A stretch of DNA of 49,109 bases from Methanomassiliicoccales archaeon (GTDB taxonomy: Archaea > Thermoplasmatota > Thermoplasmata > Methanomassiliicoccales > UBA472), in the NCBI GenBank assembly GCA_036504055.1, contig DASXVU010000022.1, positions 1 through 49,109 of the forward strand, in the 5' to 3' direction. The position numbers were made by a program, and so were the translations under genes. Below are positions 1-49,109 of this stretch, in pieces. Each line of letters begins with the position of its first letter. Positions within the stretch are counted from its first letter, which is position 1. The notes beneath the pieces were generated by a model, which did no database searches, was not told the origin of the DNA, and saw only the letters and a list, made by a program, of their open reading frames with translations.

Positions 1-939
1 CCATCTGATAAGGATTTACTGTATGAAATAATGGGTTATTGCCTTCAACCGGGTTATCCATTCCAGAAGGCTTTCCTGTTCATCGGCAACGGCGATAATG
101 GGAAGACTACATACCTCAACCTTCTCAGAAGATTTATTGGAGAACGTAACTGTTCTCATGTCTCTCTCCAATCGTTGGATTATGATCGCTTCGCGATTGC
201 CGACCTGTATCAAAAAATGGCCAACATATGCGCCGACATTTCGGCAAACGACTTAACTCAGGTTAATCGGTTCAAAGAACTTACAGGCAACGATTGGATA
301 AGAGCGGAATTTAAAAATCAGCAGGCTTTCAATTTTCAGAATCATGCTAAACTAGTTTTTAGCGCCAACATGCTGCCCCGCACCGCCGATGACACAGACG
401 CGTTCTTCAAAAGATGGATAATCCCAATTTTCCCCAATTCTTTTCCTACTGGAAGTCCGAAGAGGGATGAAGACAAACTGGAAAAGATAACAGTTGAACG
501 CGAGCTGTCTGGATTATTCAATCGTGTGGTTGCAGCATATGAAGGCGTCGTTGCACGCAGGTACTTCACTGGTTCTTCAACTGTGGAAGAGACCAGAGCT
601 AGATGGCTGCAACTGAGCGATTCGTTATATTGCTTCTTGCAGGAACGCTGCCACATTGACACCGGCGAGGTGCTCGAAGAGGAAGACGTAAGGACTCCAA
701 TCCGGCATGCACCCAAGACCATCAAGCAGGATTTTTTGGATGCCTATTTACAGTACTGCAAGGAAAAGAAGATTCCGCCTATTCGTGAACGTGAACTGAA
801 AAATCGTTTATTCAAGCTGACCAACGGTGTAGTGATCGGGGGCCAGGTCAGCAATAAAAACGGGATCAAAGTTTGGCGTAATATCGAATTGTTGGAATCG
901 GAGGAACAGGAGAGGGGGGAGCAGTTATCTATCCTCTAG
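1..939 (+). CDS. Phage/plasmid primase-helicase, C-terminal helicase part (5' end outside window)
   Basis: The frame is open from the first base, so the gene starts outside the window and only its C-terminal ~312 residues are seen. A Walker A motif (GNGDNGKTT) lies near the left edge. A later stretch with SANMLPRTADDTDAFFKRW matches the sensor/arginine-finger region of superfamily 3 helicases of the P4/D5 primase-helicase family. Such proteins start replication of plasmids and viruses by priming and unwinding DNA. The gene is followed by repeated half-sites, a serine recombinase and a tyrosine integrase, so it is read as the replication gene of an integrated element. Which kind of element (virus or plasmid) cannot be told from this part. 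Confidence 0.82.
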   Translation, partial: PSDKDLLYEIMGYCLQPGYPFQKAFLFIGNGDNGKTTYLNLLRRFIGERNCSHVSLQSLDYDRFAIADLYQKMANICADISANDLTQVNRFKELTGNDWIRAEFKNQQAFNFQNHAKLVFSANMLPRTADDTDAFFKRWIIPIFPNSFPTGSPKRDEDKLEKITVERELSGLFNRVVAAYEGVVARRYFTGSSTVEETRARWLQLSDSLYCFLQERCHIDTGEVLEEEDVRTPIRHAPKTIKQDFLDAYLQYCKEKKIPPIRERELKNRLFKLTNGVVIGGQVSNKNGIKVWRNIELLESEEQERGEQLSIL

Positions 940-1102
940 CAACTTGGCCGAATCTATCGATAACTCTGGCCAGCATCGCAGGGTTATCGATGTTATCGAC
1001 TTTTCTCTATTCCCTCTGTAGAATGAAAGGTGAAAGTAGAAATGGAGATGTGAAAGAATCGATAACTGGGATAACCAAGCCTGGCTGGCACGGGTTATCG
1101 AT
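922..1102. repeat. Cluster of GTTATCGAT half-sites, two as inverted pairs
   Basis: The gap between the helicase and recombinase genes holds at least seven copies of GTTATCGAT or its complement ATCGATAAC, exact or nearly so. They lie at about 924 (GTTATCTAT), 956-964, 983-991, 992-999, 1058-1066, 1070-1076 (GATAACC) and 1094-1102. Two exact 9-bp inverted pairs stand out: 956-964 with 983-991, and 1058-1066 with 1094-1102. Placed between a replication gene and a resolvase gene, this could be an iteron-type origin, a resolvase recombination (res) site, or the operator for both genes. The sequence alone does not decide. Confidence 0.7.
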
Positions 1103-1132
1103 AAGTAGGTTTCACTTCGGGGGATGGTTCTC

Positions 1133-1738
1133 ATGAAGGTCGGCCTCTATGCCCGCGTATCCAGGCATGACAAGGATCAAAATCCAGAGAATCAAATCAT
1201 TAAGCTAAGAGAGTTTGTTGAGAGACATGGCTGGAAAATTCATGATACTTATATCGATTTTGCTAGTGGAGCAAAAACCACCAGAATAGGGTTCGATCAG
1301 ATGCTCAGGGATGCCCGGGCACGAAGATTCGACGCAATCCTTGTAGTCCGGATTGATCGTCTAGCGCGGTCGACAAGGCAGCTCCTGAACCTGCTCGATG
1401 ATATGAGGCAGAAGGGCGTCGAGTTGATATGCACGGATCAGCAGATCGACACGACCACCTCGGCGGGAAAGCTGCTATTTACGGTCCTAGGGGCTGTCTC
1501 CGAGCTAGAGCTTGATCTGATAAGGGAAAGGACCAAGGACGGCCTAGTGAGGGCGCGGGCCGAAGGCAAGAAGCTGGGGAGACCGCCCTCAACGGCAAAG
1601 ACGGACCAAATTATGAAACTTAGAGCCGAAGGGCTGAGCCTTCGCGAAATAGGCAAAGTAGTCGGTCTGAGTCATCAGGCGGTTAAACAGCGACTCCGCC
1701 GGAACCGGGTACAAAAACGGTCGGAAAAATTGGATTGA
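1133..1738 (+). CDS. Serine recombinase (resolvase/invertase family)
   Basis: About 201 residues, the full length of a small resolvase. The N-terminus (MKVGLYARVS) carries the catalytic serine at residue 10. The middle has the family segments IDRLARSTRQ and LIRERTKDGL, and the basic GKKLGRPP linker leads to a C-terminal helix-turn-helix of the GLSLREIGKVVGLS type. These enzymes cut DNA with a serine nucleophile to resolve dimers or invert segments. The ATG at 1133 is preferred because a G-rich stretch (1119-1127) sits just before it and the family starts this way; an in-frame ATG at 1124 adds three residues. The gene overlaps the integrase start by four bases (TTGA). The half-site cluster just upstream is a likely target. 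Confidence 0.9.
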   Translation: MKVGLYARVSRHDKDQNPENQIIKLREFVERHGWKIHDTYIDFASGAKTTRIGFDQMLRDARARRFDAILVVRIDRLARSTRQLLNLLDDMRQKGVELICTDQQIDTTTSAGKLLFTVLGAVSELELDLIRERTKDGLVRARAEGKKLGRPPSTAKTDQIMKLRAEGLSLREIGKVVGLSHQAVKQRLRRNRVQKRSEKLD

Positions 1739-2958
1739 GGCCAGGTGTGAAAATGAAATCGTCCAGCAAACAGGCTACAAAAACGGACGATAAGTTTACA
1801 GTCTGTTCCGTCAATCGTTCCATCGAGGGTCTATATGCTACGCGAGATCGTAGCGGCAGTAAGCCCTCCGTGGACAAAACGGTGCACAGACAGCGTGGAC
1901 CTAAGAGGGGGGCGAGGTCAATGGGCCGATACCCTTTCTTAGACGCTGCCAACCAGTATCTTGAGGCGATGAAAGGATTACTGGCGGAAGCAACTTGGAT
2001 TGAGTACAAAAGACGGCTGAGGCGCATGGACAAGGATTTCAGATCGTTGGTGGAATCTGGTGAAATTAGCCAATATAGTCCATGGAAAATGAACGAAAAA
2101 GAAATACTGGCATACCTGAAACTATTGAGGGCTAGAGGGTTGAAGCCATCGGGAATTAGTCACAATATTGACTCGCTTAACAGTCTGCTCCATTTCATCG
2201 GAAACGGTGCGATGGACATGACTAGGATGCGATTCGCCCAGAGTTTCCCTAAAAGGGCATTCCAGAGATATGACCCGATTTCAGATGAGGACCGAACGAA
2301 GATAATCCAGGCTGCCAACATAGCGAACGAATCTGACTGGCAACTAATGCTCGGCTACGGGATAACTGTAGTCGGTATCTGCACCGGTCTGAGACCAAAA
2401 GAGCTAAGATTGGCAAATATCGGAGATCTCAACCTGGTCAGAGGAACAATCCATACCGAGCACGTCAAGGGAGAAGACAGCTACGGGCTGGCCAGAGATA
2501 CTGGTATTCATCCCGATGGAATACCATTTCTCATACGGTATGTCAAGGCTAGGGCTTCTGTCATCGCCAAGAAAGCTCCAACCTGTGAAGCACTTTTCCC
2601 CGCCGTACAAGACATCAAGAATGGCGGGGACGGGTACTACTCCCCGAACAGCCTGACCAAGCTCAGAGCGAAGGTAATCGCGCAGATCGGAGTCAAGTTC
2701 GACAATCGCGCCTGTCGTCGAACTTTCGGCCAGACAAACGTTAACTTGGGCGTCCCTATCGATTCCGTGTCCAGGATGATGGGGCATTCAAGCACGAAGA
2801 CCACGGAGAAATATTACTGCCGGAAAACAACCGAATCCGCTATCTCGGATGCACAAAAAGTGTGGGGAAATGCACCGAAACCCCAAGAGGTAGCCAGATT
2901 CGAAAAGGTCAATACCCCCCTGATTGAAAAGAAATTTGACTTTACTGGATATGTATAA
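1735..2958 (+). CDS. Tyrosine recombinase / integrase of the element
   Basis: A 407-residue phage-type integrase. The C-terminal catalytic half shows the first arginine (ICTGLRPKELR), a lysine in HVKGE, box II around RACRRTFGQ, the GHSS motif and the nucleophile tyrosine in TTEKYY. In box II the usual first histidine is an arginine, while the catalytic arginine is kept. The N-terminal half is a SAM-like core-binding domain. The longest frame starts at a TTG overlapping the recombinase stop as TTGA. An ATG at 1921 behind a GAGGTC-like site gives a 346-residue protein beginning at the conserved domain and is a serious alternative. The gene ends four bases from the 3' end of a tRNA-Gly gene, the usual place for an integrase next to its attachment site. 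Confidence 0.9.
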   Translation: MRPGVKMKSSSKQATKTDDKFTVCSVNRSIEGLYATRDRSGSKPSVDKTVHRQRGPKRGARSMGRYPFLDAANQYLEAMKGLLAEATWIEYKRRLRRMDKDFRSLVESGEISQYSPWKMNEKEILAYLKLLRARGLKPSGISHNIDSLNSLLHFIGNGAMDMTRMRFAQSFPKRAFQRYDPISDEDRTKIIQAANIANESDWQLMLGYGITVVGICTGLRPKELRLANIGDLNLVRGTIHTEHVKGEDSYGLARDTGIHPDGIPFLIRYVKARASVIAKKAPTCEALFPAVQDIKNGGDGYYSPNSLTKLRAKVIAQIGVKFDNRACRRTFGQTNVNLGVPIDSVSRMMGHSSTKTTEKYYCRKTTESAISDAQKVWGNAPKPQEVARFEKVNTPLIEKKFDFTGYV

Positions 2959-3000
2959 GAGTGCGGGCGTCGGGATTTGAACCCGAGTCTCGTGCTTGGC
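2959..3000. other. Probable right attachment site (3' half of tRNA-Gly)
   Basis: The integrase ends at 2958 and the 3' half of tRNA-Gly begins at 2962. Archaeal and bacterial tyrosine integrases commonly recombine in the 3' half or anticodon/T arm of a tRNA, leaving an intact tRNA at one end and a partial copy at the other. The partial copy should lie outside the window to the left. The exact core cannot be placed without it. Confidence 0.5.
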
Positions 3001-3034
3001 AAGCACGAGTGATAACCAGCTACACTACGCCCAC
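2962..3034 (-). tRNA. tRNA-Gly (anticodon GCC); integration target
   Basis: On the minus strand a full cloverleaf can be drawn: acceptor GTGGGCG/CGCCCGC with one G-U pair, a T arm containing GGTTCAAATCC, an anticodon stem of CTCGTG-type bases and a loop with anticodon GCC, and discriminator A. CCA is not encoded. An A/T-rich TTTAAATG element about 40 bases upstream (near 3070-3080, minus strand) fits a TATA box. The tRNA 3' end points left, towards the integrase gene ending at 2958, so the 3' part of this gene is the probable right attachment site of the integrated element. Confidence 0.93.
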
Positions 3035-3175
3035 ACGGTGTGTGCCTATCCACGAATATGCAAATCCCATTTAAACTTATTGCCCCTGACTGGCACACCC
3101 ATCTCCAAGTAAATCAGCAAGAAATAAAGTTTGTTTCGTCTCTTTTAATAAGCAAAACTCCATTCTGCGTTAGGG

Positions 3176-3553
3176 ATGGGAATGGCGAGACGTAGGAAAC
3201 GCTATCGTTCAGTAAAACCGATTATCTCAATGTTCACCTTCGGTCTCTTCGGCACGCTGGGCTTCAGCCCCGGCGGAGTGCTGTTCAACACCTTCGTCAA
3301 TGAGACCGAGAAGTACGTGCAATACGCCGCCATCATCATGCTCCTGATCATCGTGTGGTTCATGCACGATTCCATCCTAACGCCGATCAAACAGATGTGG
3401 CGCGGCTACCGGGTGTGCGGCGGGCTGGGCATAATCGGGATGCTGTTGGCCTTCCTCTCCGGATTCACCATTGTCGGGCACCTGCAATCCGGCCTGATCC
3501 TTCTCGGGGCTGGACTGGGCATATGGTTCGTCGCCATAGTGGCACAGAGATGA
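3176..3553 (+). CDS. Small multi-spanning membrane protein, unknown
   Basis: A 125-residue protein with a very basic N-terminus (MARRRKRYRSVK if started at the ATG at 3182) followed by about four hydrophobic stretches, around residues 18-40, 48-66, 80-97 and 100-122. Glycine-rich segments such as LILLGAGLGIWF are typical of small integral membrane proteins. No catalytic motif is visible and I do not recognise the family. A TTTTAATAA element around 3145 could be its TATA box. It stands alone between tRNA-Gly and the convergent ValRS gene. The basic end probably faces the cytoplasm. Confidence 0.65.
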   Translation: MGMARRRKRYRSVKPIISMFTFGLFGTLGFSPGGVLFNTFVNETEKYVQYAAIIMLLIIVWFMHDSILTPIKQMWRGYRVCGGLGIIGMLLAFLSGFTIVGHLQSGLILLGAGLGIWFVAIVAQR

Positions 3554-3586
3554 TCGGGAAAATATGATGTAAGGTGTTTCAGCCGT

Positions 3587-6211
3587 TCAAGGCTGGATGG
3601 CGATGAGCAGTTCCCCGACCTGGACGGTATCGACCGCCTTTCCCTGGAGCGTCATCTTCTTCTCGATGTCGACCAGCTCCCGGCTCAGGACGACCTTGGT
3701 GCCGTCGGACAGTTCGAACTCGTAGGTGCCGTTGGCCACCGCCTCGGAATCCTTCTCGGTGTCCAGCGCCTTGATGCGGTCAGTCACTTCCTTGGCCTTC
3801 TGCTTGAAGGTGGGGCCGATCTTCGCCAATAACGGTTTCAGCGCGATGACCTTCTCCTCCAGGTTCAGCTTCGACGCCAGCTTGAGCTCCTTGGCCCGGA
3901 CGGTCGACGAGATGTCCTCCTCCGAACCGACGAACTTCTCCGAAGCGTCGCCAATGATCTCCACCATCTCGATCTCCGAGTTGAGCGACAGCTTCCGTTC
4001 TGACTTGTAGGTGCGTATCGCCCCGATGACGTCCCGGACCAGGTCGCCGTCCTTCTCCGCCTGCTCGTCGAACAGGACCGCGACGGGCCATTTGGCCACA
4101 TGGATGCTCTTCGCCCCGTCCAACGCGGCGAAACCGGACTGGTAGGCATCCTCGGTCACGTGGGGCATCATGGGCGCCATCATCTTGATGATGCCCAGGT
4201 AGACAGTGTAGAGCGTGTAACGCACTCCTTCGTCGTTCTCGTCCTTGACCCTCGACTTCACCATCTCCACATAGTGGTCTGCGAACTCATGCCAGGCGAA
4301 CTGCTCGACCTCCTTCATCGCCTTGTCGAACTGGTAGTGGTCGTAGCATTCGGTCGTAGCCAGCACCATCTTGGAGAACTTGGTGAGGATCCACTTGTCG
4401 ATCAGGTGCAGTCCCTTCTCCTTCGGTCTCTCCTTGACCACCATCTCCACGAACTTGCCCAGGTTCCACATCTTGGTGGCCAGCTTCTTGCCGTGGATGA
4501 CGTCCTTCTCCCGGAAGGCGTTATCTTCGCCGAGAGCGCAGGTGCATGCATAATAACGGATCGCATCCGCGCCATACGTTTCCAGCAGCGGCATCGGGTC
4601 GATGACGTTGCCGGCGGAGGTGTGCATCGGCGTACCGTCCGGCGCCATGATGAACCCGTGGATCATGATGTCCTTCCAGGGGATCTGCCCGGTGAGGAGG
4701 CACTCGCGCAGTATCGTGTAGAACGCCCAGGTGCGAATGATGTCGTGCGATTGCGTCCTCACGGACATCGGGTAGAGCTTCTTGAACTTGGCCTCATCCC
4801 TCATCCAGAAGGTGTTGTACAGCGGCGAGACGGAGGAGTCCATCCAGGTATCGAACACGTCCGGGCAGCCTATGAGCTTGCCGGTGCCGCACTTGGGACA
4901 TACGTCGTACGGGGCGGGCGTCACCGTGGGGTCGATGTAACAGTCCTTCTCCTGGGCGGCGACGACATGCTTGCAGGTATCGCATTCCCAGACCGGGATC
5001 GGCGTGGCAAAGTAACGTTGACGGGAAACGACCCAGTCCCACTGCAGGGAGTTGACCCAATCCTGAAGACGGACTTTCATGAACTCGGGGAACCACTCGA
5101 TCTCGTCCGCCTTGGCCAGCACTTCCTTCTTGAAGTCCATGATCTTGACGAACCACTGCTCCACCTGCAGGAACTCGATCGTCTCATGGCATCTCCAGCA
5201 CACCGAGACGTTCTGCGGTTGGACCTCCTGCTTGATGATGAGGCCCTGCTTTTTCAGCAGCTCGATCGCCGCTGCCCGGGCCTCCTTGACCTTCATGCCG
5301 GCGAACGGTCCGGCGATCTCGGTCATCTTTCCCTGCTCGTCGATCCCCTTCTCCAGCGGCAGGTTGTACTTCATGACCCATTCCAGGTCGGTCTTGTCGC
5401 CGATGGTGCAGATCATGACGATGCCGGAGCCGAACTTTGGGTCCACCTTGTCATCGGCAATGATCTTGACCTTCTTGCAGAATATCGGCGTCTCTATCTC
5501 CTTGCCCACCAGGTGCGTCAGCTTCGCGTCCTTCGGATGAACGGCGATGGTCTGGCAGGTGCAGATGAGCTCCGGACGGGTGGTGGCGATGACGATGTGC
5601 TCGTCCGAACCGGCCACCTTGAACTTGATGTAGTTGAGGTTGGTGACCCCTTCCTGGTACTCCACCTCGGCGTCAGCCAACGCCGTAATGCAGCGGGGGC
5701 ACCAGTTGACCGGGTACTTGCCTTTGTACGCCAGCCCGCGTTCCAGCATCTTCAGGAACGAGATCTGGGTTATTCGCCGGTAGTAGGGCGCGTCGGTCTG
5801 ATAGTAGACGCTGGGGTCCATGCTCTCGCCCAGTATCTCGAACTGCTTGGTCATCTCCCCGATGAAGGTGTTGGCGTACTCCTCGCACAGCTTGATGTAC
5901 TCCTGGCGCGGCTTGGTCAGCTTGGTGATGCCGTACTTCTTCTCCACCTTCACTTCGACCGGCGTCCCGTTGACGTCGAAGCACAGCGGGAACATGACGT
6001 TGAAGCCCTGCATTCGGTGGTAGCGGGCGGTGAAATCGATCAATGAATATCCAGTGGCGTGACCCAGGTGCAACGAGCCGGAAGCGTACCGCGGCGGGTT
6101 GTCGATGGAATATACCGGAGCGTCCGATCCCTGGTCGAACTTGTAGAGCTCCCACTCCTTCCATTTCTCTTGCCATTTCCTTTCGGTCGGTACCGCCTCG
6201 TATTGCGCCAT
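3587..6211 (-). CDS. valS: Valyl-tRNA synthetase
   Basis: An 874-residue class I synthetase that charges tRNA-Val in the cytoplasm. The HIGH signature is HLGH (residues 48-51) after NPPRYASGS. The editing (CP1) domain follows, then cysteine pairs CPRC, CWRC, CDTC and CPKC that look like zinc knuckles. The WDWVVSRQR segment and the C-terminal anticodon-binding helical domain are present. The place of the KMSKS loop is unusual: residues 529-536 read MHTSAGNV, without either lysine, followed by the expected NVIDP. The start has no clear Shine-Dalgarno site (upstream bases are pyrimidine-rich on the coding strand), so the transcript may be nearly leaderless. The assignment as ValRS rather than IleRS rests on the overall archaeal ValRS-like pattern. 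Confidence 0.95.
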   Translation of the reverse strand: MAQYEAVPTERKWQEKWKEWELYKFDQGSDAPVYSIDNPPRYASGSLHLGHATGYSLIDFTARYHRMQGFNVMFPLCFDVNGTPVEVKVEKKYGITKLTKPRQEYIKLCEEYANTFIGEMTKQFEILGESMDPSVYYQTDAPYYRRITQISFLKMLERGLAYKGKYPVNWCPRCITALADAEVEYQEGVTNLNYIKFKVAGSDEHIVIATTRPELICTCQTIAVHPKDAKLTHLVGKEIETPIFCKKVKIIADDKVDPKFGSGIVMICTIGDKTDLEWVMKYNLPLEKGIDEQGKMTEIAGPFAGMKVKEARAAAIELLKKQGLIIKQEVQPQNVSVCWRCHETIEFLQVEQWFVKIMDFKKEVLAKADEIEWFPEFMKVRLQDWVNSLQWDWVVSRQRYFATPIPVWECDTCKHVVAAQEKDCYIDPTVTPAPYDVCPKCGTGKLIGCPDVFDTWMDSSVSPLYNTFWMRDEAKFKKLYPMSVRTQSHDIIRTWAFYTILRECLLTGQIPWKDIMIHGFIMAPDGTPMHTSAGNVIDPMPLLETYGADAIRYYACTCALGEDNAFREKDVIHGKKLATKMWNLGKFVEMVVKERPKEKGLHLIDKWILTKFSKMVLATTECYDHYQFDKAMKEVEQFAWHEFADHYVEMVKSRVKDENDEGVRYTLYTVYLGIIKMMAPMMPHVTEDAYQSGFAALDGAKSIHVAKWPVAVLFDEQAEKDGDLVRDVIGAIRTYKSERKLSLNSEIEMVEIIGDASEKFVGSEEDISSTVRAKELKLASKLNLEEKVIALKPLLAKIGPTFKQKAKEVTDRIKALDTEKDSEAVANGTYEFELSDGTKVVLSRELVDIEKKMTLQGKAVDTVQVGELLIAIQP

Positions 6212-6703
6212 GGACAGGAGGGGAAAGGTGGAAGGGGTAAAAAGGATTGCGTAAAATGTGCACGAACCAGAAGTGGGGGGGGGCGCGGGAGAAGCCAGAA
6301 TTGATAAGCGTCAGAGTTTGGAGGAATCTGAGGGTTAGAGCTTATCCCGCGCTTAAAACTCCCATATCTTCCGGATTAATAAATCTATTTTTTATATCGT
6401 TCACATAAATTATAATATTCTAATCATTATCGTATTTAACGACTGGCTATTTTCCAATTTTTCCGGAGCAAGTTGCCTGGATGTATTAGCCACCCGACCG
6501 AAAATTGGACGATCTCATGCCCTATTTTTGAGTCGTAATGGAATTCGTTGACTATTGTGAAGACTCGTTCGGAACGGTCCCGGCGGTCATGAATATCTTG
6601 CGTCTCGTCGGCTCGGTCCCATCCAATGATGGCAGAAGAACCGCTCAATTCCGGCGCATTGCATCGAAAAGCATTTCACCGGGCGGCTTGACTATATCGA
6701 CCG
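6212..6703. other. Intergenic region, divergent promoters
   Basis: About 490 bases with no convincing gene. It holds a run of nine G (6275-6283), a very A/T-rich block (about 6375-6440) that can supply TATA boxes for the divergent valS and YCII genes, and a 9-bp inverted repeat, TCCAATTTT (6453-6461) with AAAATTGGA (6501-6509). The inverted arms lie 39 bases apart and could be an operator or a terminator-like hairpin. Confidence 0.5.
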
Positions 6704-7081
6704 ATGCAAGAGTTCATGCTGCTGATCCGCAACCAGATCGACCATCAGAAGGACTGGTCCCCAGAGAAGCACGAGCAGTTCCTCAGGGACTGCCAGGTCT
6801 ATATCATGAAGCTCAAGCAACAGGGCAAGCTGATCGCCGCTCAGCCGCTGGTGATGGACGGAATGATCATCTCCCGCTCCGACAACGAATGGAACGTCCG
6901 GCCCATGCGCCCCAAGGGCGAGGTACAGGTAGGCTATTATCACATCCTTGCCGAGAGCATCGAAGAAGCGATCGAGCTGGCCAAGGGAAACCCGGAGTTC
7001 GATTATGGGGCCCACGCCCGGATCGAGGTCCGTCCGGTGCAGACCGCCGAGGCCGATACCGGCTTCGTGTATCCGGAATGA
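6704..7081 (+). CDS. YCII-related (DGPF-type) domain protein
   Basis: A 125-residue protein that opens with MQEFMLLIRNQ and contains QFLRDCQVYIMKLKQQGKL and the later GYYHILAESIEEAIELAKGNPEF. This is the pattern of the YCII/DGPF superfamily, small dimeric alpha-beta barrel proteins of mostly unknown biochemical role. The GxVxVRPV-like end (ARIEVRPVQ) fits the fold. The first ATG at 6704 matches the family start; a second in-frame ATG lies four codons on. The gene stands alone, convergent with the CBS-domain gene that ends at 7194. A larger frame over it on the same strand is a shadow. Confidence 0.8.
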   Translation: MQEFMLLIRNQIDHQKDWSPEKHEQFLRDCQVYIMKLKQQGKLIAAQPLVMDGMIISRSDNEWNVRPMRPKGEVQVGYYHILAESIEEAIELAKGNPEFDYGAHARIEVRPVQTAEADTGFVYPE

Positions 7082-7193
7082 TGGGCCGGATCGTTTTGCG
7101 CTCAGCCTAGGGTGGAATCCCGGGAACGTACGGTGTCGGAGAAGAACGCCAAAAATAATGGATATTGAAAGGGTTTGGAACGGGGCTCGAGGA

Positions 7194-8390
7194 TCACTGC
7201 ATCTTCTTGCGCTTCTCGATCTTCGATTCCTTGTTCTCCGTGACCATGTCGTCGAACCTCTTCATGAGGTCGGCGGTGGCCGCCATTAGGGACCAGTCGA
7301 CGCCGCTGGCGATGTAGGTCTTCTGCGCCGTGTGCATGCGGGCGGTCAGCGAGTACTTGGCCGTGTTCCCGGAGGCGTTGTACTTCTGCACGTGCATGTT
7401 GAACAGCATCGGCTTCTGGATCTTGGCGATCTTGGCCAGTTCCGTCTGGATCTCCCTCTCCATCTGGTCCAGGTTGAAGCGGTCCTCTTCCTCGAGACCG
7501 GAGATCTGCATGTAGACCACATCCCTCTCCTTGACCGAGGCCATCAGTTCCAGCACGTCGTACGCGGTCAGGACGCCCTTGATGACGTCCTTCTCGACCA
7601 CCGGCAGCGTGGAGATGTTCTTCTCCAGCATCAGCTTGACGGCGTCGTTGACGGTCGTCTCCTGCTTGATGGTGGTGACCGAGGGGTGCATGATCGACTC
7701 CACCTGGATCTCCACCGGGTCGCGGTTGCCGACCTTCTCCCCGCGGGTCTCCTTGGGCTTGTTTCCGCCAGACCAGGAGAAGTTGACTATGTCGCGGATA
7801 CCGATTATGCCGGCCAGCTTGAACTTATCATCGACCACCGGTATGGTGCGGACGTCGATGCGCCTCATCATCTCCAGCGCGTTGCGGATCGGCTCCTTCA
7901 TCTCGACCGCGGTGATGTCGTAGGTCATGATGTCCGTGGCCTTCATGTCCTTGAACTCCTTGATGCCCTGGACGATCTTGATGACGTCGGCCCTGGACAG
8001 TATGCCGACCAGGTTGGACCCCTTCACGACCGGCATGTTACGGTAGTTGGTGGCGATGAACTGTTCCGCGGCCTCGGTGATGGTCGTTTCCGCCGTTATC
8101 CCCGGCGGGATGTCCATCATCCCCTTGACCTTCATGCCCGCGACCATGGCCCTCTTCTTGACCATCGAGCCGAAGCTCAGTACGCCCACGAGCTTCTTCT
8201 TCTCCACGACCGGTATCTCGTACAGGTCGGCCGCCCGCATCTTCGCCACCGCGTCGGAGAGCGCCGTCTCCGGGGTGATCGTCTCGAACTTTGTGTTTAT
8301 GAGCTCGGAGATCTGCTTCTTGTCTATGACCGACCGGAGCATCTCCCGCCTCTTCAGTGCTTCTAAGTTCTCTCCAACCATTTTTTTCAC
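7194..8390 (-). CDS. Four-CBS-domain protein with C-terminal S30AE/HPF-like domain
   Basis: 398 residues. Residues ~20-290 hold four CBS repeats, each with the typical V..A...M....I..IPVV....L.GV/I pattern (for example ALSDAVAKMRAADLYEIPVV). CBS pairs usually bind adenosine nucleotides and act as energy sensors. The last ~100 residues differ: MEREIQTELAKI, HVQKYNASGNTAKYSL and the later WSLMAATADLMKRF resemble the ribosome-associated hibernation factor fold (S30AE/RaiA). If right, this is a nucleotide-sensing ribosome factor. The C-terminal call is from pattern memory and is less certain than the CBS call. It lies 82 bases downstream of GlyRS on the same strand, behind a A/T-rich gap that can carry its own promoter. 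Confidence 0.85.
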   Translation of the reverse strand: MKKMVGENLEALKRREMLRSVIDKKQISELINTKFETITPETALSDAVAKMRAADLYEIPVVEKKKLVGVLSFGSMVKKRAMVAGMKVKGMMDIPPGITAETTITEAAEQFIATNYRNMPVVKGSNLVGILSRADVIKIVQGIKEFKDMKATDIMTYDITAVEMKEPIRNALEMMRRIDVRTIPVVDDKFKLAGIIGIRDIVNFSWSGGNKPKETRGEKVGNRDPVEIQVESIMHPSVTTIKQETTVNDAVKLMLEKNISTLPVVEKDVIKGVLTAYDVLELMASVKERDVVYMQISGLEEEDRFNLDQMEREIQTELAKIAKIQKPMLFNMHVQKYNASGNTAKYSLTARMHTAQKTYIASGVDWSLMAATADLMKRFDDMVTENKESKIEKRKKMQ

Positions 8391-8471
8391 CTCATGTTAA
8401 TATTGTCAGCTGGAAGCTTTAATAGCTTCTTACGAATCTTCGTCCCCGATATCACTGGAGCCTCTGGGTGA

Positions 8472-10208
8472 TTATACTTTCGTCTCACCCTTGAGCTCGC
8501 TGAACGGCGTACCCTTCAGCAGCGACTCGACGTCCTTGACCACGTCCTCGAGCGGGATCCACTTCTGCTGGGTGGTGTCCCGGTCCCGGATGGTCACCCG
8601 GCCCTTCTCCTTGGCCTCGTAGTCCACCGTGATGCAGTATGGCGTGCCCACCTCGTCCATGCGCGCGTAGCGCCGGCCGATGGAGCCGGAATCGTCGAAC
8701 GCGGTGGTGATGCCGTTCCTCCTCAGCTTGGCGTCGAGTTCCGACGCTATCCTGTCCAGTTCGTCCTTGGACATGAGCGGGAACACCCCGACCTTAATAG
8801 GGGCGGTGGCCGCCTTCAGTCTCATCGTCACGTAACCGTCGGCGCTGATGTTGTAGGCATGCTCCAGGCACGTGTACAAGATGCGGTCCAGCCCGTGGGA
8901 CGGTTCGATGACGTGCGGGACCACCTTCTCGCCGTTCACCTTCTCCTTGACCTTGACCACGTCGAAGTACTTCGATTCGAGCGTGATGCTCTCGCCGTCG
9001 ACCTCGACCGTCACCTTGCCGTCCACGATCTTCGACGGTTCGGTCTGCTCCAGTGCGTTCGCTACCTGCTTGGCCTTGCCCTTGTAGGCCGGACCCAGCA
9101 CCCCGAACTTCGCCTTGATGACGTCCTTCTCCACTTCCGTCGGTTCGTCGAACCGCTTGAACGCCGTCAGGTCGGCATTGGAGAATTGGATGTGGCGGGA
9201 CAGGTCCCACGAGCCGCGGTCGGCGATGCCGGTGATCTCGGTCCAGCCATAGCTCAGCAGCGCTTCGGCGTCCCAGCAATCGCATGCGTAATGGGCCATC
9301 TCGGTCTTCAGATGCTGCCGGAAGCGCAGTCGAGCCGGATCGACGCCCGCTTCGGTGAGGAACCTCTGCGTGACCCAAAGGAAGTACGCGATGGTCTGGT
9401 GGGCGATGACCTGGTCCTCGACGGCCTTTCCAAAGGTGGTCTCGACGACGGTCTCGACCTTCTCCTCAGTGTCCATGTAGCTGTTCGGAACGAGCGTGAC
9501 CTTGGTGTCCTTGATCGAGTCGAACGCCGGCCAGCGCTTGTCCAGCGGGTCGACGAACAGTTCCGCCTCCATCATGTTGAACTCCCTCATCCGGATGACG
9601 CCCTGGCGGGGTGATATCTCGTTACGGTAGCCGCGGCCGATCTGGATGACGCCGAACGGCAGCCGCTCCCGGGCGTGCCGGTAAAGATTGGCGAAGTTCA
9701 CGAAGATGCCCTGAGCGGTCTCCGGGCGCAGGTAGCCGACACGGCCCTTGCCTGGACCGATCTTAGTCTTGAACATCAGGTTGAACTCTTCCACGTGGGA
9801 GAGCTCGCCGCCGCAGGCCGTGCAGACCACGTTGTTCTTGCAGATGAGCTCCTCCAGCTCCTTCTTCGGCAGAGCGCCCGGATTCGGGTGAAGCTCCTTG
9901 CACAGATGGTCCGCCCGGTACGACTCCTCGCACTTGACGCACGATACGATCAGGTCGGCGAAGTTGTCCACGTGCCCGGACGCCTTGAACACCGCCTCCG
10001 GACCGATGGTCTCCCCGTCGATCTCCAGGAAACCTTCCTCCAGTGCGTAGATCCTGCGCCACTGGTTCATGACGTTCGTCTTCATCGTGCAGCCCAGCGG
10101 GCCATAGTCGAACAGCCCGGCGATGCCGCCGTATATCTCGTAAGAGGGGTAGATGAAGCCTCTCCGCTTGCATAGGGAGAGGATGTCCCCTGAATTAACA
10201 TCGGCCAT
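8472..10208 (-). CDS. glyS: Glycyl-tRNA synthetase (archaeal/eukaryal type)
   Basis: A class II synthetase of 578 residues that charges tRNA-Gly. The N-terminus (LCKRRGFIYPSYEIYGG) and GLFDYGPLG are diagnostic of the dimeric archaeal/eukaryal GlyRS. Motif 2 appears as FGVIQIGRGYRNEISPRQG, preceded by YLRPETAQGIF. A zinc-ribbon-like insert has CVKC and CTAC. The C-terminal anticodon-binding domain includes SIGRRYARMDEVGTPYCIT. The ATG at 10208 is chosen because GGAGGAGGATCAC directly precedes it; an upstream in-frame TTG would place that site inside the coding region. The gene follows a CBS-domain gene by 33 bases and was probably transcribed with it. Confidence 0.97.
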   Translation of the reverse strand: MADVNSGDILSLCKRRGFIYPSYEIYGGIAGLFDYGPLGCTMKTNVMNQWRRIYALEEGFLEIDGETIGPEAVFKASGHVDNFADLIVSCVKCEESYRADHLCKELHPNPGALPKKELEELICKNNVVCTACGGELSHVEEFNLMFKTKIGPGKGRVGYLRPETAQGIFVNFANLYRHARERLPFGVIQIGRGYRNEISPRQGVIRMREFNMMEAELFVDPLDKRWPAFDSIKDTKVTLVPNSYMDTEEKVETVVETTFGKAVEDQVIAHQTIAYFLWVTQRFLTEAGVDPARLRFRQHLKTEMAHYACDCWDAEALLSYGWTEITGIADRGSWDLSRHIQFSNADLTAFKRFDEPTEVEKDVIKAKFGVLGPAYKGKAKQVANALEQTEPSKIVDGKVTVEVDGESITLESKYFDVVKVKEKVNGEKVVPHVIEPSHGLDRILYTCLEHAYNISADGYVTMRLKAATAPIKVGVFPLMSKDELDRIASELDAKLRRNGITTAFDDSGSIGRRYARMDEVGTPYCITVDYEAKEKGRVTIRDRDTTQQKWIPLEDVVKDVESLLKGTPFSELKGETKV

Positions 10209-10241
10209 GTGATCCTCCTCCAATGATTCAACCGTGATATC

Positions 10242-11090
10242 TTAATCTTCCGCCAATATCGAAATGACGTCGTGGTCGTAGATCATCGCCTGCAGGTTGT
10301 CCTTCGAGTCTCGGACCGGCAGCTGGCCGAAGTCGTTCTTGCGCATGATGCGCGCCGCTTCGGAGATCGACGTCTTCTTGAACACGGTCATCGGGTTCCG
10401 CACCATGATGTCCCTCACGGGCAGGCCGGGCAGGTCGATCTTCGAGACCTCGTACCACAGCTTCATGACGTTGCGCAGGCCGTCCCAGGTCCATTCGTCC
10501 TCGTCCTGCGGTATGCCCAGCTCCTCCATGGCGACCGAACCGTTGACGTAGCTCTTGTTGAATATGTCCCGGTCAGTGAGTATGCCGATCAGATGGCCGT
10601 TGTCGTCCAGGACCGCCAGCGCCGACGCCTTGCTCACTTTTAGAGTGACGGAAGCGACCGCCAGCGGTGCCCCGTGATAGATCGGGATGCATGGCGAGCG
10701 GATGACCTTCTCGACCGGCGCGGAGATGTTCTTCTTCTCCACGACCGACAGCAGATCGGTCGGTGTCAGGATGCCGACCAGCTTGTCCCCGTCGATGACC
10801 GGCAGGTGCCTCAGGTTCTGATGGAGCAGGATGCGAGCAGCTTCCTCCACCTCCGCCTTCGGTCCGATGGTGACCGGCTCGCGGTTCATGATAAGTGCAG
10901 CCTGGTCCTCGTCCGGCTTGTCGAAGATGTCCTGCCTGGTGATGATCCCTGCCAGCGAACCGTCGCTGCGCCTGACCACCGGCAATCCGGTCAGGTTGTG
11001 CTTCACCATGACCTTGAGCACCTCGTTACGGGATCCGGGCACCTGGGCCACTATCGGGTTCGACGTCATTACCTCGCCCACGGTGGTCAA
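10242..11090 (-). CDS. Four-CBS-domain protein
   Basis: 282 residues made almost entirely of four CBS repeats, beginning with TVGEVMTSNPIVAQV and ending with AMIYDHDVISIL. Each repeat has the IPVV/LPVV...L.GI.T..D pattern, for example LPVIDGDKLVGILTPTDLL. Such stand-alone CBS tetrads are usually AMP/ATP sensors acting on partner proteins; no effector domain is attached here. The start is a TTG at 11090 that overlaps the stop of the upstream stress protein as TTGA, with GGGGAGG eight bases before it, which points to translational coupling. A longer frame exists but would overlap the upstream gene. It sits in a minus-strand run: amidohydrolase, stress protein, this gene, glyS. Confidence 0.88.
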   Translation of the reverse strand: MTTVGEVMTSNPIVAQVPGSRNEVLKVMVKHNLTGLPVVRRSDGSLAGIITRQDIFDKPDEDQAALIMNREPVTIGPKAEVEEAARILLHQNLRHLPVIDGDKLVGILTPTDLLSVVEKKNISAPVEKVIRSPCIPIYHGAPLAVASVTLKVSKASALAVLDDNGHLIGILTDRDIFNKSYVNGSVAMEELGIPQDEDEWTWDGLRNVMKLWYEVSKIDLPGLPVRDIMVRNPMTVFKKTSISEAARIMRKNDFGQLPVRDSKDNLQAMIYDHDVISILAED

Positions 11091-11533
11091 GGCTCTACCT
11101 CCCCTTCCGGCTTCACCACTAGGACCGGGCACTTGGCGAAACGGATGACCCGCTCCGCCACCGAGCCCAGCAGCAACTTTGAGAATCCGGTCCGGCCGAG
11201 CGTGCCCATGACCACCAGGTCGTGATCGGAAGACGCTTCGACGATCTTGCGGGCCGGTGCGCCCTCCACGATGGATACGGTGACCTTGACGCCCAGCTTC
11301 TCGCCTTCCGACTTGACGTAGTCGACCGCGTCCTTTCCTTCCTTCTCCAGGAGCGAGTATACGCTCACCACCGTGGAGTCCATCGGGAAATTGATGAACG
11401 AGGTCTGGTCCACCACGTACAACGCCGTCACGTCGGCTCCCATGAGCTTTGCCAGTTCCAAACCCTTGCTGATCGCTGCTCTGGTGTATTCGCTACCGTC
11501 CGTGGGTACCAGTATGTGCTTGAACATGTTCAC
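11087..11533 (-). CDS. Universal stress protein (UspA family)
   Basis: A 148-residue single-domain Usp protein. It begins HILVPTDGSEYTRAA and ends with the ATP-binding signature GTLGRTGFSKLLLGSVAERV followed by CPVLVVKP, so it belongs to the nucleotide-binding subgroup. Start is a GTG (11533), with GGAGGAAGTGAC just upstream, formed by the end of the amidohydrolase gene; an ATG two codons later is possible. The stop is shared with the TTG start of the CBS gene. The pairing of an ATP-binding stress protein with a CBS tetrad suggests a common energy- or stress-sensing role, which is inference. Confidence 0.93.
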   Translation of the reverse strand: MNMFKHILVPTDGSEYTRAAISKGLELAKLMGADVTALYVVDQTSFINFPMDSTVVSVYSLLEKEGKDAVDYVKSEGEKLGVKVTVSIVEGAPARKIVEASSDHDLVVMGTLGRTGFSKLLLGSVAERVIRFAKCPVLVVKPEGEVEP

Positions 11534-11534
11534 G

Positions 11535-12614
11535 TCACTTCCTCCAAATATGTTTCCCGTAACAGACTAGACACGGGTCTTCCGGGCTGGACCTCAGCAC
11601 CAGATCGGTCAAAGGATCTCCCCCTTTGGACCGCAGGACCATGAAATCGCATGGAGACCCTGGTTGTATGTTAAATGAGTCGTTTCGATTTAAAAGTATT
11701 CGTGCATTTGTAAATGCCATATCCAAGAGGGGGGTCAGTTCCTTCATCCCCTGGGAACGCAGTATGAGCGCCGCGGTCTCGATCTCCTGGAGCATGTCCG
11801 GCATCGATACCATCGCGTTGTCCGTGCCCAGCGCCACCCGGGCGCCAGAGTCCAGCATCATCTTCAGCGGCGGGACCGAACCGAAGAACAGGTTCGAGCG
11901 GGGGCAGACGACGATCGGGGCCTTCGCATCGCTGCAGGCGACCACGTCCTCCCTGGTCGCCTTGGTCATATGCACCACGAACCGCGGCTTTAGGTCCAGT
12001 ATCTTGCCGATGTCCTCCCGAACCCGTTCCGACGCATGGATGGCGAAACGGGCACCCTTCCTGTTCACGTGTTCTGCCAGGGCGCTCAGCTCCCCGTAGT
12101 CCCAGTCGGATATCGAGGAGACGGCGATGCCATTCGCCACCTTCAGGAGCGCGTTGATCTCCGATGACACGTACTTCAGTCCTGCCGGGCGGGCCATGAT
12201 GATCGGTTCGGCGCCGTTGCCTTTGGCGGCCGCCAGGGCCTGCGCCCCCTCCACTCCGCCCTCGCGGAAATCGACGTAGCTGGAGACACCCCTGGAGAAC
12301 ATGGACCGGGAGAGCCGCACCATCGAGGCCGTCAGATGGTTCAATGGCATGTTCCTCAGGATGCGGTGCTTCAGCCCATCGGGAGGGGCGACCAGCTCCT
12401 CCAGCGAAAGCCGCGTGTCCACCGGGACCACATAGTCTGCGATGTGGGTATGGCAGTTGATGAGGGTGGGAACGATGACGCCCTTCACGGTGGCCATCTT
12501 TGAGGTCCCCTCGCCGACGCTCCTCACCAGGCCGTTCTCGAACTCCACGTGCCCATCGATGAACCCGTCGGCGGTAAGCAGTTTACCGGATGCTAGCTCC
12601 ATGGGGAATGTCAT
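11535..12614 (-). CDS. Amidohydrolase-superfamily metal-dependent hydrolase
   Basis: 359 residues with the ordered metal-site motifs of the superfamily: INCHTHIADY near residue 55, a HAS histidine near 195, HMT near 215 and GTDNAMVS near 268. The N- and C-terminal segments form the small beta-sandwich seen in chlorohydrolase and cytosine-deaminase-like enzymes. The reaction is probably deamination or hydrolysis of a small nitrogen compound; the substrate cannot be read from the sequence. It is the first gene of a minus-strand run and is tightly followed by the stress protein (one base between its stop and the next start). It is divergent from another Usp gene. Confidence 0.85.
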   Translation of the reverse strand: MTFPMELASGKLLTADGFIDGHVEFENGLVRSVGEGTSKMATVKGVIVPTLINCHTHIADYVVPVDTRLSLEELVAPPDGLKHRILRNMPLNHLTASMVRLSRSMFSRGVSSYVDFREGGVEGAQALAAAKGNGAEPIIMARPAGLKYVSSEINALLKVANGIAVSSISDWDYGELSALAEHVNRKGARFAIHASERVREDIGKILDLKPRFVVHMTKATREDVVACSDAKAPIVVCPRSNLFFGSVPPLKMMLDSGARVALGTDNAMVSMPDMLQEIETAALILRSQGMKELTPLLDMAFTNARILLNRNDSFNIQPGSPCDFMVLRSKGGDPLTDLVLRSSPEDPCLVCYGKHIWRK

Positions 12615-12842
12615 GCCCTCGTCATTATTTCAAGATGCCCAGTCCGGTGGTCGGTGGCGAACGTTTAATAATCCGACCCAGGTTCTCGCGCCCTCCTCCG
12701 GATGTCATCTTCGCTCAGGTGGGGCTCTCTAGCAATCTTATTAACTCAGACCAGTTCTCTATTATTGTGATGTTGACCGTCATGAGCGCAGTGATCCCGA
12801 CATTGGTGGCCCAGCGGTGCTTTGATCCTAGGGGTGAGAGGA

Positions 12843-13277
12843 ATGGTGACTGACGCCGAAAGGCATAACCTCATCATCGTTGCCGTGGACGGTTCCGACG
12901 GCAGTTCCAAGGCCACCCATAAGGCGGCATCATTGGCCAGGGGAATATCGGGAACAAGACTGACCGTGGTCCACGTCATAAATACGAAGGATTATTCGAT
13001 ATTGATCTCCGAAACGGATGACCGGGAGGCGGAAGCCCGGGCGACCTGCATCATCAATGACGCACTGGAGATCGTGAACTCCGAGGGTGTAGTGGCCAGA
13101 TCGGCGGTGCTCCACGGCCACCCGGTGGCGCAGATCATCAAGTATGCCGAGGACCACCGGGCCGACCTGATAGTGACCGGGAGTCGGGGCTTGCATGGGG
13201 CAAAGGGTATGTTGGTCGGGAGCATCTCGGAAGCACTGACCAAGAGAGCGAAATGCTCGGTCCTGGTGGTGCGATGA
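12843..13277 (+). CDS. Universal stress protein (UspA family)
   Basis: A 144-residue Usp domain: IIVAVDGSDGSSKA at the start and GSRGLHGAKGMLVGSISEAL plus CSVLVVR at the end, the ATP-binding G-x2-G-x9-G(S/T) type. The ATG at 12843 is preferred to the longer TTG frame because GGGGTGAGAGG sits directly before it. It is divergent from the amidohydrolase operon, whose second gene is also a Usp protein. The two proteins are only distantly alike. The 228-base gap between the divergent genes holds the promoters of both. Confidence 0.9.
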   Translation: MVTDAERHNLIIVAVDGSDGSSKATHKAASLARGISGTRLTVVHVINTKDYSILISETDDREAEARATCIINDALEIVNSEGVVARSAVLHGHPVAQIIKYAEDHRADLIVTGSRGLHGAKGMLVGSISEALTKRAKCSVLVVR

Positions 13278-13416
13278 GCGGTTCTGGAGGATCGATCCAT
13301 AGGACATCGATTCTGCAGCATCACTTGGCCAGTTAATGTCCAAGGAAATTCGTCCGAAGATTCGTGAGAAACAAATTTATAATATGCTTTTTGTTCAGGG
13401 CCTAAAGGTGCTTTCA

Positions 13417-13587
13417 ATGGCTGCAAAGATCAAGGCAGAAGAGTGCGTAGGATGCGGTGCTTGCGAGGATGTCTGTCCACAGGGATGCATCAAGGTCACA
13501 GAGGTCGCGGTCGTCAACGAGAAGGACTGCGTCGACTGCGGCGCTTGCGTCGATGAGTGCCCGAACAACGCGATCACCGTAGACTAA
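13417..13587 (+). CDS. Two-cluster (2[4Fe-4S]) ferredoxin
   Basis: A 56-residue ferredoxin with two CxxCxxCxxxC motifs: Cys10, 13, 16, 20 and Cys38, 41, 44, 48, each ending in the usual proline. One additional cysteine (Cys24) is present. It is a soluble low-potential electron carrier. The ATG at 13417 follows AAGGTG; the longer upstream frame would cover the promoter. A strong TATA-like element, AAATTTATAATATG (about 13373-13386), lies about 40 bases before the start, so the gene has its own promoter. Codon use is plain and strong, as expected for an abundant protein. Confidence 0.95.
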   Translation: MAAKIKAEECVGCGACEDVCPQGCIKVTEVAVVNEKDCVDCGACVDECPNNAITVD

Positions 13588-13691
13588 ACGGGTCTGTAAC
13601 AAACCCCTATTTGACGGCCGTCGCGGTCATAGCGCCGTTCGTCACATTCCATTATTTTTGATCCTATTCTTCAATTCTCTGACATCGTGAC

Positions 13692-14162
13692 TTAAGCAAA
13701 CAAGTAGAGGCCGAACCCCATCACCAGAGCGACGAGCCAAGAGAAATAGGTCAGGTTCATGACCTTCCTCCCTTTACACTTCTTGAACGATTTCCCATTC
13801 CAAAGCCATCTGATCACGATCCACACCGCTAGTATCTCCGCTATCCCTCCGAGAACGGCGTGTACCGAAATGATCGCGATGATCGGGTCGATCGATCCGG
13901 TCTTCAGGTCCACAAGCAGGAAACCAGGCAGCATCAGGAAGAGGATGGCGGCCGTGTTGAGAACAGTGGCGGTCGTGAAAATAATTCCATGGTCCCGGAG
14001 CTTGTGCCGAAACTTGAATCGGTGATATCCGTACAGCAGCAACCCTAGTATCACTAGCTGGACCACAATGTCGATGTCCGATGCAAGACTATCTCCCCAA
14101 ATGTGATCACACCCGACCTCTTGTCCCCTGATCCGAACAGGGCAAAGGACGTGAATGGGCAA
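13692..14162 (-). CDS. Membrane protein, DUF420-like
   Basis: Up to 156 residues with four hydrophobic segments after a soluble start, with YGYHRFKFRHKLRDHG between helices and NTAAILFLMLPGFL and HAVLGGIAEILAVW further on. The histidine placement resembles the DUF420 family of small membrane proteins of unknown role. The true start is unclear: the longest frame uses a TTG at 14162, but its first ~30 residues look non-conserved and no good ribosome site was found; a GTG inside DIDIVVQL is an alternative. It is convergent with the ferredoxin gene. Confidence 0.6.
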   Translation of the reverse strand: MPIHVLCPVRIRGQEVGCDHIWGDSLASDIDIVVQLVILGLLLYGYHRFKFRHKLRDHGIIFTTATVLNTAAILFLMLPGFLLVDLKTGSIDPIIAIISVHAVLGGIAEILAVWIVIRWLWNGKSFKKCKGRKVMNLTYFSWLVALVMGFGLYLFA

Positions 14163-14339
14163 GCTCTATGCATTGCCTTACCGTAGAACGTCTTGGAACG
14201 AGATGATTAACTATTTTTGGGAGAATGGAGAATGCAAGATCTATCGGTTTCGATGCCAATGAATGATCATCCTTTCGGGAAGATCGTCTCTCCCACGATC
14301 GAAAAACAGACAGGAATAGAGTTGATAGGACTCTGAAAT

Positions 14340-15278
14340 TCATGCCCAGTACGGCTTCATCACGTACTTGTACACCGAGTTCGCTGCGGTCGCCCCTTCC
14401 CCGCAGGCGACCACTATCTGCCTGTATTTTCCTGGGTAGACGACCGTGTCCCCACAGGCGAACACGCTTCTTCTTGATGTCCTCATCTCTGTGTCCACCT
14501 TGATCTGGTTTCCTTCAAGCGCGACCTTCCACTTTTCCAGGAACTCCAGCTCGGGCGTGACGCCGATGTTGATCACCACCATGTCCACATCGAGGCGCAT
14601 CTCCTGGGGGGGATCGCCGACGTTGAGGACCGCGCCATCGACCTTATCCTCTCCTAATATCTCCTTGACCTCGGCGGACATGATGGTCTTTATGTTCTTG
14701 GCCACCACACGATCGACGATGCACCCGTCCGCCCGGAAACAGTCCCGGCGGTGCACGATGTAGACCTGGGCCACCTCGGACGCCAACAACGCCATCTCCA
14801 GCGCGCTGTTGCCTCCTCCGACGAAGAGGATGCGCTTCCCGGCCAGGTCCTTTTTCTCCGGGAGTTTGTGGAATACGCCCCTGCCCTTAAGGCGTTCCTC
14901 TCCTGGTGCGCCCAACATCTTGGGCATGAACAGACCGGTCCCGATGGCCAGGATGACGGTTTTGGTCTCGTATTCACCCTTATCGGAGATGACGACCAGA
15001 CCCTCGCCCTTATCGACGATGTCCTTCACCACCTCGTGCTCCCTGATCTCACAGCCGGAGCTCTTGGCATGGTCCACCATGGACCACCCCAGTTCGTGGG
15101 CATGGATCTCGGTGACGCTCGGATAATTGGCTATGGTCTTCTCGGGATAGACATTGATCAGCTGGCCGCCGGCATCGCCGGCATCGATGATCAGGGTCTT
15201 GAGCTTGCGTGACATCGCATAGACGCCCGCGGTAAGTCCGGCCGGACCTGCCCCCACTATCACCAGATCATAGACCAT
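14340..15278 (-). CDS. Thioredoxin-reductase-fold flavoprotein, probably ferredoxin/flavodoxin-NADP reductase type
   Basis: 312 residues with an FAD site (VIVGAGPAGLTAGVYA, residues 6-21), an NAD(P)H site (ILFVGGGNSALEMALLA, ~150) and the second FAD motif (FACGDTV). The overall size is that of thioredoxin reductase, but the redox CxxC expected just before the NAD(P)H domain is absent: the stretch GRGVFHKLPEKKDLAGK has no cysteine. The GGQLINVYPEK segment is like that of the TrxR-like ferredoxin-NADP reductases (YumC type). The likely role is transfer between NAD(P)H and ferredoxin or another one-electron carrier, not thioredoxin reduction. The last residues (KPYWA) end at a TGA. Its own promoter probably lies in 15279-15360. 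Confidence 0.85.
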   Translation of the reverse strand: MVYDLVIVGAGPAGLTAGVYAMSRKLKTLIIDAGDAGGQLINVYPEKTIANYPSVTEIHAHELGWSMVDHAKSSGCEIREHEVVKDIVDKGEGLVVISDKGEYETKTVILAIGTGLFMPKMLGAPGEERLKGRGVFHKLPEKKDLAGKRILFVGGGNSALEMALLASEVAQVYIVHRRDCFRADGCIVDRVVAKNIKTIMSAEVKEILGEDKVDGAVLNVGDPPQEMRLDVDMVVINIGVTPELEFLEKWKVALEGNQIKVDTEMRTSRRSVFACGDTVVYPGKYRQIVVACGEGATAANSVYKYVMKPYWA

Positions 15279-15456
15279 TCGGCCATTGAATATTGGGTGA
15301 TATTGATAATCGTTTCCCTAGGGAAAAGTTTCCAATTATCTATGGATTTCAATCGCTGAGTTTGAAATCGTACGAAAAACATATACAAGATAGCCTGGGG
15401 ATTCCAAGCCTCTTGGAAGATGATATGTCAGGGGGCTTTACCCTCTTGGCTCTTGA

Positions 15457-15615
15457 TCACTTCCTTTTTACCCTCGTTCGAACTTTCTTTACTTCCTTAT
15501 CGACGGCCTTTCCCACATCACGGGCGCCTTTCTGGACTTCCTTTATGCCTCCTTTGACTCCTTTCTGTACATCCGCTATTCCCTTGTCAACATCTTTCTT
15601 TAAGTCGCCTTTCAT
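15457..15615 (-). CDS. Tiny lysine-rich helical protein, copy A
   Basis: 52 residues beginning MKGDLKKDVDKGIADVQKG and then KGGIKEVQKGARDVGKAVDK, with a very basic end (KKVRTRVKRK). Lysine, aspartate and valine recur with a heptad- or 11-residue-like spacing, so an amphipathic helix is likely. A ribosome site AAGGTGAAC precedes the ATG at 15615; the longer frame adds an implausible leader. It is clearly related to the next small gene (15894-16061). The function is unknown; LEA-like, membrane-surface or nucleic-acid binding roles are possible. Confidence 0.65.
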   Translation of the reverse strand: MKGDLKKDVDKGIADVQKGVKGGIKEVQKGARDVGKAVDKEVKKVRTRVKRK

Positions 15616-15893
15616 CTTGTTCACCTTTTGTAGACTGGTTTCTGTCCAGCTATCCAATGTCCGTTGGTATCATCGACTATAATAGATGCACCAGATGCAA
15701 TATCCAACTTCAGCCAGAAGGTCGCTATAGGGGCGAAAAACTTCGTCAGCCCAGAATAAGATCAGCGCAGAATTATCGAGCGTTCATCCATATTGCGAAA
15801 AAATAGATGATGAATTAAGTGGTCGTTTGTCCTGGAATACGATACATCCAAGCTTAGGATTGGGTGAAGCATCAGGGGATCTCGAATGATTGT

Positions 15894-16061
15894 TTATGCT
15901 TTATCTCTTCGAACCCTCTTCGCCTCCTTATCGATGGTCCTGCCATCGGCTCTGGAGTCCCTGTCAAGATCCTTGACGCCACCCTTCACGCTTTGAGGAA
16001 TATTCTCAATCTTCTCGTCAATTATGTCTGTTTTTGCATTTGCTTTCAAGTCATGCTTCAT
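15894..16061 (-). CDS. Tiny basic helical protein, copy B (paralogue of copy A)
   Basis: A 55-residue frame starting MKHDLKANAKTDIIDEKIE and ending with TIDKEAKRVRRDKA. It follows an AAAGGTGATTCC ribosome site. Compared with copy A it shares the MKxDLK start, the KGGVKD/KGGIKE centre and the DKEAKRVRR/DKEVKKVRT end, so both are likely real and derived from a duplication. Both are on the minus strand with about 280 bases between them. Function unknown. Confidence 0.65.
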   Translation of the reverse strand: MKHDLKANAKTDIIDEKIENIPQSVKGGVKDLDRDSRADGRTIDKEAKRVRRDKA

Positions 16062-16273
16062 GGAATCACCTTTACGTCAGGAACTTCCCGGCCAAATACC
16101 ATTTGAGAACATCGAGTACTTCAGAAGTGGTAGCAATAAATTGCAGACTATCATACAAAAACCGTCGTCAGGGCGGGTAAATAGCAACCTAATCTAAGCG
16201 TTGATTTGAATAAAAACAATGTTCATGGCTAGTAGAAAAAATGATGGGGAAGTGGTTTACCTCGCTACCAATC

Positions 16274-16612
16274 TTACAATGGTCCGGAGAGAGTAGGAAG
16301 GAAGAAACCGATTATGGTGGCGAATATCCAGATCAGCACCGCGATGATGAGCGCCTTGACCCAGCCGATCTTATACAGTCCTTTCAGCGCCAATAGCCAG
16401 ACTATCCCGGCCACGACGGCCGCCAATAGACCATTTCCGATCACAAAGTAGACCACAATATAGACAACGGTACCGATGATGGCAGCTACCAGGGCTGTAC
16501 CCAGGCCCTCCTTCTCTCCCATTATTTTGGTGACGAAGTAAATGATAACTGTCGATACCACTAATGCGACCAACAGATAGAGTATGCTTGATGCATCAAC
16601 CATGACCATCAT
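16274..16612 (-). CDS. Small hydrophobic membrane protein, unknown
   Basis: 112 residues with about four membrane spans (around residues 8-28, 40-58, 60-78 and 86-106). The GLYKIGWVKALIIAVLIW segment matches GLYKTLFNVGWLRALAIAIL in the next gene (16802-17197), so the two are paralogues. No catalytic motif is visible. Several ATGs lie at the start (MMVMVD) and no strong ribosome site separates them. The family is unknown to me. Confidence 0.65.
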   Translation of the reverse strand: MMVMVDASSILYLLVALVVSTVIIYFVTKIMGEKEGLGTALVAAIIGTVVYIVVYFVIGNGLLAAVVAGIVWLLALKGLYKIGWVKALIIAVLIWIFATIIGFFLPTLSGPL

Positions 16613-16801
16613 GTTTGAACAATGGCTATAAGGCTCGAGCTCAATGAAATAGTGGAATTCGATGAAAATCCCGCTATCGACCCCTTGAATCCTCTAAGAA
16701 TTGATAGAAACGTGAATGGAACTTGAAAAGGATCGGACCGGTTCGAAGAAGAACCGGCCCTGCTAGGGCTCTAGGCATTTATAGGGTCATGGCGGGATCG
16801 A

Positions 16802-17197
16802 TCACAATCCCAGTACGCCCACTCCCAGGGCTACCAATATCGCCGCTATGATGACCACTATGATCACAGCGAATATCACTGCCAGGATCGCGATCGCCAG
16901 CGCCCTGAGCCATCCGACATTGAACAGCGTCTTATAGAGCCCGAGGAACGCTAGGAAGGCGACGATCGCAGCCACGATAAGTGCCACGCCCGAGCTGGTG
17001 AATATGTTCGTGAGCAGGAACGTTCCCACATAGACCAGCGCAAAGACGATGCCCCCCAGGAGCATTCCGAGCATGGCCGCCCCCATGGTCGCCGTTCCTC
17101 CGGTCATTACCTTTGCGGCAAGCCACAGCGGGATCGATATGATGACCCATCCGATGATCAATACGATGATCGCAATAATCAGTTGTACGAGATCCAT
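16802..17197 (-). CDS. Small hydrophobic membrane protein, paralogue of the previous gene
   Basis: 131 residues, about four spans, with a glycine-rich middle (GAAMLGMLLGGIVFALVYVG) and the shared GLYK...GWLRALAIAIL stretch. The ATG at 17197 follows GAAGGTAGAAAC and is preferred over the longer frame at 17236. The ~190-base gap to the paralogue shows it has its own transcription or leader. Function unknown; it lies downstream of the ABC exporter on the same strand, with about 100 bases between them. Confidence 0.7.
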   Translation of the reverse strand: MDLVQLIIAIIVLIIGWVIISIPLWLAAKVMTGGTATMGAAMLGMLLGGIVFALVYVGTFLLTNIFTSSGVALIVAAIVAFLAFLGLYKTLFNVGWLRALAIAILAVIFAVIIVVIIAAILVALGVGVLGL

Positions 17198-17294
17198 GTT
17201 TCTACCTTCAGGTCGTTTCGACCGACCAAGTGACAATTTGAGTTTTAGCTATAAAACCAAATCGTCCAGGATAGAGTCCACCTGGTATGGGATA

Positions 17295-18035
17295 TCACTT
17301 CTCCCTCCATCTGGACTTGGAAATCCCGATCCAAAGGAACACTAGCGATAGGCTGATAAGTACAGCCCAATCGATGATCAGTTCCTCGTTGGTCGATACC
17401 AAGGACCCGCTCAGGTTCTGTACTATCTGTGCCGCGTATGTGGTCGGGGAAAGGTAGGCCAGGTACCGATACGGCATCGGGATGTAGGTTATCGGATAGT
17501 ACACCGGGGCCAAGGTCGAGAACAAGGTGGTGAGGAGACGGGTGAAGGCGAAGCTCTGCACTATATCAGAGGAGAGAGTGGCCAGAGCGAATCCGAGCGA
17601 CACCGAGGTGACGAAGACCAGCGCCAACACCACGACTATCCCCCCCAGTTGCACCAGCGTCACCGGCACGAAGAAAAAGAACAAGGTGGAGAGGATGGCT
17701 ATGGCCGGCATGGAATAGATGAGCTCGGAGATCGCTATCCCGACCACGTAGACGGATGCGCTGGTCGGCGAACTGACCACCATGTCCTGGAGCTTGAAAT
17801 CGTTCTTGAGGTGGGACAGGTCCGCCTGCAGCGATGTCCCGCTGGAGAACATGGTCATGATCAGGCCGCCTATGATCGCCGGTCCCAGCAGGCTGCCTTG
17901 GCTGACGAACCAGATGAGGGTGAGGAACGAGAGCGGGGCCAGGACGGTGTTCAGCAGCACCACCGGGTAGTTCTTCATCTCGTAGATCGCGTTCACCAGT
18001 ATGGACGCGAGCAGCTGCCCCCTGATGCGTCTCAT
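17295..18035 (-). CDS. ABC-2 type transporter permease
   Basis: 246 residues with six hydrophobic segments and the fold of ABC-2 permeases: an N-terminal span (residues 25-45), GLIMTMFSSG, a central VGIAISELIYSMPAI and a late PVYYPITYIPMPYRYLAYLSPTTYAAQ stretch that is typical of this family's conserved C-terminal loop. It forms an export channel for drugs, lipids or polysaccharide; the substrate is not evident. Its ATG overlaps the ATPase stop by four bases (ATGA), so the two are a coupled operon. Confidence 0.9.
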   Translation of the reverse strand: MRRIRGQLLASILVNAIYEMKNYPVVLLNTVLAPLSFLTLIWFVSQGSLLGPAIIGGLIMTMFSSGTSLQADLSHLKNDFKLQDMVVSSPTSASVYVVGIAISELIYSMPAIAILSTLFFFFVPVTLVQLGGIVVVLALVFVTSVSLGFALATLSSDIVQSFAFTRLLTTLFSTLAPVYYPITYIPMPYRYLAYLSPTTYAAQIVQNLSGSLVSTNEELIIDWAVLISLSLVFLWIGISKSRWREK

Positions 18036-18955
18036 TTGCCGCCGTCCTCATCGTTCATCGTTCCCCCGCCAACGACATCGGAGAATATGTCGTCCAGGTC
18101 TATCGGGTTGAGGGAGAACTGGGTCTTCTTCTCGATCAGTATCCTTGATAGCCTCAGGGCCTCGTCCTGGGTGGTCATGATCTGTACCTGACCGTCCTTC
18201 CTGGCCAGGACCTCGCCCTCGACCTCCGGCAGGTCGACCCCATGGGGCACCTTGACGCTGTACTGGTGCCTGATCCTCTTCCTCAGATCGTTCATGCTTC
18301 CCAGCGCCAGCAGCCTTCCGTTGTCCAGGATGCCGATCCGGTCCGCGACCCTTTCCGCCTCCTCCAGGTAATGGGTCGTCAAGAACATGAACCGGTCCTT
18401 GCTCAGGTCGGTCATGAGGTTCCATATCTCCTGACGGGAGATGGGGTCCAGGCCGGTGGTCGGTTCGTCCAGGAAGATATAATCGGATTCAGCGGCGATG
18501 ACCATGGCCACCAGGACCTTCCGCTTCATCCCGCCCGAGAGGGTCCGGTTGAGCCGGTTGGCAACCTCTGCCAGACCGACCCTGGCCAGCGCCTCGCTCC
18601 CTTTGCTCCGGGATTCCTTGTAGGTCATCCCCCGCCATAGAAGATACGAGGAGACGCTCTGCAGGGGGGTCATCCATTGGACCGCCCTCCCCTCCTGTGG
18701 GACGATGGACATCCTTTCCCGGAGGATCTTGGCGTCCGCCATCACGTCCAGTCCTTCTATGGTGGCCTTGCCTGATGATGGTTCCAGCAGGGTGGAGAGT
18801 ATCCGGGTCAGTGTGGTCTTGCCCGCCCCGTTCCTCCCGATCAGGGCGAAGATGCCGTTGGCTGGTATGGAAAAATCAACCGAGGTGAGGGCCTTCTTGC
18901 CCGTGCTGAAAACCTTGCCGATGTCGCTGCAGACTATCTCGCCATCACGCACCAT
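18032..18955 (-). CDS. ABC transporter ATP-binding protein
   Basis: 307 residues with Walker A (GRNGAGKTTL), signature LSGGMKRKV, Walker B (YIFLDEPTTGLDP) and the H-loop (LTTHYLEEAERVADRI). The C-terminal extension resembles the regulatory domain of DrrA-type exporters. It powers the permease encoded next to it. The ATG at 18955 (MVRDGEIVCSDIGKVF) is chosen because the domain begins there; a longer frame starts in the probable promoter. A TATA-like stretch lies on the minus strand near 19010-19020. Confidence 0.92.
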   Translation of the reverse strand: MVRDGEIVCSDIGKVFSTGKKALTSVDFSIPANGIFALIGRNGAGKTTLTRILSTLLEPSSGKATIEGLDVMADAKILRERMSIVPQEGRAVQWMTPLQSVSSYLLWRGMTYKESRSKGSEALARVGLAEVANRLNRTLSGGMKRKVLVAMVIAAESDYIFLDEPTTGLDPISRQEIWNLMTDLSKDRFMFLTTHYLEEAERVADRIGILDNGRLLALGSMNDLRKRIRHQYSVKVPHGVDLPEVEGEVLARKDGQVQIMTTQDEALRLSRILIEKKTQFSLNPIDLDDIFSDVVGGGTMNDEDGGK

Positions 18956-19131
18956 GGAGGATCGATAGGTTCTTCCAAACCCCTCAACGTTCTGGATATC
19001 ACACAAGGGATACTATTTCAAAATGTTTGTTCTCGGCAGGTCCGACCAAGTCCTTGACCTAAGAGTTAGACGTTGAGCTTCGCCGGGGCGGCATGCAATA
19101 GGTTATAGGACAACGGAACCTTTCCTTATCA

Positions 19132-19305
19132 ATGGCGCCCAAACCGAAAAAGGCTGCGAACTCCGAAGACGAAGAAGGAGAAGAGCAGGTGTCCTGCGAG
19201 AAATGCGGAAGCACAGAGTACGTGGCAGTTCTAAAACAGAACGGAAGCGGCAAGCACTATTCGGTCAAGTGCAAGAAGTGCGGGACCGAGTTCTCAGAGA
19301 AGTAG
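19132..19305 (+). CDS. Small zinc-ribbon protein
   Basis: A 57-residue protein: a charged linker (KKAANSEDEEGEEQ) then CEKC, about twenty residues, and CKKC, the layout of a zinc ribbon that could bind nucleic acid or a partner protein. The stop is at 19303-19305. It is followed 19 bases later by thpR and probably shares its transcript. Short as it is, codon use and the paired CxxC motifs make it convincing. It lies divergently from the ABC exporter. Confidence 0.75.
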   Translation: MAPKPKKAANSEDEEGEEQVSCEKCGSTEYVAVLKQNGSGKHYSVKCKKCGTEFSEK

Positions 19306-19324
19306 TTCGGAAAGGTGAAGAACA

Positions 19325-19888
19325 ATGGGCCTTTTCAGAGGTTTCATCTCCGTCGACATCTCGGAGATAGGAGAACTGGTCAAGCTCGATCGCGAGCTGC
19401 AGAAGGTGGGAGGCGGCATGAGGCCGGTCTCGATGGACATCATCCATGTGACCCTCAAGTTCCTGGGGGAGACGGACGAGGCGGCCATCCCCAAGATCAT
19501 CGAGGCCATGGACAAGGCGGTGAAGGGAGTGCCTCCCTTCGAGATCGCCTTGAAAGGAATGGGATCTTTCCCTTCCCCGAACAATATCCGGGTGGTATGG
19601 GTGGGAATGCAGGGGGCGGAAGCCCTGGTCGGCATCGCCAAAGTATTGGACGATGAGCTCGCAAGACTGGGTTTCGAAAAGGAGGAGAGGCCGTTCTCGC
19701 CGCATCTGACCGTCGGCAGGATGAAGGACCCGACCGGAACGGAACAGGTCAAGGGCATCATCGAACGGTTCAAGGACCACGACTTCGGCACCAGATCTGT
19801 GAGATCCATCAGGCTGAAGAAGAGCGTGCTCGGTTCAAAGGGCCCGACCTACACGACCGTTGCCGAGGTCGTTCTTCAGGGATTGTAG
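19325..19888 (+). CDS. thpR: RNA 2',3'-cyclic phosphodiesterase (LigT/ThpR)
   Basis: 187 residues, the 2H phosphoesterase fold. Both catalytic motifs are present: HVTL (His41, Thr43) and HLTV (His127, Thr129), each followed by the expected arginine or hydrophobic residues. The enzyme opens 2',3'-cyclic phosphates at RNA ends; archaeal homologues have been linked to tRNA splicing chemistry. The ATG is preceded by GGAAAGGTGAAGAAC. The last 13 bases overlap the convergent biotin-carboxylase gene. Confidence 0.93.
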   Translation: MGLFRGFISVDISEIGELVKLDRELQKVGGGMRPVSMDIIHVTLKFLGETDEAAIPKIIEAMDKAVKGVPPFEIALKGMGSFPSPNNIRVVWVGMQGAEALVGIAKVLDDELARLGFEKEERPFSPHLTVGRMKDPTGTEQVKGIIERFKDHDFGTRSVRSIRLKKSVLGSKGPTYTTVAEVVLQGL

Positions 19889-21264
19889 TTCTCGAACATC
19901 GAGAACTCGGTCTGTTTCAGCATGTCCGCCGGGGGATGGTCCTTCACGAACTCGATGTTGTAGTTCCCCTCGATGAACTCCGGGTTCCGGAGGACCAGCC
20001 GGTGGTACGGGATGGTGGTCTTTATGCCGGTGACCGTGTAACGGTCCAGGGCGTCCCGGGCCTTGTTGAGGACCTCGGTCCGGTCCTTGCCATAGACGAT
20101 CAGTTTGGCCAGAAGGTTGTCGAACTCGGTGGGGACCACATACCCTTCGTAGGCATGAGAGTCGATGCGGATGTTCTCGCCGGCCGGTTCCACGTATTTC
20201 TCGATGCGACCCGGCGTCGGCATGAAGTTGTTGAACGGGTTCTCGGCATTGATGCGGAACTCCATCGCACATCCCTTCGGATGGACAGAGCTCAGTTCTT
20301 TGGTGACGTCCTTGTCGGTGGCGATGGAGAGCTGCATCTCCACCAGGTCCAGCCCGGTGCACGCCTCGGTGATCGGATGCTCCACCTGGATACGGCAATT
20401 GGCCTCCATGAAGTACAGGTGTCCGTCTCCCATCAGGAACTCGAAGGTCCCCAATGATGTGTAGCCGGCCTTCTTCACCGCCTCCTTGACCAGGGTGCTG
20501 ATGCGTTCCCGCATCTCCTCGTTGACGGCGCAGGACGGCGTCTCCTCCAGGATCTTCTGGTGACGGCGCTGGACCGAGCATTCCCTCTCTCCCAGGCAGT
20601 AGGCGTTGCCCCTTGAGTCCCCGACCACCTGGAATTCGATGTGGCGCCCCCGAAGGAACGCCTTCTCCATGTAAATGGTGGGGTTGTTGAACGCCTTGGT
20701 GGCCTCGTTCCTTGCCGAGGTGAAGGCGTCTTCCATCTCCAAGTCGTTGTTGACGACCCTCATACCCCGTCCGCCGCCCCCGCCGGAAGCCTTCAGCATG
20801 ACCGGGTAGCCGATGCGGTTGGCCTGCTTCTTGGCGTCCTCGGCGTCCTTTAGCGGCTCGAGCACGCCTGGCATGACCGGCACGCCGACCTTGGTCATGA
20901 ACGCTCGCGAACCGAGCTTGGTGCTCAGCAGCTTCATGGCTCGCGGGTTTGGACCGATGAACGAAAGGCCTTCCTCCTCGCAGCGCTCGGAGAACTCGGC
21001 CTTCTCTGACAAGAACCCGTATCCGGGGTGGATCGCCTCCACCTTCATCCGGTTGGCGACATCGAAGATGGCGTCCATGTCAAGGTAGCCTATAATGCCG
21101 GGCTTTGACTGAAGCTCTACCGCCCGGTCCGCCAATCCGACATGCTTGCAGTGCTTGTCCGATGGGGTGTAAACAGCGACCGTGGGAACACCAAGTCTCT
21201 TGCAGGTCTTGATGATCCTTATCGCGATCTCGCCTCTGTTCGCCACTAGGACACGGTTGAACAT
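19876..21264 (-). CDS. Biotin carboxylase subunit (pyruvate or acetyl-CoA carboxylase type)
   Basis: A 462-residue biotin carboxylase. It starts FNRVLVANRGEIAIRII, has the ATP-grasp glycine loop KASGGGGGRGMRVV, the HIEFQV and RECSVQRRHQKILEE segments, and EANCRIQVEHPITE. It carboxylates biotin using ATP and bicarbonate. In methanogens the stand-alone subunit is often PycA of the two-subunit pyruvate carboxylase (oxaloacetate for biosynthesis), but the biotin carrier/transferase partner is not in the window, so PycA versus AccC is not settled. The gene has its own promoter in 21265-21360 and overlaps thpR at its 3' end. Confidence 0.92.
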   Translation of the reverse strand: MFNRVLVANRGEIAIRIIKTCKRLGVPTVAVYTPSDKHCKHVGLADRAVELQSKPGIIGYLDMDAIFDVANRMKVEAIHPGYGFLSEKAEFSERCEEEGLSFIGPNPRAMKLLSTKLGSRAFMTKVGVPVMPGVLEPLKDAEDAKKQANRIGYPVMLKASGGGGGRGMRVVNNDLEMEDAFTSARNEATKAFNNPTIYMEKAFLRGRHIEFQVVGDSRGNAYCLGERECSVQRRHQKILEETPSCAVNEEMRERISTLVKEAVKKAGYTSLGTFEFLMGDGHLYFMEANCRIQVEHPITEACTGLDLVEMQLSIATDKDVTKELSSVHPKGCAMEFRINAENPFNNFMPTPGRIEKYVEPAGENIRIDSHAYEGYVVPTEFDNLLAKLIVYGKDRTEVLNKARDALDRYTVTGIKTTIPYHRLVLRNPEFIEGNYNIEFVKDHPPADMLKQTEFSMFENYNP

Positions 21265-21720
21265 TCTGACGCACCTTAGACACGTCGTGGCATGCGACGC
21301 TCTCCCTCGGTATAATCATTGTTTAGATAAAGCTTACCCGTTTGGATGCCACCATTTCCTTGCCGATATTCGTAGCGGGACTTCGGGTTGCGTGCATTCT
21401 TGATCTTGAACGCGTCACTTTCGCCGCATCCAGATGCCAATTGCGAAATGCGGAGGCGACTGGACGGATTTCGAGCTTCGAGTTCTCCCCCAAACCTATC
21501 GAAAAAGTATCATGCAACCCTGTGGTGTCCACACTATTTTGGCTGAACATGGGAGGGATGAATTCAATATTGGTCGCGTCTTCCCGTCGACAGTTCATAT
21601 CAATATTGTGGTCTGAGAATTGACAATTCGAAGTATCGTATTATTTTCACATTACCATTATATTTTTTGTGCCATACTATTTATATCGACAGTCGCCGTA
21701 GTATTGTTCCGGGATGCACT
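21265..21720. other. Intergenic region between biotin carboxylase and ftsZ
   Basis: About 450 bases, A/T-rich, with divergent promoters. Open frames here on both strands have no recognisable motif and are treated as noncoding. A clear TATA box, CTATTTATATCG (21677-21688), lies about 33 bases before the ftsZ ATG, giving a short leader. Confidence 0.55.
21677..21688 (+). promoter_or_regulatory. TATA box of ftsZ
   Basis: CTATTTATATCG, at the distance expected for an archaeal promoter with a leader of roughly ten bases before the ftsZ start at 21721. Confidence 0.6.
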
Positions 21721-22974
21721 ATGCCAAGTTCATTAGTTAGAGAAGCACTAGCGAATGCTGGAATCAAACAACCCGTCAATGGCGTTGTGGATAACCAGCA
21801 AGCGGCACCAGCACAGCCGGTCTACCAACAAGCATCGTCTTCAGCGCCGACAGTGAGCGCAACGGACGAGGAATTGATCCGTATCGCCGCCCAGCTGGAT
21901 GTCTGTATCAAGATCATCGGTTGCGGCGGTGGGGGCTGCAACACCATCAACCGCTGCGTCGATGCCGGCATAAGCGGAGCACAGCTCTGCGCCATCAACA
22001 CGGATGCCAAACATCTCCTTACGATCAGGGCTCCGAAGAAGATCCTAATCGGAAAGTCCCGGACCAAAGGTCTGGGCGCAGGGGCGAGGCCAGAGGTCGG
22101 GGAGGAGTCCGCCCGCGAGAACGACGTCGAGATCAGGAGCTTCTTGACCGGTGCCAACATAGTTTTCGTTACTGCGGGCATGGGAGGCGGAACCGGAACA
22201 GGATCGGCACATTATGTCGCCGGTATCGCCAGGGAGCAGATCAAGGCTTTGACCCTGGGTGTCGTAACCATTCCGTTCAAGGCCGAGGGGACCATCAGGA
22301 TGGAGAACGCAATGGCGGGTCTGGACAAGCTAAGACAGGCCTGCGATACGACGATCGTCGTTTCCAATGACAAGCTTCTGGAAATGGTCCCTAAGCTTCC
22401 GGTTGAAGCGGCATTCAAAGTGGCGGACGAGGTCTTGATGCAGACCATCAAAGGCCTGACCGAGATCATAACCAAGCCCGGACTGGTCAACCTGGACTAC
22501 GCCGATATCCAGACCGTCATGAACGAGGGCGGGGTGGCATTCGTCGGTATCGGAGAGGCGAACAAAGATTGCGAAGACAGGGTGAAGGAAGCGGTCCACG
22601 AGGCACTTTCCTCTCCGATGCTGGGAGAGATTGACCTCAAGGGGGCGAAAGGCGTCCTGATCCGGGTCGTCGGAGGGTCGGACATGACCGTTGGAGAGGC
22701 CCAGATGGCCGCGGAGATCGTCAACAAGGCGGTCAGTGACAGGGCCAGGATCATATGGGGATGTTCCATCGACCCGGAGCTCGAGGGAACCATCAAGATA
22801 TTGTTGATCGTCACCGGTGCCAAGAGCAAGTACATGCTGGACGCACGAGGAGTTCACGGCATGAACACCCAAGGGGTACAGAGGGAGGTCCAACAGCACG
22901 ATCCGAATGCGATGCCCCAGCAGTACCAGCAACCGAGGCAGAGCAATGATGACGGTATCGACTTCGTGCACTGA
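21721..22974 (+). CDS. ftsZ: Cell-division protein FtsZ
   Basis: 417 residues. An unstructured N-terminal tail of ~55 residues rich in Q, A, P and S (QQAAPAQPVYQQ) precedes the GTPase: GCGGGGCNTINRC, the tubulin signature GGGTGTGSAH, and the T7 loop NLDYADIQTVM. It polymerises with GTP to form the division ring. The C-terminal tail ends QQYQQPRQSNDDGIDFVH and may bind partners. The ATG at 21721 is preferred to the longer frame because a TATA box lies directly upstream. Confidence 0.96.
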   Translation: MPSSLVREALANAGIKQPVNGVVDNQQAAPAQPVYQQASSSAPTVSATDEELIRIAAQLDVCIKIIGCGGGGCNTINRCVDAGISGAQLCAINTDAKHLLTIRAPKKILIGKSRTKGLGAGARPEVGEESARENDVEIRSFLTGANIVFVTAGMGGGTGTGSAHYVAGIAREQIKALTLGVVTIPFKAEGTIRMENAMAGLDKLRQACDTTIVVSNDKLLEMVPKLPVEAAFKVADEVLMQTIKGLTEIITKPGLVNLDYADIQTVMNEGGVAFVGIGEANKDCEDRVKEAVHEALSSPMLGEIDLKGAKGVLIRVVGGSDMTVGEAQMAAEIVNKAVSDRARIIWGCSIDPELEGTIKILLIVTGAKSKYMLDARGVHGMNTQGVQREVQQHDPNAMPQQYQQPRQSNDDGIDFVH

Positions 22975-23091
22975 ACTTGAGCAAAAGAGACCGGCGCTTC
23001 CTTGGCATTGACCGGTAAAGCGCACCAATTTCCCCCTTTTTGCTGGCCGGAAACATGATTTGGAGTCGTCCGACCACCCGTGAATTTCCGT

Positions 23092-23640
23092 CTATGGCGA
23101 TGCGGATCTCATGAAACGGTCGATGATCGTCCTGGGGTCCATACCAACCAATGGGCATTCCATCACTTCCGGGGTGACCTTTGCCACGATAAGTCTGGTT
23201 TTCCGATCCTGGAGCGCTTTGAGAAGGGCCTGTTCATCGGAAACGATCGAAACCTCCTCAAAGCCAGCCCCCAGGGCGATGGAGGCCAGGTCCGCTCTCC
23301 TGGAGGACAATGTGGCCTGGCCCCCGGTGGACCCATATGACCCGTTGTCAATGATGACCAACAGGTAGTTCTCCGGCGACCTGTCCGCTATTGTGGCCAG
23401 CGAACCGAGGTTCATGAGAACCGAACCGTCACCGTCGATCGCTATGATCCTCTCGTCTTGGCATGCCATGGCCAATCCCAATCCGATGGAAGATGCCAGT
23501 CCCATCGAACCGAGCATATAGAAGTGTCTGGGCGAGTCCCTGATCGAGAAAAGTTCCCGTGATGGGTCGCCGATATTGCAGACGATAAGGCTTCCGGATT
23601 CCCGTTCAGCGATGACCCATAGTGCATCCACTCTCTTCAA
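23092..23640 (-). CDS. comE: Sulfopyruvate decarboxylase, beta subunit (thiamine-diphosphate domain)
   Basis: 182 residues with the ThDP-binding motif: GDGSVLMNLGSLATI, then about twenty residues, then IIDNGSYGSTGG, and a GSMGLASSIGLGLAMA stretch before it. With the alpha subunit it decarboxylates sulfopyruvate to sulfoacetaldehyde in coenzyme M synthesis. A TTG at 23640 is the start: it overlaps the comD stop (TTGA) and has GGAGGTG eight bases before it. The last residues match the YIIDPRTI-like end of the family. It ends 117 bases from ftsZ, with which it is convergent. Confidence 0.9.
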   Translation of the reverse strand: MKRVDALWVIAERESGSLIVCNIGDPSRELFSIRDSPRHFYMLGSMGLASSIGLGLAMACQDERIIAIDGDGSVLMNLGSLATIADRSPENYLLVIIDNGSYGSTGGQATLSSRRADLASIALGAGFEEVSIVSDEQALLKALQDRKTRLIVAKVTPEVMECPLVGMDPRTIIDRFMRSASP

Positions 23641-24161
23641 GATCGGCACCTCCAGTATTCCAGGTCGAAGAGCAATGCGACCGGCTTCCTCTCTCTGGAG
23701 GCGGTGGCCGCCGCCTTCGCTACGCGGTCCTCCGAATCGACCGGATCGGGCGACCAATGCTCTATACCGATCGCATCAAGCAACGGGACCGTGGCCTTTC
23801 CCATCGGTACCTGGCCGTCCACTTTTTCCCCCATCGTCCCCCGGTGGGAGATGATCATCAGCAATGGTATTCCGTAGAGCATGTTCAAAGAGGTCAGGGC
23901 ATTGACCGAATTGCCCAAACCGGAGTTCTGCATCAGGATGGCTGGCCGTTTGCCCCCCATATAAGCGCCGGCGCATACGCCCACTCCCTCCTCCTCTCTG
24001 GTGACCGGGACATGGACCACGTCCGGGTCGTCAGAGATCAACTTGAGAAGGGGACCGAGCTTGACGCAAGGTACGCTGGTGACGAAGTCGATCCCCCCGC
24101 GCTTGAGCCCGCGAAATATCCGCTCACTGTTAACGTCATCGCGGTCGGTACGAACGTTCAT
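23637..24161 (-). CDS. comD: Sulfopyruvate decarboxylase, alpha subunit
   Basis: 174 residues equal to the pyrimidine-binding half of ThDP enzymes. IDFVTSVPC near the start, TREEEGVGVCAGAYMGG (with the conserved glutamate) and LMQNSGLGNSVNALTSL are characteristic of ComD. It pairs with ComE for the fourth enzyme step towards coenzyme M. The ATG at 24161 overlaps the upstream stop as ATGA; the longer frame is not used. In some methanogens comD and comE are fused; here they are separate. Confidence 0.92.
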   Translation of the reverse strand: MNVRTDRDDVNSERIFRGLKRGGIDFVTSVPCVKLGPLLKLISDDPDVVHVPVTREEEGVGVCAGAYMGGKRPAILMQNSGLGNSVNALTSLNMLYGIPLLMIISHRGTMGEKVDGQVPMGKATVPLLDAIGIEHWSPDPVDSEDRVAKAAATASRERKPVALLFDLEYWRCRS

Positions 24162-24784
24162 CCCCAGACCTTCAGGTCCACGCTCTCTATCCTGACCTTG
24201 TCCCCTTCCGATTTGACCACCACCCCGGAATGCACCTTCTGCATCATGCAACGGTGGGGAATGAACCTAACGGTCTCGCCGATCTCCAGGATCTTGTCGT
24301 TCATGACCACTCCCTCGAACGCGGCGACCATGCAGATGCCGACGTCGACGGGCGGCCGTTCATCGATCCCGATCCGGGATTGAGGGCCGATCACCTGGAC
24401 GGTCAATATCGAGTGGTCAAGGGCGATGACCTGGGCGAAGTGCACTATCGGACATCCCAGGCAGCGGTAGGACACCTTGTCCCCGATCCCCACCTTCGCC
24501 TCCCGGTCGAATGGGAAGATGTGCTCCCGGCACGAGGGTTCGCCGGGCAGTGGCGCCAATATCACGTCGGACGAGCCCCCGCCTACCAAGGCGGAGACGC
24601 TCTCCCTTTCTCTCCTTTCCAGCGACTCCCTGAGCTTCTCCAGGTTCTCGGCGTACCGTTCCTGGGAAAGCATCGAGCAGTCCTCGAGCTTCGATCCCTT
24701 CCCCAGCGCCGCAGCGAAGCGGCGGCAGTTAGGCAGTCCACATTGTCCACAGTTGAATCCCGGCAACAGTTCCACTATTCCCAT
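24158..24784 (-). CDS. 4Fe-4S-motif protein linked to coenzyme M genes
   Basis: 208 residues. The N-terminus, GFNCGQCGLPNC...CSML, places Cys12, 15, 20 and 36 in the 4Fe-4S motif known from the Rnf B subunit and the CO dehydrogenase/acetyl-CoA synthase corrinoid subunits. A coiled middle (EKLRESLERRERES) and a ~100-residue C-terminal domain with VSYRCLGCPIVHF and IPHRCMMQK follow; I cannot name that domain. The ATG at 24784 follows GGGAGAGTGAGAAC, in the tail of the upstream GTPase gene. It sits directly before comD with ATGA coupling, so a role in coenzyme M synthesis, for example electron or sulfur delivery to sulfoacetaldehyde, is inferred. Confidence 0.75.
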   Translation of the reverse strand: MGIVELLPGFNCGQCGLPNCRRFAAALGKGSKLEDCSMLSQERYAENLEKLRESLERRERESVSALVGGGSSDVILAPLPGEPSCREHIFPFDREAKVGIGDKVSYRCLGCPIVHFAQVIALDHSILTVQVIGPQSRIGIDERPPVDVGICMVAAFEGVVMNDKILEIGETVRFIPHRCMMQKVHSGVVVKSEGDKVRIESVDLKVWG

Positions 24785-24788
24785 GTTC

Positions 24789-25487
24789 TCACTCTCCCGA
24801 ATAAAAGACCGACCCATCGATGTGTCTGAGCACACCACGGTGGTGCTCCTTCCCAGTTCTCATCTCCCCGGCGCATAGGGTGCATATTCCAAGCGGGGGC
24901 GTGTGCCTGAGCCTCATGTCATCGTCGACCTCGACGGCCTCCAATACCAGCTCGGCAAAATCCGCCGAGCCTTTCCCAGTGAGTCCATTGGCCTCCACCA
25001 GCATGCAGGCCGGGTTCACTTCCAGGACCCTTTCCCTGAACACCTCCCTCTCTGCCTGGGAGACCATGTCCCCCTTGGTGATCACGACCAGGTCGGCTGT
25101 CACCAGCATTGGCCCGATCTTGAGCGGGGTGTTCGGTCCCACCGTCGCGTCGATCACGCAAACCGCCAGGCACTTGTTTGGATAGGGGGCGCAGCGAAGG
25201 CAGAGCCCGGCCGTTTCCACCAGCAGGACATCCGAGTTCTCCGATCTCGCCCATTCCACCATGCCGTCCGTGTTGAAGGCGGCGAAGTGGTCCGGGCACA
25301 TGTCCCGCGATAGTCCGACCTTGATCGGTATTCCATAGGCCTGGAGCCTCTTCTCATCATCGGTCCAGAGACAATCGATCTTGACCAACGCCGGTCTGAG
25401 GGCCTTTCGTTTCAAAACTTCGATCAGCCCTATCAATACCGATGTCTTTCCCGATCCCGGGGTCCCGGCCACGACCACCAGCCTCAT
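24789..25487 (-). CDS. P-loop GTPase of the CobW/HypB type, Cys-rich
   Basis: 232 residues. Walker A is [10 protein letters not shown] (residues 8-17); TKGD near residue 140 is the base-recognition motif. A cysteine-rich loop, [12 protein letters not shown], lies in the position of the switch after ETAG, and a second Cxx[10 protein letters not shown], is near the C-terminus. HypB/CobW proteins use GTP to insert metals; the cysteines here could bind a metal or an Fe-S cluster. It shares a four-base overlap with the gene before it and precedes the 4Fe-4S protein and comDE, so it probably matures or drives a coenzyme M-linked enzyme. That is inference. Confidence 0.75.
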
Positions 25488-25885
25488 GATGAGTTCACCA
25501 CCCCGCCGTTGCGGATGATCTCACGAAGACCGAGGATATGCTCGTCCATCTCGGTAAGCCGATGGCATGCCTGCTCCTCTTGGGAGCTACGCTCCAGTAC
25601 AGCACGCATCCCACCGCCGGCCATGATGATACGGCGTTTCGCCACCATCGCCAGCCCGAAGCCGGTGTTGCCTGACGTGCTCTCCACCAAGGACGATCCT
25701 TCTTTCAGTTCACCCGACGACTCGGCCTTTGTCACCATGGACAGGGCTATCCTATCCTTCGAGCTGCCGCCCGGGTTCATGAACTCGAGCTTGACCAATA
25801 CGGTGGCATCGAGCCCTCTCGCTAGCCGGTTTAATTTCACCAAAGGCGTCCGGCCGATGGTCTCAAGTATGCTGTTGCTCCACAT
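25484..25885 (-). pseudogene. Chimeric remnant of a cysteine-synthase-type enzyme (first gene of the com operon)
   Basis: 133 residues. Residues 1-82 match the N-terminus of a fold-type II PLP enzyme (cysteine synthase family): [14 protein letters not shown], the PLP lysine in GGSSKDRIA and the phosphate loop [14 protein letters not shown]. At that point the enzyme stops, and ~50 unrelated residues follow ([16 protein letters not shown], then [17 protein letters not shown]). No frame restores the missing ~220 residues before the next gene, which overlaps the stop as ATGA. So the rest was deleted and the stub fused to another reading frame. The tail may be the surviving part of a small conserved gene. 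Catalysis is not expected. It may still be translated to couple the operon. Confidence 0.65.
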
Positions 25886-26101
25886 GTTCAAAACTCTCCA
25901 CAACACACGCCCATAAGCGGAATCCTGCATGAGGTGTGAAGAACGAATTCCCTACGTGCGTCTGGACGCGCCATGAGAAGGTGAATCTCGAAGGAGGATT
26001 GCCGATCCTAGAATCGTTGACCGAGTTGGCCAGAATTCCTTTGACAACAAAGACAATCCCTTCGATACATCCATTGAGGGAACGGTAGTGCAATATATAA
26101 C

Positions 26102-26117
26102 ATTAACGATTGTTAAT
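26102..26117 (+). promoter_or_regulatory. Candidate operator, copy 1 (ATTAACGATTGTTAAT)
   Basis: Near-palindromic ATTAACGATTGTTAAT, the most complete copy of the shared motif. It lies between the com operon start (25885) and tusA (26453), beside a TATA-like stretch. The flanking TGTTATTG extends the right half. Confidence 0.55.
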
Positions 26118-26399
26118 TGTTATTGACTCGGTCAACATTACTGGAGCCGAACAATATGTTATAGATGCATCACCGAGATCGAATTTCTATCGATATTCGG
26201 GTCAGCGGTTCCTTTTCAGCGTCTATCAGAATTCTTTGTGATGAAGACCTCGATCGAACAAATCTCAATCAAGAATCCATCTCGCTAAGCGATCGATCCT
26301 CGATGATAACAAGGCACAAGTCGCCAGTTGTTGATCAGATTTGCGCTCCAGTTGCCACGTTTGTTTGAGTCCCTTATTATTGAACGCTCAGGTTAAATA

Positions 26400-26415
26400 A
26401 TTAACAATAGTTAAA
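26400..26415 (+). promoter_or_regulatory. Candidate operator, copy 2, at the tusA promoter
   Basis: ATTAACAATAGTTAAA overlaps the end of a TTAAATAA TATA-like element, about 38 bases before the tusA ATG. A factor bound here would overlap the promoter or the transcription start. Confidence 0.5.
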
Positions 26416-26452
26416 TATGAAATATAACCCATTCTCCTTATGGGTGGATTCT

Positions 26453-26683
26453 ATGGCAGAGATCAAGGTCGATTGCATGGGCAGGAACTGTCCAACGCCA
26501 CTGGTTGAAACCAGGAAAGCGCTGCGAAGGGCGAAGATCGGAGATGTCATTGAGATCACCGGTGACCATCCAGCTTCCAAGAAGGAAATTCCCATGGCAG
26601 TTACGTCCTTGGGACAGGAACTCCTTGACATAAAGGACGAGGGAAAGACCTGGCGAATACGGATCAAGAAAGTGAAGGAGTGA
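26453..26683 (+). CDS. TusA-family sulfur-carrier protein
   Basis: 76 residues with the CPxP signature: Cys13 in GRNCPTPLVETRKAL, the residue that carries persulfide. A second cysteine (Cys8) sits five residues before it. The rest is the small alpha-beta fold of TusA/SirA (PMAVTSLGQELLDI). The ATG at 26453 has a GGTGG site before it; the longer frame starting at 26417 is not needed. It is the first gene of a tight operon: DsrE-like protein 6 bases on, then a desulfurase homologue and IscU, so it probably hands sulfur along this chain. Confidence 0.92.
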   Translation: MAEIKVDCMGRNCPTPLVETRKALRRAKIGDVIEITGDHPASKKEIPMAVTSLGQELLDIKDEGKTWRIRIKKVKE

Positions 26684-26688
26684 GATAA

Positions 26689-27108
26689 ATGGCAGAAAGG
26701 GCTACGATAATCCTTCACAGCGGGGATATGGACAAGGTCTATAGCGCGCTCATAATCGGGAATGGGGCGCTCTCCATGGGCATGGAGGCGACCATCTATT
26801 TCACCTTCTGGGGCCTCCAAAGGCTAAAGAAGGGCGGGTTAGATAAAGGAAAACTCTCAAAGATGAACATGCTCGGCCTGGGACGCTCCATGGTAAGATC
26901 AAGGATGGCCAAGGCCGGAGTCGCTGAGCTTGAAAAATTAATGAGCGACTACAAAGAACTGGGCGGAAAGATAATAGCATGCGAGATGACAATGGAGGTC
27001 ATGGGCATCAAGAAAGAGGACCTGAGGCTCGAGCTCATCGACGAGTTCGGAGCTGTAGGTACATACGTCAACGATGCTAAGGACTCCAAGATAACGCTCT
27101 TCATTTGA
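26689..27108 (+). CDS. DsrE/DsrE2-like sulfurtransferase
   Basis: 139 residues of the DsrE fold: ATIILHSGDMDKVYSALIIGNGALSMG, the TFWGL segment typical of DsrE2-like proteins, and a conserved cysteine, Cys98, in GGKIIACEMTMEVMGI. DsrE proteins often form hexamers and accept persulfide from TusA. It starts 6 bases after tusA with GAGATAA upstream. The pairing TusA-DsrE is a known sulfur-relay module; here its downstream partner is a desulfurase homologue with a changed active site. Confidence 0.88.
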   Translation: MAERATIILHSGDMDKVYSALIIGNGALSMGMEATIYFTFWGLQRLKKGGLDKGKLSKMNMLGLGRSMVRSRMAKAGVAELEKLMSDYKELGGKIIACEMTMEVMGIKKEDLRLELIDEFGAVGTYVNDAKDSKITLFI

Positions 27109-27117
27109 GGTGATGAC

Positions 27118-28278
27118 ATGAAAGACAAGGTACATTATTTGGACAATTCGGCCACCACAAGGCTGGATGATCGAGTGCTGGAGGCGATGAGGCCATACTT
27201 CCTCGAACATTATGCGGTAGCGACTTCCGAGTTCGGATATTCCATGGGGTTGGATTCGAGGGAGGCGCTTGACGAAGCCAGGGCATCGATGACGAAATTC
27301 CTGGGGGCAACCCCGGAAGAATTGGTCTTCACTTCGGGCGACACGGAATCGAGCAACACGGCGGTCAAAGGCGCGGTCAAGGCGAACCGGAAAAAGGGAA
27401 AGCATATCATCATTTCCAAGCTCGAGGACTTCCCCGTCCTCAACAGCGCTAAGACGCTGGAGCAGGAAGGAAATTCGGTCACCTACCTGGACGTTGACGC
27501 CGAGGGCTTTGTGGACACCGACAAACTTCAGTCCAGCATCACACCCGAAACGGTCCTGGTCTCCATCCAACACGCCAATCAGGAGATCGGAACGGTTCAG
27601 GACATCAAGGCCGTGGCGGACATATGCCATGACAAAGGCGTCCTATATCATGCAGACGCCACCCATACGTTCCGGCGCCTTCCGCTGGATGTTTCTAAGA
27701 TACCGGTCGATCTTCTTACGATCGCCGCCCATACCATTCACGGACCAAAGGGCGTCGGTGGACTCTTCATCCGGAAGGGAACCCAGATATCCAAATGGAT
27801 GGACGGTGGATTCCAGGAAGCCAACCGGAGGGCAGGCCTGGAGAACATCCCCGGAATCATCGGGTTCGCGAAGGCCGCCGAACTGGTCACGGATGAGGAG
27901 AATGAGTACATCAGGGGTTTGCGGGACGGTCTGATCAAACGCATGATGGAAGCAGTGCCCCAAACCATTCTGAACGGCTCAGCGTCCAAGAGGACCCCGC
28001 AGAATGCCAACATCACCTTCCACTACGTCGAAGGCGAATCGATCACCCTGCACCTGGACATGAGGGGATTCGAGGTCAGTACAGGCTCGGCCTGCTTCAG
28101 CCGGACATTGGAGGCCAGCCACGTGATTATGGGCATCGGCGGAAACCACGAGCGGGCCCATGGTTCGATCCGGTTCACCTTCAGCCGGTTCAACGACATG
28201 GAGGATGTGGACGCGGCCGTCGAATCGTGCGCAGAGATCATAGCCAACCTGAGGAAGATCAGTCCATTGAAGAAGTAA
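27118..28278 (+). CDS. IscS/NifS-like protein lacking the PLP lysine
   Basis: 386 residues, IscS-like throughout (YLDNSATTRLDDRVLEAM, SGDTESSNTA, STGSACFSR). Key residues, whose positions match E. coli IscS numbering, are changed: residue 206, where the PLP lysine should be (HK-x-GPKG), is Thr in HTIHGPKG; His104 is Asp; Gln183 is His. Asp180 and the mobile-loop cysteine (Cys326) are kept. So it should not bind PLP covalently or run the normal desulfurase reaction. I recall that the Archaeoglobus IscS also lacks this lysine and may serve as a cluster-assembly partner. The gene follows the DsrE-like gene by nine bases and precedes IscU by nine, so a sulfur-accepting or scaffold-partner role is plausible. 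Confidence 0.9.
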   Translation: MKDKVHYLDNSATTRLDDRVLEAMRPYFLEHYAVATSEFGYSMGLDSREALDEARASMTKFLGATPEELVFTSGDTESSNTAVKGAVKANRKKGKHIIISKLEDFPVLNSAKTLEQEGNSVTYLDVDAEGFVDTDKLQSSITPETVLVSIQHANQEIGTVQDIKAVADICHDKGVLYHADATHTFRRLPLDVSKIPVDLLTIAAHTIHGPKGVGGLFIRKGTQISKWMDGGFQEANRRAGLENIPGIIGFAKAAELVTDEENEYIRGLRDGLIKRMMEAVPQTILNGSASKRTPQNANITFHYVEGESITLHLDMRGFEVSTGSACFSRTLEASHVIMGIGGNHERAHGSIRFTFSRFNDMEDVDAAVESCAEIIANLRKISPLKK

Positions 28279-28287
28279 GGTGAAAAA

Positions 28288-28929
28288 ATGAAATTCCCAT
28301 ACAACGAAACGGTGCTGGAGCACTTCAAGAATCCAAAGAACGTAGGAAAGATCGAGAACGCGGACGGCAAGGCCATGGTGGGCAGTCCTGCCTGCGGCGA
28401 CATGGTGGCACTCTATGTAATGGTGGACGAGGCGACAAAGGTCATAACCGACATAAAGTTCGAGTCGTACGGTTGTGCCTCAAACATCGCCACCGCTTCC
28501 ATCATCACCGAGCTCGCCAAGGGCAAGACGATCGACAAGGCAAAGGAGATCAGCTGGAGGGATGCGGCGGATGCATTGGGAGGGCTGCCGAAGGTCAAGG
28601 TACACTGCTCCGTGCTGGCGGTCGAGGCTCTCCACGAAGCCATAACCAACTATGAGGAGAGGCACGGGCTGGTCAAAGAGAAGGTACCGACCACGGTGGA
28701 GATCGTGCAGCGCCGGCTGAAGACCGTCATGAACCCACTCGCCGGCCTGGACATCGTCCGGACCGAGATGGTGAAGGACATCAAAGTGGAGGATGGAGTT
28801 GTTTCGATCGACCTCGATCTGGCCGTGAACAACCTGTTCGCTTCCAATATCGAGGAGGAGATCAAGGAGAAGATCGGGAACATCTGGGACGTCAAAGAGG
28901 TCAAGATCAAGTTCGGGGACCCGGTGTGA
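28288..28929 (+). CDS. IscU-type scaffold fused to a DUF59 domain
   Basis: 213 residues. Residues 1-125 are IscU: ACGDMV with Cys36, YGCASN with Cys63 and VHCSV with Cys107, the three cluster ligands. Residues ~135-213 are a separate domain, VEIVQRRLKTVMNPLAGLDIV...VKDIKVEDGVVSIDL, resembling DUF59 (MIP18/SufT-like), which in other organisms acts in cluster maturation. The start has AAGGTGAAAAA before it. As the last gene of the tusA operon it likely receives sulfur and iron to build clusters. The fusion is less common than stand-alone IscU. Confidence 0.88.
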   Translation: MKFPYNETVLEHFKNPKNVGKIENADGKAMVGSPACGDMVALYVMVDEATKVITDIKFESYGCASNIATASIITELAKGKTIDKAKEISWRDAADALGGLPKVKVHCSVLAVEALHEAITNYEERHGLVKEKVPTTVEIVQRRLKTVMNPLAGLDIVRTEMVKDIKVEDGVVSIDLDLAVNNLFASNIEEEIKEKIGNIWDVKEVKIKFGDPV

Positions 28930-29016
28930 AACGCCTTATCTAATCTCTTTCGTCTTTTCCTTCTTGCCATCACAAATCGATAGAACCGGAATACCCTTCT
29001 TTGATGTAGTTACATT

Positions 29017-29032
29017 CTTCACAATCGTTAAT
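29017..29032 (-). promoter_or_regulatory. Candidate operator, copy 3
   Basis: Read on the minus strand: ATTAACGATTGTGAAG. It shares the exact 11-mer TTAACGATTGT with copies 1 and 5 and lies 51 bases before the radical SAM gene start. Confidence 0.5.
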
Positions 29033-29082
29033 ATGATATAATGATTCACCATTTGCGGTCGTGACAGACCTGGCAGGCAACC

Positions 29083-29496
29083 ATGAAAGAAAACGAGGTC
29101 GCGAAGTCGTTGGTGGAGAAGAAAGCATCACTGCTGCTGGGCGGACGGGTAAAGATACCTTCGGACATGAAGCTCCCTTACAGGACTAGTTGTTCCACCG
29201 CCGGACCAGGAGCGGGGAGCACGGGGATAGTGCTCACCTTCGGCGGCATGAGGGTCAAGAAGGCGGTATCCCGTGAGGATGGGGACTTCGAACTGGTCCC
29301 TCACGACGGCCGTTACTCCCTATGGCGCAACGGCAAGATGTTCATCGAGGATGTGGAGATCAAGCCCGTGGTCTTCCATGCACCGGGACAGGCGTTCTTC
29401 AACCTTGACAATCGCTGCATCTACGGCTGCACCTTCTGCTCATCCCCTCTTCTGGATGAGGGACTGGACAAGGCAGATGGGAATGGAGAACGATGA
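29083..29496 (+). pseudogene. Truncated radical SAM protein (N-terminal part)
   Basis: 137 residues. The N-terminal part has KIPSDMKLPYRTSCSTAGPGAGSTG and AFFNLDNRCIYGCTFCSSP, the last being the CxxxCxxC motif that binds the radical SAM cluster. The protein should then run on for 200 or more residues, but the frame stops about fifteen residues after the motif. From 29456 another frame takes over, encoding short repeats. I take the gene as cut by a deletion or by the expansion of the repeat. The enzyme cannot act as it stands. An operator-like copy lies just upstream. Confidence 0.7.
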
Positions 29497-29851
29497 CTTT
29501 GCCATTTATTTGGGCAGAGAGCTGGGCAGGGCGTTCAAGGACCTTGGCAAGGAAGAGAGGGACTGGACGAGACAGATGGTGTTGGACAATGAGGAATTTG
29601 CCATGTATCTGGGCCGGGAATTTGGACGATCGTTCAAGGAACTCAGAAAGGACGAAAGGGAGTGGACATGGCAGCACGCCATGGAGAACTATAGCTTCGC
29701 AATATACCTGGGCCGGGAGCTCGGAAGGGCATTCAACAAGCTGGGCAGTGAAGAGAGAGACTGGGTGATGAAGAGCGAGCGCTTCGCCAAGGGCCTGGGC
29801 TGGGGCATCGGGGATTCGTCCGATGACCTGAGCAAGGATAGAAAGACGTAG
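29456..29851 (+). CDS. Repeat protein: three copies of a 33-residue motif
   Basis: 131 residues if started at the ATG at 29456. The unit is RDWTRQM, then a short D/N-rich stretch, then FAIYLGRELGRAFKDLGKEE, repeated three times in close copies (starts near residues 2, 35 and 68) with a degenerate fourth. DNA period is 99 bases. The first copy overlaps the end of the radical SAM frame, in another frame. The sequence is helical and charged. Function unknown. It may be a newly expanded frame rather than a conserved gene; alternative ATGs lie at 29477 and 29483. Confidence 0.5.
   Translation: MRDWTRQMGMENDDFAIYLGRELGRAFKDLGKEERDWTRQMVLDNEEFAMYLGREFGRSFKELRKDEREWTWQHAMENYSFAIYLGRELGRAFNKLGSEERDWVMKSERFAKGLGWGIGDSSDDLSKDRKT
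29459..29755 (+). repeat. 99-bp tandem repeat, three copies
   Basis: Three tandem 99-base units starting around 29459, 29558 and 29657. They share gggactggacnnnacag-like starts and a later tatctgggccggga-like core. Copies differ by substitutions but keep the frame, so each encodes the same 33-residue motif. Confidence 0.7.
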
Positions 29852-30183
29852 GGAGCTGTCCGAATCAACCAAAGGCACCGCCCCCGAGTATCTAGATGGA
29901 CGGCTTCAGACCACTGAACCTGTTTGGGGGGCTCCCGCTCCGACACCGTGTATCGACGGGATCCTGTGGAGGTTCAACGATCTTGGCCAGCAGAGGTCGG
30001 ATCTTTCTTTTACGGACCGTGCAAGGGTCTTGTTCCATTTCTGAACCATTATTTTCGATTTCACATTAACTTGATGGTATTGTTCGGTCGAGAAGAATAT
30101 CATCCGTTTTCTTCAGCGTGTAGCCTTACTGTAACGGCTCGGGATATCGACCCCGGGACCGGTCTGCCTTCAGAGGCACTCAC
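29852..30183. other. Intergenic region before the pilin-like genes
   Basis: About 330 bases with no gene seen. It contains an A/T-rich stretch (30045-30075) that could hold the promoter of the pilin-like operon. No ribosome site with a strong match precedes 30184. Confidence 0.4.
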
Positions 30184-30660
30184 ATGAGGATGAGAACACA
30201 ATTCAAGAGAGACCGGAGCGGTGGGATCGAGGGACTGCCGTTGCAGTTGATGATCATGGTATTGATAGCCGGGATCGGCTCTGCCGTCCTTCTGGGATGG
30301 ATGGGCAATCTGAACGCACCTCAATCGATCGGTTCCGTCACCGCGACGCCGATGGAGCTGGTGGCCCACGATGGGAACGGCGATGGCATCTTTGAGGCCA
30401 GGAATGTTGATGTTACCATCACGGTTTCAGATGCGAAAGGAGATCCGGTGACAGGGGCAACCGTCGTGCTGGACGGGTGTAACATCGCCAAACAGGATGG
30501 TACCCGGCCATATGGAACGACAGATTCCAACGGTCGGATAACGCTCAACAACCTTCAGCTCACACAGACCGGAAAGGCGGTCGGGTTCGTATCTGTGACC
30601 GTCACCAAGAGCGGATACGGCACCGATTCCGGCCTGAGCATCCCGGTCATCTCGGGGTGA
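30184..30660 (+). CDS. Archaeal type IV pilin-like secreted protein with Ig-like domain
   Basis: 158 residues. A short basic head, DRSGGIEGLPLQL, leads into a hydrophobic helix (MIMVLIAGIGSAVLLGWMG), the class III signal seen in archaeal pilins, cut by a prepilin peptidase. The remaining ~110 residues look like a carboxypeptidase-regulatory or Ig-like beta domain: VDVTITVSDAKGDPVTGATVVLDG. It is the first of three genes with this head. No assembly ATPase or membrane platform lies in the window. It probably forms part of a cell-surface pilus. Confidence 0.75.
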   Translation: MRMRTQFKRDRSGGIEGLPLQLMIMVLIAGIGSAVLLGWMGNLNAPQSIGSVTATPMELVAHDGNGDGIFEARNVDVTITVSDAKGDPVTGATVVLDGCNIAKQDGTRPYGTTDSNGRITLNNLQLTQTGKAVGFVSVTVTKSGYGTDSGLSIPVISG

Positions 30661-30664
30661 TGGC

Positions 30665-31114
30665 TTGGCGATTAAGGACCGGCGAGGGCTTGAGGGGATG
30701 CCCCTCAAGCTCCTTATCGTTTCTCTTCTGATCTCCCTTTCGGCACCGGTCGTCCTTTCCAGTGTCAGCACGTTCCAGTCCGGGACCTCAGAGTCCCAGG
30801 CTCTGAGCGCGGCTGAGCATATCAGGCAAACGATAACCGCGGCGTACCTTTCCGGTCCCGGCAACCACCGGGTCATGGATTCGCCTTTGACCGACGGCAA
30901 GTGCACCATCACGATCGGCGGTGATCTCAACCAGACCGAGTCGATGGTCATTAAGGTGATCCATGAGGGCGGGGTCGACCGCATCTACTTAACAGACCCG
31001 TCCATCAGGGTCACAACCGTCAGTGGCCATCCTTTCCAATTGACCTCGGACACGGTTCGGATATCGTTCACCTGCGTATCCGGCAACGGGACCTATGTGG
31101 TGGTGGGCCTATGA
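30665..31114 (+). CDS. Archaeal pilin-like protein
   Basis: 149 residues, with RRGLEGMPLKLL followed by a hydrophobic helix (IVSLLISLSAPVVLSS), the same type of head as the previous protein. The rest is beta-rich and polar (TITIGGDLNQ). It starts four bases after the first pilin-like gene. It overlaps the next gene by four bases (ATGA). Such minor pilins usually prime or cap a pilus. Confidence 0.7.
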   Translation: MAIKDRRGLEGMPLKLLIVSLLISLSAPVVLSSVSTFQSGTSESQALSAAEHIRQTITAAYLSGPGNHRVMDSPLTDGKCTITIGGDLNQTESMVIKVIHEGGVDRIYLTDPSIRVTTVSGHPFQLTSDTVRISFTCVSGNGTYVVVGL

Positions 31115-31554
31115 TGGAGTTCTTTTTATCCAAGGTATGGCTGTTCGTGTGCGGCATCGCCGTCACCAGCGTGCTGGTTCTGGCGTTCTCCGGGTTGGGC
31201 CATTCCGTGACCGACGACGAATCCCAGCGCCGGGTCGCTCAGATGGCAGATGCCCTGGACTCCGTTTCTGATTCACCTGACAATGTCCATATGACCATAA
31301 GGGTGGCGGACTACCTGCCGGATGGGAAGTCCCATCTCCTGATGTCGAAGGGATAAATCTGCATCGAATCCGGAGGCGTACGGAAATATGCGATAATGCA
31401 CTCCTCTATATCCGTTAACGACAGCAATGGCACCAGCTCGGACAGCCTTACACTGGTCCATGGTGATATTCTCATTGTAACCAAGGACCCTGCGGGTAAA
31501 GGTATCATCCAGGTTCAGGTGGCGAAGGAACGTACCGTCTCCTTGACCGCCTGA
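31111..31554 (+). pseudogene. Pilus-associated protein gene interrupted by an in-frame TAA
   Basis: The gene begins MEFFLSKVWLFVCGIAV, an N-terminal helix, and runs 81 residues to TAA (31354-31356). The same frame then continues without a stop for 65 more codons (ICIESGGVRKY... GDILIVTKDPAGKGIIQVQVAKERTVSLTA) to TGA at 31552-31554. The continuation looks like the missing C-terminal beta domain of a pilin-like protein, so the TAA is probably a nonsense change. Alternatives are a sequence error or stop-codon read-through; TAA is not the pyrrolysine codon. Its last 40 bases overlap the convergent SufS-type gene. Confidence 0.6.
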
Positions 31555-32726
31555 ACAAATCGTTCGCAATCGTTCTTGCTGGTGTAGAGATAAAATGATG
31601 CGCGGGCTGCCCCGTCGATCTCCCTTTTCAGGAAGAACGGATGAACGCAATGCATACCCGACCGGATCATTATCCCGGACATCTCGTCCAGGATCATGGC
31701 CACGTCGTGCGAGCGCATGCCGCTGATGTTGAACGAGTAGATGCTGCCGCGCGATTCCGGGTCCTCAGGACCTATGACGGTTATCTTCTCCTCTCCCGCC
31801 AGGCCTTCGGTGACGATACGGTTGCATTCGATGTCGTGCTCCATCACATCGTCCATACCGATCGTCCTCAGGTAGTCGACAGCCGTCCCGGAACCGATGA
31901 TGCCAGCATAGTTCAGCAGACCGGACTCGAAGCGTTCCGGTATGGGGAGCAGGTCCACCTTGTCATAGGTGGTCAGGCTCACCCCGCCGCCGCCGACTAT
32001 CAGGGGATCGACGTTATCGAGCAGTTCCTTCTTGCCGTAAAGGACGCCCACCCCGGAAGGGCCGAGCATCTTGTGCATCGAGAATGCGAAGAAATCAACG
32101 TCCATGTCCTCCATGTCGACCTTCATGTGCGGTGCCGACTGCGCCCCGTCGACCATGACCAGCGAGCCATTGTCATGCGATATCTCGCAGATCTCCTTGA
32201 CCGGGATGGTAGTGCCGGTGACGTTGTTGGTCTGGACCACGCTGACGAGCCTGACCTTCTTACTGAGGGCCTGCTTGAGCGCTTCAAGGTCAAATGACCC
32301 GTCCTCCGGTGTGTCGACTATGACCCGATCCACGCCATCGGTCTTCTTAAGCAAAAGCCAGGGGACATGGTTGCTGTTATGCTCCATGTCCGTCGTTAGC
32401 ACCGCATCCCCTTTCTTGAGGCCAAGGCCGCGGGCGATCAGGTTGATCGATTCGGTCGCGTTCTTGGTGAAGATGACCTGGTCGTACGAATCCGAACCGA
32501 TGAAATCAGATATCTTCTCCCTCGCTTCGTCGACCTTGATCGAGACCTGGGTGGCCAGGCGGTGCACGCTCCTCCCGCCGCAGGCAGGATATTCATAATA
32601 ATATGAATCCATGGCCTCGACCACCTGTCTGGGCCTGAGGCTCTGGCACGCCGTATCAAGGTAGACCGGGCTCTTCTCCCCTTTTGAAAGAATGGGAAAA
32701 TCGCCCCTTATCCTATCGATGTCCAT
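31515..32726 (-). CDS. SufS-type cysteine desulfurase
   Basis: 403 residues, group II (SufS/CsdA) type. Present are YLDTACQSLRP, TKNATESINL, HNSNHVPW, the PLP lysine Lys219 in MHKMLGPSG, and the catalytic cysteine Cys360 in RSGMHCVHPF. It releases sulfur from cysteine to make persulfide. It stands alone, without sufBCD. It is divergent from the unknown gene at 32864. Unlike the desulfurase homologue at 27118-28278, its active site is complete. Confidence 0.93.
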   Translation of the reverse strand: MDIDRIRGDFPILSKGEKSPVYLDTACQSLRPRQVVEAMDSYYYEYPACGGRSVHRLATQVSIKVDEAREKISDFIGSDSYDQVIFTKNATESINLIARGLGLKKGDAVLTTDMEHNSNHVPWLLLKKTDGVDRVIVDTPEDGSFDLEALKQALSKKVRLVSVVQTNNVTGTTIPVKEICEISHDNGSLVMVDGAQSAPHMKVDMEDMDVDFFAFSMHKMLGPSGVGVLYGKKELLDNVDPLIVGGGGVSLTTYDKVDLLPIPERFESGLLNYAGIIGSGTAVDYLRTIGMDDVMEHDIECNRIVTEGLAGEEKITVIGPEDPESRGSIYSFNISGMRSHDVAMILDEMSGIMIRSGMHCVHPFFLKREIDGAARASFYLYTSKNDCERFVQAVKETVRSFAT

Positions 32727-32863
32727 CGGACACGAGAATCAGGAAGAGCATATATCTATCCTTTTGGCAGACAGTTTTAGATACCTTCGGTGGAAATTGT
32801 ATCATGGGATGCGTTCCAAATGATGCCGGTCCATGTATCTATGGGCCGGATGGGGGCAGATAT

Positions 32864-33646
32864 ATGAAGGATGGAATTGGGTCAGAAAAGGAAATGGACC
32901 GGACGCTGCAGCCACCGCGTGAATTACAGAAGAACGAACTCCATAGGCGAGTTATCCAAAGGACTAGACGGAGGAACAGGAAGGGTGGACCGACCGTTGG
33001 ACCGGATAGTTCAGCTGCCAACCCCGATACCCCTCTAAGCCGTTTCATACGGAGCATAATAATCGATTACGAGAAGTGGCACGACGGGACCGGCTATGAC
33101 CTGGATGCGCTGGAACAAGCCTCCGCCGACGAACGTTCAGCCATCGAGAAGGTCCTGATCACCAGTAAAGGACGCGACTGGCGCGACATCGAGGCGCTGG
33201 CCGAGCTGGACACTCCTCGTTCCCGGAAAGAGCTCCGCGACGCGTTCGCGACCGGTGATCTGCGGGTGCGAATGGCGGTGATAAGCTATGCACCGGACAC
33301 CGTCAATCATAATGAGAAGCTCGAAGCCATCGTCCATGCGCTGCGCGTGGGGAACATCTACGGAGGGCTGTCACATGCCCTGGACCTGGTCGAGGAATTC
33401 CATCCACCAGAGGTGGTGGAGGAGCTGTTCCGCGGAGTCCAGGTACGGGAGGGGGAGGTAGCGGTGAACTTCGCAGCCATGCTCCTGTTCATCCATGGCA
33501 AGGCCCAGGAGCCCTTCGATTGGGCGCAGAGGCCGTTCCTGCTTCGCTTCAACACCGACGATGCGGATGAGCGCAGGACGGCGTTCGTGGAGCTATGTCA
33601 GATGATCGGAGTCAAGGTCGAGGACCATTCCGTCAGGATGACATGA
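32864..33646 (+). CDS. Conserved protein of unknown function, helical (HEAT-like)
   Basis: 260 residues from the ATG at 32864, which has GGGGGCAG before it; further in-frame ATGs lie upstream (32804) and downstream (32894). The N-terminus is basic and low complexity (HRRVIQRTRRRNRKGG). The rest is helical: ERSAIEKVLITSKGRDWRDIEALAELD and YGGLSHALDLVEEFHPPEVVEELF, with FDWAQRPFLLRF near the end. The regular helix pairs suggest a HEAT-like scaffold. I do not recognise the family. It lies between two cysteine-desulfurase genes but on the opposite strand to the first. Confidence 0.6.
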   Translation: MKDGIGSEKEMDRTLQPPRELQKNELHRRVIQRTRRRNRKGGPTVGPDSSAANPDTPLSRFIRSIIIDYEKWHDGTGYDLDALEQASADERSAIEKVLITSKGRDWRDIEALAELDTPRSRKELRDAFATGDLRVRMAVISYAPDTVNHNEKLEAIVHALRVGNIYGGLSHALDLVEEFHPPEVVEELFRGVQVREGEVAVNFAAMLLFIHGKAQEPFDWAQRPFLLRFNTDDADERRTAFVELCQMIGVKVEDHSVRMT

Positions 33647-33735
33647 TGTGGGATTCGGTCAGCCATCGACAAGGTTCTGAAGGGCTCAGAGGGAAAGCGG
33701 TGGTTGACCAGTCAGTTTATTATATCGGATTTTGT

Positions 33736-33751
33736 GTTATCGATTGTTAAG
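33736..33751 (+). promoter_or_regulatory. Candidate operator, copy 4, before the second iscS
   Basis: GTTATCGATTGTTAAG differs from TTAACGATTGTTAA at one core position (TTATC). It lies just after a TTTATTATATC TATA-like stretch (33716-33726) and 24 bases before the TTG start of iscS. Confidence 0.5.
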
Positions 33752-33774
33752 GTACCGTCAGGAGATGATTTGCA

Positions 33775-34944
33775 TTGAACGTGACGTATTTCGACAACAG
33801 CGCGACAACGAACGTCGACCCGAGGGTCCTGGAAGCAATGAAACCATTCTTCCTCGAGAGGTATGGTAACCCATCGAGCCTTCACAGCCTTGGCAGGAGC
33901 GCGGAAGAGGCAATGACCGCCTCCAGGGAAAAGGTCGCCAGGGCGATCAACTCAAATTCCAGTGAGGTGGTCTTCACCGGCGGGGGCACCGAAGCGGACA
34001 ACATGGCACTGCAAGGCTACGTCTTCGCCAACCGGAAAAGGGGCAATCATATCATCACCACCAGGATCGAGCATCACGCGATCCTGAACACCTGCGAGTT
34101 CCTGGAAAGAGAAGGTTTCAGGGTAACATATCTGCCGGTGGACGAGTTCGGATTGGTCGATCCGGAGAAGGTCAAGGAGGCGGTCACCCGGGAGACCCTG
34201 ATCGTTTCCGTTATGGCGGCCAACAACGAGATCGGCACGATCGAGCCGGTGAGGGCTATAGCGGAGATCGCCCATGACAAGGGGGCGGTCATGCACACCG
34301 ATGCCGTCCAGTCCATCACCAAGGTACGTACCGACGTGGTCAAGGAACATATCGACATGCTGTCCATGTCCGGCCACAAGTTCCATGCGCCGAAGGGGAT
34401 CGGAGCTCTATACTTGAAGACCGGGGTCAAGATACGGCCGCTCGTATACGGCGGGGGTCAGGAGCGTGGGTTGCGCTCATCCACCGAGAACATCCCAGGT
34501 ATCGTGGGCACCGGCAAGGCGATCGAACTGAGCATGGCCGAGTTCGACGATGATGTCCAGAAAATGACCCGGATGAGGGATAGAATGATCAAGGGAGTCC
34601 TGTCGACCATCTCAGACTCTCACCTGAACGGCCACCCCACAGAACGGCTATGCAACAACGCACATTTCCGGTTCGATGGGGTGGAAGGCGAGTCGTTGCT
34701 GATCTACCTGGACCAGCAGGGTTTCTGTGTCTCCACCGGATCGGCCTGTTCCTCCAGGTCGACCGGGCCCTCGCATGTGCTTTCGGCTCTGGGACTTCAA
34801 CGCGAGCAGATGCACGGCTCACTCCGCGCGAGCCTGTCCAAGTTCAATACCATGGAAGAGATCGACCGCTTCCTAGAAGTAGCACCCTCGGTGGTAAAGA
34901 AATTAAGGGAGATGTCTCCAATGTATGATGCGAAGGTGTGTTAG
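33775..34944 (+). CDS. iscS: IscS/NifS cysteine desulfurase (complete active site)
   Basis: 389 residues. It starts with a TTG behind GGAGATG. YFDNSATTNVDPRVLEAM is the IscS start, HH at residues 100-101 (position of His104 in E. coli), PLP lysine Lys202 in SGHKFHAPKG, and the catalytic Cys325 in STGSACSSRS. It therefore should form persulfide normally. It is followed by an IscU gene after one base, and the pair forms an operon. Compare the homologue at 27118, which lacks the lysine. Confidence 0.96.
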   Translation: MNVTYFDNSATTNVDPRVLEAMKPFFLERYGNPSSLHSLGRSAEEAMTASREKVARAINSNSSEVVFTGGGTEADNMALQGYVFANRKRGNHIITTRIEHHAILNTCEFLEREGFRVTYLPVDEFGLVDPEKVKEAVTRETLIVSVMAANNEIGTIEPVRAIAEIAHDKGAVMHTDAVQSITKVRTDVVKEHIDMLSMSGHKFHAPKGIGALYLKTGVKIRPLVYGGGQERGLRSSTENIPGIVGTGKAIELSMAEFDDDVQKMTRMRDRMIKGVLSTISDSHLNGHPTERLCNNAHFRFDGVEGESLLIYLDQQGFCVSTGSACSSRSTGPSHVLSALGLQREQMHGSLRASLSKFNTMEEIDRFLEVAPSVVKKLREMSPMYDAKVC

Positions 34945-34945
34945 A

Positions 34946-35392
34946 ATGGGCTATTCCCGAAAAGTATTGGAGCATTTCACCAACCCCAGGAACGTGGGAG
35001 AGATCCCAGACGCAGACGGCGTCGGAAAGGTAGGGAACCCTGCCGACGGGGACCTGGTCCATATATATATCAAGGTCAAGGACGACGTCCTCGACGATGT
35101 AAAGTTCAAGACCATGGGGTGTGCCGCGGCAATCGCCACGTCCAGCAAGGTCACCGAAATGGCCAAGGGGATGACCCTGATGCAGGCCCTGCAGCTGACC
35201 CGCGAGGACGTCGCGAACGCATTGGATGGACTTCCCCCAGGGAAGATGGAATGTTCCAACCTTGGTGCGGACGCGCTGCACATGGCCATCCGGGAATACC
35301 TGATCAAGGAAGGCAGGGAAGCGGAGGCACCGGCGGCGATAGACGAACGCGGTGACCAGTGCGTCGTAGGAGCTCCTATCAGGCCTCACTGA
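34946..35392 (+). CDS. iscU: IscU-type scaffold with the first cluster cysteine replaced by Asp
   Basis: 148 residues. YSRKVLEHFTNPRNVGEI is the IscU start. The usual PxCGD motif reads NPADGD, so the first ligand cysteine is Asp34. The other two are present: Cys59 (MGCAAA) and Cys103 (MECSN). A C-terminal extension contains another cysteine (Cys139). In bacterial IscU these cysteines hold the cluster, so this scaffold should behave differently or use the extra cysteine. It starts two bases after the iscS stop (TAG), behind GAAGGTGTG. Confidence 0.93.
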   Translation: MGYSRKVLEHFTNPRNVGEIPDADGVGKVGNPADGDLVHIYIKVKDDVLDDVKFKTMGCAAAIATSSKVTEMAKGMTLMQALQLTREDVANALDGLPPGKMECSNLGADALHMAIREYLIKEGREAEAPAAIDERGDQCVVGAPIRPH

Positions 35393-35401
35393 AAGAAGGA
35401 C

Positions 35402-36376
35402 ATGGGGGCGCTGGCGTTCATCTGCGAAGATGTTATTAGTCCAGAGATTATGCCCATCATCATGTCCTCGTTGCAGGTCGATGTGGCCGGTGTTCGTCTA
35501 AAGAACCCGACCATGCTCGCGTCCGGGATGGTGGGGGAGACTGGCGGTTCGCTGCTCAGTGTCGCCGCTGCCGGGGCTGGCGCGCTGGTCACCAAGTCCA
35601 TCGGAATGGAACCCCGTAACGGTTATGGAAACCCGACGCTGGTGGAGCTGGAGGACGGCTACGTCAACGCAATGGGGCTGCCCGGTCCGGGCATTGATGA
35701 TTTCCGTACCGAGATGGAAGTGGCGAAGAACGGCAATGTACCGATCATCGGCTCGATCTTCGCTTCCAGCGCCAAGGATTTTGCGTTACTCAGTTCCAAG
35801 ATGGAGGAGTATGGGGCATCCGCCGTTGAGCTGAACCTGTCCTGCCCTCACGCTCACGGATATGGCATGGAGATGGGTATCGACCCCGAGGTCGTGTCCG
35901 CCATCGTAAAAGAGTGCAAGGATTCGGTCTCGATACCGGTATTCGCCAAGCTTACCCCGAACACTCACCGGCTGGTGGAGGTGGGCAGGGCGGTGGAGAA
36001 AGCCGGTGGGGACGCAGTGGTCGCGATCAACACGCTCAAGGCGATGGCGATCTCGGTCGAGTTCAGAAGGCCGGTCTTAAGCAACCGGTTCGGCGGGCTT
36101 TCCGGACCGGCGGTGAAACCGGTCGGGCTGCGTTGCGTGTTCGATCTCTATGCGGCACTCGAGATACCGGTCATCGGTGTTGGCGGGATAGAGACCTGGA
36201 GGGATGCGCTCGAGTACATAATGGCCGGTGCGAGCGCTGTACAGATCGGCAGCGCGATAGGAAGGCGCGGCATCGGCGTGTTCTCCGAGATAACGACGGG
36301 TCTGGAAAGGTATGTGGAACAGGACCGCTGCGGCAATATCCAGGGACTTGTGGGGGTGGCTCACGAACATGCATGA
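35402..36376 (+). CDS. pyrD: Dihydroorotate dehydrogenase, catalytic subunit (class 1B)
   Basis: 324 residues as drawn. FMN-barrel motifs are clear: KNPTMLASGMVGETGGS, VTKSIGMEPRNGYGNP, NAMGLPGPGI, NLSCPHA (with the class 1B cysteine), and GVGGIETWRDALEYIMAGASAVQIGS. It oxidises dihydroorotate to orotate in pyrimidine synthesis, passing electrons through PyrK. The ATG at 35402 has AAGGAC before it, but the conserved region begins at SLQVDVAGVRLKNP, so an ATG at 35462 is a good alternative. The end overlaps pyrK. Confidence 0.95.
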   Translation: MGALAFICEDVISPEIMPIIMSSLQVDVAGVRLKNPTMLASGMVGETGGSLLSVAAAGAGALVTKSIGMEPRNGYGNPTLVELEDGYVNAMGLPGPGIDDFRTEMEVAKNGNVPIIGSIFASSAKDFALLSSKMEEYGASAVELNLSCPHAHGYGMEMGIDPEVVSAIVKECKDSVSIPVFAKLTPNTHRLVEVGRAVEKAGGDAVVAINTLKAMAISVEFRRPVLSNRFGGLSGPAVKPVGLRCVFDLYAALEIPVIGVGGIETWRDALEYIMAGASAVQIGSAIGRRGIGVFSEITTGLERYVEQDRCGNIQGLVGVAHEHA

Positions 36377-37139
36377 GACCGTGGAGATACTGCAATCCGA
36401 AGAGGTGGGCAAGGGCGTGCGGACGCTCCGTTTCGAATACCATCATAAGGTGTCACCGGGCCAGTTCTTCATGGTCTGGCTTCCGGGGGTGGACGAGATC
36501 CCGATGTCCGCCTCGTACTGCGAAGGCAGGAAAGGGATCACGGTCAAGGATGTGGGTCCGGCGACCAGGTCACTGTGCAACCTCCGTTCTGGGGACAGGA
36601 TAGGGATACGCGGCCCTTATGGCCATGGCTACACCCTGCACGACGGCAGGATACTGGCGGTCGGTGGCGGCACCGGCATGGCATCGCTGCTGCCGGCGGT
36701 GGAGGCCATAGGCGACCCATCGCGAGTGGACGTCGCCATCGGGGCCCGGAACGTGTCCGAGCTGCTGTTCATCGACAGGGCCAAGGCAGCGTCCAAGAAC
36801 GTACGCACGTCGACCGATGATGGAACCAACGGTCTCAAGGGTACGGCCGTCGACCTGGTGGCGGACATGCTGTCCAAAGAACGTTACGATCTCGTCCTGG
36901 CGTGCGGTCCGGAGAAGATGTTGTTCTACCTGCTCCCGCTGCTGCGGAAGCACAATGTCCGGTGCGAACTATCGCTCGAGCGTTACATGAAATGCGGTGC
37001 CGGCCTATGCGGATCGTGCGCACTGGATGAGAAGAGGGTGTGTGTCGACGGGCCGGTGTTCACCGGCGAGCAGGCGCAAACGATGATCGATTTCGGCAAG
37101 TTCCGCAGGAACGAGGCAGGTCAGCAGATAAAGCTATGA
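36369..37139 (+). CDS. pyrK: Dihydroorotate dehydrogenase electron-transfer subunit
   Basis: 256 residues of the ferredoxin-reductase type: FAD domain with GQFFMVWLPGVDEIPMS and GPYGHGYTL, the nucleotide site ILAVGGGTGMASLLP, and a C-terminal [2Fe-2S] site, CGAGLCGSCALDEKRVC. It passes electrons from dihydroorotate on PyrD to NAD. The ATG at 36369 overlaps the end of pyrD, so they are coupled. In archaea the gene is often misread as part of a hydrogenase subunit because of its FAD fold, but the adjacency settles the case. Confidence 0.95.
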   Translation: MHETVEILQSEEVGKGVRTLRFEYHHKVSPGQFFMVWLPGVDEIPMSASYCEGRKGITVKDVGPATRSLCNLRSGDRIGIRGPYGHGYTLHDGRILAVGGGTGMASLLPAVEAIGDPSRVDVAIGARNVSELLFIDRAKAASKNVRTSTDDGTNGLKGTAVDLVADMLSKERYDLVLACGPEKMLFYLLPLLRKHNVRCELSLERYMKCGAGLCGSCALDEKRVCVDGPVFTGEQAQTMIDFGKFRRNEAGQQIKL

Positions 37140-37148
37140 TCCGTTCGT

Positions 37149-38309
37149 TCAACCGCTAAGGACCATCGACACCAAATGCCTGAACTCCTCATCGGAGACC
37201 CGTCCCTTCTTTTCCCCGAGCTTCTTTACTTCGCACAATAGCTTGGCCAGCTGTTCCTCGGTAGCGGTCAGTTCGAGCTCCTCTACCCGCTTCCGGACAT
37301 AGTTGAGACCGGTCTTCTTGCCCATGATCAGATGACGCTTGTTGCCGATCTCCTCCGGGGGGATCGGCTCATAGGTCATGGGACAGTTTAGGACCGCGGC
37401 CACGTGAATGCCGGACTCATGGGAGAACACGTTCTGGCCTACCAGGGGCTGGTTCTTAGGCAGCCCCAGCCCGGAGTATTCAGCTACCAGGTCGGATAGC
37501 CCTTTCAGTTTGGTGGTATCGATGCCCAGATCGCAACGGTAGACGTACTTCAGCGATGAGATGAACTGCTCCAACGGGACGTTCCCGGCACGCTCTCCGA
37601 TGCCGTTGACCGTGGTGGTGACGGCCTTGGCCCCCGCCTTGACCCCGGCGATGGCATTGGCCAGTGCCAGCCCGAAATCGTTGTGCAGATGCACCGAGAT
37701 CGGTGTCCTGAGCTGGGACTTGGCGGTTGTGACTATATTGTAGATCGCTTCCGGCGAAGCGCACCCCAGTGTATCCGTTACTCCGATGCGGCAAGCATGG
37801 CACTCCTCTGCCTTTCTATAGACCTCGAGCAGGAAATCCATTTCCGTCCGGGTCGAGTCTTCCGCGGAAAGTGCTGCTGCGATACCCCTTTCATGACAGT
37901 AGTCCAGTCCTTCCGCGATCTTCTCCAGGACGAACTCCCTGGGTTTGTTGAACTTGTACTTCAGATGAATGTCGGAGGTGCCAATGAAAAGCAGTGCCAG
38001 GTCCGAACCGGCATCGACACAGGCGTCAATGTCCGGCTTTGTGATGCGGGACAGGGTCAAGATACGAGCATCCAGTCCGAGGGAGGTGATCGCTTTGACG
38101 ATCTTTTGCTCATTCTCCGATACGGCCGGGAAACCCGCCTCTATCTCGGGGACATGCATCTCGTCCAGTTTGCGGGCGATGGTAACCTTCTGCTCCTCGC
38201 TGAAAGCTATCCCCGGTGTCTGCTCCCCGTCCCTCAAGGTTGAGTCGTATACGACCACGTCCTTGACGTCCAGTTTGGGGTTGTGCGGCCCGAGGGCGAT
38301 CATGTCCAT
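37149..38309 (-). CDS. aksA: Homocitrate synthase-type enzyme (AksA or LeuA family)
   Basis: 386 residues with the acyl-transfer lyase motifs: [24 protein letters not shown] and [13 protein letters not shown]. It condenses acetyl-CoA with a 2-oxo acid. The length (~386) is that of AksA/NifV; LeuA and CimA proteins are usually ~500 with a regulatory domain, absent here. AksA makes homocitrate and longer homologues for 2-oxosuberate, the precursor of coenzyme B. The exact substrate is an inference. It is convergent with pyrK and divergent from a TPR-like gene. Confidence 0.85.
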
Positions 38310-38400
38310 GCGGGTCCCTAATCCAACTGTGTTAATTATTCTTTCGCGAACTACCGATTGAGCAGCAAAACCTAATAGTCACTTCTCGTTTTTATGGGAC

Positions 38401-38943
38401 ATGACCATCTCGAACCAGAGCGATGAGCGTTCTTCGGTGAACCCTAACTTTCTCTCTGTCAGCCACGGAAAGATGGTCATCAACGTCCCGTATTCAGTTT
38501 TTCGCGATAGGACCTATCATCTCATCCCTGGAAAATGGGAGGATCTTCGCCATAATCTCGCGGTCAAATATCCATGGCTCTCCGTCCATGCCCTCGACGT
38601 CATAAAGGAGGAGATAATGGATACGATGAAGGCCAAGATCCTGTCGGAGAAGACCGCCGCCCAGAGGGCCAGGGACATGATCGCCCGGGACGATCTTCAA
38701 GGAGCGTTGTCATGGCTCGAAGGTCATTTTGAGATAGAACCGGAAGATGCTGACTCCTGGTATGTTTACGGTGAAGCGCTCATGAAGACCGGGAAGAAGG
38801 AAGAGGGGTTCGCTGCCCTGAGAAAGGCAAGGCAGCTTTCAGGGGTCCGCCCGACCGAGCACAAGCGGGCCATACGGTCGGTGTCCGAAAAGAGAGTTGA
38901 TGGCGCCGACCACGTCAAGCACCGTCGCCCCCCAAGGGACTGA
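38401..38943 (+). CDS. Small protein with TPR-like region, unknown
   Basis: 180 residues. The N-terminal half (KMVINVPYSVFRDRTYHLIPG) is of an unknown type. The middle, WLEGHFEIEPEDADSWYVYGEALMKTGKKEEGFAALRKARQL, looks like one or two TPR units. The last ~35 residues, rich in R, lie in the region shared with the convergent gene. The overlap of 105 bases is large for a real pair and suggests that the C-terminus is overextended by a frameshift, or that one gene ends earlier than drawn. Confidence 0.55.
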   Translation: MTISNQSDERSSVNPNFLSVSHGKMVINVPYSVFRDRTYHLIPGKWEDLRHNLAVKYPWLSVHALDVIKEEIMDTMKAKILSEKTAAQRARDMIARDDLQGALSWLEGHFEIEPEDADSWYVYGEALMKTGKKEEGFAALRKARQLSGVRPTEHKRAIRSVSEKRVDGADHVKHRRPPRD

Positions 38944-39717
38944 GGCCAGTTCCCCTTCGATCATGAACCCTTCCTTGACGCCGCAGCACTTAACCAATGT
39001 CTTGCCCTTTACCCTGGACAGGTTCTTGGGGCACATGTCCAGCGATTCCGGGTCCTTCCGATAGACCGAACGGAAGATGCGCCTGGAAAGGTCACATCCG
39101 ATTAGGGTCACCTCTCCCTTGATCACTGGTGTCTCGTCCAGGAAGTATACGTCACGTTCGGATTCCAGCCCGGATGCCCTGCACGGGAACATCACCGCCT
39201 GGGTAGTGAACTTCTTTTCCAGTTCGTTAAGGTCAATGTCCTGGTAGTGGGGGACGATCGGAAGCTCGATCATTCCGGTTGAGAAAGCCCTTTCCACGAG
39301 CACCGACAGTTTGGATGGTGATGGCGGGACCACATCGACCACGAACAGGTCCAGCAGGATCTCCTCCTGAAGGAACGAGACATGGTTGAACATGCCAGAG
39401 ACCACGACGGTCTTGCCCGGACGGGCTCTGGCCTGGCGTGCCATCTGCGATGCGTTCAGAACGTCGATCTCCTCATCCCTGATGTAGACCGTGTCCCGCG
39501 GAAGCGAGACGATCTGGTATTCTTCAATGGGTCGGAACAGGTCCTTCCCGCCTGCTTTGACCACCCTGATGACCGCGACCTCCTCGTCATGTTTCAGGAT
39601 CATGAAATCGGTGCGGGTGTAGGCCTTCTTTCCGACGATGTCCCTGGAGATGTTCTCCTCCGTCAGGGAGAAATCGACATGGCGCAGCGAGACATCCTTG
39701 CAATGGTCCGGGTTCAT
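38839..39717 (-). CDS. Conserved protein of unknown function
   Basis: 292 residues. Features seen: an alternating strand-helix N-terminus (TDFMILKHDEEVAVIRVVKAGG), VVSGMFNHVSFLQEEILLDLFVVD in the middle, DMCPKNLSRVKGKTLVKCCGVKEGFMIEGELASVPWGATVLD near the end. The paired cysteines CC and the CP suggest metal or disulfide, but no known motif. I do not recognise the family for certain. The gene starts at an ATG with no strong ribosome site and is preceded by the membrane protein gene with a gap of 73 bases. Confidence 0.65.
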   Translation of the reverse strand: MNPDHCKDVSLRHVDFSLTEENISRDIVGKKAYTRTDFMILKHDEEVAVIRVVKAGGKDLFRPIEEYQIVSLPRDTVYIRDEEIDVLNASQMARQARARPGKTVVVSGMFNHVSFLQEEILLDLFVVDVVPPSPSKLSVLVERAFSTGMIELPIVPHYQDIDLNELEKKFTTQAVMFPCRASGLESERDVYFLDETPVIKGEVTLIGCDLSRRIFRSVYRKDPESLDMCPKNLSRVKGKTLVKCCGVKEGFMIEGELASVPWGATVLDVVGAINSLFGHRPYGPLVLGRADP

Positions 39718-39790
39718 TCATCTCTGAATGGTCAAGCCTCTAATAATCTTGACCTTCCGTCGTCCAGGTCGACCTCAGAAGGGAAGGTGA

Positions 39791-40477
39791 TCAGCCTATG
39801 CCTGTCACCATCCAATAAAGGAGCAAGGCGGAGATCACCTGGACAGCGAACAGCGCTAAGGTCCCGTATAGGGACAGCATGTAATAGCTGTTCCACCTCG
39901 TCCTCGGTTTGGCGTGGATGTATGGGTTTCCTATCAGGCTGTTCTCCCGATATCCCATGGCTACCAGGAAGAAGAAAAAGACGGCCCCATATATCGTTAG
40001 GAACTGGCCGAACACCGCGAGGCTCCGCAGCTGGGCAGGCAAATGCGATTGAACGAGATTCATTGAAAGGGTCGGATTTCCGGGATTCGATTCGTGCCCG
40101 ATGACGACGATGTCATAAACCTCGACCGAAGGGTCGATGTTGATCGAAGCGGAGAAATGGGTCACGTTCATTTGAGATGCCGAAGGTATGTACTCGAACG
40201 ATCTGTTCGAGACCATCTGGATGTAATTATCGTAGGTCATGAAATAGACGTCGATCAGGTAACCTTCGGGTACGCCGACATCCATGTTCAGATCGTTGCC
40301 GTCCGCGGTACGCACGCCCCAGCCGATGAACTCCCCTGGGTCTGTCCCGTTTCCGATGCTTTGGGTGAAGCCCGTCTGTTTGTAATTGGGGATGACAAGA
40401 TACCCAAGAATAGCCTGGACGATCAACATGACCACGAACAGGATGGCGAATACATTGAGCCGCCTTCTACTGACCAT
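39791..40477 (-). CDS. Membrane protein with extracellular domain, unknown
   Basis: 228 residues. A hydrophobic helix (residues 9-28) begins after MVSRRRLN; a soluble ~120-residue domain follows (predicted outside), rich in N-glycosylation-like sites such as NVT and NGT; two further hydrophobic helices (around 160-176 and 199-220) close the protein. ATG at 40477 is preceded by GGGGGAA. A TATA-like CATTATAAATATTC lies on the minus strand around 40512-40525. Function unknown. Confidence 0.65.
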   Translation of the reverse strand: MVSRRRLNVFAILFVVMLIVQAILGYLVIPNYKQTGFTQSIGNGTDPGEFIGWGVRTADGNDLNMDVGVPEGYLIDVYFMTYDNYIQMVSNRSFEYIPSASQMNVTHFSASINIDPSVEVYDIVVIGHESNPGNPTLSMNLVQSHLPAQLRSLAVFGQFLTIYGAVFFFFLVAMGYRENSLIGNPYIHAKPRTRWNSYYMLSLYGTLALFAVQVISALLLYWMVTGIG

Positions 40478-40642
40478 CGAACACTTCCCCCGGGCTAATT
40501 ATTCTTTGCTAGAATATTTATAATGTATCCGGATCGACCGATCATTCGCGGTATGTATCAGAGATAGCATGCCATTTCATAGGTCCGGCCGAGAGATGAT
40601 CGTTCCTCACCGATGTGCCTCATTCCGTGAACCATATTACAA

Positions 40643-41857
40643 TTAAGCGGTTATGTCGATGGTCCCCATCTGGTCCGTCCGCAGGACGGTGACATCATGG
40701 GCGAACAACCTTGTCAGCGTATCGTTCGTAGGGTGCCCGTAAGTATTCACCCCCACGCAGATCACCGCCGTCTCCGGGCTGGTGGCGTCAAGGAAGGCAT
40801 TGCTGGTGGAGGTCCTGCTGCCGTGGTGGCCCACCTTCAGCACGTCGACGTCTAGATCGAATGAATGGTTCGCGATCAGCCTGCTCTCCACATCGGTGCT
40901 GATATCGCCGGTGAACAGGAAGCTCTTGCCCGAGGTGCGCATCTCCAGGACGATGCTGGCATCGTTTACGTCGTGAGCGGTCGGATCGATGTTGAGCACC
41001 TCGATGGTCGCCGAGGCCGTGAGGTTAAGGTATTCCCCCGCATGGGTATCGGCTGCGGTATGGACCGGACAGCCCTCGTCCTCAGCAGCTCGGATGAACG
41101 ATGAATAGGCCGATGTGCTCTTGGCCACTCCAGGATGGTAGATGGAAAGGACGGTGAAGTCCCGGAGGATGTCGGCCGCCCCTCCCAAATGGTCCGAGTC
41201 CGGGTGGGTGACGATGAGCGCGTCAATTACCGAAACAGATCGGTTATGCAGGTACGAGATCAGTGTGCCCGCCGCCAGTGGCGGGCCGGCATCGATCAGG
41301 ATGATATGGCTATCGGCGGTCGAGACCAGGACCGAGTCACCCTGGCCCACATCTATGAAACTCACCAGGGTGGTATGACCTGTTCTGTTCTCGAATGAGA
41401 AGAAGCAAATGGATTCTTGGTCCCTTAGGAACGTGACCCCTATGACCATGTCGGTCGCTGTTTCGTTCCCGTCCTTGGTGACTTGGATGCGGTCATCAGG
41501 TCCCATCTTGCGGTCCTGATCCCGGTCACTGATGATCACCGAGGGATCGACCGCCACCAGCCTTTGGACTCCGGCCTGCCAATTGCCCGCGTTGACCGTG
41601 TAACTCGGTCCCCATGTCAAGCCAGATGCATTCTCATGCCCCAAGCGTATGACCGCACCGTCAAGATACAGGTCATGTCCAGACCCCACACCATTGAGCC
41701 CTATGACAGCGGTTGATGCATCGCTGGAGATGGTCCTCAACGTAGCTACGCCCTCTGGCCTGTCCTCTAGCTTACCGAAAGACACGACGATCGAAGCCAG
41801 GACCACCAGCATCACCACTACGATAACGATCAGAAGTAGCTTCGTCCGGCTCCTCAT
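40643..41857 (-). CDS. Secreted metallo-beta-lactamase-fold protein (ComEC-C-terminal-like)
   Basis: 404 residues from the ATG at 41857. A signal anchor (residues 6-28) leads to an outside region that includes a metallo-beta-lactamase domain: FIDVGQGDSVLV, THPDSDHLGGA (the HxDxDH metal motif in its HPDSDHLGG form), and KVGHHGSRTSTS. This is the domain found at the end of ComEC and in stand-alone hydrolases of the same group. A role in DNA or nucleotide hydrolysis outside the cell is possible but not shown. It stands alone. Confidence 0.82.
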   Translation of the reverse strand: MRSRTKLLLIVIVVVMLVVLASIVVSFGKLEDRPEGVATLRTISSDASTAVIGLNGVGSGHDLYLDGAVIRLGHENASGLTWGPSYTVNAGNWQAGVQRLVAVDPSVIISDRDQDRKMGPDDRIQVTKDGNETATDMVIGVTFLRDQESICFFSFENRTGHTTLVSFIDVGQGDSVLVSTADSHIILIDAGPPLAAGTLISYLHNRSVSVIDALIVTHPDSDHLGGAADILRDFTVLSIYHPGVAKSTSAYSSFIRAAEDEGCPVHTAADTHAGEYLNLTASATIEVLNIDPTAHDVNDASIVLEMRTSGKSFLFTGDISTDVESRLIANHSFDLDVDVLKVGHHGSRTSTSNAFLDATSPETAVICVGVNTYGHPTNDTLTRLFAHDVTVLRTDQMGTIDITA

Positions 41858-41966
41858 CTCGAATGCATCCCAAGCATGCATTGCAGTGAAAGGGCATAAA
41901 CATTGACCCCGGTGAACGGACCAGATAACCTAATTATCCGGTCGGCCGATACCGGGGCGGGATAGG

Positions 41967-42848
41967 ATGCAGTCAAGCAACGGTCTCAGCGTCAGCATAG
42001 CCTCGCTCAGGAGACGGCTCTTCGAGGCCCGGCTCAAGGCCATAAGCCCTGCCGATTACGAACGCTATTCGCAATTGGACGAGGGGCAGAAGGATGCTTC
42101 CGTCGAGGCCAGCTGGGACAGGGTGATCCCTCCGGTCGATCCCGTTATGTGCAAGGCCCTCTCCCCCATAGTGGCTGGATTGTTCGCCAAGGTCAAGGAC
42201 CCAGCGGTCCTCGGGCACATCCAGGGGCAGATGCTGCCGCAGATGCAGGCCAAGATGCACAACACCACCGAGTATTACATCCTGATGACGAAGTACGGGA
42301 ACGACATCGATTCCCGCACCCCGGAGGAAGAGACCCGGCTGATGCTCCACTACTATCTGATGCTGGTAGAAGGGATATACACCACCCAGCTCAACATGCT
42401 CACCATACTGCTGTCCAAATCCGGCCATCGTTACGAGGTAAGCTCCTGCCGTCCTGGGACATCCGAGATGGACGCCATCGCGGAGGACAGTCTGGCGAAC
42501 AAGCTCCGATTCCTTCAGGACAATGGCCTTGACCTTGTGTCAGGGGCATGCGACCGGCAGCTGCGCAACAGCATCGCCCACGTCGAGTTCGTGGCCTTCA
42601 CGGACGGATCGGTGGCATATAGCGTCAACAAGGACCGCCCCAGGATAATTTCCAGGAAGGAGCTCGAGTCACGTGTCCTTGAGCTCAGAAAACTGTCGGA
42701 TGCGCTTGGCGACCTTTTGACAAAGGCGCTAGCATCTCCGATCCCAGCCAAGATATCGGAACCTAAGGAAGAAAAGGCCAAACCACAAAAGAGGCCATCC
42801 AAGATCACGGCCCCGAAGAAAAAGCCTCTTCGCAAGAAGGCGGGATGA
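41967..42848 (+). CDS. Helical protein with HEPN-like RNxxxH motif and basic tail
   Basis: 293 residues. The N-terminal and middle parts are helical (DAIAEDSLANKLRFLQDNG) and lead to ACDRQLRNSIAHVEFV, which contains the RN(x3)H signature of HEPN ribonuclease domains. The C-terminal ~45 residues are very rich in K, P and A (PKEEKAKPQKRP). The HEPN call is from the motif only, so an RNA- or toxin-related role is only a possibility. The ATG at 41967 has GGGATAGG before it. No partner antitoxin is apparent next to it. Confidence 0.5.
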   Translation: MQSSNGLSVSIASLRRRLFEARLKAISPADYERYSQLDEGQKDASVEASWDRVIPPVDPVMCKALSPIVAGLFAKVKDPAVLGHIQGQMLPQMQAKMHNTTEYYILMTKYGNDIDSRTPEEETRLMLHYYLMLVEGIYTTQLNMLTILLSKSGHRYEVSSCRPGTSEMDAIAEDSLANKLRFLQDNGLDLVSGACDRQLRNSIAHVEFVAFTDGSVAYSVNKDRPRIISRKELESRVLELRKLSDALGDLLTKALASPIPAKISEPKEEKAKPQKRPSKITAPKKKPLRKKAG

Positions 42849-42928
42849 TCTCTTTATAAAGTGTTGTTATCCCAGAGTAACCCAGTAGAAGATAGGCTAA
42901 TATATGTTGAACAGAATTAGCCCGATAC

Positions 42929-43014
42929 GCAGGGATGACAGAGCGGCCATGTGGCGGACTGCAGCCTTCAAAGGCGGATATCCGCATACCCGTGTTCAAA
43001 TCGCGGTCCCTGCT
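42929..43014 (+). tRNA. tRNA-Cys (anticodon GCA) with a probable 15-base intron
   Basis: Acceptor GCAGGGA/TCCCTGC, discriminator U (typical of tRNA-Cys), a T arm CCGTGTTCAAATCGCGG and an encoded CCA (43015-43017). Without an intron the anticodon stem does not close. With one, GCGGA (42954-42958) pairs with TCCGC (42981-42985), loop CTGCAG-A is seven bases, anticodon GCA. The intron is then CCTTCAAAGGCGGAT (42965-42979), between positions 37 and 38, the usual archaeal site. A TATA-like AATATATG lies about 25 bases upstream. The D stem is three pairs. Confidence 0.85.
42965..42979 (+). other. Intron of tRNA-Cys (15 bases, inferred from folding)
   Basis: CCTTCAAAGGCGGAT interrupts the anticodon loop after position 37. 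It contains a GCCT...AGGC pairing with the preceding base, which could form the central helix of a bulge-helix-bulge motif, the substrate of the archaeal splicing endonuclease. Boundaries are deduced by folding only. Confidence 0.6.
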
Positions 43015-43019
43015 CCATT

Positions 43020-43634
43020 TCACTTCTCATCTCTCAGCGTATCCAGCCATGCATTGAGCTTTTCATAGAACTCCGTGAGGGAGGCGATCTGTTCTTCATC
43101 ATAGTGATCGTAGCGAAGCTTCGCGTACTTCGCCCGTTCGTTCTGGTCGATGTGCACGATCTCTTCCCGTTCCATGACGCCAAGCATCGTGTCGGAACTT
43201 CCATTCCAAGAACGGTTCATCTTGAATCCTGCTTTTCCTAGAGGAACATCATAGGTCGGATCGAGAAGGACCAGATTGCCGTCGATCTCCGCCTTCAGCG
43301 CCGTGTGGAAAGAGACCGGAATAGCCCTGATGTACTGCCTCAAGCTCGAAGGGTACTCCACTCTCAGGTTCTCCCAGCGGAACGAGTAGGTAACGTACAT
43401 CACGCGAATCTTCAGCATCTCGAGCATCGTTCCCAGCAATATGCTCTTCGCCTCGCTGCTCCCGAAGTTCTGGGCGATGATCCTGTCTGGGGAATCCCTA
43501 TCCCCGTAGAGACTGACCGTCGGCCGGAAGGGTATGTCCCGGACCCTCTCGAATAGAGCTATCCTCATCTCGATCGGGTCGAGACCATCTGTCCAGGAAC
43601 GGAACTTTGCCATCAGCGCTTCGTAATCGACCAT
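43020..43634 (-). CDS. Transglutaminase-fold protein without the catalytic cysteine
   Basis: 204 residues. The fold is that of bacterial/archaeal transglutaminase-like proteins: GSSEAKSILLGTMLEMLKIRV in place of the Cys-containing helix, then VSFHTALKAEIDGNLVLLDPTYD with His and Asp of the triad. The cysteine expected in the first motif is a serine (GSS). It may bind rather than cut peptides. The ATG at 43634 is preceded by GGGGGAGATTATC; the longer frame covers the promoter. The stop lies just after the tRNA-Cys CCA on the opposite strand. Confidence 0.6.
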   Translation of the reverse strand: MVDYEALMAKFRSWTDGLDPIEMRIALFERVRDIPFRPTVSLYGDRDSPDRIIAQNFGSSEAKSILLGTMLEMLKIRVMYVTYSFRWENLRVEYPSSLRQYIRAIPVSFHTALKAEIDGNLVLLDPTYDVPLGKAGFKMNRSWNGSSDTMLGVMEREEIVHIDQNERAKYAKLRYDHYDEEQIASLTEFYEKLNAWLDTLRDEK

Positions 43635-43836
43635 GATAATCTCCCCCGGTGCATATGCGCTACAGAGGCCATCCTGTTTAGGTCTGCGAGGATAAGAACT
43701 TGGTGGTAGCTCAAGATCCGATCGGTCCATAGGGTCGCTTCAGCCCTCCGATCCGTTGGATGGTCAAGTTGGCGGTATTGCCCATTCGTCCGTGGAAAGT
43801 ATTATCTCCAACTATCCTGGTGAGTACCAGGATCGG

Positions 43837-45075
43837 ATGAAGTTCAGGACACTTTTGATCGTTACGGCCCTGCTGACCTTGACCGTGTCATCCATGGCCG
43901 GTCAAAATGCATCTGCTGAGGCCAGTTCGGCACCTTGGCCCATGTTCATGGCCGATCAGGCCCATACCAGCCGGTCCTCGTTGGACACATCGGCCAATCC
44001 GGGACATGCGGTCAACTGGGTACCGATATGGGCCACTGGAAATGCATCCATCGTCATTTCCGCCCGCGGCACGTACTTTGCCAGCTCGGGGGCGGTCCTT
44101 TATCGTCTGAGCGCGGACCACGCGTCCATGAACCGATATGTAGGTAATGACAGCCTGGTAGGGACGCCCGCGGTGGGATGGAACGATAGCGCCTATGTCG
44201 GCAGCCTGGACATGTTCATCAACTGTCTGGATGGCAACGGCACCAGGTGGTGGGAGTATAACACCAGCGCACCGGTGTGGTCATCACCTACCATGGTGGA
44301 CAACACCACTCTCTATGTCACCTCTGCCGGCCTTATGTCGTTCACATTGGACGGCAGAATGAATTGGCGGGTTCTGCAGAACATATCCTCGCGGTCTTCG
44401 CCGGCTGTGTCCGCCGAGGGCGTCATCTATTTCGGAGCGGAGGATGGCAGGCTGTACGCGGTGGCTCGTAACGGAACGCCACTATGGTCGTACCATACCT
44501 CAGCGCCCATCCGCAACTCGCCATCGATCGACGGCGATGGCAACATACACTTCGGAACCGATGACGGCACAGTGTTTTGCCTAGGTCCATCAGGCAATCT
44601 CCTTTGGTCGTTCCAGAGCGGCGAGTCTGTCAGGTCTTCGATCGGCATCCGTTCCGACGGTACTTCGATGTTATTGACCGACGACGGCAGGCTTGTGGCG
44701 ATCGAGCGGAACGGTAGCGTGGACTGGAGCCTGAAGCTCGAGGGATTCAATGTGTCCAGGTCCCTGGCCATAGACTCGAAAGGAATATGTTATGTGGGCT
44801 GTGACAACACCATATATTCTGTCAATGAGGACGGGACGCTGCGTTGGACGTACCGGATCAGCACCGGTTATGTAGGGTCCCCGGCCATCACCTCGAACGG
44901 CACGGTGGCCTTTGGCTCATCGACCGGCCTCTTCGAGCTCGGTCATGTGGACGAAGGCAACGAATGGATCGTCCTAGCTGGGACGATCCTGCCGCCGCTC
45001 GTCCTATGCGCGGTCCTTATACTGGGGGCCCGAAGGCTTAGGAGAGGAAAGACGGTCGAGAGGAAGTCGGAGTGA
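43837..45075 (+). CDS. Secreted PQQ-like beta-propeller protein with C-terminal membrane anchor
   Basis: 412 residues. A signal peptide (FRTLLIVTALLTLTVSSMAGQNASA) is followed by seven or eight repeats of a PQQ-like blade, such as GTRWWEYNTSAPVWSSPTMVDNTTLYV and GTPLWSYHTSAPIRNSPSIDGDGNIHFGTDDGTVF. A C-terminal hydrophobic helix (WIVLAGTILPPLVLCAVLILGA) and a basic tail anchor it. N-glycosylation-like sites are plentiful. The function may be ligand or protein binding at the surface; no PQQ is implied. The ATG at 43837 is preferred for the signal peptide. Confidence 0.82.
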   Translation: MKFRTLLIVTALLTLTVSSMAGQNASAEASSAPWPMFMADQAHTSRSSLDTSANPGHAVNWVPIWATGNASIVISARGTYFASSGAVLYRLSADHASMNRYVGNDSLVGTPAVGWNDSAYVGSLDMFINCLDGNGTRWWEYNTSAPVWSSPTMVDNTTLYVTSAGLMSFTLDGRMNWRVLQNISSRSSPAVSAEGVIYFGAEDGRLYAVARNGTPLWSYHTSAPIRNSPSIDGDGNIHFGTDDGTVFCLGPSGNLLWSFQSGESVRSSIGIRSDGTSMLLTDDGRLVAIERNGSVDWSLKLEGFNVSRSLAIDSKGICYVGCDNTIYSVNEDGTLRWTYRISTGYVGSPAITSNGTVAFGSSTGLFELGHVDEGNEWIVLAGTILPPLVLCAVLILGARRLRRGKTVERKSE

Positions 45076-45137
45076 CCCCACCCCTTACCGAATGGAAGCA
45101 TTCAGCTCAAGTGTGCTTCTCCTAGCAATGGTGGTGT

Positions 45138-45563
45138 TCAGGGGGACAGTATCGATGAACGGCCCTTTGTTAGTGCGCCGGGAGGGCAGGCATCGAGGCA
45201 GCGTCCGCAAGCAACGCATCTTTCCAGATGGAACACGACATGGTAGTCAGATATATCCATCTCATAGGCCTTCACCGGACAGATCGACACGCACATCCCG
45301 CAATCGGTGCACTTCTTGACATCCCTGCGGACATAGTTCTTCAGCTCCTCGACCCGGACATGGTTCCCGGCCAGGTAATCCAAGGCCTTGGCGATCTCTT
45401 CTGGCTCGCCGGTCAATTCAATGATCAGCCTGCCTCCGCTTTCGTCAATGTCCGCCTTCAGGATGTTGACCGTGATGTCGAAGTTCCGCCATAGGCCATG
45501 GGTGACCGGCTGGTTGGCCATGGCTGGCGGGAACATAAGCAAGAACTTTCTGACCGCCATCAT
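45138..45563 (-). CDS. NIL-domain / 2[4Fe-4S] ferredoxin of homocysteine synthesis
   Basis: 141 residues. Residues 1-75 are a NIL domain (KFLLMFPPAMANQPVTHGLWRNFDITVNILKADI), then a 2[4Fe-4S] ferredoxin with CTDCGMCVSICP and CVACGRCLDACP. In Methanosarcina the same pair of proteins has been tied to sulfur insertion into aspartate semialdehyde to form homocysteine. The ATG at 45563 overlaps the partner stop (ATGA), so the two are coupled. It probably supplies electrons or sulfur in that reaction. Confidence 0.9.
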   Translation of the reverse strand: MMAVRKFLLMFPPAMANQPVTHGLWRNFDITVNILKADIDESGGRLIIELTGEPEEIAKALDYLAGNHVRVEELKNYVRRDVKKCTDCGMCVSICPVKAYEMDISDYHVVFHLERCVACGRCLDACPPGALTKGRSSILSP

Positions 45564-46726
45564 ACCAGCTCCCAATTGGCGTGCGCGTCCAGCGTCTTTA
45601 GCACCCGTTCGTCCGGCATCAGTTCGACCGGTGCTGTCAGAAGGAACTCGCCATTTCTGATCCAATCACGCAACTTGGTTGCGATGTCCCTCGCCTTCCG
45701 GTAACTGGAGAGGGAGGAGGTGCGCACTTCTTTTCCATTGATGTCGATGGTTCCGCTCTTGAGGTCTTCATAGGTGACCTCCATGATGGACTTCCTGTCC
45801 CGTGATTGTACCCCATAATCCAGGACTGGTGTGAAAATCTCCGCATCCGTCCTGGCGGCCGATCGCATGATCTCCTCGTCAAGTATGGGGATAGGTACCC
45901 CGATACCGACCCCCAGAGATACTCCGTATTTTGTGAAGTAAAGGGCCCGTAGATAATCTGGTGACATACCCCTCAGGTCTCCGATGACCGCCAAAGCCCT
46001 GGCCGCCATCGTAGGTATCCCGTTCCTGGTCGGTACGTTGGTCTTGAACTGGGTCCCCTCCCAGGAGACATATCCCTTCCCTCCACCGAGAAATATCCTG
46101 GTCCCTATACCTATTGTGCGTAATGTCGGGTCCTTCAATAATGGCGAGAGTTGGCCGGCGCTGCTGAAGGTGGCATTGCCATTGCGCGGGAGTAACTTTC
46201 CCATATATGTATACAGAGTTCTGTCCGAGGAATTTGTGGCCACTGCGTAGTTCTGGTACATATTCCGCGGGTTGAAGAGGTATGCTTGGTTGATCGTCTT
46301 CAATGAGATATGCGTCTCGATCTCCCGTCGAGGATAGCAGTCCGTTCCATAGGATGTCGCCCTAAGCTTTATCGATTTACCGCTGACCAGGTCTTCGATG
46401 ATGTGAGCCCCACCATAACTGATGTCACCGTTCTCCCTGATCTCTGTGGCGCCGACATAGGCGTCCACGGCCGCTAAGCCAGTGAATGCCGGAACATCGT
46501 TCAGCCACACTTTCTGCATCTTAATGGGCGGTTCTGCATGGCCGAAATTCAGGAATGCCCCCGACGAACACATCGCACCGAAGGTTCCAGTGGTGACAAC
46601 GTCCACCTCTTCGGTCGCCTGCTCAATACCTTCCTTTTTGACCAAATCGATGACCTCTTCCGCCGTCATCACTACCGCTTTACCCGCGGCGATCTTGGAG
46701 TTGATCTCTTCATAGGTACGTTTCAA
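45560..46726 (-). CDS. Homocysteine biosynthesis protein (DUF39 / COG1900 family)
   Basis: 388 residues. The DUF39 pattern is clear: VVMTAEEVIDLVKKEG, TGTFGAMCSSGAFLNFGH with a conserved cysteine, and GGKGYVSWEGTQF and GVGIGVPIPILDEE further on. Members are required for homocysteine formation from aspartate semialdehyde in methanogens. Some members carry a C-terminal CBS pair; this one does not. Start TTG at 46726, after GTGATACC. An operator-like copy lies 52-67 bases upstream. The ferredoxin partner is translated next. Confidence 0.9.
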   Translation of the reverse strand: MKRTYEEINSKIAAGKAVVMTAEEVIDLVKKEGIEQATEEVDVVTTGTFGAMCSSGAFLNFGHAEPPIKMQKVWLNDVPAFTGLAAVDAYVGATEIRENGDISYGGAHIIEDLVSGKSIKLRATSYGTDCYPRREIETHISLKTINQAYLFNPRNMYQNYAVATNSSDRTLYTYMGKLLPRNGNATFSSAGQLSPLLKDPTLRTIGIGTRIFLGGGKGYVSWEGTQFKTNVPTRNGIPTMAARALAVIGDLRGMSPDYLRALYFTKYGVSLGVGIGVPIPILDEEIMRSAARTDAEIFTPVLDYGVQSRDRKSIMEVTYEDLKSGTIDINGKEVRTSSLSSYRKARDIATKLRDWIRNGEFLLTAPVELMPDERVLKTLDAHANWELV

Positions 46727-46777
46727 GGTATCACATTCTATTTTTTAATGATAAACAGGACACATCCATATAGATGT

Positions 46778-46793
46778 TCCAACAATCGTTAAC
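46778..46793 (-). promoter_or_regulatory. Candidate operator, copy 5, before the homocysteine gene
   Basis: Minus strand GTTAACGATTGTTGGA, sharing the exact 11-mer TTAACGATTGT with copies 1 and 3. A run of A/T (46836-46850) further upstream could be the TATA region. Confidence 0.5.
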
Positions 46794-47024
46794 TCCAAAG
46801 TCATACCTTTGTTGATTATTTCAACCTCTCGGTCGACTTAAAAAAAATTCAGATATGAATCGAACATCATGATGAACAGTGGTTCCCATACAGATCACTG
46901 GTGGGGCATTGATTATGAACCTTTATTCGTCTGGTCACTGTTGGATCTTATCATTTGGTGATGATAACTCTGGCCGTCATCTGGCTGATTGTCTGATCAA
47001 ACCTTAAGGACGATTCTGATAATG

Positions 47025-47043
47025 GATGATGGGAATCATTAGC
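47025..47043 (+). promoter_or_regulatory. Fur-box-like palindrome, copy A
   Basis: GATGATGGGAATCATTAGC matches the classical bacterial Fur box at 15 of 19 positions by eye. Confidence 0.35.
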
Positions 47044-47169
47044 ACGAATCAAATATTCCAGATATGATGTGATTATTCCATTATGCAGTGTATTCAAAAC
47101 TAAAAATCTCACGCATTGCCGTTTCTCCCTGGACACGATTCGCATTCTAGGGAATTAGAAAAGATTATT

Positions 47170-47188
47170 GATTATGAGAATCATTATA
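47170..47188 (+). promoter_or_regulatory. Fur-box-like palindrome, copy B
   Basis: GATTATGAGAATCATTATA matches the classical Fur box at 16 of 19 positions by eye. It is about 175 bases before the mtaC TATA box. Confidence 0.4.
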
Positions 47189-47350
47189 TTATTAATTACT
47201 GATACAATATAGTTGTCAAAATGCAGTATTTAAAGGGTATAATTAATAATTATTTTTCATTAATGATAACCAGTATGAAGAATTTATGATGAAATTTTGG
47301 GTTAATTGTTGGGTATTATTATTCACGATATCGAGTTATGAATTTATCGC

Positions 47351-47366
47351 ATTAACAATTGATTTA
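47351..47366 (+). promoter_or_regulatory. Weak copy 6 of the operator-like sequence, at the mtaC promoter
   Basis: ATTAACAATTGATTTA keeps the left half (TTAACAATTG) but not the right half. It directly abuts the TATA box, so a factor here could activate or block mtaC. Confidence 0.3.
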
Positions 47367-47370
47367 TATA
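47363..47370 (+). promoter_or_regulatory. TATA box of mtaC
   Basis: TTTATATA followed by CCCGG. Transcription would begin around 47393-47397, leaving a leader of about 55 bases. Confidence 0.6.
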
Positions 47371-47403
47371 CCCGGAAAATGAATCCCCTGCCCCGGAGGA
47401 GAC

Positions 47404-47430
47404 CCTAAGATCCTCGATTGGGATTTTAGG
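47404..47430 (+). promoter_or_regulatory. Hairpin in the mtaC leader
   Basis: CCTAAGATCC (47404-47413) and GGATTTTAGG (47421-47430) can pair over ten positions with one G-U pair, with a seven-base loop. The hairpin ends 6 bases before the GAGGTG ribosome site, so it could influence translation or mRNA stability. Confidence 0.5.
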
Positions 47431-47448
47431 ATATCTGAGGTGTATAAA

Positions 47449-48234
47449 ATGATGGACCTAAGTAGTGTAAACTACGACCAGATCTTCAAGCGCTACGATA
47501 TACTCGTAGAGGCTAAAGAGAAGCCAGAAGACATAGCGGCAAAGATTCTCCCGAAGGACGCTTTGCTGAAGAAAGTCGCCGAAGACGTTGTATTCATGAA
47601 GTACAAAGACGTCGAGGCTGATGCAAAGGCCGCATTGGCCAAGCACACTCCGGAAGTCCTGGTTGAGCAGGGACTCCTGAAGGGAATGGATGTCGTCGCC
47701 GAGCTGTACGGACGGGGTATCTACTACCTGCCGCACGTCATGGTCGCCGCAGACGCATTCGACAAGGGCATCAAGGTCGCTGAGAAGGCAATGAAGGGCG
47801 ACAGGGTCATGAAGGGCCACGTCGTCATGATGGTCGCCGAGGGTGACCCGCACGACATCGGCAAGAACATCGCCGCCGTCATGCTGAGATCCAACGGATA
47901 CGGTGTCACTGACATGGGCCGGGATGTACCGGTCGATGATGTAGTGAAGACCTGCCTGGAGACCAAGCCCCAGCTCGTTACCGGAACCGCACTCATGACC
48001 ACCACCATGTCCGCATTCCCGAAGGTAGCCCAGAGGCTCGTCGAGAACGGAATGGAGATCCCGTTCATCTGCGCCGGCGGTGCAGTGAACAGGTCGTTCG
48101 TAGAGTCTTACCCCCTCGGTATCTACGCTGCAGCTGCAGCTCAGGGACCGGGAATTGCCAACAAGGCAATCGAAGGCTGGGACTGGAAGAAGATCCGCTC
48201 CAAGTGGGATGAAATCATCTCGGGGAAGGCGTAA
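47449..48234 (+). CDS. mtaC: Methanol-specific corrinoid protein MtaC
   Basis: 261 residues. The N-terminal four-helix cap (residues 15-110) is followed by the corrinoid-binding domain: EGDPHDIGKN with His135 (the lower cobalt ligand), then GTALMTTTMSAF and the later GGAVNRSFVESY. The protein carries the methyl group from methanol on cobalt to the next methyltransferase (MtaA) in methanol-dependent methanogenesis. The ATG at 47449 follows GAGGTG. It precedes mtaB by 17 bases, the usual order in mta operons. Confidence 0.95.
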   Translation: MMDLSSVNYDQIFKRYDILVEAKEKPEDIAAKILPKDALLKKVAEDVVFMKYKDVEADAKAALAKHTPEVLVEQGLLKGMDVVAELYGRGIYYLPHVMVAADAFDKGIKVAEKAMKGDRVMKGHVVMMVAEGDPHDIGKNIAAVMLRSNGYGVTDMGRDVPVDDVVKTCLETKPQLVTGTALMTTTMSAFPKVAQRLVENGMEIPFICAGGAVNRSFVESYPLGIYAAAAAQGPGIANKAIEGWDWKKIRSKWDEIISGKA

Positions 48235-48251
48235 ATTAGGAGGTGCGAAAA

Positions 48252-49109
48252 ATGGCAGTTAAGAGATTCACAAAGATGGAAGTCAAGACCGCAGACGACC
48301 TCGTCTTCGGTGACGCAAAATACCCGGTTTCATACGGTCTCGGAATGAAGGCCGGTGCGGGATACGTAGTGCCAGAGATCAACTTCGCCCCAAGGCCCGG
48401 CGCAGAGAAGAACCCGGACACCCTGAGGCGCGAGTACGTCGACTACATCACCAAGGACATCATGGACAGGGCAGTAACCCTCGGATTCCCAGCAGTTCAG
48501 CTGGAGAACGAGTGGATATTCCAGCTCGGAAACGACCCAGAAAAGTTCGCCAAGCCGGTCGTTGCGGGCCAGAAGGAAGTCATGAAGAAGTACCATGATG
48601 AGTACGGCATTGCAACTGCAATCAGGCACACCCTGCCTGACATGAGAGAGGCCGAGAAGGGCCTGAGGGAAGGCATGGACAAGAAGTCCTCCTACCCGGA
48701 GAAGGTCATCGAGGACATAGAGGTCGCAGCCAAGAACGGCGCCGATGTGCTCTCGATCGAATCCATGGGTGGCAAGGAAATGTCCGACTACGGTATCCTG
48801 CACCAGGATATCCGCGGGTGGCTCTTCGGTATTGGCTACCTGGGTTCCATCGACATGGAGTACATGTGGACCAAGATCGTGGACATCGCCAAGAAGAACA
48901 AGGTCATCGCCGGCGGAGACACAAACTGCGCAGGCGCCAACACCTCGATGTTCATGGCCGGTGGCTACCTGGACAAGGATATCCCGAGGACCTTCGCGGC
49001 AGTTACCCGCTGCATCGCTTCCGCCAGAACCCTGGTGGCAATCGAGTGCGGTGCAACTGGCCCGGACAAGGACTGCGGCTATGAAGGCCCGATCCTGAAG
49101 GCAATTTCC
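48252..49109 (+). CDS. mtaB: Methanol:corrinoid methyltransferase MtaB (3' end outside window)
   Basis: 286 codons are seen before the window ends. The protein starts MAVKRFTKMEVKTADDLVFG. Zinc ligands are Glu170, Cys226 (GGDTNCAGAN) and Cys275 (GPDKDCGYEG), six residues on from the numbering I recall for Methanosarcina MtaB. It cleaves methanol and methylates MtaC. It starts 17 bases after mtaC behind GGAGGTGCG. The rest (~170 residues) lies outside. Confidence 0.96.
   Translation, partial: MAVKRFTKMEVKTADDLVFGDAKYPVSYGLGMKAGAGYVVPEINFAPRPGAEKNPDTLRREYVDYITKDIMDRAVTLGFPAVQLENEWIFQLGNDPEKFAKPVVAGQKEVMKKYHDEYGIATAIRHTLPDMREAEKGLREGMDKKSSYPEKVIEDIEVAAKNGADVLSIESMGGKEMSDYGILHQDIRGWLFGIGYLGSIDMEYMWTKIVDIAKKNKVIAGGDTNCAGANTSMFMAGGYLDKDIPRTFAAVTRCIASARTLVAIECGATGPDKDCGYEGPILKAIS

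Follow-up and report, generated by a model that had tools for sequence, protein, structure and literature searches.

Organization of the locus

The window analysed here is a 49,109-nucleotide stretch of DNA from a Methanomassiliicoccales archaeon with a genome of 2.66 Mb. It carries a row of four genes, encoding a TusA sulfur carrier, a DsrE2-related putative sulfurtransferase, a protein of the IscS fold without the PLP lysine, and an IscU scaffold fused to a DUF59 domain (Table 1). We refer to the third gene as iscS*, to its product as IscS* and to the four genes together as the cassette. The original prediction placed these genes less than 10 bases apart, and the ORF coordinates bear this out, with gaps of 5, 9 and 9 bases and a single direction throughout.

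TusA has the CPxP motif of its family, the cysteine of which is kept in 65 cassette TusA proteins. The DsrE-like protein matches Pfam DrsE_2 and, at 67.2 bits, falls below the cut-off of 210 of SulfCarrDsrE2, the NCBIfam equivalog for DsrE2. Its cysteine is kept across 64 homologues, in a motif that reads CeMTM in the type with Thr in place of the IscS lysine (K-to-T) and Ce.S in the type with Asp (K-to-D). The IscU part retains the three cluster-ligand cysteines and the Asp of an IscU scaffold (SPACGDM, YGCASN and HCSVLA), and the fused DUF59/FeS_assembly_P domain is free of cysteine. Genes for a normal, lysine-bearing NifS and for a SufS lie 3-6 kb downstream of the cassette. In the closest relative, a further IscS-like copy near the cassette contains stop codons and is in two pieces (G032:C4:290793-291871, minus strand).

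Several other features were noted in the window. Upstream of the cassette, comD/comE-like genes encode sulfopyruvate decarboxylase subunits, a coenzyme M biosynthesis pair (TIGR03845 over its cut-off at 3.9e-62, TIGR03846 just under it at 6e-65), and are adjoined by a gene for a HypB/CobW-like GTPase. Beside these coenzyme M genes, a 148-aa ORF resembles cysteine synthase/cystathionine beta-synthase over roughly the initial 80 residues and no further, and looks like a truncated remnant. Downstream of the cassette, a 137-aa ORF has a CIYGCTFC motif like that of radical SAM proteins, gave no Pfam match and runs into a 99-bp tandem repeat (2.1 copies), which is read in an overlapping ORF; this stretch is possibly a disrupted radical SAM gene.

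Table 1. Features of the window; residue states are counts among 71 K-to-T-type homologues of IscS*.
Feature	Position	Strand	Remarks
comD/comE-like pair	23092-24251	-	sulfopyruvate decarboxylase subunits
HypB/CobW-like GTPase	24789-25487		
148-aa ORF	25484-25930	-	partial cysteine synthase-like match
tusA	26453..26683	+	TusA sulfur carrier; Pfam TusA 1.3e-22; Cys-Pro-x-Pro motif (GRNCPTPL)
dsrE-like (DsrE2-related)	26689..27108	+	putative sulfurtransferase; Pfam DrsE_2 6.1e-36; conserved Cys in IIACEMTMEVMGI
iscS*	27118..28278	+	IscS-fold protein without PLP lysine; Pfam Aminotran_5 5.5e-69
Asp104 codon	27427..27429	+	catalytic His in canonical IscS; D in 71/71
Asp180 codon	27655..27657	+	kept; D in 71/71
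His183 codon	27664..27666	+	Gln in canonical IscS; H in 71/71
Thr206 codon	27733..27735	+	PLP lysine in canonical IscS; T in 68/71, L in 3/71
Cys326 codon	28093..28095	+	persulfide-loop cysteine (STGSACFSR); C in 71/71
iscU-DUF59	28288..28929	+	Pfam NifU_N 1.5e-44 and FeS_assembly_P (DUF59) 3.1e-13
137-aa ORF	29083-29851	+	radical-SAM-like motif
99-bp tandem repeat	29458-29668		
sufS	31515-32726	-	
nifS	33775-34944	+	lysine-bearing

Pocket and fold of IscS*

The five residues that the original prediction had named (T206, D104, H183, D180 and C326) were all recovered when IscS* was aligned with IscS of E. coli K-12. The motif around the former lysine position reads AAHTIHGPKG, compared with (S/A)HK(I/F)xGPKG in canonical proteins. 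Changes beyond those named in the original prediction are T243L (L241 in the protein's own numbering) and N155Q, both in the PLP pocket, and H/K105F. The GNPSSxH loop of the K-to-T homologues, including IscS*, has a two-residue insertion. D104, F105, Q151, Q155, H183, K226 and F327 are invariant in the 71 K-to-T-type homologues, in which position 243 is mostly Leu or Val, and T76, D180 and H205 are kept in IscS*, H205 being nearly invariant. The dN/dS of iscS* is 0.05-0.07, and this value together with the invariant remodelled pocket indicates that IscS* is maintained and has not decayed. A pseudogene, chance or a sequencing error was ruled out by the same residues in 71 homologues and by the same ratio.

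An AlphaFold (AF2) model of IscS* has the IscS fold with a mean pLDDT of 86.5, and Foldseek matched it to Nfs1/IscS structures with TMq values of 0.90-0.93, among them 4eb5, the A. fulgidus IscS-IscU complex. The low-confidence loops of the model (32-41, 229-240 and 325-330) include the former PLP loop and the Cys loop. IscS* scores below the NCBIfam equivalog cut-offs (439.5 vs 530.75 for TIGR03402 and 350.9 vs 643.2 for TIGR02006). Of the features that mark a cysteine desulfurase it has the fold type I aminotransferase-V fold and the loop cysteine, but not K206, the catalytic His104 or the PLP contacts Gln183 and Thr243. Since the PLP lysine, the catalytic His and several PLP contacts have been lost and fixed residues stand in their place, it is very improbable that IscS* acts as a cysteine desulfurase, in agreement with the original view that it probably draws no sulfur from cysteine. 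Judged by its residues, the protein would be expected neither to bind PLP nor to have desulfurase activity.

Linkage of lysine loss with tusA and dsrE

For the linkage count, loci from Thermoplasmatota, Halobacteriota and their relatives were fetched with IscS queries only, and an iscS gene was scored as linked if tusA and/or dsrE lay no more than 2.6 kb away on its own strand; the lysine-bearing loci had comparable flanks. Linkage was found for 58 of 61 lysine-less IscS genes and for 0 of 73 lysine-bearing ones (Fisher p 8e-35, a value that counts genomes and not phylogenetic events and so overstates the evidence, the lysine-less states having only few independent origins). An artefact of fetching loci via DsrE can be dismissed, as the loci obtained in that way (L039-L101) were set aside and the count still stood at 58/61. 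The K-to-D family, which includes the A. fulgidus protein, is linked to tusA/dsrE as well, with a single one of the two genes detected in 16 of 43 K-to-D/E loci. A third lysine-less type, K-to-Q (HDANQC), is linked in 4/4 cases in Dehalococcoidia, where lysine-bearing IscS is linked in 0/24, and all 30 IscS proteins from Clostridia bear the lysine, with 0/30 linked. The original prediction would have lysine-less IscS genes tied to tusA and dsrE in related genomes, and we observe this tie almost universally, in separate clades and in A. fulgidus too. Three lysine-less relatives of the K-to-V and K-to-L kinds (L121, L211 and L125) have Arg at position 104; two of them, the K-to-V proteins L121 and L211, have no TusA/DsrE nearby.

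The order of the genes is tusA-dsrE-iscS-iscU in archaea and in the K-to-T loci of Dehalococcoidia, iscS-iscU-tusA-dsrE in Anaerolineae and iscS-iscU-dsrE-tusA in the K-to-Q group (L329, L335, L339 and L343, all Dehalococcoidia). These differing orders point to repeated assembly, which argues for a function of the association. No fifth cassette gene or common upstream sulfur source was shared across the groups in the neighbourhoods. In an Anaerolineae locus (L076, 4020-4822, plus strand), genes for a glutaredoxin and for a protein with ferredoxin-thioredoxin reductase (FTR) beta and rubredoxin domains come directly after dsrE. The same two genes follow the cassette in several Chloroflexi loci, and only in Chloroflexi; it is plausible that their products are reductants of persulfide.

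Distribution and origins

When 84,980 species genomes were searched with the DsrE protein, 63 loci were found in archaea and bacteria, at 65-80% identity, and the four genes occur together in nearly all of those with a long enough contig. The hosts, with MAG names as deposited, are Methanomassiliicoccales, Methanosarcina, Methanothrix, Methanofastidiosa, Methanobacteriaceae, Anaerolineae, Dehalococcoidia and a few others. Within Thermoplasmatota the cassette is largely restricted to Methanomassiliicoccales, and it is present in 2 of 148 Dehalococcoidia, so that its distribution is patchy and transfer-like.

In our trees the K-to-D and K-to-T proteins form separate clades, and the K-to-Q group lies among lysine-bearing sequences (support 87/92). 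A single origin of lysine loss is disfavoured, as a tree with all lysine-less sequences in a single clade was rejected (p-AU 0.0046; 0.061 once the lysine-bearing L099 was added to that clade). The lysine has probably been lost independently at least twice, and probably three or more times. Possible intermediates are found in a bacterial sister group that has an AVASSxFSH loop in common. Its three members without tusA/dsrE nearby (G691, G701 and G700, the last on a short contig) all have the lysine, and in G691 the whole catalytic set is present. Of the members with tusA-dsrE, three have the lysine, with Q183 already replaced by Leu, one has Arg and one has Leu. These few genomes suggest, as the simplest reading, that the arrival of the carrier genes preceded the loss of the lysine, as would be expected if another sulfur source had made cysteine cleavage dispensable. 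The three genomes that keep the lysine beside tusA-dsrE indicate that linkage does not demand its loss.

Proposed role of the cassette

Because all relay cysteines are conserved (the CPxP cysteine of TusA, the DsrE cysteine, the IscS loop cysteine and, in IscU, three cysteines with the Asp), feeding of IscU with persulfide is favoured, and on balance we lean towards TusA and DsrE supplying persulfide sulfur to IscU through or beside IscS*, in place of cysteine. TusA and the DsrE-like protein would carry, as a protein persulfide, sulfur that originates outside the cassette, in sulfide/sulfane sulfur or in another enzyme. IscS* resembles IscS in its fold and its mobile loop cysteine, and presumably in how it docks to IscU, but would no longer cut cysteine; it would either accept sulfur on Cys326 or hold TusA/DsrE and IscU together. 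The sulfur would then reach the three-cysteine site of IscU, where the cluster would be built. The residues are consistent with a flow from TusA/DsrE to Cys326 of IscS* and on to IscU; that persulfide is transferred, in which direction and from which initial donor is inferred. More tentatively, with a little less than even confidence, we suggest that the lysine-less proteins represent a widespread and repeatedly evolved Fe-S route, in which a desulfurase has turned into a non-enzymatic acceptor or adaptor fed by TusA-DsrE persulfide and cysteine is no longer a donor.

The hosts of lysine-less IscS genes mostly live anaerobically and in the presence of sulfide, which counts for an alternative in which no sulfur is carried by IscS*, whose loop cysteine would instead complete the ligands of a nascent [2Fe-2S] cluster on IscU. 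Free sulfide would be the source, and TusA/DsrE would serve another step or buffer sulfide. Such a role has been published for the K-to-D relative from A. fulgidus, which has no desulfurase activity and whose cysteine ligates the cluster in the IscS-IscU complex (Marinoni 2012 and Pagnier 2014, as reported in PMC7585200). A ligand role of this kind is compatible with a persulfide feed and is also the main rival to it. We consider this alternative unlikely; it leaves unexplained the near-constant adjacency of tusA/dsrE and their repeated recruitment in different orders. In E. coli, sulfur flows from IscS to TusA, and TusA/DsrE could likewise be recipients here, with IscS* taking persulfide from normal desulfurases for tRNA thiolation or other thio-cofactors and IscU as a second client. 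Structures matching the fold of IscS* include the complex 3lvj, and the NifS and SufS encoded close by in the window's genome could supply TusA in the usual direction, which also counts against the persulfide feed. However, the constant partner is iscU and not a thiolase, and no IscS/SufS-like match at E<=1e-40 besides the K-to-D protein was found in eight Archaeoglobales genomes. Moreover, the K-to-T protein is the sole IscS/SufS-like protein in one Methanothrix and one Dehalococcoidia MAG, both possibly incomplete; the leftover class-V matches tested were BhcA- or SerC-like aminotransferases. An outward flow of this kind seems improbable to us.

Two further alternatives concern the pocket itself. 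D104, D180, H183 and the nearly invariant H205 might bind a metal or another ligand and confer a new catalytic activity, and the replacement residues are indeed fixed, not drifting, in archaea and bacteria. We give this little credence: it is read from residue identity, the pocket loops are of low confidence in the model and the K-to-D clade has another set of residues (H, D/N, A, N, D). IscS* might also bind PLP non-covalently and have residual desulfurase or other PLP activity, with Lys226 or a partner subunit as the base. The retention of D180, T76 and H205 and the invariance of K226 would suit such binding, but H104, Q183, K206 and T243 are all lost, and the A. fulgidus protein, though less degraded, is reported to be inactive (PMC7585200), making this highly improbable.

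Relationship to known systems

The A. fulgidus structures raised the question of how anaerobic archaea with an inactive IscS come by the sulfur for their Fe-S clusters. The pattern described here, a lost lysine with TusA/DsrE adjoining, recurs across separate lineages and has intermediates. It points to specific candidates for the sulfur donor and opens the question to testing in Methanosarcina, which can be cultured and is genetically tractable. If the persulfide feed is correct, there would be a cysteine-independent route of Fe-S assembly in organisms living with sulfide, and a non-enzymatic acceptor or adaptor would also account for the puzzling inactivity of A. fulgidus IscS.

Lysine-less IscS as such is already known from A. 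fulgidus and M. acetivorans. By phmmer, the solved structure nearest to IscS* is A. fulgidus IscS (AF0564-type; 4eb5, 4hvk and 4r5f). The original prediction was right that a lysine-less protein has been described in that species: wild-type 4eb5 reads SSNDIYGPKG, with Asp for the lysine, and the engineered 4r5f has Lys. Like IscS*, the A. fulgidus protein has the IscS fold, no PLP lysine, the loop cysteine and an adjoining IscU, and in its type tusA/dsrE and iscU are adjacent. It differs in being K-to-D, Q183A and H205N with H104 kept, in its IscU without DUF59, in a DsrE of another subfamily and in belonging to a separate clade. A. fulgidus also has an intact tusA-dsrE-iscS-iscU set (L164), whose IscS is 87% identical to the crystallised copy (L163). 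Upstream of the latter lies a truncated dsrE (L163, 5045-5329, plus strand), no neighbouring tusA was detected, and the copy that was crystallised has the look of a duplicate that has been trimmed.

The loci of Methanosarcina resemble that of the window, being 64-67% identical and having D104, H183, T206, C326, the SACFS loop, an IscU of about 24 kDa (IscU-DUF59) and TusA and DsrE upstream; the likeness of M. acetivorans IscS1/IscU1 (MA0808/MA0807) rests on Methanosarcina loci among L041-L078. In the text available to us, PMC7585200 reports that IscS1 is without the lysine, gives its STGSACFS motif, states that the protein was insoluble and was not assayed, and lists four further genes in the cluster to which no function is assigned there; that text neither names TusA/DsrE nor proposes a persulfide feed. 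The main text of an M. barkeri proteome paper (PMC10846266), as far as available, has nothing on this gene set. The original prediction knew of no description tying a lysine-less IscS to TusA and DsrE, and in the open literature searched we likewise found none of this tie, its recurrence or the intermediates; Garcia 2022 (on MIS) and Pagnier 2014 may mention them.

Canonical IscS/NifS and the ISC and MIS systems (IscS-IscU and MisS-MisU) share the fold, the loop cysteine and the IscU partner with IscS*, which has lost the lysine, the catalytic His, Gln183 and Thr243 and has TusA and DsrE in its gene set. The Rhd-TusA-DsrE2 relays of sulfur-oxidising bacteria are like the cassette in that TusA and a DsrE-family carrier pass on persulfide sulfur. 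Unlike these relays, the cassette has no dissimilatory Dsr/Hdr genes among its shared neighbours, and its linked partner is IscS*-IscU.
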